Source of the DNA: a virus
Length of the DNA: 26,459 nucleotides
Direction: 5' to 3' (one strand)
Virus record (IMG/VR): IMGVR_UViG_3300004154_000361
Span: 1-26,459 of that record
In this document: one piece after another, positions 1 through 26,459 of the stretch
How positions within the stretch are numbered: position 1 is the stretch's first letter
Layout of the letters: the number at the start of each line of letters is the position of its first letter
Program-made: the position numbers and the translations under genes
The notes under the pieces: generated by a model
What the model saw: the letters and a program-made list of their open reading frames with translations, nothing else
The model's database searches: none
Told to the model about the DNA's origin: nothing

Positions 1-1065
1 ATCTAAAAATCCATTGAAGGATGAACCACCATTTTTCCCACAAATCATGAAGTATGCATTATTAGCTTTTACTTCGGATATCCCTGTTGCATCAAATCCA
101 TAATTTGCAGATGTTTTTACAGCTTCAAATGCTCCTATATTACTATATCTGTAGATATTTGCGTTTGTATGAATAAATACTTTGTTATTAAAAATAGTTA
201 ATCCATTAACCGTACCAGTAACATCATTGGCAGTAAATTGACTTATCACAACAAAACTAGAATTGCACTTGTATACAATTTTAGTTGTTGCATCATATAA
301 CCAAAAATATGTTCCATCAAATTCTATTCCACGTAGGTTTGTACTTGTACTTGAAAAATCTATATTTGAAACACCTGAAGAACCATTCATATTATACCTT
401 GTAATTATTCCACTATTTGCATTAACAACATATAAATATTCACCATCACAACATCGGTCTACTCCAAAACTTGGTTTATCATTATGAGCATTATATGGAT
501 CACCCAAGTGTTTATACGAATCTTTATCACCATATAACCACCAGACGCTTTTAATGTCACCATTTGCAGCACTTGTCGGAAAGTCAAATACTGCTTTTAC
601 AGTTCCTGTTTTCTTGTAATCTTCCAGATCGCTTTCTACCACATTAATTGTTCCTCTTAAAATGTCGCTACCAACATAAGCTGTGTATTTGTTTGCCCAG
701 CCGATTACATTGCCTTTATATTGCAAATCAATTGCATTTTCGTTTCCATCATAATCTGTAAGTAGTATGTTCGAAAATGGATTGCATTGTTGAATGTTTC
801 TGCCATTGCGAATATCATCATAGAAGAACTTCCAAAATGCTTGTTTGTTCTGAAATTCATTCACAATATTGTGGCTTACAGATTCAGTTTCTAAATTACC
901 TGATCCATCAAACACTTCAATTTTGCACGTATTAACAGAAAACCCTACAGGTTTAGTTTTATGTAGGGTCTTAACTATTCCATTTTTTAGATTTTTCACA
1001 TAGTCTATTACTGAAATTTCTTTTGATTTGTAAGCAATATCTTTATACTTAATATGCTCGTTCAT
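1..1065 (-). CDS. phage tail fibre/receptor-binding protein, partial (C-terminus beyond left edge)
   Basis: This is an open frame of 355 codons that leaves the window at base 1 with no stop, so only the N-terminal part is seen. The ATG at 1065 follows AAGGGGATGGTGAAA and lies 14 nt after the stop of the upstream tail gene, so the two are translationally linked. The first 150 or so residues resemble the structural N-terminus of Firmicute phage fibre or upper-baseplate proteins. The rest is rich in Gly, Asn, Asp, Tyr and Trp, with repeated strands such as GEYLYVVNANSG and GTYFWLYDATT, which look like beta-propeller blades. Its place last in the tail cluster after Dit fits a distal adsorption structure. 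The exact family is not recognised. Confidence 0.7.
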   Translation of the reverse strand, partial: MNEHIKYKDIAYKSKEISVIDYVKNLKNGIVKTLHKTKPVGFSVNTCKIEVFDGSGNLETESVSHNIVNEFQNKQAFWKFFYDDIRNGRNIQQCNPFSNILLTDYDGNENAIDLQYKGNVIGWANKYTAYVGSDILRGTINVVESDLEDYKKTGTVKAVFDFPTSAANGDIKSVWWLYGDKDSYKHLGDPYNAHNDKPSFGVDRCCDGEYLYVVNANSGIITRYNMNGSSGVSNIDFSSTSTNLRGIEFDGTYFWLYDATTKIVYKCNSSFVVISQFTANDVTGTVNGLTIFNNKVFIHTNANIYRYSNIGAFEAVKTSANYGFDATGISEVKANNAYFMICGKNGGSSFNGFLD

Positions 1066-1079
1066 TTTCACCATCCCCT

Positions 1080-1745
1080 TTATAATAATTGTATTAATAC
1101 CGTTGTGCTAACTTTGTTGTTATTGATTTGTAAACTGCCAATACTTTGAGTAATATTTGCACCTACATCATTCAATATTGATATTTGTATGCTGCTAGTA
1201 ACAAGGTCATTATTGATTAAATGATTCATGATTTCTTCATAAACATTTATGCTTGGTGGTAAGGATGAAGAACCAACTATCGATTGGGCTTGCAAATGTA
1301 TATTGAATTTGTTTGGCTCAACAATTACCGTTCCGCTCGAAGTATAAGCAATTATTTCTACTTGATGTATACCAGTTCCAACACTAGGCAAAAAATAAGG
1401 AAAAGCAATAATATTGTACCCAACCACAAGTGTTTGTGTTTGGGTAGAAACAACTATACCATCATATTTAATATTTAAGCTAATATTTGTTGCAACTGCA
1501 GTGTTAATATTAAGACTTAATCCAATGATTACATGTGTTGAAGTAATGACTTCAGGATTAAATTTTATAATACTGGTTGGTGCAGAGCTGATTGAAAACT
1601 GAAGAGGATTAATATGATATATATATCCAGTAATTCTATCCTTGATAGCTTCCAGCTCTGCATTAATGTTAATGTCGTTCTGAAGTATAATCCTCCAAGC
1701 ATTTCTAAGATACATATCTCCATACAGCATACCTATATCCGCCAT
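1080..1745 (-). CDS. tail protein of unknown function (probable upper baseplate/tail accessory)
   Basis: The frame is open from 1814, but an upstream start would overlap the Dit gene by 56 nt. The ATG at 1745 has GGATGGTG just before it and leaves a 13-nt gap, so it is preferred and gives 221 residues. The first 60 residues look helical. Residues 70 to 150 or so form alternating hydrophobic beta strands like an Ig-like or carbohydrate-binding sandwich, and the C-terminus is again short strands rich in Ile, Asn, Ser and Thr. There are no catalytic motifs. Lying between Dit and a fibre-like gene, it is probably a baseplate or fibre-attachment component. This is inferred from position, since no family was recognised. 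Confidence 0.65.
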   Translation of the reverse strand: MADIGMLYGDMYLRNAWRIILQNDININAELEAIKDRITGYIYHINPLQFSISSAPTSIIKFNPEVITSTHVIIGLSLNINTAVATNISLNIKYDGIVVSTQTQTLVVGYNIIAFPYFLPSVGTGIHQVEIIAYTSSGTVIVEPNKFNIHLQAQSIVGSSSLPPSINVYEEIMNHLINNDLVTSSIQISILNDVGANITQSIGSLQINNNKVSTTVLIQLL

Positions 1746-1758
1746 TGTATCACCATCC

Positions 1759-2562
1759 TTATAAAAACTTTGGTTTAAATACAAACGATACAACACAGTT
1801 AAGGTTTGTGCCATCTACATAGACTGTATTGATTCCAGGCTGCAATTCAAGAAATGTATTTAAGTTTCCAGATACAACATTTAATTTGTTTATAGCCTGG
1901 TCTTTTTTGATTGTATAATTCTCACAATCTATTGTTATACTTGCATTTGTTAGTGTTTCGTTATAGTTTATAACCAACCCATTAATCCCAATTTTGAATG
2001 TCGAAAACGTACCAGCTATTTCAATCACAGGTCTTACCTCATATGTACCAAAGTTATTAATTTCGAATTGAGTTAATTGTGTAATTGTATATGTATATTC
2101 ATCACCAAGCCTAATGTCTGTATGGTCTAGCAATATACTTGAATCAAGTATTATATCATCAGCATTATAAATTAATTCAGCAATTGGTTGACAGTCAAAA
2201 ACTACAGTAAATTCAGCATCATTTACTATTTCCTTTGGCTTGATTTCTGAATATATACGTGCAATATATTCTTTGTCTGGTTCATCATCAAATATAAGCA
2301 TAGAAGCAGTTTTATTGCTTAGCCATTGTGCTATTCTTCTTGCTTTAACTCTTAGGTCTATTCTGCTTTCAGCAGGGTAATAGAATGTAACTGAAATTAA
2401 CCTTTTCTCATAGCTATTGCCTCCGAAGTCCCATACGCCATCTTTTCCATCAATCGTTATTTCTCTTTTTCTGAGGGATGGCAGCAATGTTCTATCATCT
2501 GATCTCATCCATAAACCTAGATCATTATAACTATGTTTGTTGTTGAAAGTTACTCCATTCAT
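1759..2562 (-). CDS. distal tail protein (Dit/SPP1 gp19.1-like)
   Basis: The 267-residue product has the usual Dit layout. The N-terminus (MNGVTFNNKHSYNDLGLWM), then LPSLRKREITIDGKDGVWDF and a strand-rich stretch with FDDEPDKEYIARI around residues 93-105, match the ring-forming domain of Siphoviridae Dit proteins. The C-terminal half (residues 140-267) looks like a second beta domain (galectin-like in known Dit proteins). Dit forms the hexameric hub joining the tail tube to the adsorption apparatus. The ATG overlaps the tape-measure stop by 4 nt (ATGA), the usual coupling of these two genes. The length is normal, and the call rests on sequence pattern plus position directly after the tape measure. 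Confidence 0.85.
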   Translation of the reverse strand: MNGVTFNNKHSYNDLGLWMRSDDRTLLPSLRKREITIDGKDGVWDFGGNSYEKRLISVTFYYPAESRIDLRVKARRIAQWLSNKTASMLIFDDEPDKEYIARIYSEIKPKEIVNDAEFTVVFDCQPIAELIYNADDIILDSSILLDHTDIRLGDEYTYTITQLTQFEINNFGTYEVRPVIEIAGTFSTFKIGINGLVINYNETLTNASITIDCENYTIKKDQAINKLNVVSGNLNTFLELQPGINTVYVDGTNLNCVVSFVFKPKFL

Positions 2563-4679
2563 GTTGTTGCCACCCCTCTTGGATTAAGATTAAATAATTC
2601 CTTGTCACTAAATTTTGCTATAGCTTTTGCAATTGTTTTTCCCTCAACAATTAATGGTACTTCAATTACAAAACCAGCTCCTGAGCCTGAGCCTAATCTA
2701 TTATTAGGATTATCAGGATTATATGCAGCTGGTGTAATTTTTTCACCTTTGTGTACCATAGCCAGCATATCATGTGTTATATAGTCTGTACCTTGATCAA
2801 ACTTAGGAATTTGAGGAATATTAATACCAAAATTCTTTCCTCCCATTCCTGGCACCCAATCAGGCACTTCTATTTTAAGTTTATTCAAACCTCTTATCAT
2901 GCCATTTACAAGGTCAATTATTATATTTACATTTGCTTTAACAAGTCCAGATATTGTTTCCCATACGCCACCAAATATTTGTTTAATTCCATTCCATACG
3001 GTTTTCCAATCTCCTGTGAAAGTACCTCTTACAAATGTAATTATTCCATTTAGTATTTTTAGCAGCCCTGAAACTATAGGTGTAATAGCATTCAGTGCGG
3101 TTGTTACAACATCTTTCACAACTGGGAAAACAGCTTGAAATACTTTTTGAAATGATTCTAACACTGGCTTTGCAGTAGTAACAAGGTTTTGAATTATCTT
3201 GCCTATTTCAGGCATCCAGACCTTGAAGTTTTCTGCTAACTTTGGAACTATGGTTTCATATAAGAATTTTAAGACCGCTAAAAATGGTGGTAGTACATTA
3301 GATACAATTAATCTGAACAAACTTATTAATGGTGGAAGTACATTTGTTGTAAATGCAGAAAATACACTTGATAATGCAGGAAATACATTTGAAACATATG
3401 ATTCAAAAATAGATTTCAAAGGCGGTAAAACATCTGTTGTGAATATTTCAAATCCTTGTTTCAAAACAGGCAAAACTAAATTTGAAACATTGTCTATTGC
3501 ACCACCAACATTACCCATAACTGTTGAAATAGTTGATTGAATTTCTGGCATGTGTGCATTAACCCAACTTGCCATTTCTGATAGTACTGGTAATATTTTA
3601 TCACCAATAGGTAATAACAAACCTGTTTCCAGTTGCCTTTTAATTCCTTCAACTGCTTCACCAAATGTATTATATTTAACTTGATTAATCTTCTCTAATG
3701 CATTGACTGTTGTGCTTATTGCTCCATTTGTATTTGTTAATGCTGCAATACCTTTTGCACCAAGGTCTTCCCACATGGTACCAAATAAAGCAACACCAAC
3801 TTGATTCTGTTGTAATGGGTCTTTCATTTCTAATAGCTTCTTAGTTACAGTCTCAAAAGCTTTTTTTCCTGATTCTCCACCAGCAGCAAAATCCTTTGAT
3901 ATTTTATTGGTATTTAGTCCAAGACTAGTGAATGCAGTACTTGTGCCATCAGAACCATCTTTTACCCTGATTCCAAATTCTTTGACCGCATCGCCAAGTT
4001 TATCAACAGACCAGGTTCCTCCTGCAGCTCCATTGGATAACATATTAAACATTTCTTCAGCATTGAATCCAAGTTGCTTGAATTGAATTGAATACTCATT
4101 AATTGTATCCAAAAGGTCATCATTTTTATTGAGACCTATCTGAGCTCCTTGGGCAATCAGATTATATGCTTGCTCTCCTGATACTCCAAATTGATTCATA
4201 ATCATATCTGCAGATCTAATACTTTCATTTACTTCGAATTCGAAAGTATCACGCATTGCAAGTGCATCTTTAGTTATATCTGTGAGAGCTTTCCCTGTAA
4301 GTCCTGTCTGTTGTGCAATTGTTGACATGGATTGTCCTATGTCTTCAAATGATTCACCAAAGTTGTTGTTGTATATATCCAACATAGAAGCTTTCATGTC
4401 TTTCATTGCTTCATCTGATTGCCCAGTTGCTGCTTGTAATCCATTCAAACTTTTTTGTAATTCTTCTGAAGCATTAAAAGCTTTTACACCAATAGCAGTA
4501 GCAACACCAACAGCTGCAACTCCAACAGCTGCTAATCCAATTCCAACTTTCCCAGCAAAACCTGAGAGTTTTGAAAATGTACCACCAGCTTTTCCAGCAC
4601 TATTGTCAATTTGTCCAATACGCTGATTAGCACCATCGTCTCTTATTATTATGTCTCCAAATAGCTCAAATAGTTGCAT
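2559..4679 (-). CDS. tail tape measure protein
   Basis: The 706-residue product has the composition of a tape measure: a hydrophobic Ala/Gly/Val stretch near residues 40-68, then long helical Gln/Asn/Ser-rich sequence (residues 70-390) with the TP901-type core (ALFGTMWEDLGAKGI). A run of six 15-residue repeats follows at about 402-491. Further hydrophobic segments and a Gly/Pro-rich tail (WVPGMGGKNFGINIPQIPKF) close it, as in Firmicute siphophages. At the usual 1.5 angstroms per helical residue it would set a tail near 100 nm. GAAGGTG precedes the ATG. It comes after the G/GT chaperone genes and overlaps Dit by 4 nt, the standard order. No lysozyme or peptidase domain is evident. Confidence 0.93.
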   Translation of the reverse strand: MQLFELFGDIIIRDDGANQRIGQIDNSAGKAGGTFSKLSGFAGKVGIGLAAVGVAAVGVATAIGVKAFNASEELQKSLNGLQAATGQSDEAMKDMKASMLDIYNNNFGESFEDIGQSMSTIAQQTGLTGKALTDITKDALAMRDTFEFEVNESIRSADMIMNQFGVSGEQAYNLIAQGAQIGLNKNDDLLDTINEYSIQFKQLGFNAEEMFNMLSNGAAGGTWSVDKLGDAVKEFGIRVKDGSDGTSTAFTSLGLNTNKISKDFAAGGESGKKAFETVTKKLLEMKDPLQQNQVGVALFGTMWEDLGAKGIAALTNTNGAISTTVNALEKINQVKYNTFGEAVEGIKRQLETGLLLPIGDKILPVLSEMASWVNAHMPEIQSTISTVMGNVGGAIDNVSNLVLPVLKQGFEIFTTDVLPPLKSIFESYVSNVFPALSSVFSAFTTNVLPPLISLFRLIVSNVLPPFLAVLKFLYETIVPKLAENFKVWMPEIGKIIQNLVTTAKPVLESFQKVFQAVFPVVKDVVTTALNAITPIVSGLLKILNGIITFVRGTFTGDWKTVWNGIKQIFGGVWETISGLVKANVNIIIDLVNGMIRGLNKLKIEVPDWVPGMGGKNFGINIPQIPKFDQGTDYITHDMLAMVHKGEKITPAAYNPDNPNNRLGSGSGAGFVIEVPLIVEGKTIAKAIAKFSDKELFNLNPRGVATT
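3207..3476 (-). repeat. six tandem 15-residue repeats inside the tape measure gene
   Basis: Residues 402-491 divide into six 15-residue units: VLPVLKQGFEIFTTD, VLPPLKSIFESYVSN, VFPALSSVFSAFTTN, VLPPLISLFRLIVSN, VLPPFLAVLKFLYET and IVPKLAENFKVWMPE. Units 1 and 3 end in TTD or TTN and units 2 and 4 in VSN, so the higher-order unit may be 30 residues. The DNA has diverged more than the protein, so the repeat is old and kept by selection on the protein. Confidence 0.85.
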
Positions 4680-4731
4680 ATAGTCACCTTCTTAATAGAA
4701 AACGACCGAGCCATATTTAGATGCATTTGCA

Positions 4732-5040
4732 TCACCTTCTCAAATCTGCTTTTTTAATTTGTTCAGCCATTTCAAATAACTCCTCAATTGTTTTATTACT
4801 TTCAGTTACTTCAATGTCTATTTGTCTTTTATAATCTTCAAATGAGATATAATTGTCTTCTCTCATTTTGTCAAACAACACAAGCCACACTTGCCATAGC
4901 TTATCATCACGCTCTTTTTTAAAAGCTTTTTTAATAAGCCTTTTAAGTATGTTTAAATCATGATTTAAATAGTTTCCATAGTTCCTATGAAGCAGCATTA
5001 AAGTACTCTCATATCCGCCTACTTCATAGCATTGATGAAA
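4732..5040 (-). CDS. tail assembly chaperone, T part of a G/GT frameshift fusion
   Basis: An ATG-started frame exists from 4998 (88 residues), but no convincing ribosome binding site precedes it. The frame is open upstream into the end of the G gene in the -1 frame. Reading on from the slippery site at 5046-5040 adds FHQCYEVGGYESTLM before MLLHRNYGNYLN, making a GT protein of about 202 residues. The T part is charged and helical (LIKKAFKKERDDKLWQVWLV, then FEDYKRQIDIEV), like chaperone extensions of Gram-positive siphophages. In lambda, gpG and gpGT together load the tape measure and recruit tube subunits. This gene lies between G and the tape measure, as expected. Confidence 0.85.
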   Translation of the reverse strand, partial: FHQCYEVGGYESTLMLLHRNYGNYLNHDLNILKRLIKKAFKKERDDKLWQVWLVLFDKMREDNYISFEDYKRQIDIEVTESNKTIEELFEMAEQIKKADLRR

Positions 5041-5339
5041 AAACCCATTGCTTCCTTATCAGAAAACAGCGACTTTATACTATTTATAGTCTCCATAAAG
5101 TTTTGTTTTTTAATTGTTTCAACATCCTTCTCTTGAATTATTGATACAATAGAAAAGAACTCTTCTTTAACCTTACAAGAGTTCTTCATCACAAACTTTA
5201 CAAGTTCTATACCAACTGCTTCTTTACTCTTACCCTTTGAATTATCACTTAGTGTCTTTATTTGTTCATTGAGCTCTAACTTTTCATACAAATCCATTAC
5301 ATGTGGCAACATGTCAAAAGCTTTTTCGCTACTTATCAT
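5019..5339 (-). CDS. tail assembly chaperone (gpG-like)
   Basis: This small, mostly helical acidic/basic protein of 106 residues starts at an ATG behind GGGAGGTAAATAAAA. It contains FDMLPHVMDLYEKLELNEQI near residue 8 and ends in GFFINAMK. The second position after the tail tube gene, the size, and the downstream overlapping -1 frame identify it as the G product of a G/GT pair. Just before its stop the message reads GGGTTTTTTC in the phase needed for -1 slippage. Most ribosomes should make G alone and a minority GT. There is no enzymatic motif; its role is to chaperone the tape measure during tail assembly. Confidence 0.82.
   Translation of the reverse strand: MISSEKAFDMLPHVMDLYEKLELNEQIKTLSDNSKGKSKEAVGIELVKFVMKNSCKVKEEFFSIVSIIQEKDVETIKKQNFMETINSIKSLFSDKEAMGFFINAMK
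5040..5046 (-). other. programmed -1 ribosomal frameshift site (GGGTTTT)
   Basis: On the coding strand the zero-frame codons are ATG GGT TTT TTC, so G GGT TTT is an in-phase X XXY YYZ heptamer. Slipping back one base leaves the frame open for 102 more codons, to the stop at 4732. The zero frame ends 21 nt further on at TAG (5019-5021). No strong pseudoknot was worked out downstream. Confidence 0.85.
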
Positions 5340-5355
5340 TTTTATTTACCTCCCA

Positions 5356-6144
5356 CTATGCTATTTTCGGATATCTTATTTCATATGGCACTTTAGCGAT
5401 ATCTTCAGGATCATAATGTGCACTTATTTTGAGACCAGCAACAACCTCATCTTTGTCCTTTGTTGCCATCTCCAGTTTGTCATCATTAAGGGCATTATAA
5501 AGAACTATGACACAAGGTCTTTTGCTACCACTTACAGTTGTCACAAAAGCAATGTTGCTAAAATAATCGGTATCACTTATTTGCCCTGTGCTTATGATTT
5601 TGTCATATTGTGCAGTAATAGTTACAATGCTATCATCTGCAAAACCTCCTACTGGTGCAGCTGGTGAAAACTTAACTGTTATCTCTCCTGTAATAACTGA
5701 TGCATCTTCAGATACAGTATATGTACCAGTTGCTCCTGCTACAGAAAACACATCACCTTTCTTAAGTGTGCCAGCAAGGTTAGTTCCATCAAAAACAGCT
5801 GTTGTTGCACCTGCAGCAATAGCACCTTTTACAGTTACTCCTGTATCAGCTACTAATGATATATAATCAGACTTTGTTGTACCAGGTAATGCAAGCATAA
5901 TATTCTCTGTTGACATTTCTTTCAGATTTATTTCTAATGATGCATTTTCAGATAATAAGCGTTTAAGCCCTTTAATTTTTCCTTTAGCTCCATCAACTTC
6001 TATATCTCGATATTCTCTATCGAGCAAAAATTTATTTCCTCCTGCTGTAGCTCCTAGGATTCTCTCAGTTGCCAATCCATAATTAACATATACTACTCCA
6101 GCATCTAGCAACATATTTTTGATTGTTTTAGAATTTCCATACAT
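5356..6144 (-). CDS. major tail tube protein with an inserted beta module
   Basis: The 262-residue product opens with MYGNSKTIKN, LDAGVVYVNYG, ERILGATAGG and REYRDIEVDGAKG, a pattern seen in tail tube proteins of clostridial phages. Residues 1-100 and 175-262 are the tube-like parts. Residues 105-171 are a separate module almost the same as one in the coat protein (about 48 of 67 residues identical by eye). The gene precedes the G/GT chaperones, the normal place for a tube subunit. The ATG at 6144 has no clear ribosome binding site, and the sequence just upstream is unrelated filler at a deletion scar, so translation of this copy may be poor. The protein itself looks essentially complete. Confidence 0.75.
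   Translation of the reverse strand: MYGNSKTIKNMLLDAGVVYVNYGLATERILGATAGGNKFLLDREYRDIEVDGAKGKIKGLKRLLSENASLEINLKEMSTENIMLALPGTTKSDYISLVADTGVTVKGAIAAGATTAVFDGTNLAGTLKKGDVFSVAGATGTYTVSEDASVITGEITVKFSPAAPVGGFADDSIVTITAQYDKIISTGQISDTDYFSNIAFVTTVSGSKRPCVIVLYNALNDDKLEMATKDKDEVVAGLKISAHYDPEDIAKVPYEIRYPKIA
5632..5832 (-). repeat. shared beta module, copy in tail tube gene
   Basis: This stretch codes for residues 105-171 of the tube protein. It matches 9768-9968 in the coat gene both as protein (AAGATTAVFDGTN, AGTLKKGD and GEITVKF are identical) and recognisably as DNA. Confidence 0.85.
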
Positions 6145-6220
6145 CTTTATATCGGATCAACAGAATGAGCGTTCCTGATCCTGACGAAAAGATTAAGCAT
6201 AGGCAATTAAGATATAAATG
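6145..6220. other. filler DNA of unknown origin at a deletion scar
   Basis: These 76 bases separate a broken tail-completion gene from the tube gene. They hold no ribosome binding site for the tube gene and continue neither neighbour. A short imperfect inverted repeat (CTTTATATC at 6145-6153, GATATAAATG at 6211-6220) bounds them. A plus-strand frame from 6165 exists but has no ribosome binding site. Confidence 0.45.
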
Positions 6221-6364
6221 TCAAACATGGTTCGTAAATAATGGAGGGAAAGGAAATGATGGTGGCAAATTAGTTTCTGGGTCTAATTCAGGCACACTTT
6301 CTTGATATACATCAACACCAACAGATGATAATGTATCATAGATATACTTTAAAAATTCAATCAT
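6221..6364 (-). pseudogene. truncated tail completion/terminator-like gene (N-terminal fragment)
   Basis: An ATG at 6364 behind AAGGAGGAAATGCCAGA opens a 47-residue frame starting MIEFLKYIYDTLSSVGVDVY and continuing to PPSFPF. That is how tail completion or terminator-type proteins of about 110-140 residues begin in Firmicute siphophages. After about residue 38 the sequence departs (PPLFTNHV) and stops at 6221. Its start overlaps the stop of the gp10-like remnant by ATGA, which is the original gene coupling. I read it as the 5' third of a gene whose remainder was deleted. The family name is by position and pattern only. Confidence 0.6.
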
Positions 6365-6435
6365 TCTGGCATTTCCTCCTTGATAATCCTTTTGATTGTA
6401 TCTATATTATCTTCAGCTGCTGGAGTGCAATCATA
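6361..6435 (-). pseudogene. 3' remnant of an HK97 gp10-like head-tail gene
   Basis: A 24-residue open frame ends in IDTIKRIIKEEMPE and a TGA that overlaps the next ATG. It has no start of its own and runs out of phase beneath the end of the connector gene. The sequence looks like the helical C-terminus of an HK97 gp10-type protein, which normally lies between the connector and the tail terminator. The rest of that gene is missing, so this is the downstream edge of a deletion. The family assignment is tentative because so little remains. Confidence 0.5.
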
Positions 6436-6698
6436 TCAGCACTACTGTTGTTATAGGTAACAGAATAATCATCAATTGATTCAGCCTTTACATTATCTTT
6501 TGGTTTCTGCAGCCTGTAATTAATCATATTTGCAATGTATAATTTCAAAGCTGAAGGATAACCATCATCAAAGCTATTATTTAGGTAGGTGAGAAGATCA
6601 TTCTGGACAATCGGAATTAATGTTTCAATCAGCTGATCCTTGCTTTGGTCTGTGATTTGTAGAAGGGTTTTAACTTCAGCAAGATTTACTATATTCAT
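6402..6698 (-). CDS. head-tail connector protein (HK97 gp6-like), probably C-terminally truncated
   Basis: This 98-residue helical protein begins NIVNLAEVKTLLQI and contains LIPIVQNDLLTYLNN, LKLYIANMINYRLQKP and IDDYSVTYNNSS, the pattern of gp6-type DNA-packaging connectors that form a ring under the portal. GAAGGTGATGAA precedes the ATG. Family members usually run some residues beyond the DYSVTY motif. Here the sequence changes to MIALQQLKII and stops, and in another frame that same DNA encodes the tail of a gp10-like protein. The last 10 or so residues are therefore probably not native but were created by a deletion joint near 6435. Confidence 0.72.
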   Translation of the reverse strand: MNIVNLAEVKTLLQITDQSKDQLIETLIPIVQNDLLTYLNNSFDDGYPSALKLYIANMINYRLQKPKDNVKAESIDDYSVTYNNSSADMIALQQLKII

Positions 6699-6712
6699 TT
6701 CATCACCTTCAA

Positions 6713-7021
6713 TTATATTACATGTTTTTTATGTGATATTCTAACTGCTTCTTTATCAAGTTCAGCATAAATTTGAGTTGTAGCCGAACTTTCATGTCCT
6801 AAATATTCTTGAACTTCCATTAAGGAAGCTCCACTATTGAGCATATTAGTTGCTGTGGTATGCCTCATCAAATGTGGAAAAACATTACTAGTAATTCCTG
6901 CTCTTAAACCCAAAGAATGAAATATCTTTTCTATAGAACGTTTTCCCAATCTATTAAATGGTTTCTTTCCACTTACAAATAAAGCTTTTGCCTCATCTAT
7001 TCTTGTATAAGACTTTAATAA
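6713..7021 (-). pseudogene. tyrosine recombinase (integrase) C-terminal fragment
   Basis: The frame is open from 7021, after a stop at 7022-7024, to 6713. It encodes about 102 residues of a XerC/D-type catalytic domain: TRIDEAKALFVSGKKPFNRL, then HLMRHTTAT (the H-x-x-R box), YLGHESSATTQIYAELD (second His and the nucleophilic Tyr). The N-terminal DNA-binding domain and the first catalytic Arg are absent, so it cannot be active as it stands. A TTG at 6949 would start 78 residues but has no good ribosome binding site. An ATG at 7037 behind GAAGGTG is in another frame and stops after 14 codons, which suggests a frameshifted small gene. It is in the phage's direction, between head genes. Confidence 0.8.
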
Positions 7022-7079
7022 TTAACATATCTTTCATAAAACACCTTCAATATTTTAAATTAATATTCCTTATGCGAAC

Positions 7080-9158
7080 TTAAATTGTTAATCTTAGATT
7101 TGTACTATTTATTACGATTGGTGTAATATCAGCATCATCTACACGTCCAACAACAATTCTAAGGTATTTGGTATTAGCTGGAGTTGTTATTGTTCCTGTT
7201 GTTGTTCTCCATACTGCATCACCTGTAGTAAGAACAAAAGAAGAATTATAAAATCTTAATGTTACCTTATAATTTACAAAATCCATATTATAGATGTATG
7301 TCGCATCAGATGTCAGGGGTATAAATATGCTTCTTATTCTATTTGTTGCAGCTTCTTCTGCTCCACCTGTTGATAATCTCCCTTGTTTCCAATCGGATTG
7401 TAGTAGTGATATCACATTAACTGCATTAGCTGTCGAAGTAATTACAAATGTTAATGTGTTTGATGTTAAGCTACCATCTGTAACAACAATGCTTAATGTA
7501 TGTTTTCCAGCGGTTAGAGTTCCAACACTCCAAGTATTGCTACCTTTTAATATCGTTGCACTAGTTGATACACCGTCTATTGTATAAGTAGCAGTAAGAT
7601 TACCATATCCACTATATCCAGCATTATAAGCAATACTAATAGATTCCGTTGTTTTTACAATAGTTTTCTCATATAAAGTGGTTAAGTTTAGTGTTAAATC
7701 TTTGCTTTCCACAACTTTCAGTGCTAGATTACCCATTTTATTATTTAGGGTATTTCTAAACACTTTGTTATAGTTGGGCAAATCAAAACCACATATAATC
7801 CTATCATCTACAGATTGATGCCAATTTGTTGCTTCACACCTAAAACCTATATTTCCTGCTGTGGTAGGGTTTATTGTGCTTATAGTATGTATGGAGTTTG
7901 TATCAAAACTCCAAAAGTATACTTTCATAGGAGTTAATGATGGTAAATCATATCTATCCAAAAACAAAATGCCGTTAGGTCTTTCTAAATAACAACTCAC
8001 ATACGTAGCCTGTAATTCAGCTACATTAGGAAATTTATATAGCGTTTTTATATTTACAAAGTCATAAGCCGATGAGTCATTTCGACCCACTTCAAACAGG
8101 TAATGTAAATCTGTTTTACCACTATCTGTTGCCCAATATGCTTTCTTTTCTGTAAATGCAAAATTTAAAAGTCTGCAATAGGTTTCAGAAGGTCCGAGTA
8201 CTGTACTCCAAGTGACAGCATTGTCAACAGATTCATATATTGTTGCTGCTGTTGAATCGTCTCCAGTTGTAGCATATATTCTTGAAGTCCAAGGGTCTCT
8301 TTGTACATGGTGACAATGTTTGAATCCTACATCATTACTACCAGACAAGGTAAATTCTTTTACTTTCACCCAATTTGACACTGTTGTAAATGGTTTTGAT
8401 ACTTTCCATATATAACATTTTTCATGGCATGGGCGAGTGTATTCTGCAAATACAAAATAATCACCACAGTCGCATATGCCAGCATTTTGTAACCAAGATG
8501 TAGGCTTTATATTTGTAGTAAAGTCAATTGCTACAGGATTGGCATAATCTCCAGCAGGATATATAATTGGGTTCTGCCTTGCGTTAGCATTAACAGGTAA
8601 AGTTTCGCTTACCATATAACCCTTGAATACTGCCACTATATCACCAGCATCTGTTACATGTAAAGAGTAATCAGACGGAGGTCTGTTGCCTTCATACGTA
8701 AGAGTTTCATCCCAGTCTGCTATTTTGACCACATTATCAGGTGTTCCAGAAGCATATAATAATTCGTAATCTGAATTGTAGTATAGCCATCCTATTGGGG
8801 TAGGCTGAACATTTAAAGCTGAACTCATTTTAACCGCACATAATGTGGGATATTTTTCCGAGCTAGATGTAATTGTTAATACTGTTTTATCTGGTATACC
8901 TGAAAACTCTAACTTGTAACTTTTAGTTTGTGCCAAGTTCGCATTATCAGCCTGAATGGACTCAAAATTAGATGCATTCTGTTTTGACATCTGATATGCC
9001 TTTTCGCCTAAATCCTCTTTTCTAACATTCTTTACACTAGTACCTTTTTCTTGTGCAATCAACTGAATATCATAATTCTTGTATGAGCAATTTTCAACAT
9101 GAGCAGTATAACTTGCACCAGAGTTATATTCATTATTACAATATGGGCATTTTGCCAT
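7080..9158 (-). CDS. large zinc-finger-tagged beta-propeller protein (probable capsid fibre/decoration)
   Basis: The 692-residue product starts MAKCPYCNNEY, a C4-X2-C7-X12-H20-X3-C24 zinc finger like that of the upstream gene. A short helical linker (residues 30-75) follows, then about 400 residues of propeller-like strands. These include an Asp-box-like SVDNAVTW at 310-317 and a His/Cys patch (FKHCHHVQRDPW) near 279. An Ig-like domain lies near 485-580 and a jelly-roll-like C-terminus at 585-692. The ATG follows AGGTGATTAAGT. It lies among head genes behind the coat gene, not with the tail fibres, so a virion-surface glycan-binding or glycan-cleaving head fibre is inferred. No sialidase catalytic set could be assigned. 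Confidence 0.65.
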   Translation of the reverse strand: MAKCPYCNNEYNSGASYTAHVENCSYKNYDIQLIAQEKGTSVKNVRKEDLGEKAYQMSKQNASNFESIQADNANLAQTKSYKLEFSGIPDKTVLTITSSSEKYPTLCAVKMSSALNVQPTPIGWLYYNSDYELLYASGTPDNVVKIADWDETLTYEGNRPPSDYSLHVTDAGDIVAVFKGYMVSETLPVNANARQNPIIYPAGDYANPVAIDFTTNIKPTSWLQNAGICDCGDYFVFAEYTRPCHEKCYIWKVSKPFTTVSNWVKVKEFTLSGSNDVGFKHCHHVQRDPWTSRIYATTGDDSTAATIYESVDNAVTWSTVLGPSETYCRLLNFAFTEKKAYWATDSGKTDLHYLFEVGRNDSSAYDFVNIKTLYKFPNVAELQATYVSCYLERPNGILFLDRYDLPSLTPMKVYFWSFDTNSIHTISTINPTTAGNIGFRCEATNWHQSVDDRIICGFDLPNYNKVFRNTLNNKMGNLALKVVESKDLTLNLTTLYEKTIVKTTESISIAYNAGYSGYGNLTATYTIDGVSTSATILKGSNTWSVGTLTAGKHTLSIVVTDGSLTSNTLTFVITSTANAVNVISLLQSDWKQGRLSTGGAEEAATNRIRSIFIPLTSDATYIYNMDFVNYKVTLRFYNSSFVLTTGDAVWRTTTGTITTPANTKYLRIVVGRVDDADITPIVINSTNLRLTI

Positions 9159-9160
9159 AC

Positions 9161-9448
9161 TTAATCACCTGTTTCTTTTTGTTCATGGTTATCTTCATCT
9201 GGATCAGGAATAGCTTCAGATAACTTTGATATAATCTCAGCTTTTATCAAACCATCAACATTGATGTTTTTCTCTTTTGCAATCTTCTTTAATTCATCAA
9301 CCTTAAGGTTCTTTAAATCAACATTATCATCTGATTTTTTCATTTCTTCTTCAGGAAGAGGATTATCTTTAAATCCACAATTACTAATGTGTGCCTGAAA
9401 TGATTCACTTGAAAAATATTCATTGTGACAATATGGACATTTAGACAT
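9161..9448 (-). CDS. small zinc-finger plus SAP/Rho-N-like head protein
   Basis: A start at 9457 would sit directly on the ribosome binding site, whereas the ATG at 9448 lies 9 nt beyond AAAGG and gives MSKCPYC, parallel to the next gene's MAKCPYC. The 95 residues carry a C-X2-C-X12-H-X3-C finger (residues 4-24), an acidic linker, and LKNLKVDELKKIAKEKNINV near 45-64. That last stretch resembles the Rho N-terminal/SAP-HeH helical motif common in phage proteins encoded beside the coat gene. The acidic tail (PDPDEDNHEQKETGD) is probably disordered. It ends 2 nt before the propeller gene. A capsid-associated role is inferred from position; there is no known function. Confidence 0.7.
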   Translation of the reverse strand: MSKCPYCHNEYFSSESFQAHISNCGFKDNPLPEEEMKKSDDNVDLKNLKVDELKKIAKEKNINVDGLIKAEIISKLSEAIPDPDEDNHEQKETGD

Positions 9449-9467
9449 ATAATTCATCCTTTCTTAT

Positions 9468-9498
9468 AGGGAATTGACCTGTAAAAGTACAATTCCCT
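9468..9498 (-). promoter_or_regulatory. stem-loop after the coat gene
   Basis: AGGGAATTG and CAATTCCCT form a perfect 9-bp stem around a 13-nt loop, 14 nt after the coat stop. On the minus strand no U-run follows, so it is more likely an mRNA stabiliser or partial terminator that sets coat stoichiometry than a full stop. Read on the plus strand it is followed by TTTGTTTTT. Confidence 0.55.
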
Positions 9499-9512
9499 TT
9501 GTTTTTCAGCCA

Positions 9513-10649
9513 TTAACCTATGAGCCTTGCTGCCAAATCACGATCTAATGTTTTAACACCACATATCATATCTATGGATATGAGGTCTTTCTTATATGTG
9601 CTGTTGTAGTCGTATATAACTCTAAGTCCAAATCCATTAAAGTTTACAATTGCTTTTTGCTCTGAACTCAATCCCATTGGTAATGCCAAAGGTCTGGTTA
9701 CAAGTGCAAATGCATTTCTGTGGAATGCCATGTTAGCCATATGGCTTCCTACAACTGTAATAACTTTATTGTCAGGGAAACCTCCTGTTGGTACAGCAGG
9801 ATAGAATTTAACTGTTATTTCACCAGCAGCAACCGTTGAATCTTCTGTTACAACATAACTTCCAACAACATCTGCAACAGTAAATATATCACCTTTTTTA
9901 AGTGTTCCAGCAATGTTAGTTCCATCAAATACAGCTGTAGTAGCTCCAGCAGCAGTTGCACCTTTTACAGCAATACCAGGAGCATCTGCTGCAAGAGTAC
10001 CCTTTGTATGTTTCTTAATGTTCTGGTCCATATAGAAGTCAAAACCAAATTTTCTTCCTAATGAACCTTCACGAAGAGCCGATCCGTCATCTCCTGTTTT
10101 TGCCGCCTCATGAAATGTTGATAGTTGTGAGAATTTATCATCTGCAGCTGAGTCAACAATACATCTTCTTAGAGCATATGGCACTTTGTTATCATTTAAT
10201 TTTTTTCTAACTCCTGTTATATCTGCAATTCCTGATGGAGTTGTTCCTGCAGTACCATAATAATGAGGTATGTCTATATATAGCCCAGTAAGATAATCAT
10301 CAATTTTCTGTGCAAAAGAGCTCATAGCAGGAATTAAGAATTGCTCTGAAAAGTTATCAATACTCAATGATAGATTTTCAGATGTTGCTTCAAATGAAAC
10401 ATCTAATAATTTATCCAGTGTCAACTGAACTTCGCCTTCAGTTGCATCTTGTATTTCAATACCATTAATTCTATTGAATTCTTTCGCTTCAAAGTTTGCT
10501 GGCTTTCTAATTTTTATAGATGTTCCAACACCTGATACAAATTCCTCAGCATAATCTCTGTGTACAAGATTTGCCATAACTGCATTATTACTTAATAGCA
10601 TCATAGCTTCATTAGCTATAATGCTTGGTGTTAAAAGAGTATTTGCCAT
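9513..10649 (-). CDS. major capsid protein (HK97 fold, P22-like inserted module)
   Basis: The 378-residue product starts MANTLLTPSIIANEAMMLL and contains FVSGVGTSIKIRKP, LDVSFEATSENLSLSIDNF and SSFAQKIDDYL, typical of the P22 gp5-like coat family. Residues 228-294 are a small beta module (VKGATAAGATTAVFDGTN, AGTLKKGDIFTV) of the kind found in P22-type coat proteins, where an inserted domain helps subunit folding. The C-terminus (NFNGFGLRVIYDYNSTYK) fits the capsid P-domain. The ATG follows ACGGAGGTAATATAAA. It lies directly behind the scaffold gene in normal order. No maturation protease is seen, so scaffold release is presumably not by a phage protease encoded here. Confidence 0.92.
   Translation of the reverse strand: MANTLLTPSIIANEAMMLLSNNAVMANLVHRDYAEEFVSGVGTSIKIRKPANFEAKEFNRINGIEIQDATEGEVQLTLDKLLDVSFEATSENLSLSIDNFSEQFLIPAMSSFAQKIDDYLTGLYIDIPHYYGTAGTTPSGIADITGVRKKLNDNKVPYALRRCIVDSAADDKFSQLSTFHEAAKTGDDGSALREGSLGRKFGFDFYMDQNIKKHTKGTLAADAPGIAVKGATAAGATTAVFDGTNIAGTLKKGDIFTVADVVGSYVVTEDSTVAAGEITVKFYPAVPTGGFPDNKVITVVGSHMANMAFHRNAFALVTRPLALPMGLSSEQKAIVNFNGFGLRVIYDYNSTYKKDLISIDMICGVKTLDRDLAARLIG
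9768..9968 (-). repeat. shared beta module, copy in coat gene
   Basis: This stretch codes for residues 228-294 of the coat protein and matches 5632-5832 in the tail tube gene. About 48 of 67 residues are identical by eye with no gaps, and the DNA can also be aligned. Confidence 0.85.
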
Positions 10650-10668
10650 TTTATATTACCTCCGTTTA

Positions 10669-11250
10669 TTATTTGCCTTTCCTTGCTTTTATGTATTCAT
10701 CAATTGATAGCTTCCCAAGATCACCTTTAGCATGATCTTCATTTCCCTTTTGTGGGTCTCTGCCACCCTCTTTGAATTTTCCTTCAACCGCTGCCTTCAA
10801 TGAATTCTCCCACACAGATTCAAGCTTTTTAAGGTTCTCATTAGTACTATTTTCATCTTCACCAAGAAAATAGTCTGCTAAATCAAGTGGGATATTCTTG
10901 GTTGTCAAGTGAGATATAGCTTTGTTTTTAAGCTCGGCTCTTACCCTTATTTTTTTCTCATTTTCAAACTCAGCAGCAAGCTTTTTTAATGCTTTTTGAT
11001 CTTCAGTTTCTGCTGGGTATCTCTTTGTGATTTCATCCTCAATAAGTTTTGGCATGTTTTCTTTTTGCCAAGATTCAAGCGACTTTTTGAAATGAACATC
11101 ATTGTGAGATGATAGTATTTTTTTACCTTCATCATGTGAATTCAAAAAATTCGTTACCCTATCAGGAGTAAAAAACCCACCAATAAGGCTTTTTACTTCA
11201 TCACTATCCTTATTGCTTTCTAAAAAGCTTTTAATTTCTTCGCTATTCAT
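10669..11250 (-). CDS. capsid scaffolding protein (minor structural gp20-like)
   Basis: This 193-residue protein is highly charged and nearly all helical, with no Cys. It has SWQKENMPKLIEDEITKRYPAE in the middle, then a coiled-coil Lys/Glu-rich stretch (QKALKKLAAEFENEKKIRVR), and a basic C-terminus ending DEYIKARKGK that probably binds coat. These are the features of gp20-type scaffolds of Firmicute siphophages. AGGAG stands 10 nt before the ATG. It is directly upstream of the coat gene (19 nt gap), as scaffolds nearly always are. It nucleates the procapsid and leaves before packaging. Confidence 0.85.
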   Translation of the reverse strand: MNSEEIKSFLESNKDSDEVKSLIGGFFTPDRVTNFLNSHDEGKKILSSHNDVHFKKSLESWQKENMPKLIEDEITKRYPAETEDQKALKKLAAEFENEKKIRVRAELKNKAISHLTTKNIPLDLADYFLGEDENSTNENLKKLESVWENSLKAAVEGKFKEGGRDPQKGNEDHAKGDLGKLSIDEYIKARKGK

Positions 11251-11281
11251 GCTTCATCAATCTCCTTTTATGCATAATTAA

Positions 11282-11308
11282 AGACCTTTTAACGACATAT
11301 CAAGGTCT
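11282..11308 (-). promoter_or_regulatory. stem-loop between minor head and scaffold genes
   Basis: AGACCTT and AAGGTCT form a 7-bp stem around 13 nt, followed on the coding strand by TTAATTAT. A second tiny palindrome, CAGGCATTGCCTG, lies at 11316-11328. The 100-nt gap holds no gene. It may be an attenuator or RNA processing site; the weak U-run argues against a strong terminator. Confidence 0.4.
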
Positions 11309-11350
11309 ATTTAAACAGGCATTGCCTGGAACATAGATTTATAGTTGCAA

Positions 11351-12268
11351 CTAGTAATCAATCTTTTTTTCTGCCATCCATGATGTATAATCCTTGTAAG
11401 CAATTATTCCATCTTCTCTTGAACGTCTTACTTTTGTTTCATATCCTGCAATCTCTGCACGAACTGTACATCTACAATTTATGTCTTCAGATGCTACTCC
11501 AAACTGACCAGGAGCCTTAACACTATATCTATTAGTCTTGAACTCTTCATCTAATGCTACCTTCTGACCATCAAGTGCAGCATGTGTTTTTCGCACTGCA
11601 CTATCAAGTGCAGCATCCCAAACCTTAAGCATTTTTACACCCTTGTTTGCTGCATGTTCCATTGATGCCAATCTTCCTTCTTGCTGCACTCTATGTGATT
11701 CTGTCTTTACTACTCTTATTGCTTTTTGTGCATCACATTCTAAAGTAGCTTTAATCCTTTTCGCCATCTTAGGGTATGATTCTCCAAGCACTAACCCTTG
11801 AGTTATCTGCTGCCTTATATTTAAAATTATATTATCTCTGCTTTTTTGCAATCTTTGGTTAAGGGTTAAACCTGAAATAGGATTTTGTATACTTGCTTCA
11901 ATAACAGCTGTATTAATCATTCCATACCCAAGCTTTAATTGAGATTCAACTTCAATTGCAAATGCAGCCCTAAAATATGCTTCCTGATAAACATCTGCAG
12001 ATAATGTTTTTATAAGCTTTTCATTTTTGCCTGTTAGGTTCAGCAGCTCTGCACGAATTTCTTTTTCTAACAGAACAAGACGATTATATTTTGTCATGTC
12101 TGCATATGTTAATGAACCATCAAGACTGTATTTTTCATATATGTAAGATAGGGAAGACCTTAATGATTTTAGGGATTCAGAATATGCTTTTAATAATTCT
12201 TTTTGTACCCCATTGGACATTTGTTCGATGACTTTGTCTGCTTCTAAAAAATTATCATCTATAGACAT
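11351..12268 (-). CDS. phage minor head protein (SPP1 gp7/Mu gpF-like)
   Basis: The 305-residue product is helical up to about residue 180. It then shows the conserved minor-head region: VVKTESHRVQQEGRLASMEHA near 186-206, MLKVWDAALDSAVRKTHAALDGQKV and FGVASEDINCRCTVRAEI near 256-273. The T-E-x-x-R, R-x-x-H-x-x-L-x-G and N-C-R-C motifs are diagnostic of the Mu F/SPP1 gp7 head morphogenesis family. In SPP1 gp7 binds the portal and is carried in the virion in a few copies. GAGGTGATATGA precedes the ATG. It is between portal and scaffold, the usual position. Confidence 0.92.
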   Translation of the reverse strand: MSIDDNFLEADKVIEQMSNGVQKELLKAYSESLKSLRSSLSYIYEKYSLDGSLTYADMTKYNRLVLLEKEIRAELLNLTGKNEKLIKTLSADVYQEAYFRAAFAIEVESQLKLGYGMINTAVIEASIQNPISGLTLNQRLQKSRDNIILNIRQQITQGLVLGESYPKMAKRIKATLECDAQKAIRVVKTESHRVQQEGRLASMEHAANKGVKMLKVWDAALDSAVRKTHAALDGQKVALDEEFKTNRYSVKAPGQFGVASEDINCRCTVRAEIAGYETKVRRSREDGIIAYKDYTSWMAEKKIDY

Positions 12269-12278
12269 TCATATCACC

Positions 12279-12461
12279 TCATCCAGTACGTACACATCTT
12301 TCGTTTTGCCATGCTGCACATTTATCCTGGAGACAGTCCATAAGAGTATATGTTTCGTAATACTGAGCTTTATTTAATTTAAGTATTTCAGTTTCTTCTT
12401 CATACTCATTTGAACTGGTACTCACAGATTGTATTGATAATCGATTATATGGACATTTCAT
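12279..12461 (-). CDS. small Cys-rich protein between portal and minor head genes
   Basis: A GTG at 12470 overlaps the portal stop, but the ATG at 12461 lies 8 nt behind GGAG, so it is preferred (60 residues). It begins MKCPYNRLSIQSV and ends with MDCLQDKCAAWQNERCV, giving four cysteines in a C-X39-C-X4-C-X7-C layout that could bind zinc or a metal cluster. The middle is acidic. Small Cys-rich proteins at this position are common in Firmicute siphophages with SPP1-like portals, but I know of no function. It is tightly packed between its neighbours and surely co-transcribed. Confidence 0.6.
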   Translation of the reverse strand: MKCPYNRLSIQSVSTSSNEYEEETEILKLNKAQYYETYTLMDCLQDKCAAWQNERCVRTG

Positions 12462-12466
12462 ATTAT

Positions 12467-13849
12467 TCACTCCGTTTCATCAAGATTTACAACATCTGAA
12501 TTCTCTTCCTGCATTAGCTGCAACTCATACTCAACATCATCAACAAATGATAATAATGAAAGTCTTGTCCGTTCTGAAATAAGTCCTTTAAGTTGTGTTG
12601 TAGATTCAGCTTCATCAAGCAAGTTCAAAGGAAAATTCCGTTTAAACGTAAAAAAAATGTTTGTGTAATCAATTGCAATTGCTTTTTTGTTCCAAGCTGT
12701 AGCTAGTATTTTGTATTGGCGTCGAAGAGCTGCTGTGAATTTCCTTTCAGCAGTTATACATTTACTTTCAAGCCCAAAAAGTTTAAACTTCATAGCTATT
12801 CCAGTAATATTTCCTCCAAAAGATTCATCATTAAAATTAACTGATTTTGCAAATCTTAATATATTCTCTTCAAGCCGATCCAGATGATGTTCAATTGTTG
12901 TATCATTGAGATTTTTTGTTATAAACTCAATTTTATCATCCTTATCCATTCCAAAAGCTCCAGTTTTTCTTGCCATATCAATTACTTCTTTAGTTGGCTC
13001 AGCACCATAGAAAGCCATATATGATAGTCTGAATTGTTCTAATTCACTGTTAACATCGCTTAATGTATTATCATAAGAATCAACTAATTTAAGTACTTTT
13101 TCAGCATCTCCTTGCATTTCATCATTGTTCTGAAAACATATCAATGGAACAAACTCAAACAAATGGGCTTTTGTTTCTTCTAGAATAAAGTCACCCTTCT
13201 TGTTTTCAATAAAGAACATTATATTTTTGTTATCATACCATTCAACTTTTGTTCTTTTTTCTGTTTTATTATCTTCAGTTATACTTACCTGATAATATCT
13301 CAAAGCATATTGTGGTTCATTTGTTGACCCATCTGAAATAAAAATTGCTTCCCAAGGCTCAATATTTATTACTCTTTCTTTTCCTTCATAATCAATATAC
13401 AGTAGTCTAGCACCATAACCACAAATAGCAGCTCGTTTTGCAGTTTCTGAATCAACATCTTCTATATTGCTTCGAATGTTAAAATCAGATATAACATTAA
13501 GATGACTTTTATATAGTTCTTCCTCAATAATATCTTTATCCTCACTGTCCTTGCCAACTGAATACATATTCCTATCCAAATTATATGCAATTGGCTTGCC
13601 AGCAAAGTATCCAATTTTAGTATCAACTATCTCTGAAAAGAAATCATTGTTAATCTTATTATTTATCTTATTGTCATCTTCAAATTCTCTGGAGAATATA
13701 GGAACACCATCATCAGTTGCCTTATATCTTTTATAGAGATTTTTAATTTCTTCATGTCTTGCTTTATTCTCAGAAAGTAAATCTCTTATAATTTGGCTTG
13801 TTACTACTTCATTAACTTTCAAAAGGTTTACAATACTTGAAATATCCAT
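12467..13849 (-). CDS. portal protein (SPP1 gp6-like)
   Basis: The 460-residue product starts with a helical N-terminus (LKVNEVVTSQIIRDLLSENK, then RHEEIKNLYKRY). It next shows the SPP1 gp6-family region VDTKIGYFAGKPIAYNLDR near 86-104 and ICGYGARLLYIDYEGKERV near 151-169. Late parts include FNDESFGGNITGIAMKFKLFGLE near 340-362, which matches the conserved G-x-A-L/M-K-x-x-x-x-x-L-E segment of this family. The acidic C-terminus is probably disordered. The portal dodecamer is the packaging channel and head-tail joining point. GGAGGTGTAAA precedes the ATG. Its length is normal and its neighbours (terminase upstream, gp7-like downstream) are standard. Confidence 0.94.
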   Translation of the reverse strand: MDISSIVNLLKVNEVVTSQIIRDLLSENKARHEEIKNLYKRYKATDDGVPIFSREFEDDNKINNKINNDFFSEIVDTKIGYFAGKPIAYNLDRNMYSVGKDSEDKDIIEEELYKSHLNVISDFNIRSNIEDVDSETAKRAAICGYGARLLYIDYEGKERVINIEPWEAIFISDGSTNEPQYALRYYQVSITEDNKTEKRTKVEWYDNKNIMFFIENKKGDFILEETKAHLFEFVPLICFQNNDEMQGDAEKVLKLVDSYDNTLSDVNSELEQFRLSYMAFYGAEPTKEVIDMARKTGAFGMDKDDKIEFITKNLNDTTIEHHLDRLEENILRFAKSVNFNDESFGGNITGIAMKFKLFGLESKCITAERKFTAALRRQYKILATAWNKKAIAIDYTNIFFTFKRNFPLNLLDEAESTTQLKGLISERTRLSLLSFVDDVEYELQLMQEENSDVVNLDETE

Positions 13850-13888
13850 TTTACACCTCCAGCTTTTGCTTAAGTATTTTTTGATTTA

Positions 13889-13917
13889 TTGTTTTTGTTT
13901 CTCCCTCATGGTAAAAT
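13889..13917 (+). promoter_or_regulatory. sigma-A-type promoter for the rightward moron gene
   Basis: TTGTTT (13889-13894), a 17-bp spacer and TAAAAT (13912-13917) preceded by TGG give a good extended -10 promoter. It points right, against the late operon, and its start site would lie near 13924, just ahead of GGGAGGTGATATA and the ATG at 13940. Confidence 0.75.
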
Positions 13918-13939
13918 TTTGTCGAAGGGAGGTGATATA

Positions 13940-14140
13940 ATGTTAAGTAATGAGAAACGTGCTCACGATTTAGCAATAGTTATGCTCAATACTGTTATGA
14001 AAGCCAAAATTAGCGAGAAAGTAAATTCCAATCCTAGTTCAACAAACATTGAAGTACCCTTTGACTATTATGCTGAATATAAAAACCTTTACCAAGTGGC
14101 ATTAGAAGCATTTAATCATGATTTTCCATTAGATAAGTAG
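13940..14140 (+). CDS. small conserved-looking moron protein, opposite to the late operon
   Basis: The frame is open from 13889, but the ATG at 13940 follows the excellent site GGGAGGTGATATA and a consensus promoter just upstream, so the protein is 66 residues. It begins MLSNEKRAHDLAIVML, has a polar middle and ends with YKNLYQVALEAFNHDF, mostly helical. Similar short 'NEKRAHDLAI' proteins occur singly in Firmicute phages, as far as I recall, without known function. It is one of only three genes on this strand, with its own promoter, so it can be expressed from the silent prophage. Its last 29 nt lie antisense to the end of the next gene. The inferred role is a lysogenic moron. Confidence 0.75.
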   Translation: MLSNEKRAHDLAIVMLNTVMKAKISEKVNSNPSSTNIEVPFDYYAEYKNLYQVALEAFNHDFPLDK

Positions 14141-14252
14141 CAATAGTCTGACCATCAAATTGTAGTATTACTTTCTGTGGTGGTTCTTTAAGTTGCCGCT
14201 TGAGTTCTGCCACATCTTTTTTTAATTGTTTAACACTTTTCTTTAAATCCAT
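14112..14252 (-). CDS. small coiled-coil phage protein downstream of terminase
   Basis: The ATG at 14252 lies behind AAGGAGGAAACTT, a strong site. The 46-residue product starts with a short Lys-rich coiled coil (MDLKKSVKQLKKDVAELKRQ), then EPPQKVILQFDGQTIATYL, and stops at 14112. It lies 11 nt after the terminase stop and ahead of the portal in the late operon. Short coiled-coil proteins with an 'FDGQTIA' tail occur at this position in related phages, to my recollection, but no function is known. Its 3' end overlaps the rightward gene by 29 nt, tail to tail. Confidence 0.7.
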   Translation of the reverse strand: MDLKKSVKQLKKDVAELKRQLKEPPQKVILQFDGQTIATYLMENHD

Positions 14253-14263
14253 AAGTTTCCTCC

Positions 14264-15784
14264 TTACCTAGCCATACTTTGTACTGCTTTTGCCTTTTTC
14301 TTGCTGCCATCTTGAATCATTTCAGCAAATCCAGTTGTTGCATCTGGAGCATCATCATGAGCGTTCTTGCCTTTTCGCTGATATTTACACATGTCCTTAT
14401 AATACTCTGGCCATCTATCAGCCCAATTAATAGGAAAGTATACATGCTCCATAACAAATGAGCTATTTGATATTATTCTTGATATTTTATTAGCTGATTG
14501 ATGGAACCACTTGATTACTACTTTTCTTGTTTTGAACTTCTCCCAGATAAGTCTTTGTACATTACGTGCAAAACCACGACCACCATTATTACTTTCAATA
14601 TTTGCGATACTTACATCATTTTTAACCAATATATCTGCTGTTTCAGGCTCAGTGATTTCCATGCCTTTATCAGTATAATATACATCAGTTACATAACCCT
14701 CACCATTGTATTTATATCCAACAACCACACATAATTTATCTGTGCCTTCATCAGCAGTATCTGTATATGAGATTATTTCTTCATATACAAGATTTCCTTT
14801 TTCATCCCTTGGCAGCTCAGTATATGTCTTAAAATATGAATACAATCTGCCTTGTGCATCAATTGGCTCCTGCTCATAGTTAGCAATAGCAATTTCTTTT
14901 GACATCATTCCAGGCTTAGTTTTATTCAAATAACTTTCATAGCTTAGGAGCTCTGGACAAAGCATTTCCTTTTTTTCTTTACTCAAACATGCCTTAAGTC
15001 TTAGCTCATACCACTCTTCTGGTTCAAGTTCTAGCAATTTACCACATATGTCTTTAGTGCTCCATCTTGTCATTATGATTATTTGAATTGCATTTTCTTC
15101 AAGCCTAGACAAGAATGTATCAGTATACCAGCTCCAATGACCTTCAAGTAAACTTTCATTTGCAGCTTCAGAAGCATTTTTAATCTGGTCATCTATGATA
15201 CCAATATTACAACCGACACCAGTAACCGTACCATTAAATGATGTAGCCAAGTAGTTAAAAAATTGACCTTCCAGAGACCACAACATGGATGATGCATCCC
15301 CATATTTTATCTTTGTTTTAGGGAATACATCTCTGAATATATTAATTTTAGGATCAACCTTTGTTGCATCAATCCCATCCCTGACAGCTTTACCAAACCT
15401 TGAAGCAAGTGTTTCATTATATGAGCATGATATAATTCGGTTTTCATTGTTTTTACCAAATGCCCACTGGGCAAACATAGTAGCACTAAAAGATTTACCA
15501 TGACGTGGAGGCTCATTAAGGATCATCTTTTTGCAGACTATATATCCTGATAATCCTTCAGTAGAATCAACTATTGTCCATTGATCATCTGGCTTATACT
15601 TAATAATGCGACCTTCAAGTAAAGCTTGAAATGTATCACTAATCTGCTTTAGATGCCACCGTGACTCCTTGAAAAACTTTGGATGTATGAGTTTGCAATA
15701 TTCCCATAATGACTCTTGAGCTTTAATATATTCACTTTTTTCTTTCGATTTTGCTATATCGCTTAAAATACTCATATTATCCAT
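14264..15784 (-). CDS. terminase large subunit
   Basis: TTG at 15787 and ATG at 15784 are both possible starts; the ATG gives 506 residues. The ATPase half has the Walker A variant NEPPRHGKS near residue 92, the Walker B strand IGIIDD near 195 and the coupling motif IIIMTRWS near 236. The C-terminal half shows the RNase-H-like nuclease with acidic residues in SYTDTADEGTD near 350, IESNNGGRGFARNVQR near 403 and the final NAHDDAPDATTG near 483. It is the motor that cuts and packages DNA through the portal; in Mu-like phages packaging is headful and starts in flanking host DNA. The small subunit is probably the gp27-like gene upstream. Confidence 0.95.
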   Translation of the reverse strand: MDNMSILSDIAKSKEKSEYIKAQESLWEYCKLIHPKFFKESRWHLKQISDTFQALLEGRIIKYKPDDQWTIVDSTEGLSGYIVCKKMILNEPPRHGKSFSATMFAQWAFGKNNENRIISCSYNETLASRFGKAVRDGIDATKVDPKINIFRDVFPKTKIKYGDASSMLWSLEGQFFNYLATSFNGTVTGVGCNIGIIDDQIKNASEAANESLLEGHWSWYTDTFLSRLEENAIQIIIMTRWSTKDICGKLLELEPEEWYELRLKACLSKEKKEMLCPELLSYESYLNKTKPGMMSKEIAIANYEQEPIDAQGRLYSYFKTYTELPRDEKGNLVYEEIISYTDTADEGTDKLCVVVGYKYNGEGYVTDVYYTDKGMEITEPETADILVKNDVSIANIESNNGGRGFARNVQRLIWEKFKTRKVVIKWFHQSANKISRIISNSSFVMEHVYFPINWADRWPEYYKDMCKYQRKGKNAHDDAPDATTGFAEMIQDGSKKKAKAVQSMAR

Positions 15785-15829
15785 CAACTCTCTTACATCT
15801 ATAAATCTATGTATATATGATTTCTTTCT

Positions 15830-15859
15830 ATTGTACCCCCGTTATAACGCGTTATAACG
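15830..15859 (-). promoter_or_regulatory. 20-bp perfect palindrome beside a -10-like element (candidate late promoter/operator)
   Basis: Two tandem copies of the self-complementary word CGTTATAACG fill 15840-15859, making a perfect 20-bp palindrome; a third partial copy (CGTTAT) lies at 15861-15866. Four bases downstream on the coding strand is TACAAT (15835-15830), a good -10. No proper -35 is present, as in activator-dependent phage promoters. It lies 46 nt upstream of the terminase ATG. Confidence 0.5.
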
Positions 15860-15900
15860 CCGTTATGGTTTTAACTATTACTCTTTGTTTTTTACAGGAG

Positions 15901-16047
15901 TTATTTAAGGCTTTTCCAGTAAGGATGATTTATTTTTCTAAGGTGCCAACATTTCTTTTTTATACATTCTTTTTTCTTTAGCATCTTTACTGACAAATGA
16001 ATTTTATGAAGCTTACAATATCCACAAGGGTTTCTTATCCATTTCAT
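15901..16047 (-). CDS. tiny Cys/Trp-containing basic protein
   Basis: The ATG at 16047 follows AGGTGAATTT. The product has 48 residues: NPCGYCKLHKIHLS near the start, KKECIKKKCWHLRK near 26-39 and a terminal NHPYWKSLK. Four cysteines in a C-X2-C-X16-C-X4-C layout with nearby His residues look like a small zinc-binding fold, and the protein is strongly basic, so nucleic acid binding is likely. It is 11 nt after the other tiny ORF and about 115 nt ahead of terminase. No family was recognised. The good ribosome binding site and spaced cysteines make it more likely real than chance. Confidence 0.55.
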   Translation of the reverse strand: MKWIRNPCGYCKLHKIHLSVKMLKKKECIKKKCWHLRKINHPYWKSLK

Positions 16048-16058
16048 AAATTCACCTA

Positions 16059-16157
16059 TCAACATTTTGATTTTGGCTTATTACACCTACAACATCTATA
16101 ACCTTCACCTTTGTAAAACTTGATTTTATGTTTGAAAAACAAAATACATTTACTCAT
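16059..16157 (-). CDS. tiny Cys-rich protein (32 residues)
   Basis: The ATG at 16157 is 4 nt behind GAGGTG and follows the intrinsic terminator at once. The product begins MSKCILFFKHKIKFYKGEG and ends YRCCRCNKPKSKC. Five cysteines and a basic composition suggest a metal-binding knuckle. It slightly recalls the zinc-binding Com regulator of Mu, but it is half the length and lacks one Cys of the N-terminal pair, so I do not claim that identity. It is translated in tandem with the next small ORF. Being so short, it could still be an unexpressed frame. Confidence 0.45.
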   Translation of the reverse strand: MSKCILFFKHKIKFYKGEGYRCCRCNKPKSKC

Positions 16158-16173
16158 AAAACACCTCACAATC

Positions 16174-16199
16174 AAAAAATAAGGCTCCCTGGAAGCCCT
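16174..16199 (-). terminator. intrinsic terminator after the NusG-paralogue leader hairpin
   Basis: On the coding strand AGGGCTTC, loop CAG, GGAGCCTT makes an 8-pair stem (two G-U pairs) followed by ATTTTTT. It would end transcripts coming from the middle genes before the late operon unless antitermination occurs. Confidence 0.72.
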
Positions 16200-16221
16200 A
16201 TTTAATCTATGTAAATTTTAC

Positions 16222-16249
16222 AAACTCCTTATCCAAGGGTAAGAAGTTT
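16222..16249 (-). promoter_or_regulatory. 10-bp RNA hairpin upstream of the terminator (possible antiterminator recognition element)
   Basis: In the minus-strand RNA AAACTTCTTA pairs with TAAGGAGTTT over 10 positions (one G-U) around the loop CCCTTGGA. No U-run follows. It sits about 115 nt after the NusG-paralogue stop and 22 nt before the terminator. That is the kind of place where LoaP-type NusG proteins recognise a leader hairpin. Confidence 0.55.
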
Positions 16250-16365
16250 ATTTTAGGGGGGCTGGGCAGGCTTCGCCATTTGGACTTTTTATATCCAACT
16301 TTTCGAATCTGCTACTTTATAACACAAAAAGCCATCTTCATACGACGAGTCAGTATTCAAAAGCT

Positions 16366-16863
16366 TTAAGCTTTGTTTAAAACATTAACTGCAAGTTCAA
16401 TTACTTTTTCATTGCCAGCAACAGTAAATTTTACTTTTGCCCTGAAGCGACGTCTGTCCACTTTTATTATGTTTCCTTCAAATCCCTGAAGTGGACCATT
16501 GATTACTTTTATGTCCTGACCCTCTTGAAAAATATCAGATATTCCAACAAGATCACCATCTCGTGTCAAACTAAATATTGTTTTCATTTCATCTTCACGA
16601 ATTGGTTCTGGACATCCCGATGCACCTTCAAGTATATTTATTACTCCTGGGATACTAGTCAATTCGTAATAATCAGTTGCTTGCATTTCTGTTTGAACGA
16701 AAACATATCCTGGCATTAGAACACGTTCAACTGTTTCCCATACTCCAAATTTTCTCTCGTTTAACAATCTTCTTGGTACAATTGCCTTATACATCTTCTC
16801 AGCAGATTTTTTTACATCCAACTCATTTCCAGTTAAAACATGTAGTACATACCAATTATCCAC
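16366..16863 (-). CDS. NusG-family processive antiterminator (LoaP/UpxY-like paralogue)
   Basis: The frame is open from 16893, but NusG proteins start a few residues before WYVLHV. The GTG at 16863, 5 nt behind GGTGG, gives 166 residues and an 8-nt overlap with the upstream gene. The NGN domain spans about 1-105, with DNWYVLHVLTGNE, RKFGVWETVERVLMPGYVFV and YYELTSIPGVINIL. A KOW domain follows at about 114-160 with INGPLQGFEGNIIKVDRR. These are hallmarks of NusG paralogues that ride RNA polymerase. Core nusG is never in phage packaging clusters, so this is a specialised paralogue. Placed before a hairpin and terminator at the head of the late operon, it is inferred to antiterminate that operon. 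Confidence 0.85.
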   Translation of the reverse strand: MDNWYVLHVLTGNELDVKKSAEKMYKAIVPRRLLNERKFGVWETVERVLMPGYVFVQTEMQATDYYELTSIPGVINILEGASGCPEPIREDEMKTIFSLTRDGDLVGISDIFQEGQDIKVINGPLQGFEGNIIKVDRRRFRAKVKFTVAGNEKVIELAVNVLNKA

Positions 16864-17434
16864 TTGAACCACCAGCCTTTGTTTTAACATCATCAGCTAT
16901 TCGACATATTTTATCGAATAATTCGGGTTCTTTCTCTCTCAGTTCTTTTCCAAGCTCCTGAATCCAAGCTTTCTTATAATCTTCAATTCCCTGCGTATAT
17001 TGCTTCTTATATTTTTCCTTGTAAACATTGCTTCGCTGGATCGCCACCATCAACTTAGCAGCCTTTTCAATTGGCATGTCCTGAATTTCCTCTTCAGCTA
17101 TTGCCATCTTCTGAACCAGTTGATCAACGAACATTGTTGTTGCCAGTTCAGTGGCTTCAATGTCTTTATTGTCCTTTACAGCTTCAAGGAGCATTTCCGT
17201 TTTTAACCGAGCATCTTTTAATCTTTTTATTGCTGTATTATTGCGTATTGCATATCTGCCTATTGCTGATTTGCTTAATGGATAACCTAATGCTGTAATT
17301 TCTATAGCAATTTCATCATATCGCATATAGTCATTTCCAGTTTTCATAAGCATTTCATCTAGCTTTTTTCGAGCATCTTCAGGGAGAGCATCAACTTTCG
17401 AACAAATTCTGGTTCTTTCACGTTCCTTACCCAT
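16856..17434 (-). CDS. Mu gp27-like protein (DUF3486 family), probable small terminase subunit
   Basis: The 192-residue product starts GKERERTRICSKVDALPEDARKKLDEML, then YDEIAIEITALGYPLSKSAIGRYAIR near 41-66, a helix-turn-helix of the type shared by DUF3486 (Mu gp27) proteins. The remainder is helical with a charged C-terminus (ELGKELREKEPELFDKI). In Mu this gene precedes the large terminase gp28, and the family is generally taken as the DNA-recognising small subunit. It overlaps the preceding gene by 1 nt and the NusG paralogue by 8 nt. That NusG paralogue separates it from the large terminase, which is unusual. Confidence 0.85.
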   Translation of the reverse strand: MGKERERTRICSKVDALPEDARKKLDEMLMKTGNDYMRYDEIAIEITALGYPLSKSAIGRYAIRNNTAIKRLKDARLKTEMLLEAVKDNKDIEATELATTMFVDQLVQKMAIAEEEIQDMPIEKAAKLMVAIQRSNVYKEKYKKQYTQGIEDYKKAWIQELGKELREKEPELFDKICRIADDVKTKAGGSSG

Positions 17435-17721
17435 TAGAACTCAACTCCTGGATCATCCTTTGTACCTTCAACCACATCCTGACCGTCATCTGTAATTTTG
17501 ATTATCATGTCATCCAAAACAGATTCTTCTGGATTAAGTCCCCTTATATAGTTTCTTTCCTTCAGATAATCAACCTGTTTTTCAATTTCATTTGCTGAAT
17601 AACTTCCAGCGAATGCTTTTTTAACTGTACCAACCAAAAGCACTCCTTTAGCAGATTCATACAATGAAGTTAATATTAACGCTCTCAGTCTTTTCAGTTC
17701 CAGTACTTTAATCTTATCCAT
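17434..17721 (-). CDS. Mu gp26-position protein, winged-helix-like
   Basis: A TTG at 17724 and an ATG at 17721 are both in frame; the ATG has GAGGG 7 nt ahead and gives 95 residues. The protein reads MDKIKVLELKRLRALILTSL, GTVKKAFAGSYSANEIEKQVDYLKERNYI and IKITDDGQDVVEG. The last two stretches look like the recognition helix and wing of a small winged-helix domain that ends in 'I-x-I-T-D-D-G'. Between gp25-like and gp27-like genes it holds the place of Mu gp26, a packaging-adjacent protein of unknown role. A DNA-binding or regulatory role is inferred from the fold only. Confidence 0.65.
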   Translation of the reverse strand: MDKIKVLELKRLRALILTSLYESAKGVLLVGTVKKAFAGSYSANEIEKQVDYLKERNYIRGLNPEESVLDDMIIKITDDGQDVVEGTKDDPGVEF

Positions 17722-17724
17722 CAA

Positions 17725-18108
17725 TTAACCCTCTCTTTGCAAATGTTTATTTAGCTGCTCCCCTATTTGTGTTACCTTATCATCAATACCCTTTGAGAAA
17801 TTATCAAGCTTGTTTTCAATCTTTGTGTTAATTTTCTCGAAGTTTGAATCCATACTTGCTCCCAATTTGTCAACTCTACTTTCAAGAGCTGCTTGAGATC
17901 GTATCTGATCCTCTCTAGTTGTGTACAGTAGTGGCATCTTTTCTTTGAATTCTGAAAACGAGTCTTCGATTTTTGTTATTCTACATTCGTTGGCTTTGTC
18001 AGCCTCTTTCAATGAAGCAAACTTATCCTTCATGAAATATCCTACTATCCCTACTACGATTGTTGTAATAATCTGCAGAATAACTGTGACAATTTGCATT
18101 AAATTCAT
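17725..18108 (-). CDS. membrane-anchored coiled-coil protein (Mu gp25/DUF2730-like position)
   Basis: A start at 18138 is possible, but the ATG at 18108 follows GGGAGGTCAAAA, a far better site, and puts a transmembrane helix at the very N-terminus (MQIVTVILQIITTIVVGIVG, residues 4-23). The rest of the 127 residues is a long coiled coil with repeated K-I-x-x-K-I-E/D-N-K patterns. Mu gp25 and its relatives have the same layout and position ahead of the gp26-gp27-terminase block. An XhlA-like holin accessory protein is an alternative, but lysis genes would not normally sit here. It is the first gene after the early terminator, so probably the first middle gene. Confidence 0.7.
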   Translation of the reverse strand: MNLMQIVTVILQIITTIVVGIVGYFMKDKFASLKEADKANECRITKIEDSFSEFKEKMPLLYTTREDQIRSQAALESRVDKLGASMDSNFEKINTKIENKLDNFSKGIDDKVTQIGEQLNKHLQREG

Positions 18109-18140
18109 TTTTGACCTCCCCTCTACATATTTAAGCAAAT

Positions 18141-18173
18141 AAAAAATCCAAGTGTTTATCTTTCACTTGGATT
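18141..18173 (-). terminator. intrinsic terminator ending the early operon after mor
   Basis: A perfect 10-bp stem, AATCCAAGTG and CACTTGGATT, encloses a 9-nt loop and is followed on the coding strand by TTTTTATTT. It lies 48 nt after the Mor stop. The early transcript should end here, as the Mu early transcript does before its middle promoter. Confidence 0.88.
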
Positions 18174-18220
18174 ATATAAAATCTATATGATATTTTCTTT
18201 TTAAGCATTTAAGGCACTTA

Positions 18221-18556
18221 CTATAGGTTTAATTTGATTTGTCCTACAAGAGGGGATGCTCTTTTCTTTTGAATTATGTCATTGCATATATTCCGTATCT
18301 GTATCTCAGATATATTGTATTTTCTTGCTAGTACTCCGTAGTTATAACCATTAAACTCTTCACGTATTTTCTTATCTCTTAATGGTCTCTCAATAGATTC
18401 ATATTTCTGAAAATATATGTATTGTCCTCCAAATAGCTTTGAGAGCTTAATTGCATTTTCTAATCCTATTTCATTTACTAATTGCTTATATATTTCTGGC
18501 AGATCATTTAATTCTATTTTTGGTTCCAATGACCCCACCTCCTTTATTTTAATCAT
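18221..18556 (-). CDS. mor: Mor-family transcription activator
   Basis: The 111-residue product carries LPEIYKQLVNEIGLENAIKLSKLFGGQYIYF, the dimerisation region of the Mor/C family. The C-terminal helix-turn-helix (IREEFNGYNYGVLARKYNISEIQIRNI) follows. Mu Mor activates the middle promoter by binding a dyad upstream of it and touching RNA polymerase. Two starts compete: ATG at 18556 behind GAGGTTTC, and TTG at 18529 (102 residues) behind AAGGAGG with 8-nt spacing, which is the stronger site. It is the last early gene, followed by a strong terminator, exactly as in Mu. Only one Mor/C gene is visible, so it may serve for both middle and late genes. Confidence 0.88.
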   Translation of the reverse strand: MIKIKEVGSLEPKIELNDLPEIYKQLVNEIGLENAIKLSKLFGGQYIYFQKYESIERPLRDKKIREEFNGYNYGVLARKYNISEIQIRNICNDIIQKKRASPLVGQIKLNL

Positions 18557-18592
18557 GAAACCTCAAAATAATCAAGTGTTTTTTATAGCCTC

Positions 18593-18928
18593 TTATATTT
18601 TTTCTTCACTGGCACAATCTTCAGCCTCCTTTTGTATTAATCTAATTACCTTATTAATAATCGATACTTCCTTTTCCCTTGATTCCATATATAACTCTCT
18701 TAATGCCTCAGATTTTTTATGGTATTCATCATCAAGTCTATTCATCCTAAAATTAATATTTTTTACTTGCTCTTTGATACAATCAATATCTGATTCATAT
18801 TCTTCTGGTATCTTTAGAACACCATAAGACATAACCTCATGTTCACCATAATCATCTTTTATCAATAATTTGTCCACATTTGCTGATAGAATTGGAACAA
18901 TAGAACCCTCATAAATACAATATTTCAT
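18593..18928 (-). CDS. early protein of unknown function (beta N-terminus, coiled-coil C-terminus)
   Basis: The 111-residue product has a small beta-rich start (MKYCIYEGSIVPILSANVDKLLIKDDYGEHEVM) followed from about residue 45 by an acidic-basic coiled coil (IDCIKEQVKNINFRMNRLDDEY onwards). Its ATG overlaps the stop of the preceding 53-residue ORF by ATGA, so the two are coupled. I do not recognise a family. The position between GemA and Mor is a variable segment in Mu-like phages, often holding small regulatory or host-takeover proteins. Confidence 0.6.
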   Translation of the reverse strand: MKYCIYEGSIVPILSANVDKLLIKDDYGEHEVMSYGVLKIPEEYESDIDCIKEQVKNINFRMNRLDDEYHKKSEALRELYMESREKEVSIINKVIRLIQKEAEDCASEEKI

Positions 18929-19086
18929 TTTGATATCAAGCAGGATAATGCATCAATTTGTCTTTCTATACATTGTCGTTCTTCTGTTAGATTTGTAAAC
19001 TCACAACAATCTGCATCTAACATCTTTATAGAAATTTGTGTTGATTGTTCCTGCAGCTCCTTAATTTTAAGTTTAATATCAATCAT
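18925..19086 (-). CDS. small coiled-coil early protein (53 residues)
   Basis: The ATG at 19086 follows GAGTGATAGAGA. The product is a charged helix (MIDIKLKIKELQEQSTQISI) with four cysteines in the second half (DADCCEF, RQCIERQ, LSCL). Its TGA overlaps the next ATG by 4 nt, the kind of coupling seen between real genes in this operon. No family is known to me. The Cys pattern has no obvious metal-site spacing. Confidence 0.55.
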   Translation of the reverse strand: MIDIKLKIKELQEQSTQISIKMLDADCCEFTNLTEERQCIERQIDALSCLISK

Positions 19087-19105
19087 TCTCTATCACTCTT
19101 TCTTT

Positions 19106-19177
19106 TTAAATTAGCACGAGTTCAAACTTCCAAATGTCTTCATCATCTTTAGTAATATGATCACCATTCCTTATCAT
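19106..19177 (-). CDS. very small ORF coupled to gemA (23 residues)
   Basis: The ATG at 19177 overlaps the GemA stop by 4 nt (ATGA) and the frame reads MIRNGDHITKDDEDIWKFEL before LVLI and a stop. The exact stop-start overlap and non-random composition favour a translated leader peptide or microprotein, but at this length chance cannot be excluded. Confidence 0.35.
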   Translation of the reverse strand: MIRNGDHITKDDEDIWKFELVLI

Positions 19178-19623
19178 TGCTTTCTTCTTTTCTCTGTTTG
19201 AATAAGTCCCTTTAAACCTTCTATTACTTTATTAGCATTCTTATCAGTCAAAAACCTCAAATCATCAACGTTTGCATACTTTTTCATAAATCCTTTTAGC
19301 CTTGTTCCCAAACTTACTTCTTCCTGATCAGGAGCATCATACTTTTTGAGTTCAAATATAAGTGCCCATATTTTCTTTTCCTGCCCTCGACTTACCATGC
19401 CAGATGAAGCAGGTACTGTTTTATATTTTGTACCCTTCATATTTCCTTTTAACCTGTCTATAACATTGCTTGCTTCAAACCTTGTTAACTCTGTTACACG
19501 TTTCTTTTTTGTCATTGAAAAAATCATCTCATGAAGAGGATCAATCTCAAGACTCTTATCAACAAGTCCTATTCCATTTGCAAGTGTATATATTGTTTTT
19601 ATTTGCCACTTTTCAATAGACAT
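19174..19623 (-). CDS. GemA/Mu gp16-like early protein (DUF1018)
   Basis: The 149-residue product belongs to the gp16/GemA family: SRGQEKKIWALIFELKKYD near 73-91 matches the family's 'Q-x-x-K-I-W-A-L' box. It shows an internal duplication. The N half (KWQIKTIYTLANGIGLVD ... RFEASNVIDRLKG) and C half (QEKKIWALIFELKKYD ... DKNANKVIEGLKG) have the same arrangement. In Mu this region modulates host gene expression and DNA supercoiling, but the molecular role is not settled. GGAGTGAAAAT precedes the ATG and a strong hairpin lies just upstream. The position after Gam matches Mu-like genomes. Confidence 0.85.
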   Translation of the reverse strand: MSIEKWQIKTIYTLANGIGLVDKSLEIDPLHEMIFSMTKKKRVTELTRFEASNVIDRLKGNMKGTKYKTVPASSGMVSRGQEKKIWALIFELKKYDAPDQEEVSLGTRLKGFMKKYANVDDLRFLTDKNANKVIEGLKGLIQTEKRRKQ

Positions 19624-19644
19624 ATTTTCACTCCTTGTATAATA

Positions 19645-19675
19645 ATCAAGACAGGGTATTTGTCCCTGTCCTGAT
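19645..19675 (-). promoter_or_regulatory. 12-bp RNA stem-loop between gam and gemA
   Basis: In the minus-strand RNA ATCAGGACAGGG pairs with CCCTGTCTTGAT (one G-U) around ACAAATA. On the plus strand the same position would be an A-C mismatch, so the structure is better in the early transcript. It lacks a U-run and ends 22 nt before the GemA start, so it is more likely an mRNA end-protector or translation/processing element than a terminator. Confidence 0.65.
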
Positions 19676-19687
19676 CATTAAGATTAA

Positions 19688-20182
19688 TTATAGTTTTTGA
19701 TTATCAAGTTCATAATAGAAAATATCCTTTGTTTCCTTTACAGCTCCTACTGACTCAATCACATCATCTTTATATTCCTTCAGCCTGGTTGAGTCAATTT
19801 TCTCTTCATACTTGATTTTTATGCAATCATCCATTTTCCGTGCCTTAAGCCGTTTTAAACAATCTTTGATATCTTCAATTATGAGTTTAGTACTCTTTCG
19901 GAATCCAACTTTACCAAATCCAACATTTATGCTTTTACCAGTTATAAAATGCTTATTTGCCTCAGCATACTCTTGAATTTCTTTTTCAAGTTCTGCAATT
20001 TTATCATTATGTGGTTTGGTAACCAGAGCTGCTTCAAGTTTCAAATCTGATATCTTTTCGTTCAAATCTCTTTCAGCTTTTTCAATTACTCGCTTGCTTT
20101 CACCAATTTCCTTTAAGTTTAACCCTACATCATCCCAGCTTTTTAATTTTACTGGTTCAACTTTGTTAACTATTACTCTCAT
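19688..20182 (-). CDS. gam: host-nuclease inhibitor Gam
   Basis: The 164-residue product has an N-terminal LKSWDDVGLNLKEIGESKRV, a long helix (IEKAERDLNEKISDLKLEAALV, then HNDKIAELEKEIQEYAEANK) and the conserved INVGFGKVGFRKSTKLI near 86-102 that defines Mu Gam. Mu Gam binds double-stranded ends like Ku and shields transposing or linear DNA from exonucleases. The fold is two long helices around a beta core, which fits this pattern. GGGGGGGATTAAA precedes the ATG. It follows the B gene block and precedes GemA, the usual Mu-like order. Confidence 0.92.
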   Translation of the reverse strand: MRVIVNKVEPVKLKSWDDVGLNLKEIGESKRVIEKAERDLNEKISDLKLEAALVTKPHNDKIAELEKEIQEYAEANKHFITGKSINVGFGKVGFRKSTKLIIEDIKDCLKRLKARKMDDCIKIKYEEKIDSTRLKEYKDDVIESVGAVKETKDIFYYELDNQKL

Positions 20183-20195
20183 TTTAATCCCCCCC

Positions 20196-20318
20196 TTAAT
20201 TTCTGATGCTTCCTGAAGCGACCATCACATCAACCCAAAGCTTTTTACATTCAAATAATGTTCTATATGTACTATCAAATTTAAACCTGATTTTATGAAT
20301 TATGCTTTTCAATGACAT
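20196..20318 (-). CDS. small early ORF overlapping its upstream neighbour (40 residues)
   Basis: The ATG at 20318 follows AAAGGAAGGTG and the frame runs to 20196, 14 nt before Gam. The product reads MSLKSIIHKIRFKFDSTYRT, then LFECKKLWVDVMVASGSIRN. It overlaps the preceding gene by 26 nt in another frame, which is more than is usual here. It fills what would otherwise be a 110-nt gap. No family is recognised; basic and partly hydrophobic. Confidence 0.42.
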   Translation of the reverse strand: MSLKSIIHKIRFKFDSTYRTLFECKKLWVDVMVASGSIRN

Positions 20319-20520
20319 CACCTTCCTTTCCTTGATCTCTCATTAATTTGATAGCTCTACAAACTAAGTCTTCAAAAGTTTTTGATGTTACATCTTTTCC
20401 TAAAATCAAATCATTTGAAACCACATCATCTTTAGCAATTGTAATTGCACATATCAGCTCGCTATTACATATAGTGCATCCCATATGTGATTCAATTTTA
20501 CTGTGGAATTCTTTTAACAT
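20293..20520 (-). CDS. small early protein of unknown function (75 residues)
   Basis: AGGAGGTTTAT precedes the ATG, an excellent site. The product contains MGCTICNSELICAITIAKDD near 13-32, with C-X2-C and a third Cys, and FEDLVCRAIKLMRDQGKEG near 49-67. The C-X2-C with neighbouring His (ESHMGCTIC) suggests a possible metal knuckle. It is in the variable segment between B and Gam, where Mu also carries short non-essential genes. I do not recognise the family. Confidence 0.6.
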   Translation of the reverse strand: MLKEFHSKIESHMGCTICNSELICAITIAKDDVVSNDLILGKDVTSKTFEDLVCRAIKLMRDQGKEGDVIEKHNS

Positions 20521-20529
20521 ATAAACCTC

Positions 20530-20742
20530 CTAACAGCTTGTTATTATTATTGTGATAACTAAAACCTGAACTAATATAATTAAAATCACTGATATATCTA
20601 TAATAAAAATCTTATTTGTGATAGCTTCGTAGTCTTTATTACATATATTGAAATCATGCAGCCTATCTTTCAGCATATTACGGATTATATACCTGATAAC
20701 ATGTGGTGCAGTTAGTATGACACCTATTAATATTGAATACAT
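20530..20742 (-). CDS. small membrane protein with two transmembrane helices
   Basis: The frame opens at 20790, but that start would lie inside MuB. GAGG at 20755-20752 points to the ATG at 20742 (9-nt spacing), giving 70 residues. Two hydrophobic helices, MYSILIGVILTAPHVIRYII and IDISVILIILVQVLVITIII, flank a charged loop (LKDRLHDFNICNKDYEAITN). It could act in superinfection exclusion or be a membrane anchor, but nothing in the sequence decides this. It is in the early operon just after MuB. Confidence 0.6.
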   Translation of the reverse strand: MYSILIGVILTAPHVIRYIIRNMLKDRLHDFNICNKDYEAITNKIFIIDISVILIILVQVLVITIIITSC

Positions 20743-20761
20743 AATCATGATCCTCAGCCTC

Positions 20762-21739
20762 CTAGTAAAGCATTTTATAATTCCTTGCATCCTTCACTAT
20801 GCCAATATCAATTTGACCACCTTCAGCAGCTTCTAAACTTAATTCAAGTAACTCAATCAAATTCCCAAGTCCACCATGCTTAACATCAATTGCAACAGCT
20901 GTTAATATGTCAGCTGCATCTTTTGTAATGTTGTACCATCCTAAGAACTCCCTAACCTCGGTTTCCTTTATTCCTTTTAGCCGAATTTCATATTTCCTTC
21001 TATAGAGCTGTGCAAGGTTTTCCTTGCCATTACCTCTTGTGAGTATAGATTCAAGCTCATATGTACCACATAGTATTATTGGTGTTCCAGTGTTATCCCA
21101 TATCTTTCTAAGTTCATCAAATTTGCTTACATCCCATTTTTTCAAATATTCTGCCTCATCTATTAAGAACATCACATCTTTTCCCTGAAGGGTATTAATA
21201 AGCTTTTGTCTCTTCTTGAAGATCGTTCCTCTTCCAAGTTCAATTCCGCAAGCTTCAGCCATAATATCAAACAAATCATTCAATCTCATACTTGCGACAG
21301 CTTCAATATATATTGCACCTGGAGTTCTTTTTGAATATTCCTTTAAGATTGTTGTCTTTCCTGATCCAGGGTGTCCAATCAAGACACCCATCTTTTTTCT
21401 TTTTCTCATATCTTCACAAAATGCCAATGTTTCTTTCAACTCTGAGGTGGGGAAGAGCTCAATGGATGTTTTATAGTCATTAATAGTAGAAACTAAATCA
21501 TTGCTCTCATTATCTATGACTTCATTCAAAAACTCTCTAATCTTGAATTCAACATCCTTGTTGGCTCTTTTGTGATTAGCCAATAATGATATTGATGACC
21601 TATTAATCTTTGTCTTTCTTTCAATCTCTGCAAATGTAATTCCATTATCCTTAAGCCTTATTAATTCTTGTGCCAATTGGTCTATACTCATACCCATTGC
21701 ATCTGTTACATTTGTTTCTAACTTCAATACTGCTTCCAT
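20762..21739 (-). CDS. transposition ATPase, MuB-like
   Basis: The 325-residue product has an N-terminal helix-turn-helix (ITFAEIERKTKINRSSISLL, residues 34-53), as in MuB. The AAA+ ATPase follows: Walker A GHPGSGKTT at 122-130, Walker B VMFLIDEAE at 189-197, sensor-like PIILCGTYELE near 220-230, and an arginine-rich LYRRKYEIRLKG near 242-253. A C-terminal helical domain ends it. MuB polymerises on target DNA, activates the transposase and confers target immunity. It starts 39 nt after the transposase stop in the same operon. Length and motifs are complete, so it should be functional. Confidence 0.93.
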   Translation of the reverse strand: MEAVLKLETNVTDAMGMSIDQLAQELIRLKDNGITFAEIERKTKINRSSISLLANHKRANKDVEFKIREFLNEVIDNESNDLVSTINDYKTSIELFPTSELKETLAFCEDMRKRKKMGVLIGHPGSGKTTILKEYSKRTPGAIYIEAVASMRLNDLFDIMAEACGIELGRGTIFKKRQKLINTLQGKDVMFLIDEAEYLKKWDVSKFDELRKIWDNTGTPIILCGTYELESILTRGNGKENLAQLYRRKYEIRLKGIKETEVREFLGWYNITKDAADILTAVAIDVKHGGLGNLIELLELSLEAAEGGQIDIGIVKDARNYKMLY

Positions 21740-21777
21740 AAATTCGACCTCCTATTTGCCATTTTATATGCGATTTT

Positions 21778-23832
21778 TTAACTACTAATAGCATCACGTT
21801 CAAATATCTCCTCACCGATCCGCTCAAACCTCTTTTTAATTTTTCCATCTCCTTTTACTTCTTTTGGTTCAAGAGCCTTCGTATATTCCTTCATTGCTTT
21901 TTCATGTTCAATTGATGTAATGTTACTTTCAGTTTCAATTGTTTCTCCAGTCATAACATTAGCTGAAGCAATTTTTCTGCGTTTTGGTTTTGCAATTCCT
22001 TTAAGTTCACAAATCCTATCAATGACATCGTTTTCCTGTCTTTTTTGTAACTGAATATTTTCAGCAACCAAATCTGCATCTTCATTTACCATCTTAAGTT
22101 TGTCTCTCACAGTTGCAGCACATACAAATCTGTCATTATGCATAATTATCAATACATCTTTTTGCTCTTTGTTATATTTAACCTTTACACGCTCATTAGC
22201 AAGGTGCATCAATTCTTTATGCCAATATATTTTGTTTTCAAATCTTATTCCTTGTGTTGTAACATCACGTTCAACACATTCCATCTTTATTACTGCCAAT
22301 AGGGCTTTACTAGGCATATCATATCTTGCCTTTTCAAGTTTCATATAACGTTCAATTGGCTTTTCATTGTTGTATCCTGAATGTGGTCTTTCATGATAAG
22401 CTGGAAGTATCTTGCTTGTAAGAACCACCTTGAATTCATCCAATGAAAGCAACTCACCTTTTTCAGCCATCCTTTTTACGTCCTTATCAAATCCTTCAGG
22501 TCTTTCATTTGGATTATTTCCACACCATCCTGGCAGCTCCCTAATATATCTTTCTTCAATTGTTTTGAACCATCGTTCTACAGGTTTTGCCCAACCATGG
22601 TAAGCTTTTGCATGTATGTTTTGAATATGAAGTTGCTTAAGTATTCCTTCAGTTTCAATGTTATATTCCATCTTTCCGTGGTCAACCTCAACAAACTGTC
22701 CACCTTCAAATACATGCGACCTATAATCTTTACCATTGTCTGTATATACAATTGATGGAACTCCACAGAATGGCACATCAGGTTTCTCAAGTATTCCATA
22801 AGTAAGAGCTTCTGCTATAGTTCTAGAATTAGGATTCATACTAAGACACCATCCGACCAGGCACCCTGATCCGATATCATACCAAGCAGTGATCCAAGGT
22901 TTAGCAATGTTGCCTTTGTCATCATATACAAAAACATCAAAAACGTGATGGTCACCAAACCAGCATTCATTTACTACATTAGGCTTCTCACGAATTGCTT
23001 TTTGCATATATGCTGCTTCCCAATACTTTCTTCCCTTTCTTGCAAAGTCCACTATTTCATTACTTACATCTTCTTTTAAAATCCTACTTAGTGTTTTAGA
23101 GCTGTTTGTAACAATCAATCCGTTATATTCCTCATAACAAACAGGAACATTTATACAGTCTTCTGGATTTAAGTTGAGCTCCATCTTTTTCCTTGCTTCA
23201 GTGCCCTCACGATACATACAATTTTTACAAGCCTCTGGACCTGAAATTTCAGCATAATCAAGCAGCATTTCATGAATAACTGTCTTTTTACGTTTTGCCT
23301 TAGTTAGATATTTATCCATCATGTATCGTTGGGCTTCAAGACAGATGCTTGTTCTTTTACCTTTATTGTTCCTTTCAAGCTTTTTCATAAGTCCTGCTGT
23401 ACCATTTTCAATAAAGGACTGCATCCATCTATCAAGAGACCTTTTACCAATATTATTTTCCTTTGCAAGCTCCTCACATAGCTTTGTTTTTTCCTTTGGA
23501 AACTTTGTGCCTATTTCAATAGCCTTTTGTACTATTTCATACTTAAAAACTAGTTCCTTAACTCCATCTTCTCCAAACTTTTCTTTGTATGCAGCCATAT
23601 CAATGTCAATTTCTTTGTGTTTTTTAGGATTTTGTGCTTCATTTATCTTTTGATAATATTTCAATTGTGCTTCAGGTGATAGGGAAGAAAGAAGGACTTC
23701 CGTTTTTGAACCTGTACTACTTTCAACGATTCTTGCTTTGTACTCACCTTTTTTAATATTTCTTCTTATTGTAGTTACATGTTCGCTGGATATCTCAGCA
23801 GCAGCCTTTACATCAATATATATATCCAACAA
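21778..23832 (-). CDS. Mu-type DDE transposase (MuA-like)
   Basis: Translation begins at TTG (23832 or 23829) behind AGGTGG; there is no nearby ATG. The 684-residue protein has N-terminal DNA-binding domains (IDVKAAAEISSEHVTTIRRN, then a helix-turn-helix near 112-140 with NNIGKRSLDRWM) and an RNase-H-like core. The likely catalytic residues are D294 (WFGDHHVFD), D365 (VYTDNGKDY) and E419 (AKPVERWF), which match the MuA D-D-E spacing (the last two 54 apart, 56 in MuA). A beta-barrel and helical C-terminus for MuB contact follow. Four Cys (202, 205, 226, 232) suggest a zinc site before the core. It integrates and replicates the phage by transposition. Confidence 0.95.
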   Translation of the reverse strand: MLDIYIDVKAAAEISSEHVTTIRRNIKKGEYKARIVESSTGSKTEVLLSSLSPEAQLKYYQKINEAQNPKKHKEIDIDMAAYKEKFGEDGVKELVFKYEIVQKAIEIGTKFPKEKTKLCEELAKENNIGKRSLDRWMQSFIENGTAGLMKKLERNNKGKRTSICLEAQRYMMDKYLTKAKRKKTVIHEMLLDYAEISGPEACKNCMYREGTEARKKMELNLNPEDCINVPVCYEEYNGLIVTNSSKTLSRILKEDVSNEIVDFARKGRKYWEAAYMQKAIREKPNVVNECWFGDHHVFDVFVYDDKGNIAKPWITAWYDIGSGCLVGWCLSMNPNSRTIAEALTYGILEKPDVPFCGVPSIVYTDNGKDYRSHVFEGGQFVEVDHGKMEYNIETEGILKQLHIQNIHAKAYHGWAKPVERWFKTIEERYIRELPGWCGNNPNERPEGFDKDVKRMAEKGELLSLDEFKVVLTSKILPAYHERPHSGYNNEKPIERYMKLEKARYDMPSKALLAVIKMECVERDVTTQGIRFENKIYWHKELMHLANERVKVKYNKEQKDVLIIMHNDRFVCAATVRDKLKMVNEDADLVAENIQLQKRQENDVIDRICELKGIAKPKRRKIASANVMTGETIETESNITSIEHEKAMKEYTKALEPKEVKGDGKIKKRFERIGEEIFERDAISS

Positions 23833-23846
23833 TCACCACCTACCTT

Positions 23847-24062
23847 TCATGCGATTTCAAGAGCTAATTTTCTTATTTCTGATGCACTTATTCCTATTGC
23901 TTCAGCAATTTTCTCGGACATCTCAATGCTTGGCTTTGATCTCCCATGGAAAAGTTTGCTGATATATTGTTTTGTACATCCGCACTGCTCAGCAAGCCAC
24001 TTTTGTCTTTTTCCTATGATATATAGTTTCATTGAAACCTCAATGCCAAGTTTTGATTTCAT
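23847..24062 (-). CDS. small HTH regulator (Ner-like position)
   Basis: The 71-residue product is a single XRE-type helix-turn-helix: QKWLAEQCGCTKQYISKLFHG at 20-40, then IEMSEKIAEAIGISASEIRK. The ATG follows GAGGAGGTTAATCA and overlaps the preceding stop by 4 nt. Directly before the transposase, this is the position of Mu Ner, which turns down early transcription; a role at the operators upstream of the early operon is inferred. It could equally be an excisionase-like or architectural protein. Complete, with no ligand or cleavage domain. Confidence 0.78.
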   Translation of the reverse strand: MKSKLGIEVSMKLYIIGKRQKWLAEQCGCTKQYISKLFHGRSKPSIEMSEKIAEAIGISASEIRKLALEIA

Positions 24063-24382
24063 TGATTAACCTCCTCTTTTGGGATGTTATCAACCATTGA
24101 TTCCTCTATTGTGCTTATTTCTTCCATTACAGAATATAAATTCTTTGAGAAAATATTATAATCTGAAAGTATTTCATTTTTCATTTCTAGAAGAATCTTC
24201 TTGTTATCCATTTTAGATTCGATTTTTTTATTAAGCTTATGCAATTCATCAACCAAGCTATTTATTTGTACATCTATTTCTGAAATTTCTGATTCTTTCT
24301 TTTCCATATCATCAAACAAAACTTTGTTTATATACATAAGCTTTTTTTGTTGTCGTTTTAATGCCTCATATTTCCATTGCAT
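24059..24382 (-). CDS. coiled-coil early protein of unknown function
   Basis: The 107-residue product is almost wholly coiled coil: YEALKRQQKKLMYINKVLFD, then VQINSLVDELHKLNKKIESK, and a C-terminal acidic tail (NIPKEEVNQ). GAGGTGGATTAA precedes the ATG. It lies between two small HTH genes and is coupled to the second by ATGA. No family recognised. It may be a partner or anti-repressor of an adjacent HTH protein, which is only a guess from position. Confidence 0.62.
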   Translation of the reverse strand: MQWKYEALKRQQKKLMYINKVLFDDMEKKESEISEIDVQINSLVDELHKLNKKIESKMDNKKILLEMKNEILSDYNIFSKNLYSVMEEISTIEESMVDNIPKEEVNQ

Positions 24383-24397
24383 TTAATCCACCTCAAT

Positions 24398-24652
24398 TCA
24401 TGCTGATTTTTTCGATTTAATTAATAGCTTATATAACTGTCCTATATCAACATCTAGCTTTTCAGCAATTTCTGGCAGATACTTTGTTCCAGAGCGTGTA
24501 CCTTTTCCTTTATATAAGAGATTGCTAAAATATGATGCTGTCATTCCTAATTGCTTTGCAAAATCCTCTTGGGTAATTCCTTTTTTTACTAATTCAATTT
24601 TTAGAAACATCCCAAAATCACTTAATTCTCTGGGCATTTTTTTATCTGTCAT
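24398..24652 (-). CDS. XRE-family HTH regulator, early operon
   Basis: The frame opens at 24670, but the ATG at 24652 has GGGAGG 7 nt ahead and gives 84 residues. The helix-turn-helix is clear: IELVKKGITQEDFAKQLGMTASYFSNLL near 22-49, then TKYLPEIAEKLDVDIGQLYKLL. There is no C-terminal domain beyond a basic tail. Two HTH genes so close in the early operon suggest that one acts as a Cro/Ner-like antagonist of the lysogenic repressor and the other on a separate site. Which one does which cannot be told from sequence. Confidence 0.75.
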   Translation of the reverse strand: MTDKKMPRELSDFGMFLKIELVKKGITQEDFAKQLGMTASYFSNLLYKGKGTRSGTKYLPEIAEKLDVDIGQLYKLLIKSKKSA

Positions 24653-24717
24653 AATTGAACCTCCCTGCATTTATTTCCTTGATTATTTATGTTATAATTC
24701 AAATGAGTGTTTTTATT

Positions 24718-24766
24718 AGCAGCACTTAGACCTGCTGCTGGAGGATTCAAGTTATTTCTTGAATCC
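24718..24766. promoter_or_regulatory. two adjacent perfect hairpins between early genes
   Basis: AGCAGCA/TGCTGCT (7 bp, 24718-24739) and GGATTCAAG/CTTGAATCC (9 bp, 6-nt loop, 24743-24766) stand side by side in a 115-nt gap. The second is followed by T-rich sequence only on the plus strand; on the minus strand neither has a U-run. They may attenuate early transcription after the first gene. Confidence 0.5.
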
Positions 24767-24767
24767 T

Positions 24768-25244
24768 TTATACTTTTATTAGTTTCCAATTTCTTTCTTT
24801 TGCTACTTTGTTTAGTTCTTTCTGAGCCTCTGAAAACGTATCTTTCCATTCAAAAATCGAACATCCTTTTTGTTTTTTGTTATTTGGTTTCATGTAAAAA
24901 GTCTTAAAGTTTTTCATTCCCATTCCAGCTCTTACAAAATAAACCCAACCTCTATCATCTTTATAGATGCTAATAAACCCACAATTCTTACAAACATCCT
25001 TTTGGAAATTTTCGCTTTCTGCTAGACAAAGATAACATGGAAATTCTCTAAATACTTCACTCTGTAACAAAGAAAATGCATCTACAATCATTTCCTCATC
25101 ACCACGAAGCTCCTTTAAAAAGATATCCAGTTTCGTACATTGTTGTACAAATTCACATTCAGAACACTCTACAATACAAACCTTGTCTTCTTGAGAAATA
25201 ACTTCCTTAATTAGTGATAACAAAACAAACCTATCTACTGCCAT
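24768..25244 (-). CDS. Cys-rich protein of unknown function, first early gene
   Basis: The 158-residue product has an N-terminal helix (FVLLSLIKEVIS), then ECSECEFVQQC (residues 26-36), a helical acidic part, and CYLCLA near 70-75. CKNCGF near 85-90 follows, then a beta-rich stretch with WVYFVRAG and KGCSIFEWKDTF. Several C-X2-C pairs point to one or two zinc-binding knuckles. AAAGGATGATTCGAA precedes the ATG. As the first gene behind the early promoter it would be made first after induction or infection, a place often used for anti-host or anti-defence proteins. I do not recognise the family. Confidence 0.65.
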   Translation of the reverse strand: MAVDRFVLLSLIKEVISQEDKVCIVECSECEFVQQCTKLDIFLKELRGDEEMIVDAFSLLQSEVFREFPCYLCLAESENFQKDVCKNCGFISIYKDDRGWVYFVRAGMGMKNFKTFYMKPNNKKQKGCSIFEWKDTFSEAQKELNKVAKERNWKLIKV

Positions 25245-25368
25245 TTCGAATCATCCTTTCATATTAATTTTTCAAGCTACTATTCTTTTGACACATGGTA
25301 AGAATTAATAAGAACCAGTGCGGTTTTTGCTGTTATTACCGCCAAACCTCCAATAATTGCTAATTTTC

Positions 25369-25430
25369 AACTTTATCATTTTGATAAAGTTATGATAAAC
25401 TTAGGTAAATAAATATAAAGTTATTTATCA
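25369..25430. promoter_or_regulatory. cluster of TTTATCA/TGATAAA operator half-sites
   Basis: AACTTTATCA, TTT, TGATAAAGTT (25369-25391) is a perfect 10-bp inverted repeat. A second pair, TTATGATAAA (25390-25399) and TTTATCATAA (25424-25433), follows with a wider gap. Four copies of the same 7-mer half-site thus lie just downstream of the early -10 element, as expected for operators of a Cro/Ner-like or repressor protein. In RNA the first would form a hairpin. Confidence 0.7.
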
Positions 25431-25432
25431 TA

Positions 25433-25461
25433 ATTATATTACGTATTTACGACACTTACAA
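25433..25461 (-). promoter_or_regulatory. early promoter (Pe) with an operator in its spacer
   Basis: On the minus strand TTGTAA (25461-25456), a spacer of exactly 17 bp and TATAAT (25438-25433) form a strong sigma-A promoter pointing into the early operon. Transcription should start near 25426, leaving a leader of about 180 nt. The spacer is filled by the 16-bp word at 25439-25454 that recurs inverted at 25530-25545. Confidence 0.8.
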
Positions 25462-25545
25462 ACCGGATAATTACTTTTATACGTCATTTAAGCTTATTAT
25501 CCATGATTATATTTAAAATTCTTCGGTTATGTCGTAATTACGTAA
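25439..25545. promoter_or_regulatory. pair of 16-bp inverted operator copies (25439-25454 and 25530-25545)
   Basis: TTACGTATTTACGACA at 25439-25454 and, on the other strand, TTACGTAATTACGACA at 25545-25530 agree in 15 of 16 bases, 75 bp apart. One lies in the early promoter spacer, the other 28 bp before the repressor start codon. Each contains TTACG twice, 8 bp apart, suggesting a dimer on one face of the helix. Probable binding sites for the lysogenic repressor, for early silencing and autoregulation. The exact repressor promoter between them is not clear. Confidence 0.72.
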
Positions 25546-25573
25546 ATTTCGAATATACGTAAGAGGTGTTGAA

Positions 25574-25999
25574 ATGGACTCAATAGGTAGTAGATTAAAG
25601 TCTTTAAGAAAAGAAAAAGGCTTAACTTTAAAACAACTATCAACTATATTAGGAGTATCTCATGGAAATATTAGTGATTGGGAAAGTGAGCGTTCAAAGC
25701 CATCATCTGAAGCAATAATTAATATTAGTAGTTATTTTAATGTTTCTGCTGACTGGATATTAAAAGGCAAAGAGTTTGAAAATGAAATAAAAATTGAAAC
25801 TAATTCTGGGTCATTTGATCCTCTTGTTGAAGAATCTTTAAAAGATGATCCAGAACTTTATTCATTTTGGCAGACAATGATGGATCGGGAAGACCTTAAG
25901 TTATTGTTTAAAAAGTCAAAACCATTAAAACCTAAGACAGTAAAACAAATAATAGCATGGATAAAGGCAGTTGAAGATGCAGAAGCTCAGGAAGATTGA
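25574..25999 (+). CDS. XRE-family lysogeny repressor
   Basis: The 141-residue product has an N-terminal helix-turn-helix (LKSLRKEKGLTLKQLSTILG, then VSHGNISDWESERSKPSSEA, residues 8-47) and FNVSADWILKGK, the classic ending of the XRE domain. The C-terminal half (PELYSFWQTMMDREDLKLLF, then KPKTVKQIIAWIKAVED) is the helical tail common in Firmicute phage repressors; there is no S24 autocleavage domain. Induction therefore probably needs the ImmA-like peptidase encoded next. AAGAGGTGTTGAA precedes the ATG. It is transcribed away from the early operon across the shared operator region. Confidence 0.9.
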   Translation: MDSIGSRLKSLRKEKGLTLKQLSTILGVSHGNISDWESERSKPSSEAIINISSYFNVSADWILKGKEFENEIKIETNSGSFDPLVEESLKDDPELYSFWQTMMDREDLKLLFKKSKPLKPKTVKQIIAWIKAVEDAEAQED

Positions 26000-26044
26000 T
26001 ATTTGCTATAATTTTATATTTTGTTGCTAATCGGTTTTATATAT

Positions 26045-26073
26045 TTGATTATCGTAACCTTTTGTCATATAAT
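26045..26073 (+). promoter_or_regulatory. sigma-A promoter for the ImmA-like gene
   Basis: TTGATT (26045-26050), a 17-bp spacer and a perfect TATAAT (26068-26073) lie between the repressor stop and the peptidase start. The start site would be near 26080, some 25 nt before the ATG, with AAAGGGATGAC as the ribosome binding site. The peptidase can thus be made independently of the repressor. Confidence 0.8.
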
Positions 26074-26105
26074 ATTATATATTATAAAAAAAGGGATGAC
26101 TAAAT

Positions 26106-26459
26106 ATGAAACTTTTAGATAATAGCTTAATTAAATCTTTAATTGATGATGAATATAGTAATTTCTATGACATTTTAAGAACTTATAATATAAACCTGTA
26201 TTTTTCGAATATTGAAGATTCTTTACACGCAGTTGTTTATTACTCAAAAAAAGGATATTACAATATATTAATAAATGAATCATTATCATTTGTAGCTAAA
26301 CAAAAAGCTTTTCTTCATGAAATAAAACATATTTTAACCGATATGCCCCAAAATACATATGCTGTTTGTTTTGATTTGCCAACTAATTCTGTAAAAAGAA
26401 TTGAGATTGAAGCAGATAATTTCATGAATTATATATATACAGATTTAAATAACATTTAA
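26106..26459 (+). CDS. ImmA/IrrE-type metallopeptidase
   Basis: The 117-residue product carries the zinc-binding HExxH as FLHEIKHILTD (residues 69-79) and a downstream IEIEADNFMNYI (98-109) whose Glu is the likely third ligand. Its stop codon is the last three bases of the window, so the gene is complete. ImmA proteins cleave XRE repressors that lack self-cleavage, as in ICEBs1, and the adjacent repressor is of that kind. The N-terminus (residues 1-45) is short and helical, with no extra domain. It has its own promoter. The inferred role is the induction switch of this prophage. Confidence 0.88.
   Translation: MKLLDNSLIKSLIDDEYSNFYDILRTYNINLYFSNIEDSLHAVVYYSKKGYYNILINESLSFVAKQKAFLHEIKHILTDMPQNTYAVCFDLPTNSVKRIEIEADNFMNYIYTDLNNI

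Follow-up and report, generated by a model that had tools for sequence, protein, structure and literature searches.

An insertion domain of a P22-type coat protein in the tail tube protein of the same phage: probable copying from head to tail

We observed that the major coat protein and the major tail (tube) protein encoded in one virus sequence share a domain, the insertion domain (I-domain) of P22-type coats. The window, i.e. the whole stretch of DNA analysed here, is IMG/VR record IMGVR_UViG_3300004154_000361 (26,459 nt; all coordinates are window positions; Table 1). A second contig, IMGVR 3300027719_000267, is 99.99% identical to the window, thus the two represent one virus population only. 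We consider it probable that the I-domain was copied from the coat gene into the tube gene within the lineage of this phage, that it has been under selection since then and that it would serve mainly to brace or to decorate the tube.

Table 1. Coordinates of the coat, tube and neighbouring features in the window
Feature	Position	Strand	Basis
Distal tail protein (Dit); module absent	1759..2562	-	phrog_33 1.1e-39; PF05709 + PF22768
Tape measure protein, 706 aa	2559..4679	-	phrog_1272 9.8e-97; downstream of tube as in siphophages
Major tail (tube) protein, 262 aa, carrying the I-domain insert	5356..6144	-	phrog_885; L044 tube flanks; fold
I-domain copy in tube	5631..5854	-	Between helix 79-85 and next core strand; self-blastn; model
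Inverted tail-terminator fragment (C-terminal part)	6132..6230	+	tblastn with L044 terminator 89-121, 52%, E 1e-8
Head-tail adaptor	6402..6698	-	phrog_1161 4.3e-16
Major coat protein, P22-type HK97 fold, 378 aa	9513..10649	-	PF11651; phrog_283; structure model
Coat I-domain (insertion domain)	9767..9990	-	Self-blastn; clean deletion in L014, L015 and Galactica; P22 position
Scaffolding protein	10669..11250	-	phrog_172 2.4e-25

Residues 228-294 of the coat protein (9768-9968; minus strand translation VKGATAAGATTAVFDGTNIAGTLKKGD...) and residues 105-171 of the tube protein (5632-5832; minus strand translation VKGAIAAGATTAVFDGTNLAGTLKKGD...) are identical at 48 of 67 positions (72%) in an ungapped alignment, exactly the number that the first-pass annotation had given as a count by eye for a nearly identical module. 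The DNA identity across this core is 75.6%. The true borders of the shared stretch are wider than the core: in BLASTP coat residues 218-303 were aligned with tube residues 96-180 (53/86 identical, E 2e-33), and self-blastn produced a single ungapped match of 224 bp between 9767-9990 and 5631-5854 (74.1%, E 4e-39). Beyond this match, on both sides of the same diagonal, identity is at background level; the remainder of the two proteins is unrelated, as had been proposed. The coat/tube match is far beyond chance and makes the strongest repeat within the window; among the tail proteins of the window no other carrier of the module was found, leaving the coat and the tube as the only two.

The earlier proposal that the coat belongs to the P22 type, with its inserted module, proved correct. 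The coat is covered in full by PF11651 (residues 1-378 vs 1-423, E 2.3e-73), and it matches phrog_283 (3.7e-87). In its structure model (mean pLDDT 84) residues 3..378 superimpose on residues 2..426 of P22 procapsid gp5 (8i1v_A; Z 28.3, 3.6 A, 342 residues). The I-domain of P22 comprises residues 222-345 (PMC9965877). The module occupies the same place in the coat of the window; what coat and tube have in common is a P22-type I-domain. A profile built for the module matched known I-domain structures as well (6mpo, E 0.0038; 6mnt, E 0.062). The coat core tolerates absence of the module: coats of L014, L015 and Streptomyces phage Galactica were aligned cleanly across the gap.

The tube protein matches the major tail protein family phrog_885 (1.6e-50) in two stretches, one on each side of the module, and its flanks are 54% identical to the module-free tube of L044. 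In the tube model the predicted core is similar to siphophage tube structures (Z 10.6-12.4), and the module is predicted to span residues from about 93 to 181, after helix 79-85. The model is of moderate quality (pLDDT 80.8, pTM 0.65) and leaves uncertain how the module is oriented on the tube. The module itself is predicted to be a beta-barrel: model residues 95-178 superimpose on residues 222-344 of P22 gp5 (Z 8.1, 2.0 A, 74 residues, 28% identity), with a match to the Sf6 domain too, and residues 93-178 superimpose on the OB domain of the T5 Dit protein pb9 (Z 10.5, 2.1 A, 82 residues). Structure prediction for both proteins, suggested earlier as a check, has thus returned a coat like that of P22 and, within the tube, a domain like the P22 I-domain. 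Neither the module nor the tube has a match to a Pfam Ig-like family at E <= 1. The tube is not a Dit protein as a whole, since the Dit family phrog_1302 is matched by the module alone, the remainder goes to phrog_885 and a separate Dit gene is located at 1759-2562.

The search for tube proteins with and without the module, also suggested earlier, gave a uniform result. At the tube site the module is absent in 30 out of 30 other IMG/VR tube relatives, in whose alignments the flanks close cleanly over it. Among 39 phage records with tube relatives none has the module and none covers 80% of the query; the matches flank the module and never cross it. The closest relative, the tube of a Thermoflavimicrobium prophage (54%), is without the module, and no modular tube was seen in the 75 coat loci with flanks. 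Across 398 genomes of the phylum to which the nearest isolate host belongs, the tube relatives were, again, without the module, and the module profile matched a single ORF of coat size (368 aa). One candidate, an insert in the L050 tube, was rejected as it is situated near the N-terminus and represents a different domain. The site of insertion in the tube is well established by these alignments, and the refuting finding named beforehand, a module that is old and native in both families, does not apply to the tube.

In coats the picture is the reverse: most coat relatives carry the module. Coats with no module hit were also present in a later coat scan, outside the coat core tree, and some of these are long enough to contain a divergent I-domain missed by the profile. 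In the tree of the coat core (coat columns minus the module) L014, L015 and Galactica make one group with a single change of the trait, and the window coat is their weakly supported sister (83/85). The ancestral state of the sampled coats is therefore presence of the I-domain, which this group has lost.

In the tree of densely sampled module sequences the tube copy is sister to the copy of its own coat (99/90), and the pair is nested inside the coat I-domains, with the coat of L111 being next outside (84/92). A constrained tree in which the tube copy was kept apart from the coat modules was rejected (p-AU 0.021). The identities follow the same ladder: the tube module is 64% identical to that of its own coat (76 columns) and 53% identical to that of L111, the nearest coat, whose core is 71% identical to the core of the window coat. 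Together, the tree and the L111 ladder support copying in the direction from coat to tube, within the lineage and after its split from L111. Thus, on the strength of sequence comparisons, the initial opinion, with an original copy in the coat and an acquired one in the tube, is upheld.

It is possible, though rather unlikely, that the donor coat gene belonged to another phage, a close relative, the I-domain having reached the tube by recombination between genomes and not by duplication inside one genome. Phage genomes are mosaic, and the coat that accompanies the nearest relatives of the tube is an unrelated one (L044), which indicates that the coat and the tube of the window were combined by recombination at some time. 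The sister position of the tube copy to its own coat's copy (the 99/90 node) argues against such an external donor, as this coat is closer to it than any other sampled coat locus. We infer, then, a transfer within a single genome and not a recombination with the coat gene of a close relative.

The high similarity of the two copies had been attributed to a recent duplication or to continuing gene conversion, and this part of the first-pass annotation did not stand up to the comparison of synonymous sites. Such a comparison does give hints in its favor: at the identical residues 31 of 48 codons are shared, slightly above the 24.4 expected if codons were independent (P 0.036), and conservation of the module is much higher in its first 32 residues (28/32) than in the remainder (20/35). 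Nucleotide identity, however, exceeds only slightly the value expected with the proteins fixed (0.756 vs 0.707 +/- 0.020), the longest identical run is 15 bp vs a mean of 13.3 bp expected, and the third positions are only 61% identical. With dS of 0.68 (up to 1.1 in the last third) the codons are nearly randomised, and no long identical tracts are left. At the identical residues the fraction of identical codons does not differ between the conserved and the less conserved half (19/28 and 12/20); hence the better conservation of the first 32 residues looks like constraint rather than a conversion tract. We consider recent origin or ongoing conversion highly improbable. With dN of 0.19, the dN/dS ratio is about 0.28, indicating that the copies stay similar through purifying selection at the protein level. 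The sequence comparisons show the event to be old; the one limit on its date is that it came after the divergence from the nearest known coat. The use of the L111 coat as a synonymous clock was rejected as useless: the GC content of its contig is 59% vs 33% here, and dS is saturated.

The state of the gene neighbourhood bears on the question of whether the modular tube has ever had a role. The phage genome combines genes for Mu-type transposition with siphophage tail genes, the latter in the order adaptor, tube, two small chaperone-sized ORFs, tape measure and Dit; the two small ORFs are at the position where tail chaperones are expected. The element appears decayed. An HK97-gp10-like neck gene is mostly missing, an integrase fragment is situated between structural genes, and the tail-terminator gene is broken, a sign of rearrangement in the connector region. 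Its start remains on the minus strand at 6364-6287, where residues 3-28 of the L044 terminator are matched in tblastn, and a C-terminal piece of it is inverted (6132-6230, plus strand) and overlaps the tube gene in its first four codons; most tube relatives have several more residues at the N-terminus. Given this inverted fragment, the tube gene as it now stands may be broken or, with lower probability, an assembly error. One could take these signs of decay to mean that the whole arrangement is a dead remnant or an artefact of assembly which never had a role. Such a reading seems improbable to us, as both ORFs are intact over the module and the low dN/dS implies that selection acted after the duplication; moreover, the two contigs agree on the region, though they may derive from shared reads. 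Thus, the tube gene may no longer work at present, with both modules still intact and bearing the mark of past selection.

The most plausible course of events, as we see it, is an in-frame copying of the I-domain coding segment of the coat, about 75-85 codons in length, into the tube gene in a lineage of Mu-like siphophages. The segment would have entered the loop between the tube helix and the following core strand, a loop that seems to accept a surface domain and that this lineage would have filled with the I-domain of its own coat. The tube copy would then have diverged under purifying selection. It would be exposed on the outside of the tube ring, where it could act mainly as a structural brace or as a surface-decorating domain between neighbouring tube subunits, similarly to domain 2 of the YSD1 tube; by this analogy we infer a bracing function. 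The coat copy is expected to do the usual work of an I-domain, stabilising the coat subunit and contributing to capsomer contacts.

Binding of a ligand or a receptor, such as host glycans, by the module on head and tail alike would be another explanation of its presence in both. The T5 Dit contains a domain with this fold, the Dit of JBD30 was described with oligosaccharide-binding domains (PMC11445458), and Ig-like domains of tails were proposed to bind carbohydrates (PMC8718954). We regard this as unlikely all the same: the role of the P22 I-domain is in folding and subunit contacts (PMC9965877), and glycan binding by the module is not reported in the cited literature. One could speculate further that the barrel seen in I-domains and in the T5-type Dit is a general block moved among head shell, tube and tip, with the head and tail copies of this phage binding one partner, either a decoration protein or a sugar of the host surface. 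We find this idea quite doubtful; if it were true, head and tail would be decorated by one shared module. The parallels with the P22 I-domain and with YSD1 domain 2 point first to structural bracing of the tube, and this remains our preferred reading.

Among known systems the closest is the coat gp5 of P22, Sf6 and CUS-3 (PF11651), in which the I-domain has the same fold and the same coat position as the module of the window. In P22 temperature-sensitive substitutions and salt bridges relate this domain to folding and to contacts of subunits (PMC9965877). Sf6 and other long-form I-domains possess a loop of ~13-18 residues that is absent from both copies in the window; among related coats in that Pfam family short forms are frequent, and the long loop does not define the family. 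The difference that matters is in location: P22-type I-domains reside in the coat, whereas one copy of the window resides in the tail tube protein.

A second relative is found at the tail tip. The OB-type domain of T5 pb9 has the same fold as the module, with the Dit at the tip as its host protein instead of the tube, and in sequence the pb9/phrog_1302 domain is far from the coat copy of the window. Still, the module profile matches phrog_1302 (distal tail protein) in 12 of 13 members (best 1.6e-12), and the phrog_1302 profile is matched by the coat copy (E 1.9e-7) and by the tube copy (E 2.1e-5). Protein gp43 of Pelagibacter phage HTVC112P carries the module according to hhalign (98.9%), the gp43 module being itself one row of that profile; the link is also seen in plain tblastn and in a phrog match. 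With the modules alone as queries, tblastn against phage records gave hits only at E 0.06-0.09, of which HTVC112P gp43 is real by profile. These relations suggest one exchangeable superfamily that unites the I-domains of capsids with the Dit domain of T5 type. Occurrence in coats and at the tail tip was already known; an I-domain inside a tube protein is the new part, seen here in this phage only.

The site of insertion has its own parallels. In the tube of JBD30 a central sandwich and helix 77-83 are followed by a decoration domain, residues 88-175 (PMC11445458), and domain 2 of YSD1, which braces the neighbouring subunit, has its place between alpha1 and beta4 (PMC8718954, PMC7385642). In chi/YSD1 and JBD30 tubes the extra domain thus occupies the same site as in the tube of the window, after the helix. 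The YSD1/chi and JBD30 inserts are on the outside of the tube and are described as Ig-like, not I-domain-like (PMC7385642, PMC8718954, PMC11445458); therefore the parallel is one of function by position, not of homology. Sequence comparison gave no support for kinship of JBD-type inserts with the module (JBD25 insert vs the module profile, hhalign probability 6%). Such coincidence of sites suggests a general role for the loop that follows the tube helix, as a docking site of surface domains.

Finally, Fraser et al. 2006 reportedly described promiscuous Ig-like domains of tailed phages, which are said to be optional in several virion proteins and to be exchanged between phages. The module resembles these domains in being optional and mobile, and differs from them in its fold family. 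That phage virion proteins share optional domains is known, although it is seldom possible to name the donor and the recipient. In the present case both copies are in one genome, and the family trees give the direction from capsid to tail tube; in comparison with the promiscuous Ig-like domains, donor gene, recipient gene and direction are all identifiable in a single genome, which makes this phage an unusually clear, directed case of a building block moving from head to tail.

This siphophage is transposable and its coat is of the P22 type; its Mu-related genes and NusG homologue are listed in the table together with the other features considered here. A fragment of a tyrosine integrase was also observed, lying between the head genes and the tail genes of this Mu-like transposable phage.

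Features near the tube gene, elsewhere in the window and in related phages
Feature	Position	Strand	Remark
Tail-terminator, beginning	window 6364-6287	-	
Tail-terminator, piece of C-terminal half, inverted	window 6132-6230	+	overlaps first codons of tube gene
Integrase, C-terminal fragment	window 6713-6949		PF00589, 1.9e-18
692-aa protein	window 7080-9158		lies between the coat gene and the connector genes
Mu-type transposase (Mu-transpos_C), MuB-like AAA protein, Mu gp27, NusG homologue	window 16366-17434 and 20762-23832		
Tube relative (IMG/VR locus L050)	L050 6809-7654		insert near N-terminus
HTVC112P gp43, Dit-like (locus L041)	L041 2725-3324		annotated as hypothetical

Next to the tube gene, we saw that the tail-terminator gene is scrambled (window 6132-6400); in the same region only a few residues are left of an HK97-gp10-like neck gene.

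A second intragenomic repeat was found, with window 9065-9177 matching 9355-9465 at 63.7% over 113 bp. It joins the start of the 692-aa protein to that of a 98-aa SAP-domain protein, both of which carry a finger-like stretch, CPYC...H..NC. Searches of Pfam and PHROG with the 692-aa protein gave no match.

The domain inserted in the L050 tube relative is a different one, and its place near the N-terminus indicates that this tube family accepts domains at more than one loop. The same barrel module as in our tube protein is present in the Dit-like gp43 of Pelagibacter phage HTVC112P.

Follow-up and report, generated by a model that had tools for sequence, protein, structure and literature searches.

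The locus described here raises the question of how a transposable phage might time the expression of its packaging, head and tail genes when a single activator gene of the Mor/C family is visible. The DNA analysed, referred to throughout as the window, is a virus record of 26,459 nucleotides (26.5 kb), and profile searches of its gene content identify it as a Mu-like phage of Bacillota type. It encodes a transposase with the Mu C-terminal domain together with a TniB-like AAA protein, and a Mu Gam-like end-protection gene is also present. The late operon is on the minus strand and comprises a holin-like/lipoprotein family gene, a member of PHROG 436, gp27/small terminase, a NusG paralogue, the large terminase, the portal and a Mu F-like gene. 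The original prediction, made from the sequence alone, placed a NusG-family gene between the gp27-like and large terminase genes and proposed that its product, acting through a leader hairpin and a terminator, had been put in place of, or on top of, the step that the C protein performs in Mu. The gene coordinates agree with this placement; the gp27 gene overlaps the start of the NusG gene, and terL is the first large gene behind the candidate switch. The single Mor/C gene is likewise borne out by one Mor-family match. No second activator of the family was found either among the scanned proteins, which represent part of the window's open reading frames, or in the ORF list, though the record may be a fragment. 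In the closest relatives, L001/L002, as in the window, mor is followed by two small genes, gp27, nusG and terL. The features on which the argument turns are as follows, all on the minus strand.

18221-18556, minus strand: Mor-family activator (Pfam Mor, E 2e-16)
18139-18176, minus strand: terminator hairpin (18145-18173) behind mor, with U tract; -11.5 kcal/mol, z -4.7
16856-17434, minus strand: gp27-like / small terminase (Pfam PF11985 Phage_Mu_Gp27, E 2e-25; PHROG 426)
16366-16893, minus strand: loaP-type NusG paralogue, 175 aa (NCBIfam LoaP model, 8f5g, tree)
16264-16358, minus strand: LoaP-associated RNA, divergent RAGATH-28 (RF03052); model R1, 35.2 bits
16340-16356, minus strand: P1 hairpin of this RNA, AUAC-U(bulge)-GA-CUCG-UC-GUAU, with YNCG tetraloop at 16346-16349
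16280-16298, minus strand: P2 hairpin, UUGGAU...GUCCAA, 6 bp; -4.9 kcal/mol, z -3.2
16270-16279, minus strand: AUGGCGAAGC box in the 3' part of the RNA, nearly invariant among the copies compared
about 16220-16251, minus strand: hairpin named in the original prediction; -12.4 kcal/mol, z -3.2
16171-16203, minus strand: intrinsic terminator, 12-pair stem 16203-16177 with U tract; -13.1 kcal/mol, z -2.6
14264-15787, minus strand: terL, large terminase (PHROG 30251, E 3e-151)

The NusG paralogue carries the NusG N-terminal domain (PF02357, 55.4 bits) and a KOW domain (PF00467, 22.3 bits) according to Pfam. It passes the NCBIfam model antiterm_LoaP (NF033641) with 164.9 bits against a cut-off of 125, while falling below the cut-offs for NusG (TIGR00922, 80.4 against 135.7), UpxY (53.6 against 100) and RfaH (38.2 against 144.5); sister phage LoaPs sometimes score less than 125 on NF033641, for example 93.5. 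The top solved structure is 8f5g, which we take to be a LoaP, with E-values of 6e-30 by sequence and 1.6e-43 by profile. PHROG 6386, named transcription antiterminator, also matches the protein, so that phage members of the family have already been catalogued. A tree of 92 proteins pairs the window protein with that of L131 (99/82) inside an all-phage clade of eight (96/90); chromosomal and phage LoaPs interleave, apart from the NusGs of other viruses and from the housekeeping NusGs, which form one clade (99/98). Model search and tree agree in assigning the paralogue to the LoaP type, and on these comparisons it is a LoaP-type antiterminator.

A LoaP would be expected to have an RNA partner, and the original prediction had named the hairpin at 16222-16249. 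This hairpin exists and is stable, but it is missing from the matching gap of the closest relative, L131 (L001 and L131 were compared), and as it is not conserved it is rejected as the LoaP target. The conservation that had been looked for in the leader is found instead in a different RNA immediately upstream, which the original prediction overlooked. It begins 8 nt past the loaP stop codon and occupies the space between that codon and the rejected hairpin. The search used a covariance model, R1, trained on 33 phage copies that did not include the window; across the whole window it gave a single match, at 16358-16264 on the minus strand (35.2 bits, E 3.2e-13, R1 E-values being rough).

The RNA consists of a bulged hairpin, P1, a linker, a second hairpin, P2, and a 3' box, and its helices covary across relatives. 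In the alignment 83% of cells are paired and both sides have changed in 11 of the 13 pairs, with a covariation score of 0.458 against 0.156 for shuffled and at most 0.153 for slid alignments. The outer stem of P1 varies freely in sequence while its pairing is kept (5.0 bp, against 2.06 +/- 0.20 with partners permuted), its bulge of 1-2 nt is nearly always U or UU, and inside it are a G-C and an A-U (or U-G) pair. The loop variants UUCG, UGCG, UACG, UCCG and CUCG all fit a YNCG tetraloop. The P2 helix also covaries. In the 40 non-redundant copies compared, which were gathered by a pattern that requires the box, GGCG(A/G)AGC lies 54-65 nt from the P1 core; its extended consensus, (A/G)UGGCG(A/G)AGC, comes after the linker and P2, and in a few phages it is replaced by GGCGCAGC, GGCGUAGC or GGCAAAGC. 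The P1 subclass of the window is shared with L133 (CAUGC-U-GA-CUCG-UC-GCAUG) and L137. Counting against the reading that we favour, the window P1 is weak alone (-0.7 kcal/mol), its loop is CUCG and not UNCG, and the apical GA-UC pairs are not favoured by energy folding alone. Two further pairings were considered for the RNA. A pseudoknot joining the P1 loop (UUCGUC) to GGCGAA was rejected, since the constant box does not compensate 11 of 40 loop variants, and a general helix between the linker and the bases immediately 3' of the box does not exceed the permuted level (5.45 against 5.21).

Phage LoaP loci were gathered by protein alone, through four scans of viral contigs that yielded 58 representative loci. 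Since an alignment of 24 sequences was too diverse, four subgroup alignments were used for the scans; the window LoaP alone as query gave no matches in the viral contigs. R1 matches at E<0.005 in 48 of the 58 loci, 23 of the 48 being outside the training set, and every one of these matches is on the coding strand, between about -40 and +360 nt relative to the loaP stop. Directly upstream of loaP is gp27 (50/58), Mor lies 1.2-2.3 kb upstream (41/58) and the large terminase comes next in most loci, so that the arrangement of Mor, first late genes, gp27, loaP, RNA and terL seen in the window recurs in dozens of phages. Seven loci that have a NusG gene and lack both gp27 and the RNA are distant NusGs of other viruses. 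Across 196 whole genomes all five R1 matches of at least 23.6 bits adjoin a LoaP gene, the unlinked background reaching 23.1 bits at most. NusG proteins act generally in most cells, and the paralogue might be a general phage elongation factor, with the hairpin and terminator of the original prediction merely ending the upstream transcript; the lack of conservation of that hairpin would suit such a role. We consider this very unlikely, given that the tree and the models group the protein with LoaP and not with NusG, and that the conserved RNA accompanies loaP at this frequency while R1 found no match in the flanks of housekeeping nusG genes.

The model also found no matches in relatives of TerL without LoaP, which indicates that the RNA follows LoaP and not terL. 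Behind the loaP-RNA pair, the terL genes of L131, L137, L145, L150 and L160 on the one hand and of L099, L126, L176 and L185 on the other come from several different PHROG families; the packaging gene thus changes behind a regulatory pair that is retained. These results also bear on a role of the element as a self-cleaving ribozyme or, at the level of DNA, as a pac signal beside the terminase genes. Its position between the small and large terminase genes is what a pac signal might be expected to show, and RAGATH motifs, to one of which the RNA is related as described below, are named for gene neighbours in common with ribozymes. The absence of the element from terL relatives without LoaP, its occurrence beside chromosomal LoaP genes and, for a pure DNA site, the compensatory changes of RNA type all argue the other way, leaving little room for either function.

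Against Rfam, the window gives a full-length match to RAGATH-28 (RF03052) of 21.3 bits, where the gathering score is 45.3. At the gathering level Rfam has no match in the window, and as the score falls short of it the window RNA is a divergent relative and not a member by the Rfam rule; the shortfall also weighs against the reading that we favour. The nusG-terL gap of L001 matches RAGATH-28 with 35.3 bits (E 8e-5) where the window has its weaker match. A search pattern combining both conserved blocks, UUGAUUCGUC and GAUGGCGAAGC, returned 34 loci. In 26 of them a NusG gene lies a short way upstream, while eight are without a NusG gene and look like chance; pattern matches in Rhizobium, Pseudomonas, Nostoc, Bacteroidetes, Arenicella, WOR-3 and Planctomycetes, with no NusG match in the locus, were judged to be chance. 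Ten genomes reached by the pattern match RF03052, nine of them above the gathering score at the spot, and a NusG gene adjoins in all ten. In an unselected sample of 391 genomes there are five RF03052 matches and each is behind a NusG gene, one of the five being G001, around which the class was drawn. Both conserved blocks and their spacing are common to RAGATH-28 and the phage LoaP RNA, while the Rfam structure leaves as an open 10-nt loop the YNCG part that forms the P1 hairpin here. The RF03052 entry in Rfam gives no function, and we found no paper mentioning RAGATH-28 in a search that had subscription papers outside its reach, so an earlier mention is possible.

For an antiterminator to act there must be something to overcome. 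The intrinsic terminator of the original prediction is present with its U tract, although with 12 pairs and not eight; it lies 60-odd nt behind the conserved RNA and precedes terL and the tiny ORFs, which were also correctly described. In phages of the L099 type and in L044 the P1-P2 linker forms 9-15 base pairs with a strand that lies 20-27 nt beyond the box and is followed by U's (AAAAGGAACUG/CGGUUCCUUUU, AGAAGAGCC/GGCUCUUUU and AAACGGAACC/GGUUCCGUUU). This long-range stem encloses P2 and the box and its 5' arm is the RNA's own linker; because the linker forms a U-tailed stem, the RNA in these phages carries its own terminator. Terminators are thus rightly placed in the window and in some relatives. 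Several results count against our reading. The partner-swap test of the long-range stem is positive in score and modest in counts (23 vs 14), a strict scan finds a terminator in 7 of 46 loci (1.1 expected), and the short gap before terL in L131 contains no clear terminator. From the scan and from L131 it follows that the thing being overcome is not uniform. In L131 read-through may concern later or factor-dependent stops, and this is the weakest link of the reading.

The region between the terminator and terL has further features. Two tiny Cys/Lys-rich ORFs, at 15901-16047 and 16059-16157 on the minus strand, have good ribosome sites and, with CRCNKPKSKC and NPCGYCKLHK...CIKKKCWH, a likeness to small zinc-binding proteins; neither has a PHROG match. 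Directly before terL, at 15840-15859, are two abutting CGTTATAACG palindromes (0.15 expected with one mismatch), and the RNA-terL gap of L099-L159 holds (C/G)CGTTTAAAA arrays, with 48 TTTAAA sites against 12.8 expected. It is possible that these palindromes and arrays represent a pac site or a promoter.

The phage-trained R1 also detects RNAs in chromosomal LoaP loci, with 11 of 30 matching at E<0.01 (best 8.8e-13), and the box is again seen in chromosomal LoaP leaders. The phage RNA is homologous to these leaders. Behind the chromosomal LoaP gene of L079 the hairpin is UUUGC-U-GU-UUCG-GC-GCAAG, followed by AUGGCGAAGCUAUGGCC, and in L080, also chromosomal, the RNA leads straight into GACAUAGC...GCUAUGUCUUUUUUU, which reads as a terminator-like end. 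Some chromosomal RNAs are upstream of loaP and not downstream (G147:C8:71415-71521, G001:C5:364426-364537 and G097:C3:165671-165767; L208, L232), which points to autoregulation through a leader in host operons. Such copies, placed as an autoregulatory leader would be in G147, G001:C5 and G097, together with the start of the RNA at or near the loaP stop codon, would fit a LoaP that binds the RNA but mainly regulates its own expression or the translation of the next genes, and not read-through into the late operon. The chromosomal LoaP of B. velezensis, by contrast, promotes terminator read-through (PMC12691694). The terminator built into the RNA of the L099 group, and the persistence of the loaP-RNA pair in front of differing terL families, are also difficult to reconcile with autoregulation as the main role, which we regard as unlikely.

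Upstream, the hairpin behind mor has a -10-like TATAAT at its 5' arm (18171-18176). Of 41 relatives, 24 have a terminator-like hairpin behind mor, against 5.4 expected. In the regions downstream of mor in L099-L192 the 5' arm of this hairpin often contains a -10-like hexamer, and in several relatives a dyad such as AAAGUACUUU, AAAGTACTTT or AAAGCGCTTT lies about 30 nt before the hexamer. A possible interpretation is that the site is a late promoter dependent on Mor and embedded in the terminator of the operon before it, and it may be compared with the middle promoter of Mu.

Taken as a whole, the locus is very likely a late-gene antitermination switch in which LoaP and its RNA act in a Mu-like Bacillota phage. 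Mor would start transcription of the late operon immediately downstream of mor, and the holin-like protein, gp27/small terminase and LoaP would be made first. With too little LoaP, polymerase would halt at the terminator or terminators behind loaP. Once accumulated, LoaP would bind the RNA transcribed right behind its gene, with its bulged YNCG hairpin, P2 and AUGGCGAAGC box, join the elongating polymerase and take it into terL, portal, head and tail genes. Such a feed-forward arrangement would impose a two-step delay with the outcome of Mor-then-C in Mu, standing in for the C step. The idea of a NusG antiterminator in place of the C step thus survives in the LoaP-type protein, a cognate-looking leader RNA and a downstream terminator; only the named hairpin is lost from it. 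Since the protein-RNA pair is kept before the packaging genes in dozens of phages, it probably decides when particles are made.

A wider proposal, which we think reasonably likely, is that RAGATH-28 is the LoaP recruitment RNA, a bipartite target of YNCG hairpin and AUGGCGNAGC box on which the protein acts in both phages and chromosomes, and that LoaP replaces the C activator across a broad group of Bacillota transposable phages. What we propose as new is a known kind of regulator in a phage setting, a nearly invariant second target element besides the published hairpin, and a candidate partner and function for RAGATH-28, an Rfam family that has had neither. LoaP would be extended from metabolite and polysaccharide operons to a decision in the phage life cycle, and the switch could explain the ordering of late genes in Mu-like phages with one Mor/C gene. 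Our literature search, which left subscription papers mostly outside, found no paper tying LoaP to phages, and an earlier mention is possible.

Among known systems, the unrelated Sinorhizobium phage phi3LM21 (MF614628, annotated antitermination protein) also has a NusG paralogue before its terminase genes. The gene (L203, 3848-4516) is 1.2 kb ahead of them with a 220-nt gap behind it, the gene order is not Mu-like and no LoaP RNA was found beside the gene; possibly this is an independent use of a NusG paralogue at the late junction. In lambda, N and Q are phage proteins that let polymerase pass terminators into later genes, N with an RNA hairpin, although they belong to an unrelated protein family, LoaP being a NusG paralogue. 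With phage Mu the window has in common the upstream gene of the Mor family, gp27, other Mu-like genes and the two-step order; the second step of Mu is C acting at a new promoter, whereas here, with no second Mor/C gene seen, antitermination at an RNA is proposed. The closest parallel is the B. velezensis LoaP with the dfn/mln leader, with which the phage shares the NusG-paralogue family (NCBIfam), a leader hairpin of a UNCG-like type (YNCG in the phages) and a downstream intrinsic terminator. The B. velezensis protein binds the UNCG-type hairpin of the dfn leader, which is needed in vivo, passes the downstream terminator by opposing NusA and is reported to have no need for additional factors (PMC12691694). 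Binding and read-through by the phage protein are predicted by analogy; its RNA has, in addition to the hairpin, P2 and the nearly invariant AUGGCGAAGC box. The target in B. velezensis is polyketide genes and in the phage the packaging-head-tail operon and, unlike in B. velezensis, the phage loaP lies inside the operon that it would control.
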